The position numbers and the translations under genes were made by a program. Positions 1 to 64,000 of a stretch of DNA of 64,000 bases are shown piece by piece (within the stretch, counting starts at the first letter, position 1; the number at the start of each line of letters is the position of its first letter). Location: NCBI GenBank assembly GCA_025056215.1, contig JANWWC010000002.1, forward strand, positions 444,427 through 508,426, given 5' to 3'. Source of the DNA: Cytophagales bacterium. GTDB lineage: Bacteria > Bacteroidota > Bacteroidia > Cytophagales > Flammeovirgaceae. Below the pieces are notes generated by a model, which saw only the letters and a program-made list of their open reading frames with translations, was not told the origin of the DNA and ran no database searches.

Positions 1-80
1 CTTTGTTCCCATATTCGAATCGTATGGGCTTTAATACCTGTTAAATGTTCTAAGTCTCGGATTGAGTACGTATTTTTCAT
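1..80 (-). CDS. MerR-family transcriptional regulator, N-terminal fragment (cut by window edge)
   Basis: Reading the minus strand from an ATG at 80 gives an open frame to the window edge whose first 26 residues look like the start of a MerR-type winged helix: YSIRDLEHLTGIKAHTIRIW, followed by EQR. The helix-turn-helix pattern (I-x-x-L-x-x-x-T-G-I-x-x-H-T-I-R-x-W-E) is the classic one of Bacteroidota MerR regulators, some of which carry a B12-binding light-sensing domain further on; that part is outside the window. The gene is divergent from trpF, with about 115 bases of AT-rich DNA between them. Only the DNA-binding start is visible, so ligand and targets are unknown. Confidence 0.75.
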   Translation of the reverse strand, partial: MKNTYSIRDLEHLTGIKAHTIRIWEQ

Positions 81-196
81 CGCGAGTTTTTAATAATTTT
101 GTTTTTAACAACGAACTAACCTTATAACTTTTTAATCATAGAAAATGTTTAGTTAAGGTTTTGCATTTTTTTAAGTAACAGCAAATTCTTTTTAGA

Positions 197-856
197 ATGA
201 AATCTTTGGCTATCAAAGTTTGTGGCATGAAATATACCGAAAATATCAAGAAAATAACAGAACTGCCTATCGATTTTATCGGATTTATATTTTATGCAAA
301 ATCTCCTCGTTTTGTTGAAAACCTTTCAGCAGAGGTAGTAAAAAATCTGCCATGTTCAATTAAACGCGTAGGTGTTTTTGTAAATGCAACTAAAGAATAC
401 ATTCTCGAAAAAAGCCAAACTTATGAACTTCACGTACTCCAGTTACATGGTCAAGAATCTCCCGATTTTTGCCGAGAAATTAAAGAAGATACCCACCGCC
501 TTATTACCAAAGCATTTGGAATTTCTTCTTCTTTTGATTTTAACCAACTCGTCTCTTATGAAGATTGCGTAGATTTTTTTCTTTTCGACACTTCTACTCC
601 TCAGCACGGTGGAAGTGGGATGCGCTTTTCCTGGGAAATCTTACAAAAATACAACAGCCCAAAACTCTATTTTTTGAGTGGAGGCATTGGCTTAGAGCAT
701 ATTCAAGAAATCTTACAACTTAAAAAACAGCAGCCTTTTTTGTACGGAATAGACATCAACAGCCGATTTGAAGAAAGTGCTGGTTTGAAAAATTTTTCTC
801 TTATTCAAAAATTTGTGAAAGAAATTAAAGAATTGCAACATGTCATCGATATTTAA
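197..856 (+). CDS. trpF: Phosphoribosylanthranilate isomerase
   Basis: Catalyses the Amadori rearrangement of N-(5'-phosphoribosyl)anthranilate to CdRP in tryptophan synthesis; cytoplasmic TIM barrel. Visible family marks: KVCGM at residues 7-11 with the general-base Cys9, QLHG at 82-85, the general-acid Asp131 in FDTST, phosphate-binding SGGIG at 161-165, and DINSRFE at 186-192. Length of 219 residues is normal for a monofunctional TrpF. No other trp gene lies in the window. The downstream unknown gene starts inside its last codons (17-base overlap), so the two are probably cotranscribed. Confidence 0.95.
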   Translation: MKSLAIKVCGMKYTENIKKITELPIDFIGFIFYAKSPRFVENLSAEVVKNLPCSIKRVGVFVNATKEYILEKSQTYELHVLQLHGQESPDFCREIKEDTHRLITKAFGISSSFDFNQLVSYEDCVDFFLFDTSTPQHGGSGMRFSWEILQKYNSPKLYFLSGGIGLEHIQEILQLKKQQPFLYGIDINSRFEESAGLKNFSLIQKFVKEIKELQHVIDI

Positions 857-1268
857 TGACCCAGAATTACAACCCAAAGCAAAATATTTAGGAACAATTA
901 CCAAAGATTTTGCGAAGGTCGCAGAATTGCTTAAAGAAGCGAGTTACCAAATCAAAGTGAGAAAAATTTCTGATTATCCCATTTTTGTAATGAGCAAGAC
1001 GCCTTCTGTAATTGGACTTAACCTAATTAGCACTTCCCAACATCGAACAGAATGGAACTACAATGTCTCTTATTTAGATGAATTTGTGCAACGCGGTCTA
1101 ATCAAAGATGTAAGCTATTTTCAGAGTACTTACAAAAACATAGATGAGTTTTGTTGCTTATTTGTCATTGATGAAGATTTTATCAAATTTGTATATCTCC
1201 CTTATCCTAGCGAAACACCTTTAGACGACTTCATAGAGCCTCATGGTTCGAATGACAATGACGAATAA
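840..1268 (+). CDS. Conserved hypothetical protein (142 aa)
   Basis: I do not recognise a named family. It is a soluble, mixed alpha/beta protein without signal peptide or membrane segment, with an acidic tail (HGSNDNDE). The start at 840 overlaps the end of trpF by 17 bases, which implies translational coupling rather than a chance frame, and the composition is ordinary for the neighbourhood. It converges with aroC, stopping two bases before that gene's end. A small cytoplasmic accessory protein is plausible, but no function is inferred. Confidence 0.7.
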   Translation: MSSIFNDPELQPKAKYLGTITKDFAKVAELLKEASYQIKVRKISDYPIFVMSKTPSVIGLNLISTSQHRTEWNYNVSYLDEFVQRGLIKDVSYFQSTYKNIDEFCCLFVIDEDFIKFVYLPYPSETPLDDFIEPHGSNDNDE

Positions 1269-1270
1269 AA

Positions 1271-2347
1271 CTATAATCGATTGGCTCTTTTGCGCAAAAG
1301 AAAATCTGCAATAACAATGGCAGCCATTGCCTCCACAATCGGAACTGCGCGCGGCACTACACAGGGATCGTGCCTGCCTTTGCCTGAAACAATTACTTTT
1401 TCTTTTGATTCATTGATACTCTCTTGGTCTTGCATAATAGTAGCAACAGGTTTAAAAGCTACTCGAAAATAAATATCCTCTCCATTAGAAATACCTCCTT
1501 GGATACCGCCTGAGTGATTAGTTCTTGTGCGGACTCTTCCATTTTCATCTGTATAGAAAATATCGTTGTGCTGAGAACCATTAAGCTTAACGCCTTCAAA
1601 TCCAGAGCCATACTCAAACCCTTTTACAGCATTGATACTCAACATAGCTTTTCCTAACTCAGCATGTAACTTGTCGAAAACAGGCTCTCCCAATCCTGGT
1701 GGGACTCCCTGAATCACACAAGACACCACTCCTCCAATAGTATCTCTATTTTTGCGCGTTTCATCAATAAGAGTAATCATTTGTTGAGCTACTTCGGGGT
1801 CGGGGCACCTTACAATATTTTGTTCTATCTGATTAAAATCTAATGTAGAATAATCATCTGTAATTTTCAGAGCGCCTACTTGCGAAACGTAAGCAGTAAT
1901 GCGAATGTTGTATTGCGCTAAAAATGTCTTAGCAATCGCTCCTGCAGCAACCCTTGCCAACGTTTCACGCGCAGAACTTCTTCCTCCTCCTCTGTAATCT
2001 CGAATGCCATATTTTACATGATACGTATAATCGGCATGAGAAGGTCTGAACTTATCAGCGATGTGCGCATAATCTTTGCTGCGTTGGTCTTCATTTAACA
2101 CATAAAGCATGATAGGCGCGCCTGTCGTTTTCCCTTCAAACACCCCTGATAACACATCTACTTTATCGCCTTCTTGCCGTTGAGTCGTAATTTTAGATTG
2201 ACCTGGCTTTCTTCTATCGAGCTCTGCTTGAATGGCTTGTAAATCAAATGGCAATCCTGCTGGACATCCGTCAATAACTACGCCAACTCCTTTTCCATGC
2301 GACTCTCCGAACGTAGTAATTCTGAATAGTTTTCCGTAAGAATTCAT
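1271..2347 (-). CDS. aroC: Chorismate synthase
   Basis: Last step of the shikimate pathway: converts EPSP to chorismate using reduced FMN without net redox change. The protein opens [20 protein letters not shown], with the conserved GESHG motif and catalytic His17. Later come RPSHADYTY, the [11 protein letters not shown] signature and [12 protein letters not shown], all typical of the family. The reading frame is open a further 26 codons upstream, but the ATG at 2347 starts exactly where family members begin (358 residues) and leaves a 46-base divergent gap to nadD holding a promoter-like box. Ends convergent with the unknown gene at 840-1268. Confidence 0.96.
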
Positions 2348-2374
2348 AAAGAAATATATTCGCCTTATATGGTG

Positions 2375-2382
2375 CAAAATTA
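2375..2382 (-). promoter_or_regulatory. Candidate -7 box of the aroC promoter
   Basis: On the minus strand this reads TAATTTTG, a full match to the Bacteroidota -7 consensus TAnnTTTG. It sits 27 bases ahead of the aroC ATG, in the 46-base gap shared with nadD. No clear -33 TTTG is visible at the right distance, so the call is moderate. Confidence 0.4.
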
Positions 2383-2393
2383 GCAACAAGAAA

Positions 2394-2966
2394 ATGAAAA
2401 TAGGATTATTCTTTGGCTCTTTCAACCCAATTCATATTGGACATTTAATTATTGCAGAAACAATAAAAGAAAACAGCGATGTTCAGCAGGTTTGGTTTGT
2501 GGTATCGCCGCATAATCCTCTTAAATCTAAATCAGGATTGTTGCATGCATTCGACCGTTTGAATATGGTGCGATTAGCCATCGCCGATAATCCTCATTTT
2601 AGAGTTTCAGACATAGAATTACATCTTCCCGAACCTAACTATACTATTCATACACTTACCTATTTATCTGAAAAATATCCTCAACACGAGTTCCAGCTCA
2701 TTATGGGGCAAGATAACTTGGAACACTTTCATAAATGGAAAAATTATCAGGAGATTCTTCACTACTATACGCTCTTAGTGTATCCGCGTCCGGGTGCAAA
2801 ACCTAATGAACTTATTCATCACCCTCACGTAAAATTAATAGAGGCGCCTTTGTTAGACATTTCAGCTACTTTTATACGCAAACAACTCCAGCAGGGGAAA
2901 TCAGTGAAATATTTGCTTCATCCTGATGTAGAGAGTTTTATTCGTTTCAAAAAATTTTACCAGTAG
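2394..2966 (+). CDS. nadD: Nicotinate-nucleotide adenylyltransferase
   Basis: Transfers AMP to nicotinate mononucleotide to make deamido-NAD; the product is the substrate of NadE, encoded at 39433. The nucleotidyltransferase signature [11 protein letters not shown] is at residues 8-18 (T/HxGH class) and the second signature [10 protein letters not shown] lies near residue 163, matching ISSTxIR. Length of 190 residues is normal. Divergent from aroC; purK follows on the same strand after 48 bases, so nadD and purK may share a transcript. Confidence 0.95.
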
Positions 2967-3014
2967 CGCAGATTCTGCTTTTTTTGCGGAAATCTTTCCT
3001 AAAAACTACCGTGT

Positions 3015-4172
3015 ATGTATCAGAAAACAACCATTTGTCTACTAGGAGGCGGACAACTCGGGAGAATGCTCTTGCAAGCGGGCGTCGATTTGAATATAGA
3101 GTTTCGCGTGTTAGACCACAATGCCAATGCTCCTTGCGCTTCTTTTACAAATCAGTTTGTTTGTGGGAGCCTGACCGATTTTGAAACAGTTTACCAGTTC
3201 GGAAAGAACGCTGAAATAATCACTATTGAAATCGAAAATGTGAACACTAACGCTCTACGATGCTTAGAACAAGAAGGTGTCCGAGTATTTCCACAACCTC
3301 ATCTCATCGAACTCATTCAAGATAAACGATTACAAAAACAATTTTACGAGCAAAACCACTTTCCTACAGCGCCCTTTGTGCTCACCGAAAAAAAAGAAGA
3401 CCTAAAGAACTACCCTGATTTTTTTCCTGCTGTCCACAAATGCGGGAAAGGAGGATATGATGGAAAAGGCGTTAGAATTTTAGAAACTTTCGAAGACTGG
3501 TGCAAAGGTTTTGAACTACCCTCTGTTTTGGAAAAAAAGATTTCTATTTATAAAGAAATCTCCGTTATTGTAGCGCGCAACTCAAATGGAGAAATAAAAG
3601 CATTTCCAGTAGTAGAGTGCGCATATCATCCTACCCAAAACTTAGTAGATTTTTTGATTATGCCAGCAGAAATAGCTAATAAGTTAGAAAAAAGAGCTCA
3701 AGAAATTGCTATCGAACTTATTCAAAAATTAGAACTCGTAGGAATTCTTGCTGTCGAAATGTTTATAGACACTCAAGAAAATATTTTTATTAACGAAGTA
3801 GCTCCTCGCCCTCACAATAGCGGGCACCAAACTATTGAGGGTAATTTTACTTCTCAATACGCTCAACATCTGCGCGCTATTCTAAACCTTCCTTTAGGGA
3901 ATCCTCAACTCAGGGCACCTTCTGCTATGATAAATCTCTTAGGAGAACCTTCTCATGAAGGAGAAGCGGCTTATATAGGATTAGAAAAGGTGCTCCAACT
4001 CGACCAAACCTATGTCCATCTTTACGGAAAACATCAAACAAAACCTTATCGAAAAATGGGGCATATCACCGTTTTAGGAACCAACCGACAACAACTTTTA
4101 GAAAAAATCCATTTTATCAAAGGATTGATAAAAGTAGTGAGCGCTCCAAATCGACAAGTAATCAATCCCTAA
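3015..4172 (+). CDS. purK: 5-(carboxyamino)imidazole ribonucleotide synthase
   Basis: ATP-grasp enzyme that carboxylates AIR to N5-CAIR in purine synthesis. GGGQLGRM at residues 11-18 is the PurK nucleotide-fold start; KCGKGGYDGKGV lies in the ATP-grasp loop, and INEVAPRPHNSGHQTIE is the metal/ATP and substrate signature that separates PurK from PurT. Length of 385 residues is as expected. PurE, the usual partner, is not in the window. The stop overlaps the glf stop by four bases (convergent). Confidence 0.96.
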   Translation: MYQKTTICLLGGGQLGRMLLQAGVDLNIEFRVLDHNANAPCASFTNQFVCGSLTDFETVYQFGKNAEIITIEIENVNTNALRCLEQEGVRVFPQPHLIELIQDKRLQKQFYEQNHFPTAPFVLTEKKEDLKNYPDFFPAVHKCGKGGYDGKGVRILETFEDWCKGFELPSVLEKKISIYKEISVIVARNSNGEIKAFPVVECAYHPTQNLVDFLIMPAEIANKLEKRAQEIAIELIQKLELVGILAVEMFIDTQENIFINEVAPRPHNSGHQTIEGNFTSQYAQHLRAILNLPLGNPQLRAPSAMINLLGEPSHEGEAAYIGLEKVLQLDQTYVHLYGKHQTKPYRKMGHITVLGTNRQQLLEKIHFIKGLIKVVSAPNRQVINP

Positions 4173-5278
4173 AAAGACATTTTTTCCTTTCTGGCTTTTA
4201 CCAGTGCAGAACCAATAATTTGGTGCATATCGTAATAACGATACTCAGCAAGGCGGCCTCCAAAAATCACGTGCGGCAATGATTGAGCAAGTGTTTCGTA
4301 TTTTTTAAAAATAGCATTATTTTTTTCATCGTTGATAGGATAATAAGGTTCATCTCCTTTTTGCCATTTTTTAGAATATTCCCGCGTGATTACTGTAATA
4401 GGTTGCCTACCAAATTCAAAATGTTTATGTTCAACAATTCGAGTATAAGGCACATTTACATCTGTATAATTTACTTGAGCATTTCCTTGAAAGTTTTCTT
4501 TTTCTAAAATCTCGTGTTCAAAGCGCAAACTTCTATATTCAAGCTCTCCAAACCGATAATCAAAAAACTCGTCTATTTTGCCTGTATAAACAATTTTAGG
4601 TGCTAACTGGTCGAAATAACTTTTTTCTGAAAAATAATCTGTATTTAGTCGTACTTCTATCCCAGCTAACAATCCTTCAGTGAGTCTATTGTAACCGCCT
4701 ATCGGGATTCCTTGATAACGGTCATTAAAATAGTTATTATCGTACGTAAAGCGAACAGGCAAGCGTTTGATAATAAACGGAGGAAGTTCTTTACACGATT
4801 TTCCCCACTGTTTTTCAGTGTATCCTTTAATGAGCTTTTCAAAAATATCTCTTCCTACCAAAGAAATGGCTTGCTCTTCTAAGTTCCTGGGTTGGGTAAT
4901 CCCTGCCTCTCGAATTTGTTCTTGTATTTTAGCTTGTGCTTCTTCAGGTGTAATCACACCCCACATTTGGTGAAATGTATTCATATTGAAGGGAAGATTA
5001 TACACCTTTCCTTGAAAAATAGCAGTAGGCGCATGAATGTAATGATTGAAACTCACAAACTGATTGACATAATCCCAAATTTCTTTATCATTCGTGTGAA
5101 AGATATGTGGACCATACCAATGAACGTTAATCCCTTCTATTTCTTTGCAATACGTATTTCCACCGATGTGTGGTCTTCGGTCTATCACTAAACATTTTTT
5201 TCCGGCATTAGTCATTTCGCGAGCGAATACAGCGCCAAATAATCCTGCGCCCACAATCAGATAATCGTATGAATGCAT
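4169..5278 (-). CDS. glf: UDP-galactopyranose mutase
   Basis: Flavoenzyme that interconverts UDP-galactopyranose and UDP-galactofuranose, supplying Galf for surface glycans. The FAD Rossmann start (YDYLIVGAGLFGAVFARE) is at residues 4-21; GGNTY and the WYGPHIFHT stretch carry the flavin-contacting residues, and GGYNRLTE plus the C-terminal GGRLAEYRYYDMHQ are diagnostic. Length of 369 residues is typical. Its start overlaps the end of the large YfhO-like membrane gene by 22 bases on the same strand, which makes one operon and suggests that the membrane protein also acts in glycan assembly. Confidence 0.95.
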   Translation of the reverse strand: MHSYDYLIVGAGLFGAVFAREMTNAGKKCLVIDRRPHIGGNTYCKEIEGINVHWYGPHIFHTNDKEIWDYVNQFVSFNHYIHAPTAIFQGKVYNLPFNMNTFHQMWGVITPEEAQAKIQEQIREAGITQPRNLEEQAISLVGRDIFEKLIKGYTEKQWGKSCKELPPFIIKRLPVRFTYDNNYFNDRYQGIPIGGYNRLTEGLLAGIEVRLNTDYFSEKSYFDQLAPKIVYTGKIDEFFDYRFGELEYRSLRFEHEILEKENFQGNAQVNYTDVNVPYTRIVEHKHFEFGRQPITVITREYSKKWQKGDEPYYPINDEKNNAIFKKYETLAQSLPHVIFGGRLAEYRYYDMHQIIGSALVKARKEKMSF

Positions 5279-8046
5279 GTCTTAAAAAAAGGAGAATAAT
5301 CTATGTAAACTTTTTGACAAGGATTCTGCAAATTTATGATAATCGTATACATATCTTTTGCAGTGTATTGCACAAGTTCACGTTGTTCATTATAAATTTT
5401 TAGTTTGTCTCTAACTGCAATATTGGCGATAAGTTCTGCAGTTCGATTCTGAGAATTTATTTCGTATCCAAAACCTCGATAGCGCACCTCTACCTTCTGA
5501 CCATCGGAATACCTAAAAATAGGCAAGCTATTGTTTAGCTGAAATACTTTTATATCATTATCTTCAAAGAAAAGTTTAGATTCGTGGATTAATCTGCCTC
5601 CATCAAACTCTTTAAACCTATTAAAAGAAACAATATCGCCTTGAGGAAGGATTATCCAGCCTACGGCGTGTTCTCTGAGTTCTTCGACAGTTTGATAGAC
5701 GGGTTTTGAAGAAAAATTTTCATATCCGTTGAGAGAATGAATTTTCAACAGAGTAGAAATATTGTGAGGCAAAGTAAAAACATAATTTTTTTCCGCGCTT
5801 CTTTCAGGAGTAATGCTCCAAACGTAAGAGCCTGATTTTCTGATTTCATCGTAAACAGACTTTTTTTCTAAATCCAAGATGCTTTTAGCGTAATAAGGAT
5901 AAAATGACGAATTGCTATGACAAATAACAAAAAAAGCAAACCATATGCTTAATACAACGTACATCGAAACTACAAAAAGCCAATACTTCTTGCCTGCAAA
6001 AACTCTGTTGTTTTCCAAAGCGGAATAAAGCGTAAGAAATAAAATGAAAAATGGAAAGAACTTAAATGCTCCAAAAAATTTATCAAAAAAAGGTAACTTT
6101 TGTAACAGATTCCAAAGAAATCCGTAACTGCCTAAACACAAAACAAAAGCCAAAATTCCCATTCCTATCAAAGACCAGCTCAATACATGAGTAGTAGAAA
6201 CTTTCCGAGTAGAAAAAAACATTGAGCTACTTGGAATTAAAAACAGCAATCCTGCTACTACAATAGGATTGATGAAATAAAAATTAGAAATTTCGTTAGG
6301 AATACAATGCTCATAAATAAGTTCCCTATTAACGTAAGGCCAACCCATGGGATGATTGCTAAAAAAATAAGGATAGGGGAAAAATATAGAAAGTATTCCA
6401 TGAGCAATAGAACTCAGTTCTCCATCGTCATGGCGCGCTCCATAAGCTTCGTAAACATTTGAAATTTGTAGCAAAACGAAAGGAGAACATAAAACCAAAA
6501 AAGCAAATACTGCAAAAAACAATTTCGGATAGAAACTTAAAGACTTAGCTGAGAAAGTTTGAGAAATCACAAAAATGCCTAAAAATAAAGCACTATAAGC
6601 TAACAATTGAACGTTACCTGAAAAATAAAAAAGTAAAAAAACAATGCATAAATAAAAAGCGTGCTTCCACTTGTTTTCATTGATTATTTTTTGAACTAAA
6701 TACAACGAAAGAGGCAAATAAGCAATTACAGAGGAAGTATAATACCACGAGCGCGTTGTCATCAAATGGTAGCCTGAAAATATCCAGGCAATTGTAAAAA
6801 AAACAGAAATAAAAGAATCTACGCGATGATACTTTAAAAAGCGAATCACGGAAACAATTCCAATCAAAAAATGAATACAAGTATAAATCTCTATTAGATA
6901 TACTTCGTTTTTAAACAAATACTTGGCAATCGCCCAAGAAAGCCATACTATAGGATATAAAGAAGCATAAATTCCGAACTGAAACAAATACGTACCCCCT
7001 CCATTAAAATGAGCGTAAGAAGGTATCTCTTTCATTTCAAATAAAATTCTACACGAATGAACCATATAAGGCATGAACTGAGCTAAATTGTCATCAGAAA
7101 GGAAATACAAAAAAAAGTTTCTGCTTTCAAGGTAATAGAACAGTATTCCAAAAATGACAATAGCTACTAAAGTTTCAAGGCGTTCAAAAATTTGATAAAT
7201 CCACGCTCTGAAAAAATTGTTAATCAGCCATACTAACCAATATATCCCTAAGAACAATATCACCCACAAAATATCGTCTGTAGAAAAATGCCGTCGAATA
7301 TTCAGAAGTTTAATAATTAATTTGTTTTCAATTTCGTAGGGAAATAATACGTCTATAATATCGTGCTTTAGCACACCATTTTCAAAATAATGAGATTTAT
7401 CTTTGTTTTCTTTATGCCAATAAAATACATCGTAAATCCACACATCAAAAGGTTTAGAAATTTCCGCCTGATTTTGCTGATAATATTGCTTTACTCCCTC
7501 ATCCGCTTGAATAACTTTGAGCAATACATAATCTTGTCTTACTTGAAAAAAGAATGCTTTATCAAATAGAAAAATACAAAACAACGCACTAATCGCAAGT
7601 ATTACATAGAAAGAGAATTTCAAGCTCTCATTTCGATGCTTCACAAAGTATTTCGCTCTTAGATAAAATACATAAAGAAAATAGCTTAGTATTACGAAAA
7701 AAGTAAAAAGAAGAATAATCTTGTTTGCTATCTCAAACCACTCTAAAAATGAATACCAAAAAGAAAGATTGGTAGATGGAATTAATAACTTCCCATTATG
7801 AAAGTATGGAGAAGAATTTTTATGATTGAAGTGCCATTCTGCGGCATCAGGAAGCCATTCGTTAAAGGATTTATTAATAATATTTTTATGTTTTTCATAA
7901 TACTCTTTTACACCTAAATCTTGTTGCATCAAAGTTAAAAGATGCTCTTTTTCTTTAGTATGAACGACATTTTTAATGAAAAAACTGGAAATTAGAGTTA
8001 AAAATATATATCCTAATACTACGTATATTACAAACTTATATTTCAT
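5257..8046 (-). CDS. Large polytopic membrane protein, YfhO-like, with two N-terminal extracytoplasmic repeats
   Basis: A 929-residue protein with roughly 15 hydrophobic segments and a soluble C-terminal part (about residues 760-929) that is mostly beta-strand. The core (FLSDDNLAQFMPYMVHS, then a long run of TM helices with ISGYHLMTTRSWYYTSS-like loops) resembles the YfhO/GT-C group, membrane proteins that use polyprenyl-linked sugars; the D-D pair at the start of the core loop fits a GT-C catalytic loop. Before the core there are two copies of a short repeat (residues 36-88 and 175-226), each following a hydrophobic helix, so they probably sit outside the cytoplasm. It overlaps glf. The specific sugar or acceptor is not visible. 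Confidence 0.75.
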   Translation of the reverse strand: MKYKFVIYVVLGYIFLTLISSFFIKNVVHTKEKEHLLTLMQQDLGVKEYYEKHKNIINKSFNEWLPDAAEWHFNHKNSSPYFHNGKLLIPSTNLSFWYSFLEWFEIANKIILLFTFFVILSYFLYVFYLRAKYFVKHRNESLKFSFYVILAISALFCIFLFDKAFFFQVRQDYVLLKVIQADEGVKQYYQQNQAEISKPFDVWIYDVFYWHKENKDKSHYFENGVLKHDIIDVLFPYEIENKLIIKLLNIRRHFSTDDILWVILFLGIYWLVWLINNFFRAWIYQIFERLETLVAIVIFGILFYYLESRNFFLYFLSDDNLAQFMPYMVHSCRILFEMKEIPSYAHFNGGGTYLFQFGIYASLYPIVWLSWAIAKYLFKNEVYLIEIYTCIHFLIGIVSVIRFLKYHRVDSFISVFFTIAWIFSGYHLMTTRSWYYTSSVIAYLPLSLYLVQKIINENKWKHAFYLCIVFLLFYFSGNVQLLAYSALFLGIFVISQTFSAKSLSFYPKLFFAVFAFLVLCSPFVLLQISNVYEAYGARHDDGELSSIAHGILSIFFPYPYFFSNHPMGWPYVNRELIYEHCIPNEISNFYFINPIVVAGLLFLIPSSSMFFSTRKVSTTHVLSWSLIGMGILAFVLCLGSYGFLWNLLQKLPFFDKFFGAFKFFPFFILFLTLYSALENNRVFAGKKYWLFVVSMYVVLSIWFAFFVICHSNSSFYPYYAKSILDLEKKSVYDEIRKSGSYVWSITPERSAEKNYVFTLPHNISTLLKIHSLNGYENFSSKPVYQTVEELREHAVGWIILPQGDIVSFNRFKEFDGGRLIHESKLFFEDNDIKVFQLNNSLPIFRYSDGQKVEVRYRGFGYEINSQNRTAELIANIAVRDKLKIYNEQRELVQYTAKDMYTIIINLQNPCQKVYIDYSPFFKTCIHTII
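7369..7524 (-). repeat. Protein repeat, copy A2
   Basis: Codes residues 175-226 of the YfhO-like protein: GVKQYY ... ISKPFDVWIYDVFYWH ... SHYFENGVL. It is the most diverged of the four copies: WLPDAA has become WIYDVF, yet the Trp, the WH pair and YFxNG are kept. Follows the third hydrophobic segment. Confidence 0.75.
7783..7941 (-). repeat. Protein repeat, copy A1 (W/H/YF-rich, about 53 aa)
   Basis: Codes residues 36-88 of the YfhO-like protein. Shared pattern: DxGVxxYY, then IxKSFxxWLPDAAxWH, then SxYFxNGxL. Here it reads GVKEYY ... SFNEWLPDAAEWH ... SPYFHNGKL. It lies directly after the first membrane helix. No named domain recognised. Confidence 0.8.
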
Positions 8047-8069
8047 TTTTCTCTTAAATTTTCAAAATC

Positions 8070-9660
8070 CATAAGCTTGTATAAACTAAAACGAAATAAA
8101 TTTTCTACAACAAAAAAGCAAAATATACTTTTATTCATTTTATTTCTAATGTACTGGTGCTCAATATTACTTTTACATAATCAATGCTCTTGCACGGCTT
8201 TGGGACGAAGAATATTTTTTTAAGGATATTCTGTCACATCCACTACAGATACATCAGAGAAACACCTATCTTACTAACTATCAATCATTTGGGATACGGC
8301 TCTCTTTTCTGGATTGTTAATGCCTTGATTTTTGATATTTCTCCGTCCCACTCGGCTACGCTATGCCGTGCACTGAGTTTATTCTTTACCATACTACCAT
8401 TAAGAATTGTTGTATATCAGGCAATTATTCAAATAAAAATAGCTTGTATTTTATAATACTTTGTCTTCTTTTAGTTCTTCATGGTGGTATGGTAACTGAT
8501 TGGCTGCGAAACCTTAGTTTTTCACTTGCCTTTATTTGCACTACGTTATTATTTATGAGTAATCAATCTACCTTTCTAACCATGTTTTTGATTGGCTTAG
8601 GAGTGTGGGCATTAACTCAATTTTATTTTTCTGTTTTTCGCTGCAATCTTCCATTATTTTTTAAATAACACACCTTTTCAAACTAATACGAATTATTTCA
8701 TACGCGTTATTCTTTCATCATCAGCGGGTTTCTTCTTTGCTAATATTTTTTGTTCATCAACCACAATTTCACGATTTATTGGAAAAATATTTCGTTCGAC
8801 ATTAACACTTTTAACAATGCGAATATCAATTTTGGGGGATAAACTTCATTTTATCCTGTTTGGCTTCCAACAGAAAAATGCTTTCTTGTACGGAAAAATG
8901 GAGTTACTATAAAATTTTTATCATGCGCATGTTATTTACCTTTTTTTAATCTGTTAATTTTTTATAGCCTAACTATCTGATATTCAATACACAAACAAAA
9001 AAAATCAGCTTTTTTCTATCAATATCTGTGTTAACTGTCATTTTATTGATAACGAGTTCGCCTACTTACTTCCATTGGTATTGGCTTCCACTCATTGGAG
9101 TGTATTTAGGTATTTTCTGGGAAATTATAAAATCTCTGCTAATAAATTAACTTCTCTTAATGGTAGCTCCTACCTCATTGTGAAGAACTTACGAGCATAT
9201 TTTGTTGCAAAAAGAGTATATCACCATTTCAGATTACAGAAATAATGCTATCCATTGATATTATACTAACAAATAGCTAATATACTACTCAAAAACTTTG
9301 CATCAATTCTTACTACGTCTTGCCTTTTCTTGATGCGTATGATGCGCCAAACAAATAGAACTTTCGCAAGGGAAAATTATTTCCAGCTACGACGCATATG
9401 CAGCTACTACTGCTTTGCTTCTGCATGAAAATCATCAATATTTGCAAGAAATTTTATCTGATTACAAAAAGGTTTTTATTATTTTGGATAAAAACTCATA
9501 TCGGTATCACATTTTAAAAAATCAGACAATTGAACAAACTCCTCAGGAGTTCATTCAAAGTCGAATACGTGTGCCAATAAGACATTTTCAGGAATACAAT
9601 TGGGGTTATATTTTTATGTTACAAAATTTATCTCTTTATAAAGTATGTGGATGTATATAG
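8070..9660 (+). pseudogene. Frameshifted GT-C/GT39-like membrane glycosyltransferase
   Basis: No intact gene lies here, yet stretches of all three frames read as one broken membrane protein in correct order: a first TM helix (about 8090-8150), then INALARLWDEEYFFKDILSH (from 8186, the loop typical of GT39-like enzymes with its D-E pair), a shift into HLGYGSLFWIVNALIFD, a shift back into a TM-rich part to 8668, a further shift carrying TM helices to about 8920, then SPTYFHWYWLPLIGVYLGIF near 9055-9115, and finally ISSYDAYAATTALLLHENHQ running into a soluble tail ending 9660. At least four frame changes and several stops are needed. Its 3' end overlaps the start of the next gene by 16 bases, as if once part of the same operon. 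Confidence 0.75.
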
Positions 9661-12122
9661 CCTTTCTAAGTTTTTACGCTTGGATAACAAAATACTATTC
9701 ATCAAGGCGTGAAGCACTGATAGTGAGTAGTTTAGTATGGTCTGGACTGATAATAGTGAGTACAGAATTCTTCTCTGCGTTGAAATGGATTACACCATTT
9801 TGGATTCGCACATTTTGGATAATAGTAACAAGCGTCAATGTTCTATTGATTTGGCAGAGTAGGAAATCTCTGAAAGGAAAGTTTACCATTTCCATTCCTT
9901 CTCAATACGGAGTTTGGGAGAAAAGCGTCATATTATTTATGTCTTTATTGGTTGCTTTGCTTTTCTATCAAGGTTTGTATTACGCGCCTAATAATTATGA
10001 CTCCATGACTTATCACTTGGCGCGCGTGATGCGATGGACCTTCCAAAAAAGTGTATCGCATTACGCTACCCATATTCCACGACAGCTATCTATGCCGCCC
10101 TTTGCTGAGTTTGTAGCCTTGCATAGTTTTTTGTTACACAAATCTGATGTATGGTTCAATAGTATTCAGTTGTTTTATTTGCTTCTCACTTGTTGTGGTG
10201 TATCGCTCATAGCAAAAACCTTAGGTGGGAATGCACACATACAATTATACAGTGCTTTTGTTGCTCTAACTTTTCCGATGTCTGTTTTACAAGCCACTTC
10301 TACGCAAAACGACCTTGTAACAGGCTGTTTTTTGGTTATTACTTATTGGCTAATTATTCAGATTTGGCAAAAGCCGATTTCTTATTTCCCTATTTGGCTG
10401 GGTACGGCAGCAGGGTTGCTTACTCTTACTAAAGGAGTATCATTTATTTGGTTAGTGATGCCTGCTTTAGTCACAGCGTTGGTTTTAATACTTCATCTTA
10501 CCAAACATCGAATCAATATCAAATCATTTCTTATAGTAGGATTGAGCATTTTGCTTCCTACTGTGTTGCTTCCTCTTCCGCATTTCTTGCGAAACTTTCA
10601 TCTTTTTGGCAACATACTTGGAACAACCCCAGAAGACCAAAAACTATACGCCTGCGAAGAATACACTTTCAATGCTATTTATAGTAATATCATTAAAAAT
10701 ATCAGCTTGCATTTTAAAGAGCCTTTTATCGATAATTCGGCAGAATGGATAGTTAAAAAAATCATACCTGAAAATTACTTGAACAACCCTGTAAATACTT
10801 TTCCAGGATTAAATTTTGAACTCCGAATTACCGAATTTAGCGAAGACTATGCTTCTTCCTTTCTGGCAACGCTTTTGGTATTAGTTGGTTTATTGTGTTT
10901 GCCGTTTTTTATTAAGAAAATCTATCAAAATAAGCCACTTTTCTTTTATGTAGTTTCTATTCTGATAAGTGGTTTGTTGTTTTGCGCCATGATAAAATGG
11001 AATCCGTGGGCTACGCGTTTACATATCTCTTTATTTCTGCTCGCCTCTCCGCTAATTGGGTTTTTATTATTCAAAATCAAATATTTAGTTCAATTTTTAG
11101 GAAATACAGCTATTGTATTTATCAGTATCTATGCATTGTTGTTTAGTGTATTCAACAGAATACGTCCTTTGGTAGAAATCGAAAATGTAACGCATTTTGT
11201 GCGCAACAAACCAAGGTACGAAAGGCATTTTCCTTCACACCCACAAGAACGCATTGATACTTACAAAAATATCTCCTCTTTTCTAGCAGATAAAGACAGC
11301 ATCGGGATTATCATAGGAGCAGACAGCTGGGAATATCCACTTTATACAGCAGATTTTTCTGCACTAAAAATTCCCAGAACCGTTTGTCATGTCAACGTTG
11401 AAAACTTGAGTAAAATATTGGAAAAACCAACTTTACTTAATTTCATCATTACTGAAAGCGCAAATACTGATTCTTTGAAGTACGGAACAAATACGTATTT
11501 TAGAATACGCGATCATTCTCTTAAAACCTTGCAATTATTTCAACGAGATAGTACATCAAAAGAATACGTAAATTGGGTAGAAAAAAACAAAATGAAAGAA
11601 AACCTACCCAAATTGATAGCATATATGCGCCATGACATAGGCGTTCTGATGTATTATAAACAAAATCAACAGAGCATTGGAAAAAGTTTTGAAGAATGGT
11701 TGCCTTCTTCTGCCGAATGGCACTATCAAAATAAACATCAATCTCCCTACTTTGTAAATGGAGAACTCCAAGATTATATTTTATCTTTTAAAGAACCAGA
11801 TGAAAAAGCCATCAAACAACAACTTATCAACATCATGAAAGATGATGAAGGGGTAAAACAATATTATGCAGAACATAGCCAAGAAATTGGAAAGAGCTTT
11901 GAAAATTGGCTTCCTGATGCTGCTCAATGGCATTTAGATAATAAAGATAAATCTAATTATTTTAAGCAGGGACAACTTATTGTGGCTGAAAAAGAAACAA
12001 AAGCAATATTTGATTTTGTAACTCCCGTCAGACAAAAACTTGGATTTTTATCTTTATTTTTAGCTATATTGATAAGTTTAACATTTGTTCATAATTTTTG
12101 TTCAACAATTTTTTTCCAATGA
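9645..12122 (+). CDS. Polytopic GT-C-like membrane protein with two C-terminal repeats
   Basis: 825 residues with about 11-12 TM helices in the first 510. The loop YYAPNNYDSMTYHLARVMRW (near residue 110), then RQLSMPPFAEF and TSTQNDLVTGCF, is characteristic of a Bacteroidota group of GT39-like proteins that are thought to transfer sugars from lipid carriers on the periplasmic side. After a soluble stretch, residues 653-708 and 724-778 hold two copies of the repeat also found in the gene at 5257-8046, followed by a last hydrophobic helix. The stop overlaps the next start as ATGA, so the two are translationally coupled. Donor and acceptor unknown. Confidence 0.75.
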   Translation: MWMYIAFLSFYAWITKYYSSRREALIVSSLVWSGLIIVSTEFFSALKWITPFWIRTFWIIVTSVNVLLIWQSRKSLKGKFTISIPSQYGVWEKSVILFMSLLVALLFYQGLYYAPNNYDSMTYHLARVMRWTFQKSVSHYATHIPRQLSMPPFAEFVALHSFLLHKSDVWFNSIQLFYLLLTCCGVSLIAKTLGGNAHIQLYSAFVALTFPMSVLQATSTQNDLVTGCFLVITYWLIIQIWQKPISYFPIWLGTAAGLLTLTKGVSFIWLVMPALVTALVLILHLTKHRINIKSFLIVGLSILLPTVLLPLPHFLRNFHLFGNILGTTPEDQKLYACEEYTFNAIYSNIIKNISLHFKEPFIDNSAEWIVKKIIPENYLNNPVNTFPGLNFELRITEFSEDYASSFLATLLVLVGLLCLPFFIKKIYQNKPLFFYVVSILISGLLFCAMIKWNPWATRLHISLFLLASPLIGFLLFKIKYLVQFLGNTAIVFISIYALLFSVFNRIRPLVEIENVTHFVRNKPRYERHFPSHPQERIDTYKNISSFLADKDSIGIIIGADSWEYPLYTADFSALKIPRTVCHVNVENLSKILEKPTLLNFIITESANTDSLKYGTNTYFRIRDHSLKTLQLFQRDSTSKEYVNWVEKNKMKENLPKLIAYMRHDIGVLMYYKQNQQSIGKSFEEWLPSSAEWHYQNKHQSPYFVNGELQDYILSFKEPDEKAIKQQLINIMKDDEGVKQYYAEHSQEIGKSFENWLPDAAQWHLDNKDKSNYFKQGQLIVAEKETKAIFDFVTPVRQKLGFLSLFLAILISLTFVHNFCSTIFFQ
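11601..11768 (+). repeat. Protein repeat, copy B1
   Basis: Codes residues 653-708 of the 825-residue membrane protein: IGVLMYY ... IGKSFEEWLPSSAEWH ... SPYFVNGEL. Same pattern as copies A1 and A2 in the divergent neighbour gene. Confidence 0.8.
11814..11978 (+). repeat. Protein repeat, copy B2
   Basis: Codes residues 724-778: EGVKQYY ... IGKSFENWLPDAAQWH ... SNYFKQGQL. Most like A1 in its central WLPDAA-x-WH block. Lies between B1 and the last membrane helix of the protein. Confidence 0.8.
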
Positions 12123-13723
12123 AACTTATCAAATTTCTGCTTATAGGAATTAGTGCGTTCATTATTGTCTTACAACTCAAAGGCATCTACTCTGCAAACA
12201 CCGATTTGACAGATGCTTCGTGGATATTCATGGACGAAAACATTACTTTTGCTGGCGTTAAAAAACTACATCAGGCACTATACACCTTAGACAAAGGATA
12301 TATCATTGACCAATTTTTAGATGGTGGTGACCATCGCTATGGCAGAATCTTATGGATAATCAATGCATTGACCTCTTTCATTCCTTCACTTATTTGGGGT
12401 GATAAAGGCGTAATAGTAGCTACCCGATTTACCCAGGCTTTCTTTTTAGTTGCTTCTTACGTAATATTAGCACACGCTCTTTTAAAAAGTTTTACATTAA
12501 GATGCGTAGCTGTTGCCTTGCTTTTGTTGCTTCCTCATACCCCTTACTACGCCACCATGCCCAAACCAGAGCCATTTCAACTATTCTTTATTGCTTTGTT
12601 TGTATGGTTTGCTTCTAAAAAAAGTTTTTTGCTCGGTAACTGGTATTGGATTTGGCTGGGAGCAGCAACAGGAGCTAAAATAGCTACATTGCCGTTGGTA
12701 GCTTTTTGGGGAGCATCTGCCTTTGGAATGGCTCTTTTGGGTCAGGACAAAAACAATCAAGAAACTGCTGCCTTTATCAAAAATCTACTCAAAACAATTG
12801 CCTGGCTAATAATCGGTTTCAACCTAGCAGAACCTATTTTTTATATCGGTCCCAAAATTTATTGGGATTGGATTAGCGGAAATGTCGTACATGGCGAAGA
12901 CAACATCAACCTACAATTTTCAGACTGGTTTATGTTTGTCATTAATAGTTGGGCTGGAATACACGGAAGATTGATGTGGATTTTTTTGAGTTTACTCGTT
13001 TTAATATCTGCATTTACTTTTTTTCAAGCTATCAAAGGCAATCATTCATATCGAAACGCAGGGCTTGTATTAGCTGGTGGTTGGCTGATGAATTTGTTTA
13101 TTATGTTCACCGTTAAGCGGCTGTGGGGATTTTATCTGCAGGTGGGCAGCGCATTGTTGGTGGTAGGTGCTTTGGCGGCATTTAATTTATTGTATAGTCA
13201 GATACATCAAAAGTTAGTGCGATTTTTGGGAATTATCTTAGGGTTGATACTGGTTGCTAACGGAACAATTCTGCAACTTCAATATACGAAAAATGTTTAT
13301 GAAGAACTAGCGACCAGAACTCAAAATCCGCAACATATCTTTAAAGTGAAGCAACAAATATGGTCTGAAAATTTCATTAATAAGCTCTATCGACAAAAAA
13401 ACAAAACATTATTGGGATTTTATGCACCAGCTTTGTATCAATTCAGAATACAACCTGAAACAGCACTTATTCGTCCGATTTGGGGTGCTTTTTTAGATTA
13501 TTCTTCTCAACCCGATTTTATTATTACTGATTTCTGTTTATTACCCGATACAGTAAATTTATCTGAAAATATCTTTAAAGATTCTTTTCGCAAATCAGCG
13601 GTGTTGTACGGCAAGCACGTGGCTATTGCTCTCAATGACAGTTGCTTAGCAATTCCTTGCTACATAGAAACTAAAATTGACAGTTTGAAGTTGTTTTTAT
13701 ATACACAAAAAACATTTCCATAA
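12119..13723 (+). CDS. Polytopic membrane protein, GT-C-like
   Basis: 534 residues from the ATG that overlaps the preceding stop (ATGA at 12119-12122); a start seven codons earlier is possible but would lie deeper in the previous gene. A signal-anchor helix is followed by a loop with DASWIFMDENITF, and by about nine to ten TM helices to residue ~400, then a soluble tail. The D-E-N loop after TM1 is where GT-C enzymes place their catalytic acid; HRYGRILWIINAL fits the same group. Together with the upstream gene it looks like part of a glycan-assembly pair. No closer assignment can be made. Confidence 0.7.
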   Translation: MKLIKFLLIGISAFIIVLQLKGIYSANTDLTDASWIFMDENITFAGVKKLHQALYTLDKGYIIDQFLDGGDHRYGRILWIINALTSFIPSLIWGDKGVIVATRFTQAFFLVASYVILAHALLKSFTLRCVAVALLLLLPHTPYYATMPKPEPFQLFFIALFVWFASKKSFLLGNWYWIWLGAATGAKIATLPLVAFWGASAFGMALLGQDKNNQETAAFIKNLLKTIAWLIIGFNLAEPIFYIGPKIYWDWISGNVVHGEDNINLQFSDWFMFVINSWAGIHGRLMWIFLSLLVLISAFTFFQAIKGNHSYRNAGLVLAGGWLMNLFIMFTVKRLWGFYLQVGSALLVVGALAAFNLLYSQIHQKLVRFLGIILGLILVANGTILQLQYTKNVYEELATRTQNPQHIFKVKQQIWSENFINKLYRQKNKTLLGFYAPALYQFRIQPETALIRPIWGAFLDYSSQPDFIITDFCLLPDTVNLSENIFKDSFRKSAVLYGKHVAIALNDSCLAIPCYIETKIDSLKLFLYTQKTFP

Positions 13724-13790
13724 TATTTGAAAAACTGACTATAAAAAGTTTTGAAAAAATTCTTTTTCTGCCTGCTTATAAATTCTAAAC

Positions 13791-14369
13791 ATGCTACTCA
13801 TAGGAAATACGCTCATAAGCGATGACATTGCAGAAAAACATTTTCTTTGTGACTTAGAAAAATGCAAAGGCGCTTGTTGCATAGAAGGCGATTTAGGAGC
13901 ACCTCTCGAAGAGAGTGAATTAGAAAAAATGCAAGAAGTATTTGAGATAGTAATGCCCATGCTCGCCCCTGAAAATCAGGCATGCCTGGAAGAATGGGGA
14001 CCTTATGTAAAAGATTATGAAGGTGATTATTCCACTCCTATTTTATCCGATGGGCTGTGCGCATATGCTATTCGAGAAAAAAATGGGATTATTAGCTGTA
14101 GTATAGAAAAAGCATGGAAAGAAGGCAAAACAACATTTCGAAAACCAATTTCTTGTCATCTTTATCCTATTAGAATTAAAAAATATCCTGATGGAAATGA
14201 AGTTTTGAATTATCATAAATGGAAAATATGCAAGGCAGCTTGTAAACTCGGAGAAAAACTAAAAATTCCTTTGTATCAGTTTTTAAAAGAAGCACTCATC
14301 AGAAAATATGGTGAAAAGTGGTACGAAGAACTTCTTGAAGTAGCTCAGCAGCATCCTAAAACTACTTAG
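13791..14369 (+). CDS. DUF3109 family cysteine-cluster protein
   Basis: 192-residue soluble protein widely conserved in Bacteroidota. Cysteines are clustered as in YkgJ-like zinc/iron-cluster proteins: CDLEKCKGACC at residues 20-30, CAYAI and CSIE in the middle, CHLYPI and CKAACK near the end. The CxxxxCKGxCC start followed by GAPL is typical of DUF3109. The metal is not established. It stands alone, 67 bases after the GT-C-like gene, and overlaps the convergent unknown gene by eight bases. Confidence 0.85.
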   Translation: MLLIGNTLISDDIAEKHFLCDLEKCKGACCIEGDLGAPLEESELEKMQEVFEIVMPMLAPENQACLEEWGPYVKDYEGDYSTPILSDGLCAYAIREKNGIISCSIEKAWKEGKTTFRKPISCHLYPIRIKKYPDGNEVLNYHKWKICKAACKLGEKLKIPLYQFLKEALIRKYGEKWYEELLEVAQQHPKTT

Positions 14370-15759
14370 TACAACCTTGAACACATTTTTCTGCTATTAT
14401 TTTTCCTTCTTCATCAGTGATGCGAGCAACAAAGTAAGCATTTTCCCCTGCATCATGCTGAAAAACATATGGATACGATTTAAAGCCATGAGTGAGATAG
14501 CTATTTTCAAAAACTACCCACACTATTTGATTCTCAGCATCATAAATAGCTAACTTAGCATTGTTAATAGCATGTTTTAATTCTATCTGAAGGGTTCCTC
14601 TCCTAGTAATAAGAGGATGCTTTTGTTGTTCTTCTTTGTCGATACGGATTTTTTTGCTTACCACTACTTTCCCGTTAGATTGGTTGATAACTTTCAAAAA
14701 ATAAGAAATTCCTACAGGCAATTCACGCGTTTTGGATAGAATACTTTGATGAAATCCTTTGATAAGCTTATAGTTATCTGCTAAAAGAGCATATAAATTT
14801 TCGGCTGAATCATAAATAGCTACACGCGCTGTTATCTCTTCGGGAACTTCGTAAGTAAGAATCGTTTCTTGTTCTACTCTTCTGACAGGAATAATAATAT
14901 CAGAAGGACTTGCAATCTTTTCAAAAAGAACTTTTTCAGGAGTTTCTAATCGCAAAACAAACGTCGATGTATCGGATTCGTAATGATAAATCCCTACTTT
15001 AAACTGATAAAAACCCGGTTGAAGCGTTTGTTCTTTCCAATAGGTTCTCACACATTGCCCTCTACGATTATAAGCGCGCAAAGCGGCTTGTTTAACGTAA
15101 TCCGGCAAAAGACATTCTAATGAAGTCTGAACAGAAAAAATACGGTGAGGGCGAGGCAAAACATGCAAATCGCACGGAGCAATTCCTTTGACTGTACAAA
15201 CAAACTCTCGCATTCTTTTGCAAGCAAAAGAATCAACATCATAGATATTTTCTATAGAAGAATCGTCAGTAATCGACCAAACAGCTGATTGTAGCGCCGT
15301 ACTTGTATAGTAACCACTTTCAGATGCCATTTGTAATAAAGCCCAAAGATGATTTTTATCTTTCGGAAACAAAGTAAAAGTGGCGCCTGCAATAGGAGAA
15401 GCAAAGTGAATCTGAGTGCACGCAACATACAGTTCGACTGTCTTTCGCTCTTTTTTTATCATCTTTACAATTACTTCGCGTACAACAACCAGGTTTTGTT
15501 GCCATTCATTATCGCTATCGAACTGGGTTCCCGCTTCGATTTTAAACTCAAGAGAATTTTGAGTTAAATTTTGAAAATCTACTTTCAGCACTTCCCCATA
15601 GAAACCTCCTTTTGAGACAGCCTTATAATTAACCTGTTTATTAGCAATCACCTCGTGCAACGTAGGTACTTCAGGCATTTTTGCTAATACAGCATCAAAA
15701 AGAACCCAACACCAAGTCGTCAGAATTCCAATTTTAAGTACTTTGAGCAGTAATTTCAT
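14362..15759 (-). CDS. Secreted protein of unknown function (465 aa)
   Basis: I do not recognise the family. An N-terminal signal sequence (MKLLLKVLKIGILTTWCWV, then ...DAVLA) points to export. The rest is dominated by short beta-strands; residues ~20-80 hold a region with FYGEVLKVDFQNLT, and two or three segments further on (Y..I.KGFHQSIL.., then a C-terminal one with THGFKSYPYVFQHD) look like related beta-sandwich units. The ATG at 15759 was preferred over a TTG seven codons earlier because it starts right at the signal peptide. It overlaps the end of the RSH gene by 26 bases on the same strand, so the two are probably in one transcript. Confidence 0.65.
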   Translation of the reverse strand: MKLLLKVLKIGILTTWCWVLFDAVLAKMPEVPTLHEVIANKQVNYKAVSKGGFYGEVLKVDFQNLTQNSLEFKIEAGTQFDSDNEWQQNLVVVREVIVKMIKKERKTVELYVACTQIHFASPIAGATFTLFPKDKNHLWALLQMASESGYYTSTALQSAVWSITDDSSIENIYDVDSFACKRMREFVCTVKGIAPCDLHVLPRPHRIFSVQTSLECLLPDYVKQAALRAYNRRGQCVRTYWKEQTLQPGFYQFKVGIYHYESDTSTFVLRLETPEKVLFEKIASPSDIIIPVRRVEQETILTYEVPEEITARVAIYDSAENLYALLADNYKLIKGFHQSILSKTRELPVGISYFLKVINQSNGKVVVSKKIRIDKEEQQKHPLITRRGTLQIELKHAINNAKLAIYDAENQIVWVVFENSYLTHGFKSYPYVFQHDAGENAYFVARITDEEGKIIAEKCVQGCTK

Positions 15760-17968
15760 CTTCTCGCGCAATATTGACAATACCTTTAATATTTTCTAAT
15801 TGACGAATAAGCTCATCGAGTTCAGCACGGTCATGAACAGAAAGTCCTATTGAGCCGCTAAATATTCCGTCGTGAGCTTTCATATCGATGGTTAGAATGT
15901 TCACTTTTTTATTAGCAATCACTTGTGTGATTTCATTGATGACTCCTATGCGATCTGTTCCTTCTACGTGAAGCAACACATCGAACTCTTGAATGAACTT
16001 TTGAGATGCCCACTTCGCTTTCAAAATACGGTAACTATAGTTTGCCATTAGCTTGGTAGCATTAGGACAGCTGACTCGGTGAATTTTTATTCCGTTAGTA
16101 CTAGTAGCAAATCCGAAAATTTCATCCCCTGGAATAGGTCGGCAGCATTGTGCAAAAGAATATTCTAAATCTAATCCGTTAGTATCTCCAATAATAAGCT
16201 CATCATTTCCTGTAAGCGCTTTAATTTCTTTTTTTATCAAAGAAGCATCGTCAGTGCGCTTTGTAATGCGAGTAGACTCCAGCCTTTGAGTAGCATCATA
16301 AAAAGCCTTGATTTCATTATGAGGAATCATTTCTGAACCAATGCTATAAAACAAGTCGAATTCTGTTTTTTGGTTGAAATATTCCATCATCTGTTGGATT
16401 GTTTTTTCGCCGAAAGGAACTTTTAGCTGGGCTAGCTTGCGTGCCACAATTTCTTTGCCGTAATTAGCAATTTGTTTTTTATCTTCTTTGATAAGATCTT
16501 TAATTTTTGAACGCGCACGCGATGTAACCACGTACTTGAGCCAACTTTCGTTGGGACGCGCTTTTGCAGAAGTAAGAATTTCAACTTGGTCGCCATTTTG
16601 GAGCTTATGGGTAATAGGTACAAGTTTATTGTTGATTTTAGCTCCAATACATTTTGCTCCTATTTCGCTGTGCACCAAAAAAGCAAAGTCAAGTACGGAG
16701 GCATTTACAGGAAGCATTTTCATTTCACCTTTCGGCGTAAAAACAAAGATTTCATCTTGAAAAAGATTAGAACGGAAATCGTCCATAAATTCCATGGCGC
16801 TCGTATCGTTTTTTTCGAGCATTTCGCGCACGTGGTTGAGCCATAGTTCTATACCTTGCTCTGTAGTTATTCCGCTTTTATCCTTGTATTTCCAGTGAGC
16901 AGCGTACCCTTTTTCAGCAATATCATCCATGCGCTCCGTACGGATTTGGACTTCTACCCATTTTCCGGATTTACTCATTACAGTCGTATGAAGCGATTCA
17001 TATCCGTTAGCTTTGGGAATGGTTATCCAGTCGCGCGTGCGCTCTGTGTTGGGCGTATAGAAATCAGTGACAATAGAGTACACTGTCCAACACGCTTTTT
17101 TTTCCTGTTCGTACGGAATGTCTTGCAAAATAATCCTAATGGCAAACAAGTCATATACCTCCTCAAACGAGATGTTCTGTCTTTTCATTTTATTGTAAAT
17201 CGAACGAATCGATTTTGTTCTGCTCTTTATGATGAACTTAAATCCTTCTTTTTGAAGAGCTTCTTCTATAGGTCGAGAAAACATGCGAATGAATCGCTTT
17301 CGCGCTTCTTCGGAATTTTTAAGTTTGCTTACTACCTCTTCATACGCCGAAGGATCTGCATATTTCAAATACAGGTCTTCAAGTTCTGACTTAATAGAAT
17401 ACAACCCTAACCGATGTGCAAGTGGTGCATACAAATATTCTGTTTCTGCAGCAATTTTGAGTTGTTTATCTTTAGGCATACTATCGAGGGTACGCATGTT
17501 GTGCAAGCGGTCAGCAATTTTGATAAGAATTACGCGCGCATCTTCCGCAATTGTGAGCAACACCTTGCGAAAATTCTCTGCTTGAATAGTAGGTGTTTTG
17601 CTCATCGTAACCTTGATTTTAGTGAGTCCATCTACAATGCGGGCTACTTTTTCGCCGAAGTGTTCGCGAATATCTTCTATAGTGTAGTGTGTATCTTCTA
17701 CAACGTCGTGAAGAAGGGCAGCCAATACAGAAGTGGTGCCTAATCCCATTTCTTCCACACAAATCATCGCTACCGAAATAGGATGGTATACATAAGGCTC
17801 TCCCGATTTTCTGCGGTCGTTTTTGTGGGCTTCTAAAGCAAAATTAAAGGCTTTCCTGATGATTTTAGCATCTCCTTCTTTAAGAACCGGACGCATTTTG
17901 CGTAAGAGCGTCCGATACATTTTTACTAATGTTTTGATTTCCTCCTCCGAATAGCCTGTGCTTATCAT
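15734..17968 (-). CDS. Bifunctional (p)ppGpp synthetase/hydrolase (RSH)
   Basis: Makes and degrades the alarmone (p)ppGpp. In order: HD hydrolase domain with ALLHDVVEDT (about residues 75-85), (p)ppGpp synthetase domain with DWITIPKANGYESLHTTVM and EVQIRTERMDDIAEKG (about 320-365), a TGS domain (VFTPKGEMKMLPVNASVLDF), a conserved-cysteine CCRPIPGDEI segment, and a C-terminal ACT domain. The HD residues are intact, so hydrolase activity is expected as well. The ATG at 17968 (MISTGYSEEE) is preferred to a TTG 33 bases upstream. 744 residues is normal for Rel/SpoT. Called relA, spoT or rel depending on the database. Confidence 0.96.
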   Translation of the reverse strand: MISTGYSEEEIKTLVKMYRTLLRKMRPVLKEGDAKIIRKAFNFALEAHKNDRRKSGEPYVYHPISVAMICVEEMGLGTTSVLAALLHDVVEDTHYTIEDIREHFGEKVARIVDGLTKIKVTMSKTPTIQAENFRKVLLTIAEDARVILIKIADRLHNMRTLDSMPKDKQLKIAAETEYLYAPLAHRLGLYSIKSELEDLYLKYADPSAYEEVVSKLKNSEEARKRFIRMFSRPIEEALQKEGFKFIIKSRTKSIRSIYNKMKRQNISFEEVYDLFAIRIILQDIPYEQEKKACWTVYSIVTDFYTPNTERTRDWITIPKANGYESLHTTVMSKSGKWVEVQIRTERMDDIAEKGYAAHWKYKDKSGITTEQGIELWLNHVREMLEKNDTSAMEFMDDFRSNLFQDEIFVFTPKGEMKMLPVNASVLDFAFLVHSEIGAKCIGAKINNKLVPITHKLQNGDQVEILTSAKARPNESWLKYVVTSRARSKIKDLIKEDKKQIANYGKEIVARKLAQLKVPFGEKTIQQMMEYFNQKTEFDLFYSIGSEMIPHNEIKAFYDATQRLESTRITKRTDDASLIKKEIKALTGNDELIIGDTNGLDLEYSFAQCCRPIPGDEIFGFATSTNGIKIHRVSCPNATKLMANYSYRILKAKWASQKFIQEFDVLLHVEGTDRIGVINEITQVIANKKVNILTIDMKAHDGIFSGSIGLSVHDRAELDELIRQLENIKGIVNIAREDEITAQST

Positions 17969-18046
17969 AGGATTTATTTTCAGTTTTTTGTTAATATACA
18001 AAACAAACCGCTAAAAAACAAATCCACAGAAAGCTATTCTACAAGG

Positions 18047-21000
18047 CTATTCTACTACGATTTCTCCGCTTCCTGAATAACTATGATAATCTCCATTATA
18101 CATCGCATCGGCGGAGACAATGCCCAACTGAAATTTTCCTTTGTTTGTAACCCGCGCCAAATAATAATACTCTTGTTTACTAGTTTGAGCTGTAGTGTAA
18201 TAATGAATGCGGTCATCTCGATAATCTATATGTTGGGCAGTGGCTGCAATATCTTTCAACCATGGCAATTCTATCCCTTCAAGTCGCGGATTTTCAATTT
18301 CAAAGCAGGCGGGCAACACATCCGTCAATACTACATTTTCTATTTTTTCTAACAAAGATTTTAATGATAGTTTTACTACTATTAAATCGTTTTGTCGAAA
18401 TTTAAAAGAATTGATTGGTGTGCCTTGTCGGTCATAAAATTCACGCCGTACTTGTAAAAAGTTATCTTTTTCTTCTACTTTTTCACTTTCATTAAGACCT
18501 TGGAGTTCATAAAAATAGAACAAGTTTCCTGTGCCTGAAGTTATGATTTCTATTTCTTTTCCCACTACATTTTGTTTTAACACCAAATCATTTCCATCAA
18601 AGCGAGCTATTTCTTTTCCATCCGCTTTGATAATAGCAGTGATGGAGGTATTTTGAGCTTTACGGGCAATTTTCCCTAATGCTGTCAATGAAAAAGCGAG
18701 CTCTTGTGTAGTAGGATACGACGTTGCCTTAAGAATTTCTGCCACTTGTTTTGCTAATACAGGAACTTGAGCATTATCAGGCTCTGTTTCGAGTAACACG
18801 CTCAGAGAGAGAGCTATGTCTCTCAAATACGAACTAAAAGAGCCATCGAGTTCTCGAATAGCTTTGTTAGCAGAAAAGCTAGTAGGCTGAAGTTTGCGAG
18901 CTGCATTTATATCGCCCACTAAACTAAAAGCTCCTGCAAGCATATAGCGCGCATCGGTAGTGAGCAAATGTAAACGCGATTTGTAATAATTCATGGTAGG
19001 AAGATCTTTTTTTCCTGCTAATGCTAAAACGTAAAGCGAGTACGCAACTTCTCGAGGTGCGAATTCTTGCGAAACAGTTTGATTATTTGAAGTAATGAAA
19101 TGATATCTTGTCATTTCTCTTGACTTGACGCGCGCTTGCAAGTACTGATAAAGGCGCTCTAAAAGCTTATTTTCTACTTCAAAGCCAGCCTTTTGGGCTT
19201 CTGTTAAAAAATGAGCTGCATACACCGTCGCCCACCAATTCGAATAATCTCCATTTTGCCAATAAGCCAAAGAACCATCGTACAATTGTAGAGATTGAAT
19301 TTTTCGAATAGTTTCATAAATATGATGTGCTGCATCGTGAGCAAGCTCAGGGCGAACTTTTTTGAGAAATTCTCCCGCATAAAGTTGCGGAAATGCTGTA
19401 GAAATAGTTTGCTCCAAACATCCATGAGGATACTGAATAAGGTCATTCATTTCTTTAGCAAATTCTGCAAAAGGAACTTTTGTAAGAAGTAGTTTCCCAG
19501 AAACAGAAGATTGCAAATAATTCCGCTTTAAATCTATTCGAGCTGACTTTCCGCCTTCTATCCTTCCTGAAGATGAAAATTTTAAAAGACTTGATGGAGG
19601 GCGAACTGTAATCTCGGTTTTTTGTGTAAATTTTTCATCAAGTCCTTCTGCTTCTACCAAAATTTCGCCTGTACCCATCTGCGAACTTGCCTTGAGAGTA
19701 AAATATACTGTTTTTTCTCCGTTAGCAGAAACTTGCAGGGTTTGTTTGTTCTCGCCTAGCGTTTGAAGTGCTCCTGAAACGGCTATCTTCGAAGTAACAG
19801 TAGCCTTTTGAGAAGTAGTGTTACTTACCGTAACAGGAATTACTACTTCATCAGCAGGCGACAAAAAGCGAGGAACTCCTACACTCACTATTAACGGATC
19901 TGCTACTTTCATACTTTTTTCAGCAGCGCCGAACGCTTTTCCTTGAGCCGCCACCGCCATGATGCGAAGGTCTCCCGAAAAACCATTTGGAATTTTTATT
20001 GAGTATTTTACTTTTCCGTCGCTATCTGTTTTGAGTGTCCCAGACCAAAAAGATGCTAACTTCACGCGCTTATTGGTAAGCGGATTATTACGTTTACCTA
20101 AATCGTAACCATCAGCCCCAAACTGAGTGGCCGAATGACGTATCTCAGGGAAAAGACGCGGATAAAGGTCGTAAGAGTTTACTTGCAAAGCCCGCTTTTG
20201 ATAAAAATAATCATACGGATTAGGCGTTTTATAGTTTTTAATCTGCAAAATCCCTTCATCTACTACTGCTATAGTTATTTCTGCATTACTATTTTTTTTA
20301 GATAACTGCACAACAATATCTACAGACGAATTTGAGCGCACTTTCTCAGGAGCAACAATGTTGAGTTCAATTTGATTTTCAGTTTTTTCTACAAAAAGAT
20401 TGTGATAACCGTGCGCAACTGTTAGCGGTATCGCATTTTCTGCTATCGGTTTAAGAAGTGTCGCCGATACAAAAACGTTTGGTAAATGCTCTTCCTTAAG
20501 TTTAAAAGAGAGCTCTGCCACCCGATTATTTGTTTGGACAATCGTATACTCAAAAACGCGGTTTCTTTCTAAAGTGACTATCAACCTACCATCAAAAGGA
20601 CATTTAAACAAAACTTTAGCTGTTTCTCCTGCCAAGTACTTTTCTTTATCGGTTTGGATTGCTATTTTCCCATCTTTTTCTACTTCAAAAGAGGTTTCAG
20701 AGGTGGTCCCCCACGAATAAGCATAAAAAGGCATCATTACATAAGTAGAAGCTCCTATATTGTAAATCCGAAATTGATACTCTCCTGATTCAGTAGGAAC
20801 AAACTGGCAAGAATTTCCTTTTCCCGATATTTGCACAATATAATCTTGCAAAATTTTTTCCTTAGGCTGAGAAATATAGCGGTAAGATCCATAATCATCT
20901 TTCTCCACAATGGTTTGCCATTCCAACTTCACTATTTGTACTCTCGCCCTCGCATTGTTATAAACCATTCCTTCTTTATTAAGAGCCACTATCGGAATGT

Positions 21001-23458
21001 TAAGCACCTGCCCTATATTTACATAGCTTTCCGTGCTTTTAACTCCTAAGAATACTTCTTGAGTAGGTATTTGAGTAACAATACATCGAGAAACTCTCCT
21101 TCCATTTTCATCGAATACAGATGTATAAATTTTGGCTTCTAACATTCCTAAATTTGTATACTCAGAGGGTATTTGAAAATATGTTTGAAAATTCCCTTTT
21201 TCATCTGTTTGTCCCTGTCGTAATATTTCTTCAAAATATGAAACATTACTTCCATACAACGAAAAAGAATATTCCTCCCATCCTTTCGGTTGAAACGCTT
21301 TGGAAGAAAGAATAAGCGAACTTTCTACTTTTCTGTTAGCAGCGGGAGTTCCAAATAAATTAACTGCTTGCGCATTGAGCGAAAGATTACCTCCCGCTTT
21401 AGCATTTGATTGCTCTATAGAAATATTAACTTTAATACGGTCGGGTAAAAACTCTTCTACGCTAATATTTTTAGAAGCCAACAATATATCGTTTCCACTA
21501 AGCACTTCTACCAAATAGAATCCTGTAATAGCGGAAGGAGGAATCTTAAAAGACGTTTCAAATGTTCCTTCTTCGTTAGTCATTCCTCGTCTAACTGCGA
21601 ACTCCCTCCCATTAGGCAAAGAAATTTTCAGTTTGATGGGATAGTTTTTAGCAGTTTTCCATTCTTTATCGCGAACAATAGTTTTTAGAAATACATCATC
21701 ATCGGGGCGATATAGGTCGCGGTCTCCGTATAAGAATGCTTGCAGCCCTGCTGTGTTTTCATACATTCCACCAAGCTCAAAAGAAGATGTATTCACTGGT
21801 GTTTGTTTGAAATGAAGAAATGTAAAGTCTTTTCCTTTTTGAGCAGTAACCATTCCTACTTCAAAAGAAGGAGCTTTTTTGCGCAATTCCGAAAAGCGAA
21901 CGACACCTTCTTTATCAGTTGTTCCTTTAGCAAGAAGTTGATTATTATTGCTAATAAGAAAAATTTCAGTATTTTCTAATGGCTCCGCTCTCTCGATACT
22001 ATGAGCGAATACTATTGCTTCATCGCCGTTGTACTTTGCTACTAATCCGATATCAGAAATAGAAATCAAACGAGTATCGCGCTTCCATTGTTCGTTACAG
22101 GAAGCTACCGTTACTAAATAAACTCCATTAATCGATTGATTCTCTAGTTCGTTTTTAGGTGCAAGATTTAAACTTAATAAACTTAAATTGCCTTGTTTTT
22201 TTAAAGAACTTACCTCAAGCTCTTGAGAAAACACTAAGTTTCCGTAGCTTTCAGGATTCGGATAATAAATAGAATTTTCGTCAAGATAACTATATTCTTG
22301 AGTGTTATAAATAAATGGAAAAATGTTGTTCTCAAAAATTTTGTGAACCGTCACTGTAATTTTAGAAATGCCAACAATCCGAAGCGCAACGTTTTTAGCA
22401 CCTGCGTTTGACAAATACATTGCTTTAGCAGAAGCAAAAGCAATCCGTGGCACTAATTCGCCTACTGCTATGATTTGTTCAAAATCAGAGGGTAAAGAAG
22501 TTTGGAAAATTCCGCTTAACTCTTTCTTAATGCGCAACAGATACATCTTTCCAGATTGAAAATCTCCACGAATCAAAAATCCGTGCGATAGCTTTTCTAT
22601 TGTAATCGGAAGCGAATAATTTTGAATAGATTTATCGTATACTTCTACTACACTGGCAAGCTCGATAGTGCTTACAGCCTGATTAGTATAAACTCGCAAA
22701 ACCACTTCTTGATTGTTATCGTATTCGGCGATTGCCTGCAAAATTCTGAATTCGATGCTCGGAATAACACTTTCAAAACTAAGAGCCTCTCCTCTTCTTT
22801 CACTATTAAAAACGCACAATCCTTCTTTTATTCGAAACAATATTGGCTTTTCTTGCTGACTCTTAAAATCGGAAGGGCGCATGCTAAGCTGAATCACTGA
22901 ACTTACGTTCGATGTTTGAAGTTCATATTGAAAATAATCTTGGTGAATTGAAACGCTAAGTAATTTAAGCAATTCATGAGGATCAACCGGATAATTAAAC
23001 ATTAAATCCGCTCTTATTTCAGGAGAATTTGTCTGATAATTGTGTGCCCAGTATACATGAGCTCCTTGAATCGTTAGATAAGGGGTATGAAAAACTATTT
23101 TTTCGGTTGATACCGAGAGCTGCGGAGAAATCCCCTTCACAATTCTTGATGTAAGCTTCGCTTCATAAATAGTATTGGGCTGGAAACCTACTTCTGGAGA
23201 AAAAATTAAACGATTTTTCCCAAGCCATTTAAATTTGCCTCGAACCTGTGGAACAATCTCAATTAAGGGCTCTTGTATCCATTTTCCTATTTCGCTTTCT
23301 GAAACTAAATCATGGCTGAAAGTAAAATCCAAGTTCTGCTGGACTTCTATTTCATCTGAAAAGTTTCGATAAATAATTGTTACTTCGTTTGTATCAGAAA
23401 ACCAAGTGCAACTGGGCAACAAAAAAATTACCCATACAACTGGAATATAAGATTTCAT
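18047..23458 (-). CDS. Alpha-2-macroglobulin family lipoprotein with thioester
   Basis: Large periplasmic protease trap, 1803 residues. It starts with a lipoprotein signal ending in LLPSC (Cys about 17), followed by macroglobulin-like beta domains; QAFLYGDRDLYRPDDDVFLKT-type sequence is the A2M N-domain, and KSFRLASF/FWSGTLKTDSDGKV-type sequence the central A2M segment with FSGDLRIMAVAAQG. The GCLEQT thioester motif lies at about residue 1345 (near base 19420) and is followed by the alpha-helical thioester domain, so the bait-and-bind chemistry looks intact. Family members are often next to pbpC in other phyla; no such gene is seen here. The ATG at 23458 was preferred to a GTG six codons earlier. 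Confidence 0.92.
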   Translation of the reverse strand: MKSYIPVVWVIFLLPSCTWFSDTNEVTIIYRNFSDEIEVQQNLDFTFSHDLVSESEIGKWIQEPLIEIVPQVRGKFKWLGKNRLIFSPEVGFQPNTIYEAKLTSRIVKGISPQLSVSTEKIVFHTPYLTIQGAHVYWAHNYQTNSPEIRADLMFNYPVDPHELLKLLSVSIHQDYFQYELQTSNVSSVIQLSMRPSDFKSQQEKPILFRIKEGLCVFNSERRGEALSFESVIPSIEFRILQAIAEYDNNQEVVLRVYTNQAVSTIELASVVEVYDKSIQNYSLPITIEKLSHGFLIRGDFQSGKMYLLRIKKELSGIFQTSLPSDFEQIIAVGELVPRIAFASAKAMYLSNAGAKNVALRIVGISKITVTVHKIFENNIFPFIYNTQEYSYLDENSIYYPNPESYGNLVFSQELEVSSLKKQGNLSLLSLNLAPKNELENQSINGVYLVTVASCNEQWKRDTRLISISDIGLVAKYNGDEAIVFAHSIERAEPLENTEIFLISNNNQLLAKGTTDKEGVVRFSELRKKAPSFEVGMVTAQKGKDFTFLHFKQTPVNTSSFELGGMYENTAGLQAFLYGDRDLYRPDDDVFLKTIVRDKEWKTAKNYPIKLKISLPNGREFAVRRGMTNEEGTFETSFKIPPSAITGFYLVEVLSGNDILLASKNISVEEFLPDRIKVNISIEQSNAKAGGNLSLNAQAVNLFGTPAANRKVESSLILSSKAFQPKGWEEYSFSLYGSNVSYFEEILRQGQTDEKGNFQTYFQIPSEYTNLGMLEAKIYTSVFDENGRRVSRCIVTQIPTQEVFLGVKSTESYVNIGQVLNIPIVALNKEGMVYNNARARVQIVKLEWQTIVEKDDYGSYRYISQPKEKILQDYIVQISGKGNSCQFVPTESGEYQFRIYNIGASTYVMMPFYAYSWGTTSETSFEVEKDGKIAIQTDKEKYLAGETAKVLFKCPFDGRLIVTLERNRVFEYTIVQTNNRVAELSFKLKEEHLPNVFVSATLLKPIAENAIPLTVAHGYHNLFVEKTENQIELNIVAPEKVRSNSSVDIVVQLSKKNSNAEITIAVVDEGILQIKNYKTPNPYDYFYQKRALQVNSYDLYPRLFPEIRHSATQFGADGYDLGKRNNPLTNKRVKLASFWSGTLKTDSDGKVKYSIKIPNGFSGDLRIMAVAAQGKAFGAAEKSMKVADPLIVSVGVPRFLSPADEVVIPVTVSNTTSQKATVTSKIAVSGALQTLGENKQTLQVSANGEKTVYFTLKASSQMGTGEILVEAEGLDEKFTQKTEITVRPPSSLLKFSSSGRIEGGKSARIDLKRNYLQSSVSGKLLLTKVPFAEFAKEMNDLIQYPHGCLEQTISTAFPQLYAGEFLKKVRPELAHDAAHHIYETIRKIQSLQLYDGSLAYWQNGDYSNWWATVYAAHFLTEAQKAGFEVENKLLERLYQYLQARVKSREMTRYHFITSNNQTVSQEFAPREVAYSLYVLALAGKKDLPTMNYYKSRLHLLTTDARYMLAGAFSLVGDINAARKLQPTSFSANKAIRELDGSFSSYLRDIALSLSVLLETEPDNAQVPVLAKQVAEILKATSYPTTQELAFSLTALGKIARKAQNTSITAIIKADGKEIARFDGNDLVLKQNVVGKEIEIITSGTGNLFYFYELQGLNESEKVEEKDNFLQVRREFYDRQGTPINSFKFRQNDLIVVKLSLKSLLEKIENVVLTDVLPACFEIENPRLEGIELPWLKDIAATAQHIDYRDDRIHYYTTAQTSKQEYYYLARVTNKGKFQLGIVSADAMYNGDYHSYSGSGEIVVE

Positions 23459-23575
23459 TATTAAAAAATTAAGCACTCATCAAATTTAAAAAACTTATCC
23501 TAACTTGCAATAAGTTTTCGATTATTTAAAATTCAATCTCTTTAGAAAGGATTTACAAAAGGCAAATTTTAAAAT

Positions 23576-24058
23576 TTACTCCACCATAACATAAGTACCC
23601 CCGAAAGCACATTCTCCTTGCAATGTTTGACAGGAACTCTTTTCTATTGGCGGAATTTCTACCAAAAATTTTCCATTATAAATTCCATTAAAGTTAAAAT
23701 GTACGATACAATCTCCTTCTTGGTAGAAACCATGTTGCGTGTTATCTACTAAAATTTTACCCTGCAGTTTCCCAGTACAGTTTGTTTCCTCTGAATGTAC
23801 TTCGAAATTCCAAGTAAAATCAAAAGTTTTATCGTTGTTATATTGAAGAGTAAGCTTTGAACTTAGTCCTTCATTTTCACCAGATTCTATTTGATATGTT
23901 CCAGAATATCCTACTAAAGCTTGATAAGCCTCTTCATTCTCTTTAGTTACTTGTTCTTCATTATTATCTGTTTCTTCGGCTTTCTTCTGAGAAGCTTGAC
24001 AAGCTCCTAAAACTAAAAAAATTACTACCACAAAAAAGTATGAAAATGTACTGCGCAT
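23576..24058 (-). CDS. Small lipoprotein of unknown function
   Basis: 160 residues. The signal peptide runs into a lipobox LGAC (Cys20). The mature start is acidic and low complexity (SQKKAEETDNNEEQVTKENEE), a flexible tether, then a beta-rich domain with YSGTYQIESGENEGLSSKL and three later cysteines (CTGK, CIVHF, and a pair near the end, CQTLQGECAFGG). The compact beta domain resembles small lipocalin-like or META-like lipoproteins, but I cannot assign it. Upstream of the A2M gene on the same strand, about 120 bases away. Confidence 0.75.
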   Translation of the reverse strand: MRSTFSYFFVVVIFLVLGACQASQKKAEETDNNEEQVTKENEEAYQALVGYSGTYQIESGENEGLSSKLTLQYNNDKTFDFTWNFEVHSEETNCTGKLQGKILVDNTQHGFYQEGDCIVHFNFNGIYNGKFLVEIPPIEKSSCQTLQGECAFGGTYVMVE

Positions 24059-24539
24059 AAATGAAAAGTTTTGTTATTTAGCAATTTTGTAAATGATTTT
24101 GTTTTTATCAAAGATTTCTTAAAAAGTTTATATGAACTTATAAAAACAATTAAAGAAATTGTTTTAATATTTCTCATCAATGATGTTTTGCAATGGATTT
24201 CAATGAGTTTTATTTCACACGTAGAAAGCGATTTTTTTTTATTTGCTCGTGAACAAACCTTTATTTAGTGCTCTGTCATATAATTTTTTAAGATTGAGAA
24301 TTTAAATCGATTTATCAAAATCTTCCAAGATTATCGCATATCAGTTATTTCTCAAATGCGTTTTTCATATTTTCTAAGAAATCCATCTTACAAATGAGTT
24401 TCGTTTTTAAACAATGAAAATTACTCTGATGTCTCTCACTTTATTAGGATTAGAAAAAACAGCTAAAAAATTGTCCTACCATTAAATATATTCCGAACAA
24501 ATACCTGAAAAACAACCATTTTTTTACCACCATTATTTA
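24059..24539. other. AT-rich stretch without a recognisable gene
   Basis: About 480 bases with strong A/T runs, no open frame that looks like protein, no hairpin with a T-tract, and no tRNA-like fold that I can see. It adjoins an adhesin remnant, so it may be decayed sequence of the same origin. Confidence 0.5.
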
Positions 24540-24895
24540 AGCGTAAATACTTGTAAACAATCACTATTGGTTTGCGTAAATTACTAACGACGAATGTATC
24601 AGTATTACTACACCCGTTTTTATCGGTAACGCTGCATTGCCTACCCTATCAATCAAAAAAGAAGTTGCTTTTCTCCAGCCAGTTGCCATATAAATCAATT
24701 CTGCATTTGCTGCAAATACTTCTAAGGTTTGACTGCCACCTTCGCAAATAAAAATTAGGCGTGAGTTGAAAACGTTATATAAGTAAAACGGATTGTAATC
24801 GCTTTGCAGTTGGTGTTTCTTGCAAAATTGACGCGAATCCAATAAACACCAGCACTATTTTTACTGATTAACAATTCGCCCCTTTTTACCTATAA
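24540..24895 (-). pseudogene. Remnant of an Ig-like/PKD-type secreted adhesin
   Basis: Three pieces in different frames on the minus strand, in order, match the repeating Ig-like units of Bacteroidota surface/gliding proteins: SAGVYWIRV with a following CKAITIRFTY (about 24780-24870), then CEGGSQTLEVFAANA (about 24700-24750), then VTDKNGCSNTDTFVV (about 24570-24615). The usual unit is CEGxSxTLxV ... GVYWVxVT ... NGCSxTDTFVV, so the sequence keeps the tail of one unit and most of another, broken by at least two frameshifts. No signal peptide or C-terminal sorting domain remains. Confidence 0.6.
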
Positions 24896-24984
24896 AAAAA
24901 TTTCAAAAATAGACTTTTTCAGTAAACTGGGTGGAAAAGTACCGTAGAAATCAACTAACGCAAGATGTAATATATTTTTAAGAT

Positions 24985-26466
24985 TTATAAATACTTGAAT
25001 CCATCTTTGCTCATCAAAATAGAAGTTGCAATTTTTGCAGACAACATGCACAACGGTATGCCTCCTCCTGGATGAACGCTCCCACCACAAAAATAAAGGT
25101 TAGAAATTTTTTTAGAAAAATTAGGATGTCTCAAAAACGCTGAAAACATAGTATTGCTGCTGTTTCCATAAAGAGCACCGCCATAAGAAGAAGTTCTTTC
25201 TTCTATTTTGCGAGGGTCTAGTACACTTTCTACTACAATCAGCTTTTCAATATCTGTATTTAAAATAGCGTTGATTTTTCGAACAATCGACTGGCGAGCT
25301 CTGACAATGAGTTCGTCCCAGTTTTGCCCAGAATTGGGTGGAACATTAATCATTACAAACCAGTTTTCGCAATCTTTAGGAGCATCAGAGAAAACTATTT
25401 TGCTACTAATAAAAACGTAAACTGTTACATCATCGGCGATTGTCTTTTGTTGAAAAATAGCTTCGAATTCTTTCTGATAATCTTGAGAAAAGAAAATATT
25501 ATGAAGTTCTAATTCTGAAAATTGTCGATTGATTCCCCAGTAAAAAATAAGTGCTGAGCTTGAACGCGGTTGTTTTAAAATATGCTCGGGTGCTTTATGT
25601 TCTGAAAGTAATTTCCGATAAGTAAACATTATATCGGCATTACTTATCACATAATCGCACTCTATTGTTTGAGAATTGGTTTGTACGGCTATTGCTCTAG
25701 AATTTCGTACAATAATTTTTTGGGCTTCTGTTTGTGTTAAAAACTCTACGCCTCGCTTTTTTGCTAGTTTTGTAAGCGCAATAGCTAAGCTATACATTCC
25801 TTGATGAGGAAAAAAGGCTCCGTAGCAATGTTCCAAGTGAGAAATTACGTTTAATGTAGCAGGTGCTTGATAAGGATTGGAACCATTGTATGTAGCATAT
25901 CTATCGAAAAACTGAACAGTTTTAGGATTGCGAAACATTGACTTATTTGCCTGATGCATGGTGCGAAAAGCATCAATTTCGTATCCAAGAAGCAAAGAAC
26001 GCAATGTGGTCAAACTCAAATAAGTAGAAAATTGATGAAGAGATTTTTCTAAAAAAACGGGTTTCGTAATCTTATAAATTCTTTCAGCCTTCTGTAAAAA
26101 CCGTTTTACATCTTCAGGTGATTCTCCTAATTTTTGGGCTATTTCATCGACAAAATTTTCTATATTTGCATAAGCAAAAAGAATCGTTCCATCAGGATAA
26201 AAATATTTGCAAATTATAGGTAGTTTTTGGTAAGTAAAAAAATCTTTTGCTGATTCGCCACAAATCTCAAAAAGTTCTTCTACTAACTCTGGCAACGTAA
26301 ATAAAGAGGGACCCGCATCAAAACGAAAATCTTGCAAGCAAATTTCTGAGAGTTTCCCCCCTAAGAAGCTGTTTTTTTCTAATACTATCACTCGATAATT
26401 TCTAGCAAGACGAATAGCGGCTGCAATTCCTGCGATTCCTGCACCTATAATCACAACTTTTTTCAT
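24985..26466 (-). CDS. crtD: Carotenoid desaturase, CrtD-like (phytoene desaturase family)
   Basis: FAD-dependent desaturase of carotenoid synthesis. The dinucleotide-binding motif VVIIGAGIAGIAAAIRLA is at residues 4-21, GPSLF follows at about 55, and the C-terminal family signature is LYFCGGSVHPGGGIPL near residue 465. The variant SSNTMFSAFLRHPNFS just before it is of the CrtD (1-hydroxycarotenoid 3,4-desaturase) kind seen in Bacteroidota rather than the CrtI lycopene-forming type, which usually has VGAGTHPGAG. No crtB, crtY or other carotenoid gene is nearby, so the exact step is inferred. Start moved to the ATG at 26466 (MKKVVIIG). Confidence 0.85.
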   Translation of the reverse strand: MKKVVIIGAGIAGIAAAIRLARNYRVIVLEKNSFLGGKLSEICLQDFRFDAGPSLFTLPELVEELFEICGESAKDFFTYQKLPIICKYFYPDGTILFAYANIENFVDEIAQKLGESPEDVKRFLQKAERIYKITKPVFLEKSLHQFSTYLSLTTLRSLLLGYEIDAFRTMHQANKSMFRNPKTVQFFDRYATYNGSNPYQAPATLNVISHLEHCYGAFFPHQGMYSLAIALTKLAKKRGVEFLTQTEAQKIIVRNSRAIAVQTNSQTIECDYVISNADIMFTYRKLLSEHKAPEHILKQPRSSSALIFYWGINRQFSELELHNIFFSQDYQKEFEAIFQQKTIADDVTVYVFISSKIVFSDAPKDCENWFVMINVPPNSGQNWDELIVRARQSIVRKINAILNTDIEKLIVVESVLDPRKIEERTSSYGGALYGNSSNTMFSAFLRHPNFSKKISNLYFCGGSVHPGGGIPLCMLSAKIATSILMSKDGFKYL

Positions 26467-26518
26467 AGAAACAATAAAAAACGCCAAGTAAACGAAAATA
26501 CTTGACGTTTTGTTTGGG

Positions 26519-26626
26519 CTGTAGGGGAAGGAGTCGAACCTTCAAGGGGCGGTTAGGCTTTCGCTTTATCCCTAGATCCCCACCCGCGAGATAGGCGGGC
26601 ACGGCTGCCAATTTCGTCACCCCACA
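26519..26626 (-). tRNA. Aberrant class II tRNA-like element (tRNA-Leu-like ends, abnormal middle)
   Basis: The ends are convincing: a 7-bp acceptor stem TGTGGGG/CCCTACA, a leucine-type D arm (TGACGAAATTGGCAG), and a standard T arm GAAGG-TTCGACT-CCTTC. The middle is wrong: 56 bases separate the D and T arms where about 30-33 are usual. A 5-bp stem CCCGC/GCGGG encloses the loop CTATCTC, which offers no leucine anticodon and has a pyrimidine at position 37, and it is followed by a ~37-base variable region that can fold as GGGG..CCCC and TAGG..CCTA. No CCA is encoded; the 3' end reads GCCC. It may be a tRNA-Leu disrupted by a short palindromic insertion, or a divergent tRNA. Confidence 0.4.
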
Positions 26627-26871
26627 GTGTATATAACGCATTTGCTTATGACACTACAAAATTGAACACAATTTTATTAAATTACAAATATTTTAATAAA
26701 TTATTCAAAAAAATATATTTTTCTTAATTTTTTAAAGCTTTTATTAAAAAAAACAAAATAACATCTAGCGAAATTCCGCTAAAATTAAGAACTTTCTAAA
26801 CGTGGAACTTTATACTTTTACTGAGGTAGAAAAAAGATATACCAACATCTAAAAAACCGTTTTTATTTAAA

Positions 26872-26896
26872 AAAATGGCTTTTTTTAAGCCATTTT
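26872..26896. repeat. 10-bp perfect inverted repeat in the glnN leader region
   Basis: AAAATGGCTT (26872-26881) and AAGCCATTTT (26887-26896) pair perfectly around five Ts. It lies 120 bases before glnN and 77 bases before its likely -7 box. The flanks repeat parts of it (aaaaaccgttttt, gaccattttt). It could be a regulator site for a nitrogen-responsive protein or a weak terminator; nothing distinguishes these. Confidence 0.5.
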
Positions 26897-26972
26897 ATAG
26901 CTAAAAAGACCATTTTTAACCTGAAATAGGATAAAAAAACAGGCATAAATTTTTAAAAATAGTATTTCTTCC

Positions 26973-26980
26973 TATTTTTG
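26973..26980 (+). promoter_or_regulatory. Candidate -7 box of the glnN promoter
   Basis: TATTTTTG matches TAnnTTTG and lies 37 bases before the glnN ATG. No clear TTTG at the -33 distance; the upstream 20 bases are A/T runs. The stretch 26640-27016 otherwise holds only the inverted repeat and no gene. Confidence 0.45.
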
Positions 26981-27016
26981 AACCGCATTTTAAACATTAA
27001 AACATTTAAGTAAACA

Positions 27017-29161
27017 ATGGCTAATTTAAGACTAAGAGCAATTGAAGAAATCGCTAACAGAAAGGTAGTTCGCTACGGAGTCCCTGGCAAAGCATCAGAG
27101 TATTATGGAGAGAATTGTTTTTCTCTCGACAAAATGAAGGCAACTTTAGCGCCCGCCGTATTTAAAAAAGTAAAGCAAGCTATCGAAACGGGAAGTAAGT
27201 TAGACCTAGAAACTGCTGAAGCAATCGCATCGGCAGTCAAAAGTTGGGCTGTAAACAAAGGAGTAACCCATTATACGCACTGGTTTCAACCTCTCACAGG
27301 TCTTTCTGCCGAAAAACACGATGCCTTCTTTAGTTATCTTTCTGGAATAGAAGGGTTTAGTGGAAAGCAGCTCATCCAACAAGAGCCCGATGGTTCATCA
27401 TTTCCTTCTGGTGGTATCCGAAGAACTAACGAAGCAAGAGGCTATACCATTTACGATCCTTCTTCACCTATTTTCATTATGGATACAACGCTGTACATTC
27501 CTACAGCTTTCGTATCTTACACGGGTGAAACGCTCGACTATAAAACTCCTCTTCTTAAATCTCTTAATGCATTAAACAAAGCAGCAGTAGCCGTATGTAA
27601 GTACTTTGATGACAAAGTAAACTATGTATACGCTACTTTAGGTCCAGAACAAGAATATTTCTTGATAGACAAAGCTTTTGCAGCATTACGCCCAGACCTT
27701 GTACTTACAGGAAGGACAGTTTACGGCGCCGCCCCTGCAAAAGGACAACAACTTGAAGACCAATATTTTGGTTCTATCCCTGGTAGAGTTCTTGAATTTA
27801 TGAAAGAACTCGAAGTAGAATGTTTGAAAGTGGGAATCCCAGTAACTACGCGCCACAATGAAGTAGCTCCTTCACAGTATGAAATTGCTCCCTTGTTCGA
27901 GGAAATTAATGTCGCTGTAGACCACAACTTGCTCATGATGGAAATCATGAGAAAAGTAGCTGACAGACATAACTTCTTTATCTCTCACCACGAAAAACCT
28001 TTTGCCAAAGTTAATGGAAGTGGAAAGCATAACAACTGGTCTATTACAACTAATACAGGGCGCAACCTTCTCGAACCTCAAAATGACTTGTATTTTCTTA
28101 CTTTCTTGGTAAATGTTATCAAGGCTGTTCATGAAAATGCAGACCTTTTGCGCGCTTCTATTGCATCAGCAGCTAATGATTATCGCTTAGGAGCTAACGA
28201 AGCACCTCCCGCTATTATGTCTATTTTCTTAGGAGAAACTCTTACAAAAGTATTAGATGAATTCGAGGCTACAGGCAAATTTAAACTCGATGAAAAGAAA
28301 AATTACATGCAGTTCGGAATTTCCCGATTGCCTGACGCTCCTAAAGACAATACAGATAGAAACCGCACCTCTCCTTTTGCTTTTACGGGCAATAAATTCG
28401 AATATAGAGCGGTAGGAGGTTCAGCTAATTGCGGAACAGCTATGATGGTACTCAATATGATTGTAGCTGACCAACTTACTAAATTCAAAGCTGAAGTAGA
28501 TGCACTTATTAAGTCAGGAAAAAAGAAAAACGATGCAATCTTAGAAGTTTGCTTAGAATACGTAAAATCTTCAAAAGCTATCCGATTCGACGGCGATGGG
28601 TATTCAGAAGAATGGAAGAAAGAAGCTGCAAGGCGCGGATTGAAAAATATTCCTGATACACCAGATGCACTGGACTTCTTCATTGAAAAAAAATATGAAG
28701 AAATGTTTGAAAGGCATGGTGTATTTAATAAAAGAGAGCTTCATGCGCGCTATGAAATATGGCAAGAAACCTACGCTAAAAAAGTAGATATCGAAACAAA
28801 ATTGATGGAAGAGCTTGCCATGACTTCTATCATCCCTGCAGCGATGGCTTACCTAAATGAATTGTGTACAACAATGGAAGGGTTGAAAGCTGCTGGCGCC
28901 GATAAAAAAGAAATCGCCGATCTTATCAAAGAAATTGCTCATTTGGTTGGCGAAGTAAAAGAAAGAGTAGAAGCAATGCGCGCTGATCGCCTCAAAGCAG
29001 AAGCTAAAGAAGGTACCGCCGAGAGAGCTAAAGCATTTTGCCACGAAGTCAAACACAAGCACCATGAAAAGCTCCGCGAAGCCGTAGATAAGCTCGAAAC
29101 TCTTGTGGCAGATGAGTTTTGGCCTCTGCCTAAATACAGAGAAATGCTGTTTATGAGATAA
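27017..29161 (+). CDS. glnN: Glutamine synthetase type III
   Basis: ATP-dependent amidation of glutamate; GSIII is the large form found in Bacteroidota and cyanobacteria. 714 residues. The GSIII N-terminal domain (MANLRLRAIEEIANRKVV) comes first, followed by the PSSPIF and TALYIPTAF-type region, GPEQEYFLID (catalytic Glu-type metal residues, about 214-223), TTRHNEVAPSQYEIAP (about 280-295), KVNGSGKHNNWS (about 330), then the conserved NRTSPFAFTGNKFEYR. The C-terminal extension after residue ~600 is a charged helical region typical of GSIII. No glnB, ntr or gltB is in the window. The gene stands alone, with a -7 box and an inverted repeat upstream. Confidence 0.97.
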   Translation: MANLRLRAIEEIANRKVVRYGVPGKASEYYGENCFSLDKMKATLAPAVFKKVKQAIETGSKLDLETAEAIASAVKSWAVNKGVTHYTHWFQPLTGLSAEKHDAFFSYLSGIEGFSGKQLIQQEPDGSSFPSGGIRRTNEARGYTIYDPSSPIFIMDTTLYIPTAFVSYTGETLDYKTPLLKSLNALNKAAVAVCKYFDDKVNYVYATLGPEQEYFLIDKAFAALRPDLVLTGRTVYGAAPAKGQQLEDQYFGSIPGRVLEFMKELEVECLKVGIPVTTRHNEVAPSQYEIAPLFEEINVAVDHNLLMMEIMRKVADRHNFFISHHEKPFAKVNGSGKHNNWSITTNTGRNLLEPQNDLYFLTFLVNVIKAVHENADLLRASIASAANDYRLGANEAPPAIMSIFLGETLTKVLDEFEATGKFKLDEKKNYMQFGISRLPDAPKDNTDRNRTSPFAFTGNKFEYRAVGGSANCGTAMMVLNMIVADQLTKFKAEVDALIKSGKKKNDAILEVCLEYVKSSKAIRFDGDGYSEEWKKEAARRGLKNIPDTPDALDFFIEKKYEEMFERHGVFNKRELHARYEIWQETYAKKVDIETKLMEELAMTSIIPAAMAYLNELCTTMEGLKAAGADKKEIADLIKEIAHLVGEVKERVEAMRADRLKAEAKEGTAERAKAFCHEVKHKHHEKLREAVDKLETLVADEFWPLPKYREMLFMR

Positions 29162-29162
29162 C

Positions 29163-29208
29163 AAAAAAACAGAAGAAGGCAAAAATTTTTTTATAGTTTG
29201 CCTTCTTC
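29163..29208 (-). terminator. Intrinsic terminator overlapping the 3' end of lolD
   Basis: GAAGAAGGCAAA (29172-29183) and TTTGCCTTCTTC (29197-29208) form a perfect 12-bp stem. On the minus strand it is followed by TGTTTTTTTG (29162-29171), a good U-tract. The 5' arm on that strand is also the last codons of lolD. On the plus strand no T-run follows, so it serves lolD rather than glnN. Confidence 0.8.
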
Positions 29209-29871
29209 ATTCATATGAACAGAAGCAATTCTTCCGTCTTTAATTTCGATTCGCTTGGTTGCAAGTTGAGCAAATTGGTAGTTATGTGTAACAATCAAAA
29301 ATGTCTGTTGAAGTTCTTTGCATAATTTAAAAAAAAGTTGATGCAATTCTTCAGCGTTTTTAGAGTCTAAGTTTCCGCTTGGCTCATCAGCAAACACAAT
29401 TAAGGGCTGATTGATCAGAGCACGAGCTACAGCTGTTCTCTGCTGTTCCCCTCCTGACATTTCAGAAGGTTTATGTTCGAGTCTTTCTTCTATGTGAAGA
29501 ATTTCAGCTAATTCATAGGCTCTTTTTTTAACATCTTGAATGTTTTTACCTGCAATAAGAGCTGGCATTATAATATTTTCTAACGCCGAAAATTCTGGAA
29601 GTAAATTATGAAACTGAAAAACAATTCCTATTTTTAAGTTTCTAAAAGAAGATAGTTTCTTTTCAGAAAGTTCATGCACGTTGATATTATCTATTTGCAC
29701 TAATCCACTATCTGGTTTATCCAAAGTGCTTAAAATATGCAATAAAGTGCTTTTTCCAGCGCCCGAAGGTCCTGTAATGGCTACAATTTCTCCTTTTTCT
29801 ACTTCTAAGTCAATATTTTTTAAAACGTGCAAATTGCCATAATATTTCGAAATCTCTTTTGCTTTTAGCAT
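29191..29871 (-). CDS. lolD: ABC transporter ATP-binding protein, LolD-like
   Basis: ATPase of a LolCDE-type lipoprotein-release system or a related MacB-type exporter. Walker A GPSGAGKST at residues 34-42, the Q-loop FQFHNLL, signature SGGEQQR (about 139-145), Walker B LIVFADEPSG (about 157-166) and the switch His in VTHN. 226 residues is normal. No membrane permease is next to it; in Bacteroidota lolD is often separated from its permease genes. It is the last gene of a minus-strand series, but the upstream lipoprotein gene has its own terminator, so it is probably transcribed alone. Confidence 0.88.
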   Translation of the reverse strand: MLKAKEISKYYGNLHVLKNIDLEVEKGEIVAITGPSGAGKSTLLHILSTLDKPDSGLVQIDNINVHELSEKKLSSFRNLKIGIVFQFHNLLPEFSALENIIMPALIAGKNIQDVKKRAYELAEILHIEERLEHKPSEMSGGEQQRTAVARALINQPLIVFADEPSGNLDSKNAEELHQLFFKLCKELQQTFLIVTHNYQFAQLATKRIEIKDGRIASVHMNEEGKL

Positions 29872-29913
29872 ATCGCTCTTTTAAATAACTAAATCTTATT
29901 TTTAGAAAGAAGC

Positions 29914-29943
29914 AAAAAGCCCTGTAAGATCTTGTTACAGGGC
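29914..29943 (-). terminator. Intrinsic terminator downstream of the 29962 lipoprotein gene
   Basis: GCCCTGTAA (29919-29927) pairs with TTACAGGGC (29935-29943). On the minus strand the stem is followed by TTTTTGCTTC. Ends the transcript of the first propeller lipoprotein before lolD. Confidence 0.8.
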
Positions 29944-29961
29944 ACTTTTTATAGAAAAGTT

Positions 29962-31200
29962 TTAAGGTTGCGGTTGTACTACTTTACCAAGAGCTAAATT
30001 TCTCACTACAATATTAGGAATCCAATTAGGCTCTATGTTCGTGCCATCAGGGTTAGCCCGATAAATTTGTCGCCCACCTGTATCGGAAGGATTAGCAGCA
30101 CTCGGACCTATATCTCCCCAATAAATTTTGTTAGTTACAGCAGAATAAACAATATCCTGAATGTCGTTAGCGCCTACATCCCCGTAATCGATAGAAGGTC
30201 CTGTAAGGTTGCTAAGCGAAACTGCACGAATACGGTGGTTGCCTGTTCCTGAAAAATCATGATAGAACAACCTTCCCGCTCCTACAGCAATACCAATTCC
30301 TCCTCCTGTAGCAGGAATTTCAGCTGTTCTCGTGCCAGAAGTTCTGGTAACACTCCAAATTCCTGTAGGAGGAACAGCGCCATACTCGTTTGTATAAATC
30401 TTTCCAGTAGCGTCATCGATAGCTAGTCTTCTTATATCAGTATAACCTGTAGAATACACCTCTGGAGTAATTGGCATTGGTTTGGTCAAATCAACGCGGA
30501 ATATAGTAGTACCATTGCACCAATACAATTTTTTCTCGCGATAATCGAGCGCTAATCCAAGAGGAGAAGAAAGATTTTCAGCCACAACAGTTCTTGTCAC
30601 TTCTCCTACCTCGTCAATCACTACTTTATAGATTTTACCTTCTCCATTATCTGAAACGTATAACGTTTGCTTACTTGCAGTAGTATCAGCTACTAGTCCG
30701 CGAATAGTAGAGAATGTTAACGGTATCTCTTCTTTGATAGGCGCATTATTATTTAAGTATACTACTGAGATTCTTGTGCTTCCATCAGTAAAATAGAGTG
30801 GTTGCCCGAATTGCTGAGCAGGTAAAATGTTTACTACCTGTTCGGTAGAAGCCACTACACGAGCACTTTCCACAATCAATTTTACGGTATAACGGCCCGG
30901 CGACTTGAAGGTATAGGTTACTGCTAATGAGCCGTTATTTGTTTTAACAGTGGAATCTGGGAATATCCAATAGTAAGTGCTTCCCGCATCGTTAAACGAT
31001 GTATTTGTAAACCTCACTGTGACAGGCTCATTGTTTCTTCCGATGCGAAATTTCGTATTATTAACATCTGCAAATGTAAAAGAAGCTTTTAGAGAAGCTC
31101 CTTGTGGAGGCTTAGGATATTCTTTTTTATAAAGGTCTTCTTTACAACCTAAAAGAAGTATACAAAAAGAAAGAAAGATAAAAAACAAATATTTTTTCAT
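29962..31200 (-). CDS. PKD-domain, propeller-type lipoprotein (paralog 1)
   Basis: 412 residues. The lipobox LLGC is at about residue 19 of the ATG at 31200 (an earlier ATG at 31212 is possible). Then comes one PKD-like domain with STYYWIFPDST ... YTFKSPGRYTVKLIV (about 70-120), then a beta-propeller of the NHL/YWTD kind: SSPLGLALDYREKKLYWCNGTTIFRVDL is a typical blade with the YW pair, and later KIYWGDIGPS. A surface-exposed lipoprotein that binds a glycan or protein ligand is a fair guess. First of three paralogs on the same strand; each has its own terminator or gap, so partly separate expression is likely. Confidence 0.85.
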   Translation of the reverse strand: MKKYLFFIFLSFCILLLGCKEDLYKKEYPKPPQGASLKASFTFADVNNTKFRIGRNNEPVTVRFTNTSFNDAGSTYYWIFPDSTVKTNNGSLAVTYTFKSPGRYTVKLIVESARVVASTEQVVNILPAQQFGQPLYFTDGSTRISVVYLNNNAPIKEEIPLTFSTIRGLVADTTASKQTLYVSDNGEGKIYKVVIDEVGEVTRTVVAENLSSPLGLALDYREKKLYWCNGTTIFRVDLTKPMPITPEVYSTGYTDIRRLAIDDATGKIYTNEYGAVPPTGIWSVTRTSGTRTAEIPATGGGIGIAVGAGRLFYHDFSGTGNHRIRAVSLSNLTGPSIDYGDVGANDIQDIVYSAVTNKIYWGDIGPSAANPSDTGGRQIYRANPDGTNIEPNWIPNIVVRNLALGKVVQPQP

Positions 31201-31221
31201 AGCAATTTCCATTTAAAGTGG

Positions 31222-32430
31222 TTATTTTCTCATAAAAATTCCGCGAGGATTGTTAAGGTTGCTTGCAAGTAAAATAGTTCGATTGAAAGGTATTGGAAAT
31301 GTAGCAGAGGGAGAAATATCTACAATATTAACAGTCCCACTCGTTTCGCTAAAGTACAAACGGTTGGTTTCTGCATCTACATACAATCCCAAAACAGATG
31401 CGTTAGGCAGGTTACTCACAATCGTTTGCAGCGATGTACCGTCAGATTTTACGCGCTTAATAGAGCGAGTTTGATAATCTCCAAAATATACGTCACCATT
31501 CGTAGGATTAACGGCCACTGCGTCGCAGTCTTGCCCACCTATTAATAAGCGGGGATTCGCTCCATTAGGCAAATCTGCTACATAAATTCCCGCAGCCTCC
31601 AACTGAACGTTTCGCTCTGTATTTACAGTCCAATAGATCTTATTGCGCGATACGTCAACTGCTAATCCTGTGATTTGCATGGTAAAGTTGATAAAAGGAG
31701 TTATACTACCTCCATCTGCGCTTCCTCTATAGATAATTCCTCTTCCTGGTTGAGAACTTGCCGCAATATACATAAAACCATTTGCAATTGCGATGATTCT
31801 TGGACGTGAAGGAATGGACATCACAGTTTGTACTTCCAAAGAATCAATTTGCATGGTGGTAGAAACGGCTGACTTTCCTGCTTGTCCATATTTATCTGAC
31901 GTAGCTAAACGAACTGTATATGAGCCAGGTTTTTCAAAGCTCATAGTTACAGTAGGTTGCGTAATGTAAAAAGATTGAGTACTTCCTTCAATAGACCACA
32001 AAGTAGAAGTATTATTCCCCGAAATAGATGACTTGTTTACAAACTCAATCGGGTTGTTTACGCGAAAACCATTAATTACTACGCGGCATAAGCGATTATT
32101 GGTAATTTCAGTATAAAACAAATTTTCATTCATTACTGCAACTCCTACCTTTTCTGTATTAGTTTTGATAACAGTCGTAGGAGTAGTGACCTTCACATCG
32201 TTCAAAGAAATTCCTTCAAACTTAGATTTATCGATGAACAAGATAGAACGTCCATCTCGGAGCGCAATAAAAAGCCCTTTTCGCTCTACTGGCTTCATTT
32301 CAAAGGCTGCTACAGGAGCAGGAGGAACTCCTTCCTTTTCTAATTTATCATTCTTACAGCCTGTAAAAGAAATAGCCCCTAATATTATAGCAAGTAGTTG
32401 AAGAAAACGATAATTAGTTTTGAAGTCCAT
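31222..32430 (-). CDS. Propeller-type lipoprotein (paralog 2)
   Basis: 402 residues with lipobox FTGC (Cys25). The N-terminal part is less clear than in the neighbours, with one beta-sandwich-like stretch ending in YTVRLATSDKYGQAG, followed by a YWTD/NHL-like propeller: ITGLAVDVSRNKIYWTVN, AVNPTNGDVYFGDYQTRSIKRVKSDG and LGLYVDAETNRLYFSE are successive blades. It ends 21 bases before the ATG used for paralog 1, so the two are closely linked. It likely acts at the cell surface, but the ligand is unknown. Confidence 0.85.
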   Translation of the reverse strand: MDFKTNYRFLQLLAIILGAISFTGCKNDKLEKEGVPPAPVAAFEMKPVERKGLFIALRDGRSILFIDKSKFEGISLNDVKVTTPTTVIKTNTEKVGVAVMNENLFYTEITNNRLCRVVINGFRVNNPIEFVNKSSISGNNTSTLWSIEGSTQSFYITQPTVTMSFEKPGSYTVRLATSDKYGQAGKSAVSTTMQIDSLEVQTVMSIPSRPRIIAIANGFMYIAASSQPGRGIIYRGSADGGSITPFINFTMQITGLAVDVSRNKIYWTVNTERNVQLEAAGIYVADLPNGANPRLLIGGQDCDAVAVNPTNGDVYFGDYQTRSIKRVKSDGTSLQTIVSNLPNASVLGLYVDAETNRLYFSETSGTVNIVDISPSATFPIPFNRTILLASNLNNPRGIFMRK

Positions 32431-32478
32431 ATCCTGTAAGGTTAAAAGTCTTGGAATTAAAAAAATTTTTATGAAAGA

Positions 32479-32496
32479 GGCACGCAGGAACGTGCC
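32479..32496 (-). terminator. Hairpin, probable terminator of the 32512 gene
   Basis: GGCACG (32479-32484) pairs with CGTGCC (32491-32496) around six bases. On the minus strand the stem is followed by TCTTTCATAAAAATTTTTTTA: the T-tract is interrupted, so termination may be partial and paralog 2 may be partly read from here. Confidence 0.5.
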
Positions 32497-32511
32497 CCCG
32501 TGTTATTTCAT

Positions 32512-34803
32512 TTACTGTATGACAACAGATTGACGCGGACCTGAGTTTGTAGCTCCCCAGTTATAGTTTTGCAAAACTGGAGTTTGCGTTTGATTAGTAC
32601 CAGAAATATTTACCTGAAGTAGCTGTGGAGAACGATTAGAAAGATACAGCTTTCCTCTTGCAGGGGTGATAAACAATACTCTTCCCTTAGGAGATAATGG
32701 ATTAGCTACTATTGTAGGAGTTGCAGACGGATTAGATAGAGGGCGAGAAACAATTGCACCATCGCTTCCGCTTACTCCCATATCTGTTTCATTCGGGAAG
32801 TAGAATATTTTTCCTTCTGCTACTGCTATTCCATAGAGCCAACGGTCAAACAGCTGTACCATGGTTGCTCCTGCAGTTTTATTCGCTCGATAGACGCCAT
32901 TTAAGGTAACATTGTTAATAACATCATTCACATAAATGTTATTTCCATCGATGTAAAAATCTCTAAAATCGGCACCAGTATTAGGAGAAGTAATGAAATT
33001 TAACTCTACTCCCGTTCCATCGAGGTTCATGCGATGAACTGCTGTAGGCGTAATCCAATATAATTTGTCACCATCTACTCTCATCGCGTTCGGACGAGTG
33101 GTAAACGTATAACCTACTTCCTGCAAGGTTGTACCCACAAAATCACTTGCGGAACGACGCATAAGCTTGTTTGTAGAAGTATTGACAAAATACAAGTTAC
33201 CATTTGCGTAAGCAAGTGTTATATCTGCACTAGGAACAGACATTGTATCGGCGTCAGAAATATTATTGAAATCCGGATTGGGCTTATCCAAATCTATCAT
33301 CACAATTCTTCTATCAGCAGCGTTTGATGTAAAATCTATCACGTACAAATCGTAAGGAGATTTTACAACAATATCGAGAGTAGCAGTATCATAATTTACT
33401 CCGTCCGAAGCGATAAGCTTTACAGTGTAAGTACCCGGATTATCGTAAGTATAAGATGGATTAGCTACATTTGCAGTATCGTTTGTGAGAGTTGGCACGC
33501 CAAAGTCCCAATGATACTGTGTTGCATTAATTGATGTATTAGTGAAAGCAATTGGATTACGCGCTTCTAAAGTAGCGGGAACATTAAAGCTTGCAATGAC
33601 TGCTCCCGGATCAGAGGCGCTCATCAATACCGAAAGCGTGTCAGAACCACCGTCGCCATTTGCAATAAGCACCACTGGAAATTGTGTCATCAGCATCGGA
33701 ATGTTATAAGTGACGTTAGTAGTGGTATAAACGTTACCATTTACATTCCAAATAAACGACAAACTATCTCCTGTAGAAGTGTTTGTAAAAGTAACGGGAT
33801 TGTTATAGAGAGCAGGATTAGGAGAAAACGTAAAGGAAGCAACAGTAGGACGAGGACGCACTAAAATGTTCATTTCAGTAGAGTCTATTCCAAACTGGTT
33901 AGAAGCTACCAAACGCACTCTATAAGTACCGCGAGGAGTAGATACAGGTACACTAAAATTGAAATTGACATCTGATGTATTTGTTTTAAGCTTACTTTCG
34001 GTATAAATCACGCTATCGCCTCGTAACACTTTTAGAACCAAATTCAAGTTTAAGAAATCAGAAATGTTGGTGCGAGAGCGCTCAGTAATCACGAGCGTGT
34101 TTCCACGCACAATAGTTGTATCAGTAGGTCTTACCAAAACAGAGGTAGGCGCTGGCGGCGCTACTACAGTCACGAGCATAGAAGTGGTATCAGTAGCAGA
34201 GGCTGTGGTAGCTGTCAATCGCACGCGATAATTTCCACCATTTGCAAAAGCATATGTAAAGTTGACACTTGTAGAGGAATCTATTACAGTTCCACCTGAA
34301 GTAATAACTTGCCACTTGTAGGTAGGAAGCAATCCACCAACATTTCCAGCAATGGTTGTATTAAAGAAAGTAATAGTATCTAACTTTGCGCGCACTGAAG
34401 CTCCTGTAGGATCGAACATTTGAAACATAGCTTTTAAGCTCGCTACACTAAGAGCTCCTACCGTAATAGTTTGAGAAGCGATGTTCTCTCCTCCTGGTCC
34501 AATAGCCTTGAGTGTAACGGTATAGTTTCCTGTAGAAGAATATGTAGTAGAAACAGTCGTTCCATAAAGCTTCGGTTCTCCTTTACCCAAATCCCATTCA
34601 AGGGTAGATGCGTTTTCCGATGTGCTAATAAAGTTTACCAATTGTCCCACAACGGGAGAGGAGGGCACTACCATAAATTTCGCTACCGGCGCAGGTGGCG
34701 GTGTTTTTTGTTCCTTTTTGTCGTCATCTTTTTGACAACCTGACATCAGGACACTGACGATTGCTCCCAAAAGAAGCCATTTGCCGAATTGAAAGAATCT
34801 CAT
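32512..34803 (-). CDS. Multi-PKD, propeller-type lipoprotein (paralog 3, 763 aa)
   Basis: The longest of the three paralogs. Lipobox MSGC (Cys23), then a charged KDDDKKEQK linker and five PKD/Ig-like beta units over residues ~35-480; the best PKD units are STLEWDLGKGEP ... STGNYTVTLKA and TQYHWDFG ... YDNPGTYTVKLIASDG. A propeller follows (about 480-763), for example LYWITPTAVHRMNLDGTGVE and LRVDGDKLYW. PKD domains commonly act as spacers that carry a ligand-binding head away from the membrane; compared with paralogs 1 and 2, this member has gained four more. It starts the minus-strand series. Confidence 0.88.
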   Translation of the reverse strand: MRFFQFGKWLLLGAIVSVLMSGCQKDDDKKEQKTPPPAPVAKFMVVPSSPVVGQLVNFISTSENASTLEWDLGKGEPKLYGTTVSTTYSSTGNYTVTLKAIGPGGENIASQTITVGALSVASLKAMFQMFDPTGASVRAKLDTITFFNTTIAGNVGGLLPTYKWQVITSGGTVIDSSTSVNFTYAFANGGNYRVRLTATTASATDTTSMLVTVVAPPAPTSVLVRPTDTTIVRGNTLVITERSRTNISDFLNLNLVLKVLRGDSVIYTESKLKTNTSDVNFNFSVPVSTPRGTYRVRLVASNQFGIDSTEMNILVRPRPTVASFTFSPNPALYNNPVTFTNTSTGDSLSFIWNVNGNVYTTTNVTYNIPMLMTQFPVVLIANGDGGSDTLSVLMSASDPGAVIASFNVPATLEARNPIAFTNTSINATQYHWDFGVPTLTNDTANVANPSYTYDNPGTYTVKLIASDGVNYDTATLDIVVKSPYDLYVIDFTSNAADRRIVMIDLDKPNPDFNNISDADTMSVPSADITLAYANGNLYFVNTSTNKLMRRSASDFVGTTLQEVGYTFTTRPNAMRVDGDKLYWITPTAVHRMNLDGTGVELNFITSPNTGADFRDFYIDGNNIYVNDVINNVTLNGVYRANKTAGATMVQLFDRWLYGIAVAEGKIFYFPNETDMGVSGSDGAIVSRPLSNPSATPTIVANPLSPKGRVLFITPARGKLYLSNRSPQLLQVNISGTNQTQTPVLQNYNWGATNSGPRQSVVIQ

Positions 34804-34919
34804 TTTTTAATAAATTTACAATGATAGACTAACTGAAATACAACTTTCGTAACAAAAGTATTTAATAATTAAATTTTGTCAAATTTTCAGTTTGAAATAT
34901 TCTTATTTTCGAGAGAATT

Positions 34920-35789
34920 TTACCAATCGGGCTTAGATTTGTCAATTTTTTGAGAAGGTTTTCGCATCATTTGTTGATAGTACTGTATTTCATTATTCTT
35001 GAGAGCATCAAGAATCAAGCGCGCTTTTTCTTCGGTCATATTAATGTTTTGTAAACGCTGTTGGCGCTGCATCATTTCACGCTCTTTTTCTTTTTTTTCT
35101 TTTTCTTCCTTGCTTTCTTTTCCTTGTTGGTTTAGCTGGTCTTTTTCTTCTTTTTCTTTTTGATGCTCAGACTTTTGGGACTCTGATGAATCTTGTTTTG
35201 GATTGCTTTGATTTTGCTGGTTTTGATTCTGTTGAGACTGATTTTGTTGCTGTTGCTGACTTTGTTTTCCTTGTTGATTGTTTTGTTGATCTTTGTCCTG
35301 ATTTTTATCATTATGCTGCTGATTTTGCTGAGAAATTTTGCGTTTGAGCAGCTCGTAATTATAACGCGCTTCTTGATTAGATGGATTCATCTTAAGCGCA
35401 TTCTTGCAGTGTAGCAAGGCTCTTTCAACGTTTGTATTGCTTTCTAAAACACCTAATTGTTGGTATGCAATTGATGCTAAAGACTTATCATCCGATTGAG
35501 CTACAGATTCATAGTAACGAGTTGCCTCTTCTTGCTTCCCTAAATGGAAATAAGCATGTGCTAAATTCAAGCGAACTTGTGCGTCCTCTACCTTAAATTG
35601 ATCTATCAGCGCTTGATATAGCATGGAAGCCGTTCGATAATCTTGGTTCTGATAGGCTTTTTGAGCTCGTTGTTTTATTTGGTTAATCTTGCCGATATTT
35701 TTTCCATCATCAGCAAAGCAGAATTGTAATCCTATCCAACCTAAGCTAACCCACAGCCATTTCATCATTTTTCTTGAGAAGCTTTTCAT
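34920..35789 (-). CDS. TPR-repeat protein with N/Q-rich linker (BatC-like)
   Basis: 289 residues. Signal peptide (KWLWVSLGWIGLQFCFA), then three or four TPR helical pairs (AYQNQDYRTASMLYQAL, YFHLGKQEEATRYYESV, ERALLHCKNALKMNP), a strongly biased linker (about 150-200 mainly N/Q; 200-235 mainly K/E), and a conserved C-terminal helix NMTEEKARLILDAL. The last element and the TPR layout match BatC-type proteins of Bacteroidota. BatA/B are not in the window. The start is ambiguous: ATGs at 35789, 35768 and 35765 all lead into the same signal peptide. Its start overlaps the upstream CHASE2-like gene by 44 bases. Confidence 0.75.
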   Translation of the reverse strand: MKSFSRKMMKWLWVSLGWIGLQFCFADDGKNIGKINQIKQRAQKAYQNQDYRTASMLYQALIDQFKVEDAQVRLNLAHAYFHLGKQEEATRYYESVAQSDDKSLASIAYQQLGVLESNTNVERALLHCKNALKMNPSNQEARYNYELLKRKISQQNQQHNDKNQDKDQQNNQQGKQSQQQQQNQSQQNQNQQNQSNPKQDSSESQKSEHQKEKEEKDQLNQQGKESKEEKEKKEKEREMMQRQQRLQNINMTEEKARLILDALKNNEIQYYQQMMRKPSQKIDKSKPDW

Positions 35790-36969
35790 GAAGCCAATTT
35801 ACAAACTTTTCTAAAAATTCCATGTAAACCGATAAAGTTAATATTGTAAGATGAATTCCGAATAAAAAATAAGACATTATAGAAAGAATTCCCATATAAA
35901 AAACATATACTGAAACATCTAATAGCGCATGAATGATGCCTTTTTGCAATTTGTTTTTTACTTTTGATTCTACGTACTGAGTCACTACGTCGTTAGGTGT
36001 AAAAATTTTGAGAGAAATCACAAAATAAAACACAAACAAAAGTACAAGAAAAAAAGGCGATAATACATTGTCGCCTGCCTCTAAATCCAAGAATGCATTT
36101 AGAAGGATAAGCGGTCCTGCCATATCTCCCTCAATAGTAGGGTGAGTGTCACTTCCTTGGAAATCTCCTACGATAATAATTTTATCTTTAGTGAATTCTG
36201 CAAACACTTCTAAGGGCAACTCTATCAAATCTTTGATATAAAAAAATGGATAGCGCTTTTCTTCATCAGCGTCAAATAAATCGTAATTCCTAAGGCGATA
36301 ATCAATAATAAAAGAGTTGAATATTGTTTTTCCATTGAGTTTATCAAAAAACAAGCCGTGTTCAATCTGCTGGTTGTATATTTTTTCATACATCACCAAA
36401 GGAGTTGTTTTAAGAGAATCTCCTTGAATGAGATGATATTTTAAAACCATGTCTGTCCAGCTATCGGTTTGCATATCTGAAAGCCCGAGAGGTGCTTCAA
36501 AAATGGGGTACATCGGAGCGCCTTTCTCGTCTTTATGATACGATACAACGCAATTTTTGACACGCTTCAACTCTGCTGCAAGTAGCGAATCGTTAGGAGA
36601 TTTATTTTGAAAAAAAATATCAATCAGCAAAAACTTGTGGTTATTCGGATTTTGGTTGAGCATCTGTAGAAACTTTCCGAGCGACTCTCGGTTGGTAATT
36701 ACATCATATCCAATCGGCAAACCCGTTTTTTCATCTACTTTTTCAATGAGTTGTTTTTCCCACGTTACTCCTACAAACATAAACCGATTTCTATCGGGCT
36801 TATCGAGCTCAGGTAGAATTTTGCGTTTCACAGTAGCGGAGTACTGGATAAGAGTAGCCTCATCTCCAAAAGTGAAAGGAAGTGACAAACTCCAAAGTGT
36901 CAGAAAAACAAGAAAGAAAGCGTGCAAGAAAGAGAGTAAAAAGCGATAGCTCCAAAATCTTTTAAACAT
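35746..36969 (-). CDS. CHASE2-domain-like membrane protein
   Basis: 407 residues. An N-terminal TM helix, then an extracytoplasmic domain resembling CHASE2 (about 40-300) with the hallmark end KDKIIIVGDFQGSDTHPT ... GPLILLNAFLDLEAG, then three TM helices and a short cytoplasmic tail. CHASE2 normally senses an extracytoplasmic signal for a kinase, cyclase or regulator output; none is fused here, as no output domain follows the helices. Overlaps the TPR gene, so the two may act together. Confidence 0.75.
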   Translation of the reverse strand: MFKRFWSYRFLLSFLHAFFLVFLTLWSLSLPFTFGDEATLIQYSATVKRKILPELDKPDRNRFMFVGVTWEKQLIEKVDEKTGLPIGYDVITNRESLGKFLQMLNQNPNNHKFLLIDIFFQNKSPNDSLLAAELKRVKNCVVSYHKDEKGAPMYPIFEAPLGLSDMQTDSWTDMVLKYHLIQGDSLKTTPLVMYEKIYNQQIEHGLFFDKLNGKTIFNSFIIDYRLRNYDLFDADEEKRYPFFYIKDLIELPLEVFAEFTKDKIIIVGDFQGSDTHPTIEGDMAGPLILLNAFLDLEAGDNVLSPFFLVLLFVFYFVISLKIFTPNDVVTQYVESKVKNKLQKGIIHALLDVSVYVFYMGILSIMSYFLFGIHLTILTLSVYMEFLEKFVNWLHEKLLKKNDEMAVG

Positions 36970-37067
36970 AATAAAGCATTAAATAAAAAGTGCCAGGTTT
37001 TTGCAAGGTTCTACTTTTCCAAAGGTAAAACTTTTTAAAATACAAAATAATTTTCAAAATAAGATCG

Positions 37068-37075
37068 TATTTTTG
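37068..37075 (+). promoter_or_regulatory. Candidate -7 box for the 37097 gene
   Basis: TATTTTTG matches TAnnTTTG, 22 bases ahead of the ATG at 37097. A start upstream at 37001 would place it inside the gene, so it supports the later ATG. Confidence 0.45.
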
Positions 37076-37096
37076 TTACATGATGAAAAAAAGCCA

Positions 37097-39415
37097 ATGA
37101 AAGTAACTTTTCTCTTTTTAACATGTTTGCTAACTACTACCCCCTTTACATTATGCCAATTTCTAAAAGGAGATAGATACATCTCATGGGGAATCAACCA
37201 AGGATTCACAACCTACCAAGGAGACTTATCACCTAAAAATCAGTACTTTCATCGTTCTACAGCCGGAATGAATTTAGGAATGGAAATTAGCAAAAAAATA
37301 GGCGATTTGTCGCACATCAGAGGAAACTTAAATTGGTGCCGCATTCGAGGGAGCCATGAGGCTAAAAAACTCACCTTTCGCAATGATATTTTTGAGTTTT
37401 CTACTATTTTTCAATTAGATTTTTTCCATTTGGGCGGACATTATTCTCTAAGACCTTTTGTAAATCCCTATTTTTTTGGAGGCATAGGCTTGATATATCA
37501 CAATCCTAAAGGATTTTTACCACAAGAATTTGGAAATGTATGGATTCCTTTGCAGCCACTCGGAACAGAAGGACAAGGAATTCTTTCTCCTAAATACTCT
37601 CTTTTTCAACCTGTAATTCCGTTCGGAGCAGGAATCAACTTCAAATTGCACAGCAAAATTGAAATAGGAATAGAAGTAGGATTGCGTCCGACCTTTACAG
37701 ATTACTTAGACGATGTAGGCGGGAAATACGTAGATAATCAACTATTCGGAAACAATCAACTCGCCCAAAAAATGGCAAATCCTACGCAAGCACCTGCAGG
37801 AACTAACCGCTATACTAACGACGTAAAAGATAGTTATTTAATTTCTCAATTTTTTTTGCGATACATTCTTTCTAAAAACTTAAATCCTTACCAGCTTCCT
37901 CGCATTTACGCCATTAACCAACCCATAGAAAGCATCGTTATTTCAGAGCGTTTTACTCATCGTGAAAACCGTTACAAAGTAACTCCTATGCGAAGCATCA
38001 ACTCAGAATACGATGAAATGTGTCCGACTTTTCATCGAAATGGAATTTTATTTATTTCAGATCGTCCTGTGCATAACGGGCGCTCTTTACGTGGAAACGG
38101 AAGATTATACAATCTCTTTTATTCTCCTTCTACTTACTACAAAAGAGAAGAAATCACAAAACCCGTTTATCTCGACGATCTACAACACAAAAACAAACAC
38201 TTTTTTTCGCCCAATTCTTCTGTACAAGCTCCTAATGTGATATTTACAATGTATCACGACCGCAACAATACGAACCGGATTCCTACGCAAAAAATTTATT
38301 TTGCAGAGCCCTCAGGAGAATACCTATGGAGCAAAGTCGTCTCTTTCCCTTATAATAGCGAATGTTATTCTATCACTCATCCGTCCCTTTCAGAAGATGG
38401 AACGATACTTTACTTTGTGTCTGATATGTCTGGCGGGTTAGGAGGAACGGACATCTACATTTCTCGTTTCATCGACGGCCAATGGACACTTCCTCAAAAC
38501 ATAGGTCAACCTGTCAATACTCCTGGCAACGAATTATTTCCTTTCATTCATCAAGATGGAACACTTTATTTTGCTTCTGACGGTCATGCGGGAATGGGAG
38601 GATTAGATATCTTTGAAGCCATCCCTGATAAAGAAATCGGGCGATTTGTACGCGTAGAAAATGTAGGCTCGCCTATCAATTCACCTTATGACGATTTTGG
38701 GCTCGTTTTAGATGAAGTAAAACGTTTGGGCTATTTTACTTCCGACCGTCCTGACTTCTCTTCAGATAATCACTTGCATGGAAAAAACGACATTTACGAA
38801 CTGAAAGTAGAAAAATTAAGTCCATCTCGCTTGTTAACTGATAATAGCGATAGTTTACTCTCCATCCAACAACTTCACTTGATTGGAAAAGTTATTAATA
38901 AGTCAAGTGGAAATCCTGTACCCAGAGCAGTAGTGAAAATTCGCAACCTTATCAACGACGAAATTCAGTCCCTACGTTCTAATGAAGAAGGTATTTTTTC
39001 TGCTAATCTGTTTAGCGATGGACTTTATGAAATAGGCTGCAGCGCTATCGGGTTTGAATTTTTTACACCTATTACTCTCAATACTTTAGGGAAAACAGAT
39101 AGTATTATTAACCTCCACCTATATATCGAACCTGCCAAATATAAATTCACTATACGGGGACAAATCAAAGATGAAATCCAAGATACTCCTTTGCCTGATG
39201 TTCTTATTACAGTCTTAGATTTAGAAAAGGAAAAACAGTACCAACTGCGTTCCAACGCTAAAGGAGAATACACTATTGAATTAGAAAATGAAAAAAACTA
39301 TACTATTCACATCTCTGAGAAAGGATATGCAGAAAAATTCTTTCATATTTCAACCTATAACAAAAAATCTTCTCAAACTATTATTCTGAATATGACGTTA
39401 AAACCGTTGCAGTAA
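37097..39415 (+). CDS. Outer-membrane protein: beta-barrel, PD40 repeats and CarboxypepD_reg domains
   Basis: 772 residues. A signal peptide (MKVTFLFLTCLLTTTPFTLC) precedes a DUF6089-like barrel (about 25-250: YISWGINQGFTTYQGDLSP ... NPYFFGGIGLIYHNP), then PD40/WD40-like repeats (LYFVSDMSGGLGGTDIY, LYFASDGHAGMGGLDIF, LGYFTSDRP ... GKNDIYELKV), then two CarboxypepD_reg-like units (IGKVINKSSGNPVPRAVVKI; IRGQIKDEIQDTPLPDVLI). The order PD40-CarboxypepD_reg is that of T9SS PorE-like proteins, but the OmpA peptidoglycan-binding end is absent. The frame is open upstream to 37001, but the signal peptide and -7 box favour 37097. Confidence 0.82.
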   Translation: MKVTFLFLTCLLTTTPFTLCQFLKGDRYISWGINQGFTTYQGDLSPKNQYFHRSTAGMNLGMEISKKIGDLSHIRGNLNWCRIRGSHEAKKLTFRNDIFEFSTIFQLDFFHLGGHYSLRPFVNPYFFGGIGLIYHNPKGFLPQEFGNVWIPLQPLGTEGQGILSPKYSLFQPVIPFGAGINFKLHSKIEIGIEVGLRPTFTDYLDDVGGKYVDNQLFGNNQLAQKMANPTQAPAGTNRYTNDVKDSYLISQFFLRYILSKNLNPYQLPRIYAINQPIESIVISERFTHRENRYKVTPMRSINSEYDEMCPTFHRNGILFISDRPVHNGRSLRGNGRLYNLFYSPSTYYKREEITKPVYLDDLQHKNKHFFSPNSSVQAPNVIFTMYHDRNNTNRIPTQKIYFAEPSGEYLWSKVVSFPYNSECYSITHPSLSEDGTILYFVSDMSGGLGGTDIYISRFIDGQWTLPQNIGQPVNTPGNELFPFIHQDGTLYFASDGHAGMGGLDIFEAIPDKEIGRFVRVENVGSPINSPYDDFGLVLDEVKRLGYFTSDRPDFSSDNHLHGKNDIYELKVEKLSPSRLLTDNSDSLLSIQQLHLIGKVINKSSGNPVPRAVVKIRNLINDEIQSLRSNEEGIFSANLFSDGLYEIGCSAIGFEFFTPITLNTLGKTDSIINLHLYIEPAKYKFTIRGQIKDEIQDTPLPDVLITVLDLEKEKQYQLRSNAKGEYTIELENEKNYTIHISEKGYAEKFFHISTYNKKSSQTIILNMTLKPLQ

Positions 39416-39432
39416 TAGTAATTACTTATCAC

Positions 39433-41421
39433 ATGAAAATTCTCAAAGTAGCAGGCGCTTCTCTCAATCAGACACCTTTAGACTGGGAAAATAACCGAAG
39501 AAACATCATAGAAGCGATTCGACAAGCCAAAAAAAACCAAGTAAATGTTCTTTGCTTGCCAGAGCTATGTATTTGTGGATACGGCTGCGAAGATATGTTC
39601 CTTTCTTACTCTACTGCCGAAACAGCGTGGTACATTTTGCAAACTATTTTGCCTGAAACCACTCAGATTACCGTGAATGTAGGGCTTCCGATATGGCATT
39701 ACAATAGAGTTTATAACACAGCTGCTTTACTCGCTGACGGAAAAATTGTCGGTTTTGTAGCCAAACAATTTTTAGCCAACAACGGCATTCATTACGAAAC
39801 GCGATGGTTTACAGCCTGGCAAGCAGGAAAAGCAACTGAAATCGAGCGAGATGGAAAAAGATATCCATTTGGAGATGTCATCTTTGAAGTCAACCAACTC
39901 AAAATAGGATTTGAGATCTGCGAAGATGCTTGGGCTGCCGAGCGCCCTGGTAGAAACCTTTATAAATCAGGTATAGATATTGTGTTGAATCCGAGTGCAA
40001 GCCATTTTTCATTTGAAAAATTAGAAACTAGAAAGCGATTCGTCGTAGACGGCTCTCGACAATTCGGCTGCACTTATATTTATGCCAATTTAGTAGGCAA
40101 CGAAGCAGGACGTGCTATCTATGATGGAGGAGTGATAATCGCTCAAAATGGCAAATTATTATGCGTTTCTGAGCGTTTTACCTACCACAATGTTCATCTT
40201 ACCAAAGCAGATATTTCGATTTCTACTCAACACCAACAACAAGCTCAAATGAGTGGCATTTTTCAACCTGATTTAAGAAACTACCCTGCTCTTGTCAAGA
40301 TTAGTTTTTTAGAAAATTATCCAGAGAAGATTTCTCCTCCGATTTTAAAAGAAAAAAGTTGGGAAGCGAGTCCTTATTTGAAAGAAGAGGAATTTGCTCG
40401 CGCCATTGCATTAGCACTATTTGATTATATGCGAAAAACCCGCTCTCATGGATTTGTTCTCTCCCTAAGCGGAGGGGCTGATTCTTCTTCTTTAGCAATA
40501 GCAGTGCGTTTAATGATCTATTTGGCTATTGAGCAATTAGGACTTGAAAAATTCAAAGAAAAACTCAAATACATTGCAGACTTACAACGTTGCCAAACAC
40601 AAGAAGAAATTTGTTCTGTACTCTTGGCAGTTGCCTACCAACCTACTGAAAATAGCAGTGAAACTACTCAAAAGGCTGCCCAATCTCTTGCCCAAAGCAT
40701 TGGAGCTACCTTTTATCAGTTTGATATTAATCCGATTTTTAAAGCATATGTCCAAACCATTGAAAACGCGCTTGGGCGTCCGCTTTCTTGGCAACAAGAC
40801 GACATCGCACTCCAAAATATTCAGGCGCGCGTCCGTGCCCCGAGTATTTGGTTACTTGCCAACTTGCGAAAAGCGCTTTTATTAGCTACTTCCAATCGCT
40901 CAGAAGCAGCAGTAGGGTACGCTACTATGGACGGCGATACATCTGGCGGACTAAGTCCACTTGCAGGAATTGATAAGCCTTTTATTCAAAGATGGCTGCT
41001 GTGGCTCGAACAAGTCGGTTTAGAAGGAGAGCTACGCTTTCCAGTATTGCGTTTGGTAAACGAACAAAAACCCACTGCTGAACTCCGTCCTTTGTCCTAT
41101 CAGCAAACAGATGAAGACGACTTAATGCCTTATTCCGTTCTTAATCAATTAGAAGCATATGCCATACGAGATAAATATTCTCCTTCTGATTGTTTGAGAT
41201 GCTTACAATCTGATTTTCCGCAATACTCTTCTACCAAACTCAAAGAATGGACCATTCGATTTTTTGAACTCTGGGCGCGCAATCAATGGAAAAGAGAGCG
41301 ATATGCTCCTTCTTTTCATTTCGATGACCGCAATTTAGACCCTCGCTCTTGGTGTCGCTTTCCAATTCTGTCTGGCGGATTTGAGTACGAACTAAAATCT
41401 CTTAAAGTTCCAATCAACTAG
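39433..41421 (+). CDS. nadE: Glutamine-dependent NAD+ synthetase
   Basis: Final step of NAD synthesis: amidates deamido-NAD with ammonia drawn from glutamine. The N-terminal nitrilase-like amidotransferase domain carries the Glu-Lys-Cys triad in LPELCICGYG, VAKQFLANNG and FEICEDAW; the C-terminal synthetase domain has the ATP PP-loop SLSGGADSS and the conserved SNRSEAAVGYATMDGDTSGG region. 662 residues is normal for the glutamine-dependent form. Works with nadD in this window (2394). It starts 18 bases after the outer-membrane protein and overlaps the convergent glycosyltransferase gene by four bases. Confidence 0.96.
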   Translation: MKILKVAGASLNQTPLDWENNRRNIIEAIRQAKKNQVNVLCLPELCICGYGCEDMFLSYSTAETAWYILQTILPETTQITVNVGLPIWHYNRVYNTAALLADGKIVGFVAKQFLANNGIHYETRWFTAWQAGKATEIERDGKRYPFGDVIFEVNQLKIGFEICEDAWAAERPGRNLYKSGIDIVLNPSASHFSFEKLETRKRFVVDGSRQFGCTYIYANLVGNEAGRAIYDGGVIIAQNGKLLCVSERFTYHNVHLTKADISISTQHQQQAQMSGIFQPDLRNYPALVKISFLENYPEKISPPILKEKSWEASPYLKEEEFARAIALALFDYMRKTRSHGFVLSLSGGADSSSLAIAVRLMIYLAIEQLGLEKFKEKLKYIADLQRCQTQEEICSVLLAVAYQPTENSSETTQKAAQSLAQSIGATFYQFDINPIFKAYVQTIENALGRPLSWQQDDIALQNIQARVRAPSIWLLANLRKALLLATSNRSEAAVGYATMDGDTSGGLSPLAGIDKPFIQRWLLWLEQVGLEGELRFPVLRLVNEQKPTAELRPLSYQQTDEDDLMPYSVLNQLEAYAIRDKYSPSDCLRCLQSDFPQYSSTKLKEWTIRFFELWARNQWKRERYAPSFHFDDRNLDPRSWCRFPILSGGFEYELKSLKVPIN

Positions 41422-42530
41422 GATAAAGCACAAAGGAGCTTTTCAATATGAGTTTGAAAGGAGTGGTCATGGTCGAAGTACGCTTCTTTTACAAAGCCCT
41501 TAGGATAAAACACAGTCTCAATTATTTTTTGGTGAACGTTTTTGACATCACTGGGTAAGAAATTTGTGAAAATACCAGCAGAATGCGGTATTATTAGTTT
41601 TTCCCAAAGCAAATTCTCAGATAAAAGCATAGGGATTCCTAGAGCTAAGCATTCGTATAATTTAGTAGGAATACAATTTTGAGTGCTTTTATTAGGCATG
41701 TAAGGAAGCATTACGATATCAGAACTGCACATTGTTTGAAGAATCACTCCATGAGAAATTGGAATTTCACTCACATTTAAAATAACATTAATTTGTGAAG
41801 ATAATTTCATCACTTGCTCATAGATGTTTTTGCTTGCTGCCATTCCTGTAATAAAAAGTCGAGCAGCAAAATATCGACTATACTCTTCAAAAAAACGAAT
41901 TGCTCGCATAGTACCAAAAGTTTCAGACAATGTTCCTACTATTGCAAATGTGATAATAGGTTTTTCTTTGAAAGAAATTGGAACTTTCGGCGAGTAAAAA
42001 AAATGGTAAATGGCGAATTTATTCTCGACGATCTTATAGGACTTCTTCTTAAAAAAAGAAAGTTCTTGCTCATAGCCAACTTCAGCTAACCAGTACTCAT
42101 TTACAAAGAGAACAGAAAGAGCTTCCGTTATCCAAATCCAGATTAGTAGAAGAGGTTTTGACAAAATGGGGTAAATATTTTGATACCGCACATTTCGGCG
42201 ATAATTTTCTCTGATGTCATAAATCAAGTAAAAACCCAAAATTTTTTTTAAACAAAAAGCTATCCACAACAGTTCAATGGCACCTACTACTACAATAGTA
42301 GGGTTTAGTCTAACAAGAGTTTTTACAAAAGCTATTTGCGCCCTCCAGCGACTCCTAAAAGCTCTTGTTTTAATTCCAGCATCATGAAACACGAATGGAA
42401 ATTTTTTTTCAAAAGAAATTATTCTTCCGAAAATGTGCACTTCAGCTTTTGGGAAAAACAAGGGAGCTAACTTTTCAGCAACGCGCGTATCTGTAACGGG
42501 TTTTAATACTGTTGCAAAAAGAACCTTCAT
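41418..42530 (-). CDS. Glycosyltransferase, GT4-like (GT-B fold)
   Basis: 370 residues. An N-terminal Rossmann half (MKVLFATVLKPVTDTRVAEKL...), a YDIRENYRRNVRY loop of the kind found in glycosyl transferases family 4/1, and a C-terminal half with ITFAIVGTLSETFGTMRAI and KLYECLALGIPMLLSE, which is the E-x7-E-like donor site. There is no membrane segment. Acceptor and sugar are unknown. The start overlaps the rlmB stop as the pattern ATGA, which suggests coexpression; the link to rlmB is otherwise accidental. Confidence 0.82.
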   Translation of the reverse strand: MKVLFATVLKPVTDTRVAEKLAPLFFPKAEVHIFGRIISFEKKFPFVFHDAGIKTRAFRSRWRAQIAFVKTLVRLNPTIVVVGAIELLWIAFCLKKILGFYLIYDIRENYRRNVRYQNIYPILSKPLLLIWIWITEALSVLFVNEYWLAEVGYEQELSFFKKKSYKIVENKFAIYHFFYSPKVPISFKEKPIITFAIVGTLSETFGTMRAIRFFEEYSRYFAARLFITGMAASKNIYEQVMKLSSQINVILNVSEIPISHGVILQTMCSSDIVMLPYMPNKSTQNCIPTKLYECLALGIPMLLSENLLWEKLIIPHSAGIFTNFLPSDVKNVHQKIIETVFYPKGFVKEAYFDHDHSFQTHIEKLLCALS

Positions 42531-43261
42531 TTTTTTAGAATTCTCTGTCTCACAACTTCATATAGAATAACTCCTGTAGCTACTGAAACATTAAGAGAAG
42601 TAATTTTGCCCAACATAGGAATCTTTCTTATACAATCTGCGGAACGCAAAAGCTCTGGAGAAATGCCATTTTCTTCCGAACCCACAATAATGGCTGTAGG
42701 AAGTGTATAATTAGCAGTATAAATAAGCTCAGTGGCTTTCTCTGAGCAAGCTACCACCTGAATACCAGAGTTTTGCAAATACTTGACAACCTGCAGCAAG
42801 CTTTTTTCACGACATACGTTGACGATATGAAGAGCCCCTGCAGAGGTTTTCATAGCATCTGCATTGATTTGAGCAGAGCCTTTTTCAGGAAGTACGATCG
42901 CATGGACGCCAGCACATTCGGCACTGCGAGCAATCGCACCAAAATTTCTGACATCAGTAATGCGGTCAAGCAAAAGCAAAAGCGGAATTTGACCACTTTC
43001 AAAAACGGAAGGCAACACATTTTCTAATTTTGCATAACTGATTTGCGCTAAATACGCGACAATTCCTTGATGATTTTTAGAGGTAATTTTTTCTAACTTG
43101 AACACAGGAACGTAGGCTACAGGAATGTTTTGTGTTCGCGCCATTTTAAGTAATTGAACAATTTCTGGGTTTCTAATATCTCGTTGCACTAAAATTTTAT
43201 CGATTTCTTTGCCAGCTCGAAGTGCTTCGTAAATAGGTTTTATGCCAAATATCAACGACAT
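42527..43261 (-). CDS. rlmB: 23S rRNA (guanosine-2'-O-) methyltransferase RlmB
   Basis: SPOUT-family enzyme that methylates G2251 of 23S rRNA. The N-terminal substrate-binding domain (FGIKPIYEALRAGKEIDKIL) is followed by the knot domain: LDRITDVRNFGAIARSAECAG (about 95-115), IVGSEENGIS (about 190) and the terminal LNVSVATGVILYEVVRQR. 244 residues is normal. Four bases from purH upstream; the three minus-strand genes purH-rlmB-GT are nearly continuous. Confidence 0.9.
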   Translation of the reverse strand: MSLIFGIKPIYEALRAGKEIDKILVQRDIRNPEIVQLLKMARTQNIPVAYVPVFKLEKITSKNHQGIVAYLAQISYAKLENVLPSVFESGQIPLLLLLDRITDVRNFGAIARSAECAGVHAIVLPEKGSAQINADAMKTSAGALHIVNVCREKSLLQVVKYLQNSGIQVVACSEKATELIYTANYTLPTAIIVGSEENGISPELLRSADCIRKIPMLGKITSLNVSVATGVILYEVVRQRILKK

Positions 43262-43264
43262 AGA

Positions 43265-44797
43265 TCAATGCTTAAAATGTCGAATTCCTGTGAACACCAT
43301 TGTCATTCCGTGTTGATTGCAAAATTGAATGCTTTCTACGTCATTTTTAGAGCCTCCTGGCTGAATTACTGCCTTCACTCCTACTTTGTGAGCTTCTGCT
43401 ACACAATCTGAAAAAGGGAAAAACGCCTCTGAAGCCATAGCTGCCTTCCTTAAATCAAATCCAAATCGTTGGGCTTTTTCTATTGCTTGCTTAAGAGCAT
43501 CGATGCGAGAAGTTTGCCCTACTCCACTAGCGTACATTTGCCCATCGACAGCAAATACAATCGCGTTCGACTTAGAATGCTTTGCGATTTTCATTGCGAA
43601 TAACATATCTCGAATTTGTTGAGCTGTAGGCGCAATTTGTGTAACTACCTTGAGTTCTTGTTCTGTTTCTGTTTTTAAATCTTTCTCCATTCCGATTACA
43701 CCATTGAGCGTGGTGCGATAGAGCATCGTAGGAAGATTAACCGATTTTCTTTTCAGCAGTATACGGTTAGACTTCGATTTCAACACAGCAAGCGCATCTT
43801 CTGTAAAATCAGGAGCAATAAGTATCTCTATAAAAAGTTTGTTAATTTCTTCAGCAGTTGGTTTATCAATGGTTGCATTACAAACTAATACTCCTCCAAA
43901 AGCAGAAACGGGATCTGCAGCTAATGCCTTCAAATAAGCTTCATGAGCAGTAGAAGCAGTAGCGCAACCACATGCGTTGTTGTGCTTCAGAATAGCAAAG
44001 GCGATCGACTGATGAACAGGAAATTCGTCTATAAGAGCAATAGCAGCATCGATGTCTATTAAATTATTGTAAGAAAGTTCTTTTCCGTTGAGTTGGTCGA
44101 ACATGGCTTCAAGTTCTCCGTAAAAGAAGCCACTTTGATGCGGATTTTCTCCATAGCGCAATTGCTTGCCTTTCCTGATACTTTCTTTATATGAAAATAT
44201 TTTTTTCTCATTTGTTTGATTAAGGTAATGAAAAATAGCTGTATCATAATGCGAGGTAATATCAAAGGCCTGCGCCGCAAAATAACGCCTATCTTGTAGA
44301 GAGGTTGCACAATTTTGTTGAGAAAGCAACATCTCTACCATTTGATATTGTTCTTTAGAAGAAATTACTAAAACATCCTGAAAATTCTTTGCTGCAGCAC
44401 GAATTAATGAAATGCCTCCTATATCAATTTTTTCGATAATTTCTTCAGGAGAGGCTCCTTTAGCAACAGTTTCTTCAAAAGGATAAAGGTCTACTATTAC
44501 CATATCGATTGGCGGAATTTCAAACTGCTGAGCAGTAGCGATGTCTTCTTTATTTTCTCTTCTGTAGAGAATTCCGCCGAATACTTTAGGGTGAAGCGTC
44601 TTAACGCGTCCTCCAAAAATAGAAGGAAAGTTGGTTAGATGTTCAACTGCTACTACAGGTATTCCTAACGATGTTATAAATTCCTGCGTTCCTCCTGTGG
44701 AATAAATTTTAACGTTGTGTTGAGCTAATAATTTGACTAAATTCTCTAAATTATCCTTATAAAAAACTGAAATCAAAGCGGATGTTATCTTTTTCAT
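43265..44797 (-). CDS. purH: Bifunctional AICAR transformylase/IMP cyclohydrolase
   Basis: The last two steps to IMP. The N-terminal MGS-like cyclohydrolase has ALISVFYKDNLENLVKLL and STGGT; the C-terminal AICAR formyltransferase carries FAILKHNNACG and the RYGENPHQ motif. 510 residues is normal. Together with purK in this window it belongs to purine synthesis, but the genes are far apart. The upstream gap holds the terminator of bioA and A/T-rich DNA with a TATTTTCG box (44836-44843, minus), one base off TAnnTTTG. Confidence 0.96.
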   Translation of the reverse strand: MKKITSALISVFYKDNLENLVKLLAQHNVKIYSTGGTQEFITSLGIPVVAVEHLTNFPSIFGGRVKTLHPKVFGGILYRRENKEDIATAQQFEIPPIDMVIVDLYPFEETVAKGASPEEIIEKIDIGGISLIRAAAKNFQDVLVISSKEQYQMVEMLLSQQNCATSLQDRRYFAAQAFDITSHYDTAIFHYLNQTNEKKIFSYKESIRKGKQLRYGENPHQSGFFYGELEAMFDQLNGKELSYNNLIDIDAAIALIDEFPVHQSIAFAILKHNNACGCATASTAHEAYLKALAADPVSAFGGVLVCNATIDKPTAEEINKLFIEILIAPDFTEDALAVLKSKSNRILLKRKSVNLPTMLYRTTLNGVIGMEKDLKTETEQELKVVTQIAPTAQQIRDMLFAMKIAKHSKSNAIVFAVDGQMYASGVGQTSRIDALKQAIEKAQRFGFDLRKAAMASEAFFPFSDCVAEAHKVGVKAVIQPGGSKNDVESIQFCNQHGMTMVFTGIRHFKH

Positions 44798-44854
44798 AAA
44801 TAAAATTTAAAAAATCTTGAAAGTGCGAAAATAAAAACTTTATTGTTTTACAAA

Positions 44855-44892
44855 CAATAAAAAACAATCCTCCCTAAAAGGAAGGAGGATTG
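44855..44892 (-). terminator. Intrinsic terminator downstream of bioA
   Basis: CAATCCTCC (44865-44873) and GGAGGATTG (44884-44892) form a 9-bp stem; on the minus strand it is followed by TTTTTTATTG (44855-44864). Separates bioA from purH. The remaining gap, 44893-45007, has no gene. Confidence 0.85.
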
Positions 44893-45007
44893 CCCAACAG
44901 TTTTCAGCGTCCTAAGTAAGATTATGCAATGTTAATTATAAACAAATTAAAATACAAGTTGACACTTTGTAATGCTTGATAAATTACAACAAGTTCCTTC
45001 TATAATG

Positions 45008-46276
45008 CTATAAATTTGGATTTTTTGCCAAATCTAAGCACACATCGTAAATAGTATCGAGTTCATCATCGGAGATATTGTAAGGAGGGAGAATATAGAC
45101 AACGTTTCCTAATGGACGAAGCAATACATTTCGATTGATGAAAAATGCATAAAGTTTTCCACGCGCTTCATTCACATAAGAAGTATATTCGGCTGTTTTC
45201 ACATCAAAAGCTGCTATCGTTCCTATGCATCGCACATTTTCAACAGCAGAGCATCGCTGGAGTTCTTGCAAAAACTGAGTATGACGCTTATGAATACGCT
45301 TTCTTTTTTGATAGCACTCTTCTGTAAGTAATAAATCAAGAGATGCATTTGCTGCAGCACAAGCTAAAGGATTAGCTGTAAAAGAATGTCCATGAAAAAA
45401 TGTTTTCATGAAATCATCCGTGCGATAAGCGTCATAAATAAAATCTGCACAAACTGTAACTCCTAAAGGAAGAAAACCTCCTGTTAATCCCTTTGAAAGG
45501 CAAAAAATATCTGGCTGATGCTGAAGTTGAGAGGAAGCAAACAATTCTCCTGTTCTTCCGAAACCCGTCATTACTTCATCAGCAATACAAACAATTCCGT
45601 GTTTATGTGCCTCTTGAATCAGAGAATCTAAATATTCTGCTTGATAAATTCGCATACCACCTGCTCCCTGAATCAAAGGTTCGAAAATAAATGCTGCTAC
45701 CTCTTGGCTGTGAGCTAATTGGCAAAAAGTTTCGAATACTTCCGAAAAATTTTCGCAATTAGGGAGAGGAATAAACTTTGTCTCAAACAAGTACGGCACA
45801 TAAGGAGCATTAAACGGGCTTCTTTCACCCACCGACATAGCGCCAAATGTATCGCCATGATAGGCACCTTCGAAAGCAATTACCTTTTTTTTGTGATGAA
45901 TATCTTGATTATAAAAATACTGAAAAGTCATCTTAAGGGCTACTTCAACTGCAGTACTTCCATCATCAGAAAAAAAAACTTTGCTGAGCGCCTTATTAGG
46001 CAAAATAGACAAAAGACGTTGCGCAAGGTGCTGAGCTTGCTCGTGCGTAAACCCTGCAAAAATTACTTGTTCCAACTGCTGCGATTGCTTGTAAATAGCT
46101 TCTGTAATATATTCATGCGCATGCTCGTGAAGCGTTACCCACCAAGAAGAAATTCCGTCGAGAATAGCCCTTTCTTCTTTGGTAAACAATTTACAGCCTT
46201 TAGCTTTTGTGATGAGAATAGGAGTATCCGATAAGTAGGGAGTAAACGGATGCCAAATTGGAGAATCTGCAAGCAT
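45008..46276 (-). CDS. bioA: Adenosylmethionine-8-amino-7-oxononanoate aminotransferase
   Basis: PLP enzyme of biotin synthesis that uses S-adenosylmethionine as amino donor to form DAPA. IWHPFTPY at residues 7-14 is the BioA-specific start; GISSWWVTLHEH, GSTAVEVALK, YHGDTFGAMSVG and the PLP-lysine region LSKGLTGGFLPLGVT follow. 422 residues is normal. No other bio gene is in the window; in Bacteroidota bioA is often away from bioB. Confidence 0.95.
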   Translation of the reverse strand: MLADSPIWHPFTPYLSDTPILITKAKGCKLFTKEERAILDGISSWWVTLHEHAHEYITEAIYKQSQQLEQVIFAGFTHEQAQHLAQRLLSILPNKALSKVFFSDDGSTAVEVALKMTFQYFYNQDIHHKKKVIAFEGAYHGDTFGAMSVGERSPFNAPYVPYLFETKFIPLPNCENFSEVFETFCQLAHSQEVAAFIFEPLIQGAGGMRIYQAEYLDSLIQEAHKHGIVCIADEVMTGFGRTGELFASSQLQHQPDIFCLSKGLTGGFLPLGVTVCADFIYDAYRTDDFMKTFFHGHSFTANPLACAAANASLDLLLTEECYQKRKRIHKRHTQFLQELQRCSAVENVRCIGTIAAFDVKTAEYTSYVNEARGKLYAFFINRNVLLRPLGNVVYILPPYNISDDELDTIYDVCLDLAKNPNL

Positions 46277-46383
46277 GAGTTAATTCTTGAAAATTTTATA
46301 AAAATCTTTTTTATTTATATTTCTCGACAAATTTAACTAATCTTGAACTTTAACGTTATTACTGAAAAATACTCTCAAAAGTG

Positions 46384-47013
46384 ATGAAAAGAATACTGCT
46401 GAGCATTTTGTTAGGGTGGTTTGGCTCAGAGCTCTTCGCCCAAAGCAGGGGTAACATACAACTTTCGGGAATTGTCATCGAAGGAGACAGTGCTCATGGA
46501 ATTTCTGGGGCACACATCTACGAAATTAATTTCCGCTATGGAACTATTACTAACCAAGCAGGTTTTTTTACGATTTTAGCCGAAATCGGAGATACACTCA
46601 TTATTAGTGCTATTGGCTATAAGAAAAAAATGTTTATCGTCCCACAGGTTTCACAAGTAGGCCTAACAGTTTTATTAGATATGGAGACTGAAAATTATGT
46701 TCTTCCTGTAGTAGAAATTTTTCCTTATCCAAATGAAAAAATTTTTAAACAAGCGTTTTTGTCGATGGGATTGCCAGACGAAAACTATTTGGCAATGCAA
46801 AAAAGATTAGATTACAAGATTATACAAGCGTGGGCTTATTCTGCACCTATGAACGCATCTGAGAATTACAAATATTTTATGGCTACCCAAGTACATTCTA
46901 TCTCTTACCGCTACCAAGTACCTACCCTTTCGCTTACAAATCCTTTTATTTGGAGAGAATTGATAAGGTCTGCTCGTCGAAAAGATGTGCGGCAAAAAGA
47001 CGACGAAGATTAA
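46384..47013 (+). CDS. Exported CarboxypepD_reg-like protein
   Basis: 209 residues from the ATG at 46384 (a GTG one codon earlier is possible). Signal peptide KRILLSILLGWFGSELFAQ, then a CarboxypepD_reg-like beta-sandwich (LSGIVIEGDSAHGISGAHIY ... GTITNQAGFFTILAEIGDTLIISAIGYKKK), as in the plug region of TonB-dependent transporters or stand-alone surface proteins. The remaining ~90 residues, ending RRKDVRQKDDED, are unrecognised. Divergent from bioA. Confidence 0.8.
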   Translation: MKRILLSILLGWFGSELFAQSRGNIQLSGIVIEGDSAHGISGAHIYEINFRYGTITNQAGFFTILAEIGDTLIISAIGYKKKMFIVPQVSQVGLTVLLDMETENYVLPVVEIFPYPNEKIFKQAFLSMGLPDENYLAMQKRLDYKIIQAWAYSAPMNASENYKYFMATQVHSISYRYQVPTLSLTNPFIWRELIRSARRKDVRQKDDED

Positions 47014-47060
47014 AAGGCGCAACAGACACACCTGCGAGGTACAACTACTGCGCCGCCTTG
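47014..47060 (-). terminator. Hairpin between convergent genes, probable hisA terminator
   Basis: GGCGCA (47016-47021) pairs with TGCGCC (47049-47054), with an inner CCTGCGAGG (47031-47039). On the minus strand the stem ends in TTTTAATC, a short U-tract that overlaps the upstream gene's stop. A plus-strand T-run is weaker (TTGTTTAAG). Confidence 0.45.
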
Positions 47061-47061
47061 T

Positions 47062-47799
47062 TTAAGAGTTTACACTCGAAGTAATATAGTTTTCGATTTC
47101 ATGAAGAGAAATAGCCTTTTCATAGAGCGCTTTCCCCACAATCACGCCGTAAACGCCAATATCGGCTAAACGCTTGATATCATCCATTTTGCTAATACCT
47201 CCGCTGGCAATAAAACGAAGCGCAGGAAAGAGATTGACTAATTTTCTATAAAGCTCAAAGTTAGGTCCTTTCATCAGACCATCGCGGGCAATATCAGAGC
47301 ATTTCACGTATTGAACTCCTCTGTCGTGGAAAAAGCTAATAAAGTCAGTAAGCAAGATATTAGTTTTTCTCTGCCAACCTGAAACATGGATAATGCCATC
47401 TAACGCATCGGCGCTTAACATAATTTTATTTCTTCCAAAAGATATCAGCCAAGAAGCTACTAATTCTCTATCTTTTACGGCTATTGTCCCAAGAGTAGCT
47501 TGTGTAGCACCATACTCAAGAGTTTTTACGATATCTTCATCGTTGGCAAGCCCACCTCCATAGCTGATTTTCAAATTTGTAGTTTTTGCAATCATATAAA
47601 GCATATCGAAATTGATAGTCTTACCCTGCTTAGAACCTTCTAAGTCAATCATATGTAGGTGTTGAATGCCATGGTCTTCAAAAGACTTTGCTAAATCGAG
47701 AGGATTTTCATCGTACACTTGCACGTCATCAAAATTTCCCTGTCGGAGGCGCACACACTTACCATCCATTATGGCCAAGGAAGGAATAATTTGTATCAT
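47062..47799 (-). CDS. hisA: Phosphoribosylformimino-5-aminoimidazole carboxamide ribotide isomerase
   Basis: TIM-barrel isomerase of histidine synthesis. IIPSLAIMDGKCVRLRQG with the catalytic Asp region, HMIDLEGSKQGKTINFDML, GGGL at about 80, DIARDGLMKGPNFELY (catalytic loop, about 165-180) and ASGGISKMDDIK. 245 residues from the ATG at 47799; an ATG at 47811 (MLST-MIQ) is an alternative. hisD is 6 kb away and other his genes are absent, so the pathway is dispersed. A TATTTTTA box with a TTTTTG 22 bases upstream lies in the gap to folP. Confidence 0.94.
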   Translation of the reverse strand: MIQIIPSLAIMDGKCVRLRQGNFDDVQVYDENPLDLAKSFEDHGIQHLHMIDLEGSKQGKTINFDMLYMIAKTTNLKISYGGGLANDEDIVKTLEYGATQATLGTIAVKDRELVASWLISFGRNKIMLSADALDGIIHVSGWQRKTNILLTDFISFFHDRGVQYVKCSDIARDGLMKGPNFELYRKLVNLFPALRFIASGGISKMDDIKRLADIGVYGVIVGKALYEKAISLHEIENYITSSVNS

Positions 47800-47986
47800 A
47801 GTACTGAGCATTTAAAGGTGAATACTTAATAGGCTGAAAATAAATCTTCTTTTGGTAAAAATAACCATTTTTCTTTTAAGGATTGCAAAAATCTTTCTAA
47901 GGAAAGCATTAAAAAATGTTAAAATCACATAAATTTTGATGTAGTTTCATTTTTACTTAATAAAATCACAATTTTAAGGTATCAAA

Positions 47987-48832
47987 ATGCGCTTTAATCA
48001 TTCTTCAGAATTCCTACAAGTAAATCGCCAACTTTTTTCTCTGCGAGAAGGAATCGTGATGGGAATCCTCAATGTCACGCCAGATTCCTTTTATGCTCCC
48101 AGTCGCGTAACTGTTCAAATAATAGCTGACCGAGCAGGACAAATGCTGCAAGAAGGTGCTCATATTCTTGATGTAGGCGGTTATTCTACCCGCCCGAATG
48201 CATCGGATGTACCACTTTCTGAAGAACTAGAACGGGTTTTGGTAGCAGTAGAAACTATCGTCAAATATTTTCCGAATGCTTGTATTTCAGTAGACACTTT
48301 TAGAAGTCACGTCGCAGAAAAAGCTATTCAGGCGGGCGCTCATATTATTAATGATGTTAGCGGCGGACAAGCAGACCCTCAAATGTTTGCTTGTGTGGGG
48401 AGGCTTAAAGTGCCTTATGTTTTGATGCATAGCCGTGGAAATCCTCAGACCATGCAATCTTTAACAAACTATACTCACCTTATTGAAGAAATCATGGTCT
48501 TTTTTCAAAACCGCATTCATAAGCTTATTCAACACGGTTGTTGCGATATCATTATCGATGTAGGATTTGGATTTGCTAAAACATTAGAACAAAACTATTT
48601 AGTTTTGAATCAACTGGAAAAATTTAAAATTTTTGAGCTCCCTATTTTAGTAGGGATTTCGCGCAAATCCATGATATGGAAACTTCTAAAATCTTCTCCT
48701 GACGATGCTTTAAATGGAACAAGTGCATTACATTTGTGGGCGCTCTCGCGCGGAGCTAACATTTTAAGAGTACACGATGTTAAACCAGCTATCGAAATTT
48801 TGCAAATCTATCGCGCTCTACAAACTTACTAG
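47987..48832 (+). CDS. folP: Dihydropteroate synthase
   Basis: Condenses DHPPP with p-aminobenzoate in folate synthesis; sulfonamide target. IVMGILNVTPDSFY (about 23-36) is the pterin-binding start, followed by GAHILDVGGYSTRP and VDTFRSHVAEKAIQAGAHIINDVSGG. The C-terminal VGISRKSMIWKLL is conserved too. 281 residues is normal. The start of cdaA follows eight bases after the stop, so the two are in one operon, an arrangement common in Bacteroidota. Confidence 0.96.
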   Translation: MRFNHSSEFLQVNRQLFSLREGIVMGILNVTPDSFYAPSRVTVQIIADRAGQMLQEGAHILDVGGYSTRPNASDVPLSEELERVLVAVETIVKYFPNACISVDTFRSHVAEKAIQAGAHIINDVSGGQADPQMFACVGRLKVPYVLMHSRGNPQTMQSLTNYTHLIEEIMVFFQNRIHKLIQHGCCDIIIDVGFGFAKTLEQNYLVLNQLEKFKIFELPILVGISRKSMIWKLLKSSPDDALNGTSALHLWALSRGANILRVHDVKPAIEILQIYRALQTY

Positions 48833-48840
48833 CTAAAGTA

Positions 48841-49674
48841 ATGATGTGGTTGTTTCATATCGGTTTTTTAGAAGTAAAATGGGTAGATGTAATTGATATT
48901 ACGTTAGTTACCTGGCTAATTTACATTCTTTATAAATTGATGCAAGGTAGTATTGCTCTGCGCGTATTTGTAGGATTTTTGTTGTTATATTTTTTCTACC
49001 TGATTGTCAGGGCGCTTCAAATGGAACTACTTTCTACTATTTTAGGGCAATTTATGGGAGTAGGAGTCATCGCTGTTTTGATTTTATTCCAACAAGAAAT
49101 TAAAAAATTCTTGCTGTTAGTAGGAAAAACAACCGAACTCAAAGACTTTCATTGGCGCGATATTTTTCAAATCAACCAAAAAGTTCATCTTACGCAAGAT
49201 TTGATTACTCCTCTTTCAGAAGCTATTCGAGGTATGTCTCAAAGCCAAACTGGTGCTCTCATTGTAATCGCTACCGATGATTCGTTCAAAAATTTTATTC
49301 GAGGAGGAGATGTTCTAGACGCTAAAATTTCAAAACGTTTGCTCGAAACCATCTTCTTTAAAAATAGCCCATTGCACGATGGAGCATGTGTTATCTACAA
49401 AGACCGCATCACTACAGCTGGTTGTATCTTGCCCGTTTCAGAAAACCACGAGATTCCTCCTCACTTAGGGCTGAGACATAGGGCAGCCGTTGGAATCTCT
49501 GAATTGACAGACGTATTAGTGGTTGTAGTATCGGAAGAAAAAGGCTCTATCACTTGTGTATGGCAAGGGAAAATACATTTGGACATTTCGATTCATCAAT
49601 TGAAAAAATATATCTCAGAATTTCTGCTCAATAAAAAAATTAAAAATTTTTTTGTTACAGAAACAATAAAATAG
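48841..49674 (+). CDS. cdaA: Diadenylate cyclase CdaA-type
   Basis: Makes the second messenger c-di-AMP from two ATP. Three TM helices (residues ~18-95) lead to a DAC domain with SPLHDGACVIYKDRI (the DGA motif) and LGLRHRAAVGISE (the RHR motif), both intact. 277 residues is normal for CdaA (DacA). No phosphodiesterase or CdaR is in the window. Next to folP, ahead of the ribosomal-protein operon. Confidence 0.95.
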   Translation: MMWLFHIGFLEVKWVDVIDITLVTWLIYILYKLMQGSIALRVFVGFLLLYFFYLIVRALQMELLSTILGQFMGVGVIAVLILFQQEIKKFLLLVGKTTELKDFHWRDIFQINQKVHLTQDLITPLSEAIRGMSQSQTGALIVIATDDSFKNFIRGGDVLDAKISKRLLETIFFKNSPLHDGACVIYKDRITTAGCILPVSENHEIPPHLGLRHRAAVGISELTDVLVVVVSEEKGSITCVWQGKIHLDISIHQLKKYISEFLLNKKIKNFFVTETIK

Positions 49675-49681
49675 CCATTCT

Positions 49682-49714
49682 ATTGTTTTGTTCCATCCTT
49701 TCAGCATAAATTTG
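49682..49714 (+). promoter_or_regulatory. Promoter of the rpsF-rpsR-rplI operon
   Basis: -7 box TAAATTTG (49707-49714), a full match to TAnnTTTG; the TATTG at 49681-49685 lies 21 bases before it as a -33 candidate. The rpsF ATG is 36 bases downstream. Confidence 0.55.
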
Positions 49715-49749
49715 CGTTCCTTAAAAAGATTTCATTAATTAAAAATAAT

Positions 49750-50139
49750 ATGAACGTAACAAGGCATTATGAGGTAGTTTTCATTATGACTCCCGTTTTA
49801 TCTGATTCCCAGATAAAGGAAACTATCGAAAAGTTTAAAGATGTATTGGTGAAAAATGGTGCAGAAGTGTACCATGAAGAACATTGGGGGCTTAAAAAAT
49901 TTGCAACTCCCATTAAAGGAAAATCTTCTGGTTATTATCATTTGTTTGAATACAAAGCAAACCCTAAAACTGTCCTTACTTTTGACGTTGAACTTCGTCG
50001 CGATGAACGCATCATTCGCTACTTAAACGTAACTCTCGACAAGTACGGTGTTAAGTTCAACGAAGACCGACGCAATGGAAAATTTGTTAAGAAAGAAAAA
50101 GTCGAAAAACCAATTATTGAAATCGATAAAGACGAATAG
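49750..50139 (+). CDS. rpsF: 30S ribosomal protein S6
   Basis: Binds S18 and 16S rRNA in the small-subunit platform. [25 protein letters not shown] and [22 protein letters not shown] are S6 hallmarks; the acidic/lysine-rich C-terminal tail ([16 protein letters not shown]) is a common extension in this phylum. 129 residues. First gene of an S6-S18-L9 operon; rpsR begins two bases after the stop. Confidence 0.97.
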
Positions 50140-50141
50140 CC

Positions 50142-50399
50142 ATGACATTAGTAAACGAACCTCTTCACAGCCAAAATAAGAAAAATGTTCGCAAGTATTG
50201 CCGTTTCCGCAAATACGGCATCAAATATGTAGATTATAAAGATCCTGATTTTTTACTAAAGTTTGTTAATGAGCAGGGAAAAATTCTTCCACGTCGCATC
50301 ACAGGGAATAGCCTTAAATTCCAAAAAAAGGTCGCTACTGCTATAAAACGTGCGCGTCATTTGGGCTTGTTGCCTTTCGAAACAGATGGTTTAAAATAA
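50142..50399 (+). CDS. rpsR: 30S ribosomal protein S18
   Basis: Small-subunit protein that pairs with S6. [22 protein letters not shown] and [38 protein letters not shown] sequence mark the family. No CxxC zinc-ribbon cysteines except a single YCRF, so this is the C- form. 85 residues is normal. Two bases after rpsF. Confidence 0.97.
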
Positions 50400-50425
50400 T
50401 TACTCAACTCTAATTTTATTAGAAA

Positions 50426-50872
50426 ATGGAGGTCATTTTAAAGGAAGACATCAAGGGCTTAGGTTATAAAAATGATATTGTAAAAGTAAAGCCCGGATAT
50501 GGACGGAACTATCTCATTCCTAAGGGGCTTGCAATCTTAGCAACTGATTCTGCTAAAAAAATGTTAGCAGAAAACCTAAGGCAAGCACAGCACAAAGCCG
50601 AAAGAATTAAAAATGAAGCGTTAACGCTTGCAGCCCAACTTGCTTCAATTGTGCTCGAAATTCCTACTAAAGCAGGAGAAACGGGTAGGATATTTGGTGC
50701 AGTAACTTCTATTCAAGTAGCTGAGGCTCTTAAAGAAAAAGGATTCGAAATAGACCGAAAAAAAATTTCTTTTAAAGAAGAAATTAAAATGTTGGGAGAA
50801 TATGAAGCTATCGTTGATTTGCACAAAGAAGTGAAGGCTGTTGTTAAGCTGAATGTTATAAATGCAGACTAA
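50426..50872 (+). CDS. rplI: 50S ribosomal protein L9
   Basis: Two-domain protein at the L1-stalk base. MEVILKEDIKGLGYKNDIVKVKPGYGRNYLIPKG is the N-terminal RNA-binding domain, followed by the long connecting helix (about 40-75, RQAQHKAERIKNEAL) and the C-terminal domain. 148 residues is normal. Last gene of the operon; an intrinsic terminator follows 23 bases after the stop. Confidence 0.97.
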   Translation: MEVILKEDIKGLGYKNDIVKVKPGYGRNYLIPKGLAILATDSAKKMLAENLRQAQHKAERIKNEALTLAAQLASIVLEIPTKAGETGRIFGAVTSIQVAEALKEKGFEIDRKKISFKEEIKMLGEYEAIVDLHKEVKAVVKLNVINAD

Positions 50873-50895
50873 TAGCATAGCATTTCTTTATTAAT

Positions 50896-50930
50896 CCCGA
50901 TTGATTAAAAAAATCAATCGGGTTCTTTCT
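50896..50930 (+). terminator. Intrinsic terminator of the S6-S18-L9 operon
   Basis: CCCGATTGATT (50896-50906) and AATCAATCGGG (50912-50922) form an 11-bp stem, followed by TTCTTTCT. Confidence 0.85.
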
Positions 50931-50970
50931 CGGTTGATTTGTCGAATGTTTCACTTTAATTGATAGATTG

Positions 50971-51381
50971 ATGAGCTTTCAAAAAGCAAACAAACTCCTT
51001 GTAGATATTATTAAATGTCGCTTAGAACTAAGCCAATTGGCATACAACGACCCAAAGTACGACGAAATAGAGGATAGGTTACATATTTTAGAAGACATCT
51101 TCGAAAATGATTTTGGAAAGACTCTCAAAAAGGTTATTCAAGAAGTGTATGAAAAGTATTCTTCTAAAGAAAAAGTACTTTCTCCTATTAGCTATATTGC
51201 TCGAGAGTATTACCTTGTCGACCAAGAAACGTATCACTGTAACGCTCAACAAGGTATCTTAGTAAAAATGCCTAAACTTACAGACAAACCCCTTCGACTA
51301 GCTTTTTTGCCCAACCCTCTTCGGTTAATTGTAAGTTTAGACGAAAACAATCAATACGAAATTTGGTCTTCTGAAGAATAA
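50971..51381 (+). CDS. Conserved hypothetical protein (136 aa)
   Basis: I do not recognise the family. The ATG at 50971 is preferred to the TTG three bases earlier. N-terminal half helical (KANKLLVDIIKCRLELSQLAY ... DRLHILEDIFENDF), C-terminal half mixed (SPISYIAREYYLVDQETYHC ... LRLAFLPNPLRLIVSLDEN). No signal or membrane segment. It overlaps the end of the convergent kdsB by 31 bases. Likely a small cytoplasmic protein, perhaps linked to the preceding operon by read-through. Confidence 0.65.
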   Translation: MSFQKANKLLVDIIKCRLELSQLAYNDPKYDEIEDRLHILEDIFENDFGKTLKKVIQEVYEKYSSKEKVLSPISYIAREYYLVDQETYHCNAQQGILVKMPKLTDKPLRLAFLPNPLRLIVSLDENNQYEIWSSEE

Positions 51382-52103
51382 AGTTGTTTAACACGAAGTA
51401 AGTCTTCAGGTGTATCAATTCCTATACTTGTATAGGGAGTAATGTCTATTTTGATGCGAACTCCGTTTTCTAACCAACGCAATTGCTCAAGGGCTTCTAC
51501 TTTCTCAAGACAGGAAGTTTCCCAACGTGTAATTTTATTCAACACATCTGATCGATATGCATAAATTCCTAAATGCTTCCAATAAGCATAATAAGAAAGC
51601 CATTCTTCTATAGGAACTCCTCTCAGATGAGGAATAGGCGAACGACTAAAATACAAAGCTTCTTGAAAACAATTCATCACTACTTTTACTACATGAGGAT
51701 TCTTAAGTTCTTCTACTTCTCGGATAGGAGTCACCAACGTAGCAATTTGAGTTTCTTGAGTTAGTAAATGAATTAACTGATTAATCTGCTCAGGGCGAAT
51801 GAAAGGTTCGTCTCCTTGAACGTTGATAACAAAGTCGAAGGGTTCGTCTAACAAAGAAAGTGCTTCGCAACATCGGTCTGTTCCACTGGGGTGATGAGGA
51901 GACGTCATCACTACTTCCCCTCCAAATCGTTTTACTTCTTCAGCAATTGCAGGATGATCGGTAGCAACTACTACTCTATCTACTTTGGATTTTGCTACTT
52001 GGCGATAGGTGCATTCTATCATTGTCCGATTTCCTATAAGAGCCAAAGGCTTTCCCGGAAAACGAGTAGACGCATATCGCGCGGGAATGATGCCAACCAC
52101 CAT
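51351..52103 (-). CDS. kdsB: 3-deoxy-manno-octulosonate cytidylyltransferase
   Basis: Activates Kdo as CMP-Kdo for LPS core synthesis, so the organism has LPS. GIIPARYASTRFPGKPL at residues 4-20 is the CMP-sugar-synthetase motif, followed by VVVATDHPAIAEEVKRFGG, DFVINVQGDEPFI and the YSRSPIP-type stretch (YFSRSPIPHLRG). 250 residues is normal. tatA lies four bases upstream on the same strand. Confidence 0.95.
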   Translation of the reverse strand: MVVGIIPARYASTRFPGKPLALIGNRTMIECTYRQVAKSKVDRVVVATDHPAIAEEVKRFGGEVVMTSPHHPSGTDRCCEALSLLDEPFDFVINVQGDEPFIRPEQINQLIHLLTQETQIATLVTPIREVEELKNPHVVKVVMNCFQEALYFSRSPIPHLRGVPIEEWLSYYAYWKHLGIYAYRSDVLNKITRWETSCLEKVEALEQLRWLENGVRIKIDITPYTSIGIDTPEDLLRVKQLYSSEDQISY

Positions 52104-52106
52104 GCC

Positions 52107-52328
52107 CTAAGATTTCGGTTTAGGTTCTTCTTTAGAGGCGGATTCAATTTCTTCTTTAATTTCCCGAGTAGCCTCTTTGAATTCTCGAATACCGCGGCCT
52201 AAACCACGCGCCAATTCAGGGATTTTTTTAGCTCCAAAAAACAACAAAATTGCAAAAATAATGATTACCCACTCCATGCCTCCCGGCATTCCGAAGAGCA
52301 GTATGCCCATAAGAAAATCCATTTGCAT
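52107..52328 (-). CDS. tatA: Twin-arginine translocase subunit TatA/E
   Basis: 73 residues. A short N-terminal stretch, then the TatA helix (GGMEWVIIIFAILLFFGAKKIPELARGLGRGIREFKEA): single TM, hinge at FGAKKIPELA, amphipathic helix, then a charged tail KEEPKPKS. The start is uncertain: ATGs at 52328, 52322 and 52313 are in frame. No tatC is nearby. Precedes kdsB by four bases. Confidence 0.93.
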   Translation of the reverse strand: MQMDFLMGILLFGMPGGMEWVIIIFAILLFFGAKKIPELARGLGRGIREFKEATREIKEEIESASKEEPKPKS

Positions 52329-52396
52329 AAATTTTTTTCAAATACTTTGCAAAGTTAATAGCTTCTTATAGGCAATCATAATATTTCATCAAAATT

Positions 52397-53212
52397 CTAT
52401 ACGGCTATATTATTTTCTCGCAAGGCTTCGTTGAGCGACGTTTTGCGGTCGGTGCTTTCTTTTCGTTTGCCAATAATTATGGCACAAGGAACATTGTATT
52501 CGCCCGCTGGAAACTTTTTAAGGTAGCTTCCCGGAATCACTACAGAGCGCTCTGGCACGTAACCCCTGTATTCAATAGGCTCTTCCTGAGTTACATCAAT
52601 AATTTTTGAACTTCCTGTAATTACTACTCCTGAGCCTAATACAGCTTCTTTTCCGATATGAACTCCTTCTACTAATACACATCGAGACCCAATAAAAGCT
52701 CCGTCTTCGATAATTACAGGTTTGGCTTGAACAGGTTCCAAAACTCCGCCTACTCCTACTCCTCCACTTAAGTGTACATCTTTGCCAATCTGAGCACAAC
52801 TACCGACAGTAGCCCACGTATCTACCATTGTACCAGAATCTACATAAGCTCCGATGTTTACGTAAGAGGGCATCAAAATCACTCCTTTATTGATAAAAGC
52901 TCCATAGCGAGCTACTGCAGGCGGAACTACGCGCACTCCCAACTGAGCGTAATTTTTTTTGAGCGCCATTTTATCGTGATATTCAAAAGGACCTACAGCA
53001 GTAGTTTCCATATGGCGAACAGGAAAGTACAAAATTACAGCTTTTTTGACCCATTCATTCACTTGCCACCCCTGAGGAGTAGGCTCTGCAACGCGCAATT
53101 TGCCTTGGTCTAACGCTTCAATTACGTCGCAAATGGCTTCTACTGTTGCGGCATCTTTGAGAAGTTGGCGGTTGTCCCATGCAGCTTCAATAATTGGCTT
53201 AAGATGTATCAT
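52397..53212 (-). CDS. dapD: Tetrahydrodipicolinate N-succinyltransferase
   Basis: Succinylates tetrahydrodipicolinate in the lysine/diaminopimelate pathway. N-terminal alpha domain (VEAICDVIEALDQGKLRVAEP), then left-handed beta-helix hexapeptide repeats (VILMPSYVNIGAYVDSGTMVDTWATVGSCAQIGKDVHLSGG is the classic run, about residues 110-155), then the C-terminal lid. 271 residues is normal. Divergent from the DMT-like gene. Confidence 0.95.
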   Translation of the reverse strand: MIHLKPIIEAAWDNRQLLKDAATVEAICDVIEALDQGKLRVAEPTPQGWQVNEWVKKAVILYFPVRHMETTAVGPFEYHDKMALKKNYAQLGVRVVPPAVARYGAFINKGVILMPSYVNIGAYVDSGTMVDTWATVGSCAQIGKDVHLSGGVGVGGVLEPVQAKPVIIEDGAFIGSRCVLVEGVHIGKEAVLGSGVVITGSSKIIDVTQEEPIEYRGYVPERSVVIPGSYLKKFPAGEYNVPCAIIIGKRKESTDRKTSLNEALRENNIAV

Positions 53213-53299
53213 AAATTTAGAAATAATTCACCGACAAAAATGAGAAAAAATTGCATCAAAAAAACAATTTTGCGCCCAGTTTGTTAATTTTATCTGAAT

Positions 53300-53635
53300 A
53301 TGCGCGCAGTAGTAATCTTGATGCTCATTTTTTCTAATATCTTTATGACCTACGCTTGGTACGGACATCTTAAAGATTTCAAACAAAAAGCATTATGGAC
53401 TGTAATCCTAATTTCTTGGGGAGTAGCATTTTTTGAATACATTATACAAGTACCTGCTAACAGAATTGGAAGTCAATATTTTACATTTACACAACTCAAA
53501 ACGATTCAAGAAGTGATAAGCCTTAGCGTGTTTGTGCTTTTTAGTGTCTTTTATCTGAAAGAGCCTTTTCAGTGGAATTATGTTCTTGGTTTTTTGTTAA
53601 TTTGCTTAGGAGCTTATATTGTTTTTATGCGCTAA
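53300..53635 (+). CDS. DMT-family membrane protein (DUF486)
   Basis: 111 residues with four TM helices: ILMLIFSNIFMTYAWYGHL, LWTVILISWGVAFFEYII, VISLSVFVLFSVFYL and VLGFLLICLGAYIVFM. IQVPANRIG in the second loop is typical of DUF486. The family is small DMT-like proteins whose substrate is not established. The stop overlaps the convergent hisD by 11 bases. Confidence 0.9.
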   Translation: MRAVVILMLIFSNIFMTYAWYGHLKDFKQKALWTVILISWGVAFFEYIIQVPANRIGSQYFTFTQLKTIQEVISLSVFVLFSVFYLKEPFQWNYVLGFLLICLGAYIVFMR

Positions 53636-54947
53636 ATTGTTTAGCGAGATATTCTAAACGGTATCGCACTGCTTTCTGATGCGCGTGTAATCCTTCAGCT
53701 TCTGCCATTCTCTCTACAGAAGGACCTAAGTGGCGAATTCCATCAGGTGTAATTTGTTGAAAAGTAATTTTTTTAACGAAACTATCCAACGAAACGCCGC
53801 TATAGCTCCGCGCAAAAGCATTTGTAGGCAAAGTATGGTTGGTGCCTGAAGCGTAATCGCCAGCAGATTCAGGAGTAAAGTGTCCTAAAAATACAGAGCC
53901 GGCCGTATGAATTTTTTCAGCTAATTTTTCTGCGTAGTCTGATGCTAAAATGAGATGTTCGGCAGCATATTCATTCAACAATTCAATAGCCTCATAAGTA
54001 TCGTGAACTAATACAATTTTGCTGCCCGAAAGCGCTTGTCGAGCGATTTCGGCTCGAGGTAGCTCAGATAACTGTTTTTCGAGTTGCTCTAAAACTGCCG
54101 AAATAAGTATTTCTTCAGTTGTTACCAAAAACACCTGACTATCAATACCGTGCTCAGCCTGCGAAAGCAAATCAGCTGCTACAAAAGATGCATGCGCTGT
54201 AGCATCTGCAAAGATAGCTACTTCAGAAGGTCCTGCAGGCATATCGATCGCTACGCCGTATTGCGTAGCTAATTGCTTTGCAACGGTAACGTACTGATTG
54301 CCAGGCCCAAAAATTTTATATACCTGCGGAATCGTTGATGTTCCAAAGGTCATAGCAGCAATGGCTTGAGCACCTCCTACCTTGAAAATATTGGTCACGC
54401 CTGTAATAGAAGCAGCATATAGCACAGCAGGGTGAACGCGTCCCGATTTATCTGGCGGAGTGCATAAAATAATTTCGGAGCAACCCGCAATCTTAGCAGG
54501 TACCGCTAACATCAGAACAGTAGAAAACAGCGGTGCAGAACCCCCTGGTACATAAAGCCCTACTCGTTGAATAGGAAGGCTTTTGCGCCAGCATGTCACG
54601 CCTGGCACAGTTTCTATTTTTTTTACTAATTCTTTTTGTAAAACATGAAACTTTTCTATGTTCTGCTTAGCTAACTGAATATCTTTTTTAAGAATTTCTG
54701 GCAAATTGTGCGATGCTGCTTCGATTTCATATGCGCTTACTGAAAAATCATCTACTTCTACTTTGTCAAATTCGAGAGTATATTTTTTTAGAGCATGATC
54801 TCCGTACTGTTTGACATTTTCTAAGATAGACCTTACTTGAGATTCTATTGAGCTAAACTCTATTAAAGGTCGCTCAACGATTGATTTCCACGTACTTCGT
54901 TGAGGATAGCGAATAACTTGAATTGTTTTTTGCGTTATTTTCATCAT
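53625..54947 (-). CDS. hisD: Histidinol dehydrogenase
   Basis: Oxidises histidinol to histidine in two NAD-dependent steps. GLYVPGGSAPLFSTVLMLAVPAKIAGC and the metal/substrate region PAGPSEVAIFADA are conserved; DLLSQAEHGIDSQVFLVTT is the zinc-ligand His and Glu-Gln region. 440 residues is normal. A second ATG follows directly at 54944. Separated from hisA by about 6 kb. Confidence 0.95.
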   Translation of the reverse strand: MMKITQKTIQVIRYPQRSTWKSIVERPLIEFSSIESQVRSILENVKQYGDHALKKYTLEFDKVEVDDFSVSAYEIEAASHNLPEILKKDIQLAKQNIEKFHVLQKELVKKIETVPGVTCWRKSLPIQRVGLYVPGGSAPLFSTVLMLAVPAKIAGCSEIILCTPPDKSGRVHPAVLYAASITGVTNIFKVGGAQAIAAMTFGTSTIPQVYKIFGPGNQYVTVAKQLATQYGVAIDMPAGPSEVAIFADATAHASFVAADLLSQAEHGIDSQVFLVTTEEILISAVLEQLEKQLSELPRAEIARQALSGSKIVLVHDTYEAIELLNEYAAEHLILASDYAEKLAEKIHTAGSVFLGHFTPESAGDYASGTNHTLPTNAFARSYSGVSLDSFVKKITFQQITPDGIRHLGPSVERMAEAEGLHAHQKAVRYRLEYLAKQFSA

Positions 54948-55011
54948 TTCTTAAATTGCTAAAACAGATATCAAACTTGCTTGCAAATTAGCAAAACCTT
55001 CTTAACAACTC

Positions 55012-55710
55012 ATGAAAAATCCTTTTTTCTATTTCGCTTTATTATTGTTAACTACTTTTTTAAGCAGTTGCTTTGAGATCTCAGAAGAGATTTATATGCG
55101 GAAAAATGGCTCTGGGCGCTACATAGCACAATTCAACTTCTCTCAAAATAAAAAACTAATCCAAACACTTATTCTTTCGGGCTTACAATTTGGGAAAAAA
55201 AATCCTTTTGGTACAGAAACCAATCCTTTAGACCTCATTGAAGAAACTCTTAAAGAAGGAATCCAACAATTATCCAATTCTCAAAAAGGAATTCACCACG
55301 TGGCTCCCAGAATAGACAGACAAAACTTAATCTATGGCTTAGAATTTGAGTTTGAAAACGTGCAAGCTCTTAACGAATATTTATCGAGAAGTATTTCTGT
55401 GGAAGGTGCTCCACAATACGAATGGCGCAAAAAAACAATTACGCGACCGCACTATTTCTATTTCGATGCTATTGTGGAAAAGCTACAACCTTGGCTCACT
55501 TCTGATAAAGAACTCACACAGTATAAGCAACTCATTTATGAAAATCTTCAGTATCGGTGTATCATCAGAACAGAAAGGCGCATAAAAAATTATTTTCCAC
55601 AACAGTTTTACACACTTAATGCAGAAAATAGAGAAATTGTGTTGTTCCAACCTGTAAAAGACATTAAAGAAGGAAAGGTAAAATTAGGAGTTACAGTGCA
55701 AACAAAATAG
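55012..55710 (+). CDS. Lipoprotein of unknown function
   Basis: 232 residues. Lipobox LSSC at Cys20, then a beta-strand-rich domain (FEISEEIYMRKNGSGRYIAQFNFSQ) and a long middle section with helices (NPLDLIEETLKEGIQQLSN). I do not recognise a family. Divergent from hisD and 11 bases before hemB, which suggests they share a promoter. Probably in the periplasm or outer membrane. Confidence 0.75.
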   Translation: MKNPFFYFALLLLTTFLSSCFEISEEIYMRKNGSGRYIAQFNFSQNKKLIQTLILSGLQFGKKNPFGTETNPLDLIEETLKEGIQQLSNSQKGIHHVAPRIDRQNLIYGLEFEFENVQALNEYLSRSISVEGAPQYEWRKKTITRPHYFYFDAIVEKLQPWLTSDKELTQYKQLIYENLQYRCIIRTERRIKNYFPQQFYTLNAENREIVLFQPVKDIKEGKVKLGVTVQTK

Positions 55711-55721
55711 AGATTTAAAAC

Positions 55722-56699
55722 ATGGAAATCATCAGACGTCCCCGAAGGAATCGCGTTTCGAGTGCAATACGCGCTTTAGTAGAGGAAACAACGCTTTCTA
55801 CCAACGATTTGATTTATCCGATATTCGTACAAGAAGGAAAGCAACAGCAATGGGAAATTGCTTCTATGCCAGGAATTTATCGATTTTCGCCCGACAGGTT
55901 GCTTTTTGAAATAGAAGAATGTATGAACATAGGCATTCGAGCAATTTGCCTATTCCCGAACATCTCTGAAGACAAAAAAGACAAAATAGGAAGTGAAGGT
56001 TGCAATCCGGAAGGATTATATCCTTCTACTATTCGAAGTATTAAAGCGCGCTTTCCAGAGCTCTGTATTATGACGGACGTAGCATTAGACCCTTATAGTT
56101 CTGACGGACATGATGGAATCTTTCGAGACGGAAAAATTTTGAACGATGAAACAGTAGAAATTTTAGGAAAAATGGCTCTTATACAAGCAGAAGCGGGCGC
56201 CGATTTGATCGGTCCTTCTGATATGATGGACGGAAGAGTGCAACATATCAGGCAAGTACTCGACCAGCACGGATTTATAGACGTAGGAATTATTTCTTAT
56301 ACTGCCAAATATGCAAGTGCTTTTTACGGGCCTTTTCGCGATGCGCTTCAATCGGCTCCTAAGCAAGGCGACAAAAAAACTTATCAAATGAACCCTGCTA
56401 ACGCTAAAGAAGCCCTTTTAGAAGCAGAACTCGATTTTCAGGAAGGAGCGGATATACTCATGGTCAAACCTGCTCTTGCTTATTTAGACATCATTTATCG
56501 ATTAAAAGAAAAATTTTGCATTCCTATTGCTGCTTACAACGTGAGCGGGGAGTACGCGATGATAAAAGGAGCTGCTCGCTTAGGTTGGCTAGATGAGCAA
56601 AAATGCATGCTCGAAACTTTGTTAAGCATCAAACGAGCAGGAGCCGATATTATTTTGAGTTATTTTGCCAAAGAAGTAGCTTTAATTTTAAAGCACTAA
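55722..56699 (+). CDS. hemB: Delta-aminolevulinic acid dehydratase (porphobilinogen synthase)
   Basis: Condenses two ALA molecules in heme synthesis. RPRRNRVSSAIRALVEETTLSTNDLIYPIF start; the active-site lysines lie in AYTAKYASAFYGPFRDAL-type and ILMVKPALAYLDII-type loops; the metal region is IMTDVALDPYSSDGHDGIF, which has no CxC zinc triad and so fits the Mg-type enzyme. 325 residues is normal. Overlaps the convergent hisS by four bases. Confidence 0.96.
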   Translation: MEIIRRPRRNRVSSAIRALVEETTLSTNDLIYPIFVQEGKQQQWEIASMPGIYRFSPDRLLFEIEECMNIGIRAICLFPNISEDKKDKIGSEGCNPEGLYPSTIRSIKARFPELCIMTDVALDPYSSDGHDGIFRDGKILNDETVEILGKMALIQAEAGADLIGPSDMMDGRVQHIRQVLDQHGFIDVGIISYTAKYASAFYGPFRDALQSAPKQGDKKTYQMNPANAKEALLEAELDFQEGADILMVKPALAYLDIIYRLKEKFCIPIAAYNVSGEYAMIKGAARLGWLDEQKCMLETLLSIKRAGADIILSYFAKEVALILKH

Positions 56700-58069
56700 T
56701 GAGTTTCCAAAAAGGTTACCAATTCATGAGCAAAAAGTTGAATTTGATTGCCAGAGGTCATGTTTTTGAGAGTTACTTTGTTTTCAGCTATTTCATTACC
56801 GCCGGCTAGTACTACCCACTGCACTCTTTTGGTGTTTGCATAATCGAGTTGTTTTTTAAGTTTTACAGCGTCAGGATACATTTCAGCAGACTTACCTATT
56901 TTGCGAACTGCGTACATCAGTGGAAGCAAATAGCGAAACGATGCCTCATCAAATTGCGTAAACAGAACTTCTGTAGTTTTTTGCACTGTCTCGGGAAATA
57001 AATTGAGTTCGTTCATAACATCGTATAGTCTGTCTACTCCAAACGAAAAGCCTACTCCCGAAACGCCTTCTAACCCAAATGTTCCTGTTAAATTATCGTA
57101 TCTTCCGCCTCCGCTGATACTTCCTATTTGAACATTATTGACCTTTACTTCAAAAATAGTACCTGTGTAATAGGTTAAGCCTCGCGCTAAAGTCAGGTCG
57201 AGTTGTACATGTTGGAGAGGTAGGCCTGCCCATTCAGACCATTCTAATATGGTGCGCATTTCAGAAATTCCTATTTTACCGATAGCCGAGTCTCCAAAAA
57301 AAGAAGTTAAAAAAGAAAGTTTTTCAGAATTGTCTCCAAAAAACTGCAAAACAGGTTCTAATGCTTCGAGCGTTTGAGAAGAAAATCCGCGGGCAAGTAG
57401 CTCTTTTTGAACGTTTTCTTTTCCAATTTTTTCGAGTTTATCGATTGTTGCGCACAAGTCTCCTTCTTTTCCGCTCGCTCCTATTTTTTCTGCAATGCCT
57501 GCCAAAATTTTTCGATGATTAATTTTAATGGTATAATCGCAAATCGAGAGTTTTTGAAGCGTCTCGGTTATCATGCTTATAATTTCGACTTCACAAAGTA
57601 GCGAGTTCGTTCCGATAACATCGGCGTCGCATTGATAAAATTCGCGATAGCGACCTTTTTGCGGACGGTCGGCGCGCCATACAGGTTGAATTTGGTAGCG
57701 CTTAAAAGGAAACGTAATCTCATGACGATTCATCACTACATAACGCGCAAAAGGAACTGTTAGGTCATAACGAAGTCCTTTTTCAGCTATCTTAGGCAAC
57801 ATTTTTTTGGCTCCTTGCCGAAAATCCTCCTCTTTTACTTCTGCTAAATAGTCGCCAGAATTCAGAATCTTGAATAGAAGTTGATCGCCCTCTTCTCCGT
57901 ACTTACCCATTAAAACCGAAAGATTTTCCATAGCAGGTGTTTCAATAGGTTGAAATCCATGCTTTGTAAACACTTCTCTGATAGTATCAAAAATAAAGTT
58001 GCGCCTATTCATTTGAAGAGTGCCAAAATCGCGCGTGCCTTTGGGTAAGCTTGGTTTTGTAGTTCCCAT
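56696..58069 (-). CDS. hisS: Histidyl-tRNA synthetase
   Basis: Class II aminoacyl-tRNA synthetase. Motif 1-like FQPIETPAMENLS, motif 2 around YDLTVPFARYVVMN ... FKRYQIQPVWRADRPQKGRYREFYQCDAD, the histidine motif LARGLTYYTGTIFEV and motif 3 GGGRYDNLTG, then a C-terminal anticodon-binding domain. The ATG at 58069 is preferred over a TTG 21 bases upstream (457 residues). Its likely promoter (CACCTTTG at 58088-58095, one base off consensus) sits immediately beyond the terminator of the tracrRNA, so the two units are packed tightly. Confidence 0.96.
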   Translation of the reverse strand: MGTTKPSLPKGTRDFGTLQMNRRNFIFDTIREVFTKHGFQPIETPAMENLSVLMGKYGEEGDQLLFKILNSGDYLAEVKEEDFRQGAKKMLPKIAEKGLRYDLTVPFARYVVMNRHEITFPFKRYQIQPVWRADRPQKGRYREFYQCDADVIGTNSLLCEVEIISMITETLQKLSICDYTIKINHRKILAGIAEKIGASGKEGDLCATIDKLEKIGKENVQKELLARGFSSQTLEALEPVLQFFGDNSEKLSFLTSFFGDSAIGKIGISEMRTILEWSEWAGLPLQHVQLDLTLARGLTYYTGTIFEVKVNNVQIGSISGGGRYDNLTGTFGLEGVSGVGFSFGVDRLYDVMNELNLFPETVQKTTEVLFTQFDEASFRYLLPLMYAVRKIGKSAEMYPDAVKLKKQLDYANTKRVQWVVLAGGNEIAENKVTLKNMTSGNQIQLFAHELVTFLETH

Positions 58070-58123
58070 AATCGTAGAATTTTGGCACAAAGGTGAATAT
58101 TTTTTTTAAAAAACCCACAAAAC

Positions 58124-58151
58124 AAAAAAGCCCCATCGAAGAACGTGGGGC
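58124..58151 (-). terminator. Intrinsic terminator ending the tracrRNA
   Basis: GCCCCA (58130-58135) pairs with TGGGGC (58146-58151); on the minus strand the stem is followed by TTTTTTG (58123-58129). No protein gene ends here, which is what led to recognising the RNA gene. Confidence 0.85.
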
Positions 58152-58217
58152 GAGGAATAAAATTCCTGCAGAATGATCTTTATTGTGATAAGCTCAAAAG
58201 AAAGTTTTCGCAATTTT
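58124..58217 (-). ncRNA. tracrRNA of the type II-C CRISPR system
   Basis: On the minus strand in the gap between hisS and cas9. It has an anti-repeat: AAAACTTTCTTTTGA (58194-58208) is an exact 15-nt match to the repeat's complement, next a GC pairing (AGC), a bulge, and then CACAAT (58182-58187), which pairs with the first six repeat bases GTTGTG (one G-U). After it a small GGAAT-TTT-ATTCC hairpin, then the terminator stem GCCCCA/TGGGGC with six Ts. The 5' end is set by the likely promoter at 58223-58255. This fold is that of a II-C guide RNA. Length about 94 nt. A search for the RNA in RNA-seq would settle the ends. Confidence 0.85.
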
Positions 58218-58222
58218 AAGAA

Positions 58223-58255
58223 AAAAATTATCTTGCAACAAGAGTTTAACACAAA
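58223..58255 (-). promoter_or_regulatory. Candidate tracrRNA promoter
   Basis: On the minus strand TTTG (58252-58255), 21 bases, then TAATTTTT (58223-58230): one mismatch to TAnnTTTG. Its predicted start falls just ahead of the anti-repeat. On the plus strand, TTTT (58205-58208), N20, TATCTTGC (58229-58236) could be the cas9 promoter, overlapping the tracrRNA -7 box. Confidence 0.45.
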
Positions 58256-58259
58256 AAAT

Positions 58260-61200
58260 ATGGAAATACAAAAAAGTATCACAGAAAACCACGACATCGT
58301 ATTTGGAATAGACATAGGTTTTACTTCTATCGGATGGGCTGTGGTTTCAAAAAAGCAGCAAAAAATACTAGGAAGTGGATGTTATATCTTTCCAGTAGGT
58401 GTAAATGAGGATAGTTATAACAAAAATTACGCTGAAGAATCTAAAAATCAAACAAGAAGATTGGCAAGAAGTCTTCGAAGAAGGCTTTTTCGAAGAAAGT
58501 TGCGCGTAGTACAACTCTTATTTTTGTTAGAAGAAAACGGATTTTTTGCTTCTATTAAAAAACCTCAAAACCTTCGAGAGCAATACAAAAACCTGCCTAA
58601 AGCTGAGCGCTCGAGCTTGCTCAAAAAATTTTCGGCAGAAATTCAGCAATACATGCATCAAAACGGGTTTCTGAGCACCGATATTTATAGCTGGCGCGCT
58701 CAAGCACTCGATACTCGTATTGAACTCTGGCAATTAGGGCTCATTTTTCTGCAGTTCGCCAAACGAAGAGGCTTTAAAAGCAATCGAAAAGAAAAAACTG
58801 ACGAAAAAAAGAAAGGAGAAATTGAAAAAGCAATTTCTGCTCTTAAAGAAGAAATGCAAAAAGAAAACGTTCGAACGCTCGGAGAATACTTTTATAAGCT
58901 TATTTGCAAAAGTCCTCTTACAAACCGACAAGGAAAAAAAGACAGACCTATACAAAGAATACGCAATTGCTACACCGAAAGAAAGATGTATGAAGACGAA
59001 TTTGAAGCAATCTGGGAAGCACAAAAAAAATATTACCCTGATAAATTATCGGGCGATAAAAGTGGAGATGTGCGAAACTCGGAATTTTGCAAAACTTTGT
59101 ATTATCAAATTAAAAACTGGTGCATTTTTTTTCAACGCCCGCTCAAATCTCAAAAAAAATTAGTCGGGAATTGTACATTTTTACCTCACAAAAAAAGGTG
59201 TCCTATTGCTGCACTTGAATTTCAGGAATTTCGCATTTGGCAATTCTTAGGAAACCTTAGAATTACTACTACCTCTAAAAGAGAAGCTAAAAAAGCTCAA
59301 AATCAGCTTTCGTTATTTGAATCCCGCCCTCGCTACAATGAACCGCTCTCTTTAGAAGAAAAAAAGAAGCTCGCTCAACTTTTTTCTGAAAAAGAAAAAG
59401 TTACTATCAGCGACATTAAAAAGGAATTAGGATACGAAAACGCAAAATTCTCTGCCGAAAATATCGATTACAAAGGGAATGTTGTAAGAGTTGCCTTTAA
59501 AAAAGCATTCGGCAACAAGGACTTCGAAGAAATGGAAAAAGAATATAAACAAAAAGAAGCCCTCGACGAACAAAACTGTTTTAAAACATCAGAGCGCTTC
59601 AAAACCAAATTTTATAAACTCTGGAATGCTTTGCTCTTTGCTGATTCTACTTCATGGCTCCAAGAGTATGCCAAAAAGTTAGGATATTCTGAGCAACAAG
59701 CAGAAGAATATTCTAAAATTTTCCTACCAGAAGGATACGCATCTCTCTCTTTGGAAGCAATTCGCTCCATCTTGGCTTATATGAAAGAAGGATACGAATA
59801 TCACGAGGCTTGTATGTACGCAGGCTTTCACCATTCTAAACAAGAAATTCCCGTAAAAGGCAAAATTTCACCTAAAGACATTCCTAACCTAAGAGCTCCT
59901 ATCGTACAAAAGGCTATTTGTGAAACGGCTCGTTTGGTCAACCATTTAGTAAAAAAATTTGGAGAACCCGACCACATCAGAGTAGAAATGGCAAGGGAAT
60001 TCAAACAACCTAAAAGCGAACGAGAAAAGAGAGCAAGAAAAAACTACGAAATCAAAAAAAGAAGAGAAGAATACGTAGAATTACTCAAAAAGTACAAGCC
60101 AGATTGGAATATTCATCCCAAAAGTGATATTATTAAAAAGTTTGAACTGTGGCTCGAACTCGGTCTCGATGATGGAGAACTTAAAAACAAACTTATAGAC
60201 GATAGAAAGATTAATGAGTTTAAAAAATTTGCCAAAAAAGTAAACTCCAAAGACAAAGAAAAATATGCCCTTTGGCTCGAATGCGGACGAGTCTCTCCTT
60301 ACACAGGCAAAACCATCAGCCTTACCAAGCTCTTCAGCTCTGACATCGAAATTGAGCACATCATCCCTTACTCGCTTTCAGGAGATGACTCTATGACCAA
60401 CAAAACCATTGCCGAACGCGAAGAAAACGCTAAAAAAGGAAATCTCACAGCCTTCGCCTATATGCAATCCAAAGGAAAAAAAGAGCTCGACGAGTATATC
60501 GAAAGAATATCCGCATTTCCTAAATATAAACAAAAATACTTTCTGGCAAAAGAAGCTTCTGACGAATTCGCTAACGTAGATTTTCAGAGTACGGCTTATA
60601 TTGCCAAAGAACTCACTAAGCTTTTAAAATTGGTTTGTAAGAATGTCTACATTACCAACGGGAAAGCAACTGCCATCATCAGAAGGCATTGGGGTTTGCA
60701 CAATCTACTTCAAGAACTTTGGCAAGAACAAAACCTTTCTCAAGAACTACTCAGCTCCAACGAATCTTCTGACAATAAAACTGCACAGGAAGAAAAAATG
60801 AGAGAAGATCACAGACATCACGCCATCGATGCGATTGTAATTGCTCTTACCTCCCAAAGTATCTTCAATAAACTTGCGCGAGAAGCACAATTTTCCTCCT
60901 CAGGACATATGCGAGTAAAAGAAATTCCTTTGCCATGGGGAACTTTGAACTCATTCAGAAACGATGTAAACAAAAGCGTTGCCAATATTTTGGTAGCTTT
61001 CAGAAACAAAAAAAGGCTTCTTTCCAAAAAGAAAATTAAAAAAGGCAACTCTGTTACAATTTCGATCGTTCCTAGAGATAAATTGCACGCCGAAACCAAC
61101 TACGGCTTTGTGCAACTTCCCTGTGGTAGAAAGGGATACGTACAAAGAAAACCTTTAGCAGATTACTTTAATGACGTTGAAAATGAAGAAAAATCAGTGA

Positions 61201-61871
61201 AAAAGTGCGAAGCAATCGTAGATAGAAAAATAGCCAACATTCTTTTAGAACGCTTAAGAAATTACGATTTTAATGGAAAACGAGCTTTCTCTCAAGAAGC
61301 CATCCAAAAAGAACCCGTCCTGACCTATTCCAAAAAAGGCACTCCTAACCCTATCTACAAAGTGCGATTTTTTGTAGAAAGTAACACTGCTATACCACTC
61401 AAGCCTCATGAAAATCCTAAATTGTATGTAGAGCCTGATAACAACTACATGATGGCAATTTATAGAGATCCTCAAACCGATGAGCGCGTTTCTGAAATCG
61501 TTACTTTTATCGAAGCATTTAACCGAAAAAAAAGAGGAGAAGCAATTTTCGAACCTATTAAAAAGAAAGTAGTTCAGAAAAGAGAAATAGAGCTTCCTTT
61601 ATGGCTTACGCTTTCTAAAAAAGACATGTTCGTGCTCTACGACAATCATCCAGAAGAAATAGATTGGAACAATCCAGCAGATATTTTCAACCGTCTCTAT
61701 TACGTAATAAAAATGTCGGGAAATAACATCTATCTTGGCAAACATCACATCGCTAAAATTAATGCTGACAGAGATAAATTTCCTATAAAAAAGCTAATTA
61801 GCAGTAATAAATTCAAAGGAGTAAAAGTATTTCTAAGTCCGTTGGGAGAAATTGTAAAAAAAGTTGAATAA
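58260..61871 (+). CDS. cas9: CRISPR-associated endonuclease Cas9 (type II-C)
   Basis: RNA-guided double-strand DNA endonuclease; 1203 residues from the ATG at 58260. RuvC-I FGIDIGFTSIGWAVV has Asp18; an Arg-rich bridge helix follows (RRLARSLRRRLFRRKLR, about 62-78), then the recognition lobe (about 80-560). RuvC-II IRVEMARE holds Glu576. HNH carries His700 in IEIEHIIPYSLSGDDSMTNK and the asparagine of the ββα-metal fold in NAKKGN. RuvC-III HRHHAIDA holds His854 and Asp857. The remaining ~340 residues form the WED/PAM-interacting part. All catalytic residues are present. The frame is open to 58173, but that extension would run across the tracrRNA. No csn2 or cas4 follows, which makes it II-C. 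Confidence 0.97.
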   Translation: MEIQKSITENHDIVFGIDIGFTSIGWAVVSKKQQKILGSGCYIFPVGVNEDSYNKNYAEESKNQTRRLARSLRRRLFRRKLRVVQLLFLLEENGFFASIKKPQNLREQYKNLPKAERSSLLKKFSAEIQQYMHQNGFLSTDIYSWRAQALDTRIELWQLGLIFLQFAKRRGFKSNRKEKTDEKKKGEIEKAISALKEEMQKENVRTLGEYFYKLICKSPLTNRQGKKDRPIQRIRNCYTERKMYEDEFEAIWEAQKKYYPDKLSGDKSGDVRNSEFCKTLYYQIKNWCIFFQRPLKSQKKLVGNCTFLPHKKRCPIAALEFQEFRIWQFLGNLRITTTSKREAKKAQNQLSLFESRPRYNEPLSLEEKKKLAQLFSEKEKVTISDIKKELGYENAKFSAENIDYKGNVVRVAFKKAFGNKDFEEMEKEYKQKEALDEQNCFKTSERFKTKFYKLWNALLFADSTSWLQEYAKKLGYSEQQAEEYSKIFLPEGYASLSLEAIRSILAYMKEGYEYHEACMYAGFHHSKQEIPVKGKISPKDIPNLRAPIVQKAICETARLVNHLVKKFGEPDHIRVEMAREFKQPKSEREKRARKNYEIKKRREEYVELLKKYKPDWNIHPKSDIIKKFELWLELGLDDGELKNKLIDDRKINEFKKFAKKVNSKDKEKYALWLECGRVSPYTGKTISLTKLFSSDIEIEHIIPYSLSGDDSMTNKTIAEREENAKKGNLTAFAYMQSKGKKELDEYIERISAFPKYKQKYFLAKEASDEFANVDFQSTAYIAKELTKLLKLVCKNVYITNGKATAIIRRHWGLHNLLQELWQEQNLSQELLSSNESSDNKTAQEEKMREDHRHHAIDAIVIALTSQSIFNKLAREAQFSSSGHMRVKEIPLPWGTLNSFRNDVNKSVANILVAFRNKKRLLSKKKIKKGNSVTISIVPRDKLHAETNYGFVQLPCGRKGYVQRKPLADYFNDVENEEKSVKKCEAIVDRKIANILLERLRNYDFNGKRAFSQEAIQKEPVLTYSKKGTPNPIYKVRFFVESNTAIPLKPHENPKLYVEPDNNYMMAIYRDPQTDERVSEIVTFIEAFNRKKRGEAIFEPIKKKVVQKREIELPLWLTLSKKDMFVLYDNHPEEIDWNNPADIFNRLYYVIKMSGNNIYLGKHHIAKINADRDKFPIKKLISSNKFKGVKVFLSPLGEIVKKVE

Positions 61872-61884
61872 GATTTATGGAAAA

Positions 61885-61923
61885 GCGTTAAAAGTGCATC
61901 TATAATAAAAAAACTTTTAACGC
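61885..61923. repeat. Inverted repeat in the cas9-cas1 gap
   Basis: GCGTTAAAAG (61885-61894) and CTTTTAACGC (61914-61923) pair perfectly around 19 bases; flanking AAAA/TTTT extends it with a one-base bulge. It fills most of the 61-base gap. It could be an mRNA stability hairpin or a weak terminator; the T-run after the second arm is short. Confidence 0.6.
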
Positions 61924-61932
61924 CTTTTCGCC

Positions 61933-62856
61933 ATGATCAAACGAACGCTTTACTTTGGCAATCCCGCCTATCTTTGCAGGCGAGATGCTCAACTGGTGGT
62001 TAGAACGCCGCAAGACGAACAACCCAATCTCAAAAACGAAACAGTTATTCCTATAGAAGACATCGGAGTAGTAATTTTGGACAACGCTCAAGTAACTATC
62101 ACGCAAGCAGCCTTAGAGTCGCTCTTAGAAAACAACGTAGCGCTTATCACATGCGACGCCACTCATCATCCAGTAGGACTTATGCTCCCGCTCGACCGTC
62201 ACCACCGACAAAGTGCCTATTTTCAGGCACAAATTGCTGCTTCTGAGCCTCTCAAAAAACAACTATGGGCACAAACCGTAAAAGCTAAAATTCAAAATCA
62301 AGCTGTACTACTTGAGCGCGCTACCGGCATGAAAGCTACGCGCTTAAGGGAGCTAGCCTCTCAGGTGCGTTCAGGCGATGTGGATAACTGCGAATCAGCC
62401 GCATCGGTGTATTACTGGAAACATTTATTTAGCAAAGCTAACTTACCAGAACCTTTTAAGCGAAACCGAAAAGGACTACCGCCTAACAATTTGCTCAATT
62501 ACATTTATGCTGTCTTAAGAGCTATTGTCGCACGAGGATTGGTCAGCTCCGGGCTACTCCCTACTCTAGGAATCTTTCACCGCAATCAATACAACGCCTA
62601 TTGCTTAGCCGACGATATAATGGAACCCTATCGCCCTTTTGCCGATGCCATCGTCTTGGAAATCGTACTTTCAGGAGAACCTTATGAAGAAATCACTAAA
62701 GAAATTAAATCGAAATTGCTCACTCTCCCAGTTCAAGATATTTACATAGGCGGAGAAAGAAGTCCTCTAATGGTGGGCTTACAACAAACCACTGCATCAT
62801 TAGCGCGATGCTTCGAAGGAAAATCTCGCAAAATTGTATTCCCCGAATGGGTATAA
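61933..62856 (+). CDS. cas1: CRISPR-associated endonuclease Cas1
   Basis: Integrase that adds new spacers together with Cas2. 307 residues. N-terminal beta domain (RTLYFGNPAYL ... VIPIEDIGVVILDN), helical C-terminal domain with the metal-binding residues Glu154 (DNCESA), His216 (LGIFHRN) and Glu231 (DDIMEPYRPFAD), all present. The PIEDIGV-x-VLD and MEPYRP layout is the type II form. Lies 61 bases after cas9 and 27 before cas2, one transcriptional unit. Confidence 0.97.
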   Translation: MIKRTLYFGNPAYLCRRDAQLVVRTPQDEQPNLKNETVIPIEDIGVVILDNAQVTITQAALESLLENNVALITCDATHHPVGLMLPLDRHHRQSAYFQAQIAASEPLKKQLWAQTVKAKIQNQAVLLERATGMKATRLRELASQVRSGDVDNCESAASVYYWKHLFSKANLPEPFKRNRKGLPPNNLLNYIYAVLRAIVARGLVSSGLLPTLGIFHRNQYNAYCLADDIMEPYRPFADAIVLEIVLSGEPYEEITKEIKSKLLTLPVQDIYIGGERSPLMVGLQQTTASLARCFEGKSRKIVFPEWV

Positions 62857-62883
62857 TTGACATAACACTCAAATTTTTTTCAT

Positions 62884-63213
62884 ATGGTTTTCAATGAATA
62901 TAGAATTATGTGGGTTACTGTTTTTTTCGACCTACCTACCAAAACCAAAAAAGACCGCAAGCAATATGAAATATTTCGCAAAAAATTGCTTCGCGATGGC
63001 TTTAGAATGATTCAGTTCTCTGTTTATGCTCGCCACTGCTCCTCAAAAGCTAATGCAGAGGTACACGTCTCTCGCGTAAAATCTTGGCTCCCTCCTAAAG
63101 GACACGTTATCATTTTCACAATTACCGATAAACAATTTGGAATGATGGAAATTTTTCACGCGGGAATGCGCGTAGATACCCCTCCGCCGCCCGAACAACT
63201 GATGCTCTTCTAA
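62884..63213 (+). CDS. cas2: CRISPR-associated endoribonuclease Cas2
   Basis: Structural partner of Cas1 in spacer integration. 109 residues. Ferredoxin-like start with VTVFFDLPTKTKKDRK, the conserved Asp at residue 16, then FRKKLLRDGFRMIQFSVYAR, and a C-terminal beta strand with proline-rich tail PPPPEQLMLF, as in the long type II form. An ATG at 62908 is an alternative. Last cas gene, about 100 bases before the array. Confidence 0.96.
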   Translation: MVFNEYRIMWVTVFFDLPTKTKKDRKQYEIFRKKLLRDGFRMIQFSVYARHCSSKANAEVHVSRVKSWLPPKGHVIIFTITDKQFGMMEIFHAGMRVDTPPPPEQLMLF

Positions 63214-63220
63214 CTCTTTC

Positions 63221-63276
63221 TTAAAATAAAAAACCGCTCAATTACGTGCGTTTTTTTACATCGTAAAAGAGCGGTT
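63221..63276 (-). terminator. Terminator at the cas2-proximal end of the array
   Basis: AACCGCTC (63232-63239) pairs with GAGCGGTT (63269-63276), with a further ACG...CGT inside the loop. On the minus strand the stem is followed by TTTTTTATTTTAAG (63220-63233). On the plus strand no T-run follows. It therefore ends transcripts coming from the array, not the cas operon. Confidence 0.7.
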
Positions 63277-63311
63277 AATTCATTAACTTTCAGCAGTTTA
63301 ACCCGAAAAAT

Positions 63312-64000
63312 GTTGTGCAAATATCACAAAACTTTCTTTTGAAAGCAAACCACAACTTCTCTTTCTATTTCTGTTGGAACTAAAGGTTGTGCAAATATCA
63401 CAAAACTTTCTTTTGAAAGCAAACCACAACCTGGGTCTGTTGAGTTGCTGCAGAAAACCGTTGTGCAAATATCACAAAACTTTCTTTTGAAAGCAAACCA
63501 CAACTGACCTGCTACAAGCAACGTATCCGTGTTGGTTGTGCAAATATCACAAAACTTTCTTTTGAAAGCAAACCACAACAGTGGAGTGGAGTTGCCACAC
63601 TAGAATCAGGTTGTGCAAATATCACAAAACTTTCTTTTGAAAGCAAACCACAACTAGCAGGTCAGTAGGGCCGAAGGCGTGATGGTTGTGCAAATATCAC
63701 AAAACTTTCTTTTGAAAGCAAACCACAACATAACAAGTTTAATACACTCGTAAAAATTAGTTGTGCAAATATCACAAAACTTTCTTTTGAAAGCAAACCA
63801 CAACGTCGCGCTCGAGTCCGCTCGGAGAAGATAGGTTGTGCAAATATCACAAAACTTTCTTTTGAAAGCAAACCACAACAGAGATATTAAACGAATGCGA
63901 AGTAGCTGAGTTGTGCAAATATCACAAAACTTTCTTTTGAAAGCAAACCACAACTTAAAAAAAATAATTAGGAGATACATAAAAGTTGTGCAAATATCAC
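63312..64000 (-). CRISPR. Type II-C CRISPR array, nine full repeats plus a tenth cut by the window
   Basis: Repeats of 45 bp, all nine full copies identical, start at 63312, 63386, 63460, 63535, 63610, 63685, 63760, 63835 and 63910; the tenth, from 63985, is cut at the edge. Spacers are 29, 29 and then 30 bases each, all different. The repeat's ends are inverted (GTTGTG ... CACAAC) and it holds an inner CTTTC-TTTT-GAAAG hairpin. In the minus direction each reads GTTGTGG-TTTG-N20-GATATTTG-CACAAC, which resembles a Bacteroidota promoter ending at the spacer; crRNA = spacer followed by the next GTTGTGG... part pairs with the tracrRNA. The leader end is therefore to the right, outside the window. 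Confidence 0.97.

What the first reader, a model, noticed from the sequence alone, without database searches (positions are those of the whole stretch)
58124..58217. Minus-strand tracrRNA in the hisS-cas9 gap
A 15-nt exact match to the repeat, a second pairing block matching the repeat's first six bases, a small hairpin and an oligo-U terminator together give a complete tracrRNA. It is divergent from cas9, so it is missed by protein-based annotation, and it defines the guide architecture of this Cas9: lower stem GUUGUG/CACAAU, an internal bulge, upper stem with AAAACUUUCUUUUGA, then hairpin and terminator.
Basis: partly seen in the sequence, partly recalled or inferred. Interest (0 to 1): 0.75.

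Follow-up and report, generated by a model that had tools for sequence, protein, structure and literature searches.

The report
Predicted tracrRNA of a CRISPR-Cas9 system
Beside a CRISPR-Cas9 immune locus, on the strand opposite the cas9 gene, lies a short sequence predicted to make the helper RNA that would pair with the CRISPR repeats and arm Cas9; it looks like an ordinary part of such systems, and related loci carry a similar stretch in the same place.

Summary
The 190-bp gap between hisS and cas9 carries, on the minus strand, a 15-nt perfect complement of the CRISPR repeat (58194-58208), a second 8-bp complement (58182-58189), two small stem-loops and a G+C-rich hairpin ending in U6. The repeat pairs with this strand better than with any of 1000 shuffles; the plus strand is at the shuffle mean. 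Among 35 non-redundant loci, the window included, its repeat and tracrRNA rank first for each other. A covariance model from relatives, window left out, hits it at 69.4 bits; the next genome hit has 22.9. In 47 of 50 named array-bearing Cas9 loci an anti-repeat-like stretch lies divergently upstream of cas9. So this is very probably the tracrRNA of a type II-C system; RNA evidence was not available. The array likely reads on the minus strand toward cas2, and each 45-nt repeat likely carries a promoter, as proposed for Flavobacterium (passages). New member of a known kind. A stranger lead lies in two relatives, not in the window: a solo repeat whose 12-nt seed matches DNA just upstream.

The parts
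58124..58217 (-). predicted tracrRNA (5' end uncertain, about 58205-58220 by inference)
   Evidence: repeat duplex vs shuffles, cofold, covariance model hit 58193-58125, 69.4 bits
58194..58208 (-). upper-stem anti-repeat AAAACTTTCTTTTGA, 15-nt exact complement of the repeat
58182..58189 (-). lower-stem anti-repeat AUCACAAU, 8 bp with GUUGUGGU of the repeat
   Evidence: changes in step with the repeat in L023 and L037
58170..58179 (-). nexus-like mini-hairpin AGA-UCAU-UCU
   Evidence: cofold; AAAGATnATTCT invariant in 12 sequences from 11 relatives chosen by that motif
58153..58167 (-). stem-loop AGGAAU-UUU-AUUCCU
   Evidence: cofold; in relatives the stem letters differ from the window's and still pair, with exceptions
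58124..58151 (-). terminator hairpin GCCCCACG-UUCUU-CG(A)UGGGGC followed by U6
   Evidence: G+C hairpin plus T tract in the 12 relative sequences; not listed by the generic scan
58211..58255 (-). candidate tracrRNA promoters (two alternatives): TTTG 58252-58255 / N21 / TAATTTTT 58223-58230, or TTG 58239-58241 / N20 / TAAAATTG 58211-58218
   Evidence: read by eye from the sequence; many relatives show TAnnTTTG-like boxes before the anti-repeat (by eye, not counted); weak matches, no control
58260..61871 (+). cas9, 1203 aa
   Evidence: TIGR01865, 562.7 bits; alignment A1
61933..62856 (+). cas1, type II (TIGR03639)
62884..63213 (+). cas2 (TIGR01573)
63232..63276 (-). hairpin AACCGCTC...GAGCGGTT followed by T6, reading out of the array: likely terminator of array transcription
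   Evidence: fold; not listed by the generic scan (0 found)
63312..64000 (-). CRISPR array, 45-nt repeat, 29-30-nt spacers, 9 whole repeats and a partial tenth; the contig ends here, the rest is probably on contig C16
56696..58069 (-). hisS (flanking gene, not part of the system; start codon assumed at 58069)
   Evidence: TIGR00442

Best explanation
The minus strand at 58124-58217 holds a 15-nt and an 8-nt complement of the CRISPR repeat followed by a conserved hairpin-terminator module, and it is predicted to be transcribed as the tracrRNA that would pair with each crRNA repeat and load Cas9 of this type II-C system. The array is read on the minus strand, toward cas2 (inferred from which repeat strand the anti-repeat complements, from the G+C hairpin with T6 at the cas2 end, and from the altered repeat at the far end, which suggests that end is the oldest). 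Each 45-nt repeat likely carries its own promoter (TTTG at repeat 8-11, 20 nt, GATATTTG at 32-39; one mismatch to TAnnTTTG), so transcripts would start at about the first spacer base and run into the next repeat, whose first 29-34 nt would pair with the tracrRNA. RNase III would then trim the duplex and Cas9 would hold the guide by the mini-hairpin, stem-loop and terminator. Shown here: sequence, complementarity, conservation and position. Inferred: transcription, ends, processing, Cas9 binding.
For: Duplex with the repeat stronger than in all 1000 shuffles, on the minus strand only; 15-mer found once in the genome outside the repeats; window repeat and window tracrRNA rank first for each other among 35 non-redundant loci (window included), -30.7 against a non-cognate mean of -15.3 kcal/mol, and 33 of 35 rank first by row and 33 of 35 by column; model R1 from 12 relative sequences without the window hits 58193-58125 at 69.4 bits, E 2.1e-12 genome-wide, next best 22.9 bits, E 0.17; divergent upstream position in 47 of 50 named array-bearing loci; lower stem changes in step with the repeat (GUUGUG/CACAAU here, GUUGUA/UACAAU in L037, GCUGUG/CAUAGU in L023); cas9, cas1 and cas2 open and recognised.
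Against: No RNA data. Both candidate tracrRNA promoters are weak matches read by eye. The anti-repeat of most relatives was picked by its fit to their own repeat, and the model's relatives were picked by a motif seen in the window, so searches are partly circular. RNAalifold's covariation term on the 12 sequences is small (-0.38; 6 of 14 pairs have double changes, several cells are broken) and the mini-hairpin never varies, so it gives no covariation evidence. The repeat promoter motif has one more forward match and one reverse match of equal quality in the window repeat, and 6% of the repeat's shuffles have a match; 3 of 6 long repeats lack it. No Rfam family matches.
Confidence: 0.95

Rival explanations
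1. The match is a decayed solo repeat or an anti-repeat relic that no longer makes a working tracrRNA.
For: The main pairing is two blocks of 15 and 8 nt out of a 45-nt repeat; promoter matches are weak.
Against: The orientation is that of an anti-repeat with respect to the array's likely transcript; the hairpin-terminator module next to it is shared with relatives; the 9 whole window repeats and 3 whole repeats on C16 are identical, and cas1, cas2 and cas9 are open, as expected for a system in use.
Confidence: 0.03
2. The hairpin with U6 is a leader attenuator or plain terminator belonging to hisS, and the anti-repeat is coincidental.
For: The assumed hisS start lies 54 nt downstream on the same strand, so the hairpin sits in its upstream region.
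Against: No Rfam family matches the window at gathering score; the same module is found divergently upstream of cas9 in relatives; anti-repeat pairing exceeds all 1000 shuffles. It may still also insulate hisS. The genes downstream of the module in relatives were not examined.
Confidence: 0.01
3. crRNAs are made from one long precursor started outside the array on contig C16, and the repeat-embedded promoter is illusory.
For: The window repeat matches TAnnTTTG only with one mismatch, and a reverse-direction match of the same quality exists; a 2016 study found no promoter in Riemerella II-C repeats (PMC5006608, passages).
Against: In 37 non-redundant repeats TTG stands at 9-11 in 31 and TA at 31-32 in 26, against shuffle means of 2.9 and 4.0; repeat promoters are proposed, with some RNA reads, for F. 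columnare and F. psychrophilum (PMC8092290, PMC10309648, passages). This rival concerns the crRNAs and is compatible with the tracrRNA reading.
Confidence: 0.3

Closest known systems
Type II-C tracrRNAs of Flavobacterium columnare and F. psychrophilum
   Same: tracrRNA beside cas9, cas9-cas1-cas2 locus, array read toward the leader, proposed repeat promoters (passages of PMC8092290 and PMC10309648; the F. columnare tracrRNA is called putative and not validated there)
   Different: 36-nt repeat in F. columnare and a GGC-UAUAU-GCC mini-hairpin in the Flavobacterium loci seen here (by eye); the window has a 45-nt repeat and an AGA-UCAU-UCU mini-hairpin
Riemerella anatipestifer CRISPR1 anti-repeat
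   Same: long repeat (47 nt) and an anti-repeat upstream of cas9 (PMC5006608, passages)
   Different: that anti-repeat is given as 16 nt; the window adds a 15-bp upper stem
tracrRNA-like modules in L005, L006, L007, L022, L023, L024, L025, L029, L037, L106 and L107
   Same: AATAAAGATnATTCT-like core, stem-loop, G+C terminator, upstream of and divergent from a cas9-like gene (L029 by eye; L024 has a second copy away from cas9)
   Different: stem letters and anti-repeat letters differ; an array is on the fetched stretch for L022, L023, L024, L037 and L106, and there the own tracrRNA ranks first in 4 of 5 (L022 ranks fifth)
Clade X guide RNAs of a published Cas9 catalogue
   Same: repeats of 45-50 bp (PMC7606464, passages); clade membership of this Cas9 not tested
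   Different: clade X duplexes are described as typically without bulges; the window's has an internal loop and a bulge

Membership tests
tracrRNA of a type II CRISPR system | anti-repeat complementary to the cognate CRISPR repeat | tested here: met
tracrRNA of a type II CRISPR system | encoded next to cas9 and array, outside the array | tested here: met
   190-bp hisS-cas9 gap
tracrRNA of a type II CRISPR system | 3' hairpins and Rho-independent terminator on the anti-repeat strand | tested here: met
   folds and model; the generic scan did not list it
tracrRNA of a type II CRISPR system | transcribed, co-processed with crRNA and bound by Cas9 | not testable with these tools
   no RNA data
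CRISPR-Cas type II-C | Cas9 with RuvC and HNH nuclease motifs | tested here: met
   TIGR01865 562.7 bits; D18 nearly invariant, E576, H700, H854, D857 invariant in A1; which residues are catalytic is recalled
CRISPR-Cas type II-C | only cas1 and cas2 beside cas9; no csn2 or cas4 in the operon | tested here: met
   the long plus-strand ORFs of 58260-63213 are cas9, cas1, cas2; rest of the genome not searched for csn2 or cas4
CRISPR-Cas type II-C | array read toward the leader from promoters in the repeats | tested here: inconclusive
   orientation by inference; promoter motif has one mismatch, also a reverse match
any Rfam family | match at gathering score | tested here: not met
   0 matches in the window; that Rfam covers few tracrRNA groups is recalled

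The most novel reading that the evidence does not exclude
The 45-nt repeat is a complete one-piece promoter cassette: TTTG-N20-GATATTTG puts the start site at the repeat-spacer border, so every crRNA is born separately with its full 29-30-nt spacer at the 5' end. In 36-nt relatives the -7 box would run into the spacer and start the guide several nt inside it. Repeat length in Bacteroidota-type II-C systems would then set guide length.
Probability: 0.3. Interest if true: 0.45.

Novelty: new member of a known kind. Interest (0 to 1): 0.25.

Why it matters
It completes the annotation of a Cas9 whose best listed database relative is only 41% identical with its predicted guide RNA, which is what one needs to assay it. 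It also describes a tracrRNA module shared by 11 relatives that Rfam did not match here, and gives a concrete start-site prediction that would test whether repeat length sets guide length.

Tried and rejected
Plus-strand tracrRNA: the duplex of the repeat with the plus strand is at the shuffle mean, rejected. Generic promoter and terminator scans listed nothing in either stretch. Protospacers: 3 exact patterns (25, 25 and 24 nt) touching 4 of the 9 window spacers gave 0 matches in viral contigs (the first pattern spans two overlapping spacers); the other 5 window spacers and the C16 spacers were not searched, so no PAM is established. Terminal repeat: its one changed base (first base of the repeat) lowers the computed duplex only from -31.4 to -30.1 kcal/mol. 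A 9-nt match of the sequence before the terminal repeat to hisS at 58024 is post hoc and was dropped. MAFFT aligned the terminator hairpins poorly, so a second alignment without the window was used. Orientation of L066, L079 and L101 was corrected by hand. L008's array was left out.

Full report
Observation. The window ends inside a CRISPR array. Reading order: hisS (minus, 56696-58069), a 190-bp gap, cas9 (plus, 58260-61871), cas1, cas2, then the array from 63312. The window reaches the last base of contig C10 of its genome; five more repeats at the end of contig C16 are most simply the rest of the array, and the outermost of them differs from the consensus in its first base. That suggests the far end is the old end, so the leader would lie beside cas2. 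A hairpin with T6 reading out of the array lies at 63276-63232. Both fit transcription toward cas2 on the minus strand.

Is it more than chance? The gap's minus strand pairs with the repeat at -34.1 kcal/mol; 1000 dinucleotide shuffles average -19.5 (sd 2.9) and none is as low. The plus strand is not different from its shuffles (591 of 1000 as low). The 15-nt exact complement is longer than any in 2000 shuffles, of which the longest is 14. In the whole genome the 15-mer occurs only in the repeats and here.

Structure. The cofold (-49.6 kcal/mol with the whole repeat) gives an 8-bp lower stem, a UU/UU internal loop, two G-C pairs, a two-base bulge and the upper stem of 15 bp, extended by weaker pairs. 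Then follow a 3-bp mini-hairpin (58179-58170), a 6-bp stem-loop (58167-58153) and the terminator hairpin with U6 (58151-58124).

Relatives. Of 147 relative genomes searched, 15 (the window's own included) have a Cas9 match at E 1e-30 or better. No shuffle control was run for this count, and scores of 17-21 also occur elsewhere in A+T-rich loci; position and the CACAATAA-like core carry the weight. Two of the three exceptions (L037, L039) show the core upstream of cas9 (by motif or eye), and the third (L098) has its anti-repeat just beyond the limit.

Cognate test. 48 loci have a repeat of 36 nt or more and a tracrRNA candidate; 35 remain after removing repeats 85% alike. The window's repeat prefers its own tracrRNA and the reverse (rank 1 of 35 both ways, -30.7 against a mean of -15.3). 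33 of 35 rank first in rows and 33 of 35 in columns; L022 (5 and 6) and L030 (2 and 2) do not. For most loci the anti-repeat had been picked by its fit to the repeat, so this is partly circular; the window's was given in advance.

Model test. A covariance model from 12 sequences of 11 relatives, window left out, finds 58193-58125 at 69.4 bits, E 4.9e-14 in the window and 2.1e-12 in the genome; the next genome hit is 22.9 bits, E 0.17. The relatives were found by a motif seen in the window, so these E-values overstate independence; the model's calibration is also rough. 6 of 14 model pairs have at least one double change that keeps the pair; the covariation term is small (-0.38). A search for the core (up to 2 mismatches) in 395 genomes of the phylum hit 4, the window's own included; two of the other three lie divergently upstream of a cas9-like gene, and one (G495) is not near a cas9 motif and reads by eye as coding sequence.

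Repeat promoter. In 37 non-redundant repeats TTG stands at 9-11 in 31 and TA at 31-32 in 26, against shuffle means of 2.9 and 4.0. Common descent and Cas1-Cas2 or tracrRNA constraints may add to this. The window's repeat fits TTG-N20-TAnnTTTG with one mismatch; it has a second forward match and one reverse match of equal quality, and 6% of its shuffles match. Of six repeats of 44-47 nt, three fit (window, L022, and L069 at a different place) and three do not (L023, L037, L106; the last was read at 44 nt). Where such a promoter starts is recalled, not computed. Repeat promoters in type II-C arrays are already in print (PMC8092290, PMC10309648, PMC12080349: passages). The TAnnTTTG form inside the repeat was not named in the passages I read; one search for it with CRISPR terms returned 244 papers at three of four terms, 15 listed, and of those 15 only PMC10309648 held the motif, there for the cas9 gene.

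Verdict. A very probable and ordinary tracrRNA, correctly spotted. Its 3' module is shared with 11 relatives. The best-matching solved Cas9 chain is 9ar4_A at 165.4 bits, of 27 distinct sequences listed.

Noticed in passing
L087 about 8530-8613 and L098 about 8378-8493 (minus strand, between tracrRNA and cas9): A solo degenerate repeat outside the array; the 12 nt directly before it match exactly the opposite strand 59 and 91 nt upstream (0 of 1000 region shuffles each), both flanked by GGGAT (PAM-like) and, by eye, at or beside the -35 box of a promoter reading into the solo repeat. This looks like a self-regulating crRNA-like RNA in type II-C. One search gave 4 hits in 52 loci; I set two aside (L027, 18 nt, just beyond its array; L038, 10 nt, the reverse strand of its tracrRNA). 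0 hits in 5 passes with shuffled repeat heads. One review names such RNAs (CreR) for types I and V-A (passages). L057 has a solo repeat without such a seed. None was found in the window.
   Followed up: partly
L022 8367-8416 and 8875-8941; L024 8775-8844 and 13744-13825: Two tracrRNA-like genes in one locus, in L022 with different mini-hairpins (GGC-type and AGA-type); the second L022 copy begins with a 16-nt complement of the 3' end of the repeat.
   Followed up: no
L024 about 8838-8905 and L007 near 4150-4221: The anti-repeat looks split: upper-stem part and lower-stem part are separated by some 35-40 nt holding a partial second copy (by eye; no array was detected for L007).
   Followed up: no
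window spacers at 63505-63534 and 63655-63684: Two spacers overlap by 10 nt on opposite strands, so they probably come from one site of one element (1 of 2000 shuffled sets has such an overlap). Their inferred 3' flanks, GTAGGGCCG and CAAGCAACG, share A3, G4, C8 and G9: a weak PAM lead (NNAG).
   Followed up: partly
window 64000 / contig C16 end: The assembly breaks inside the array: both contigs end within a repeat, so the true number of spacers is unknown. Spacers on C16 are 26-31 nt.
   Followed up: partly
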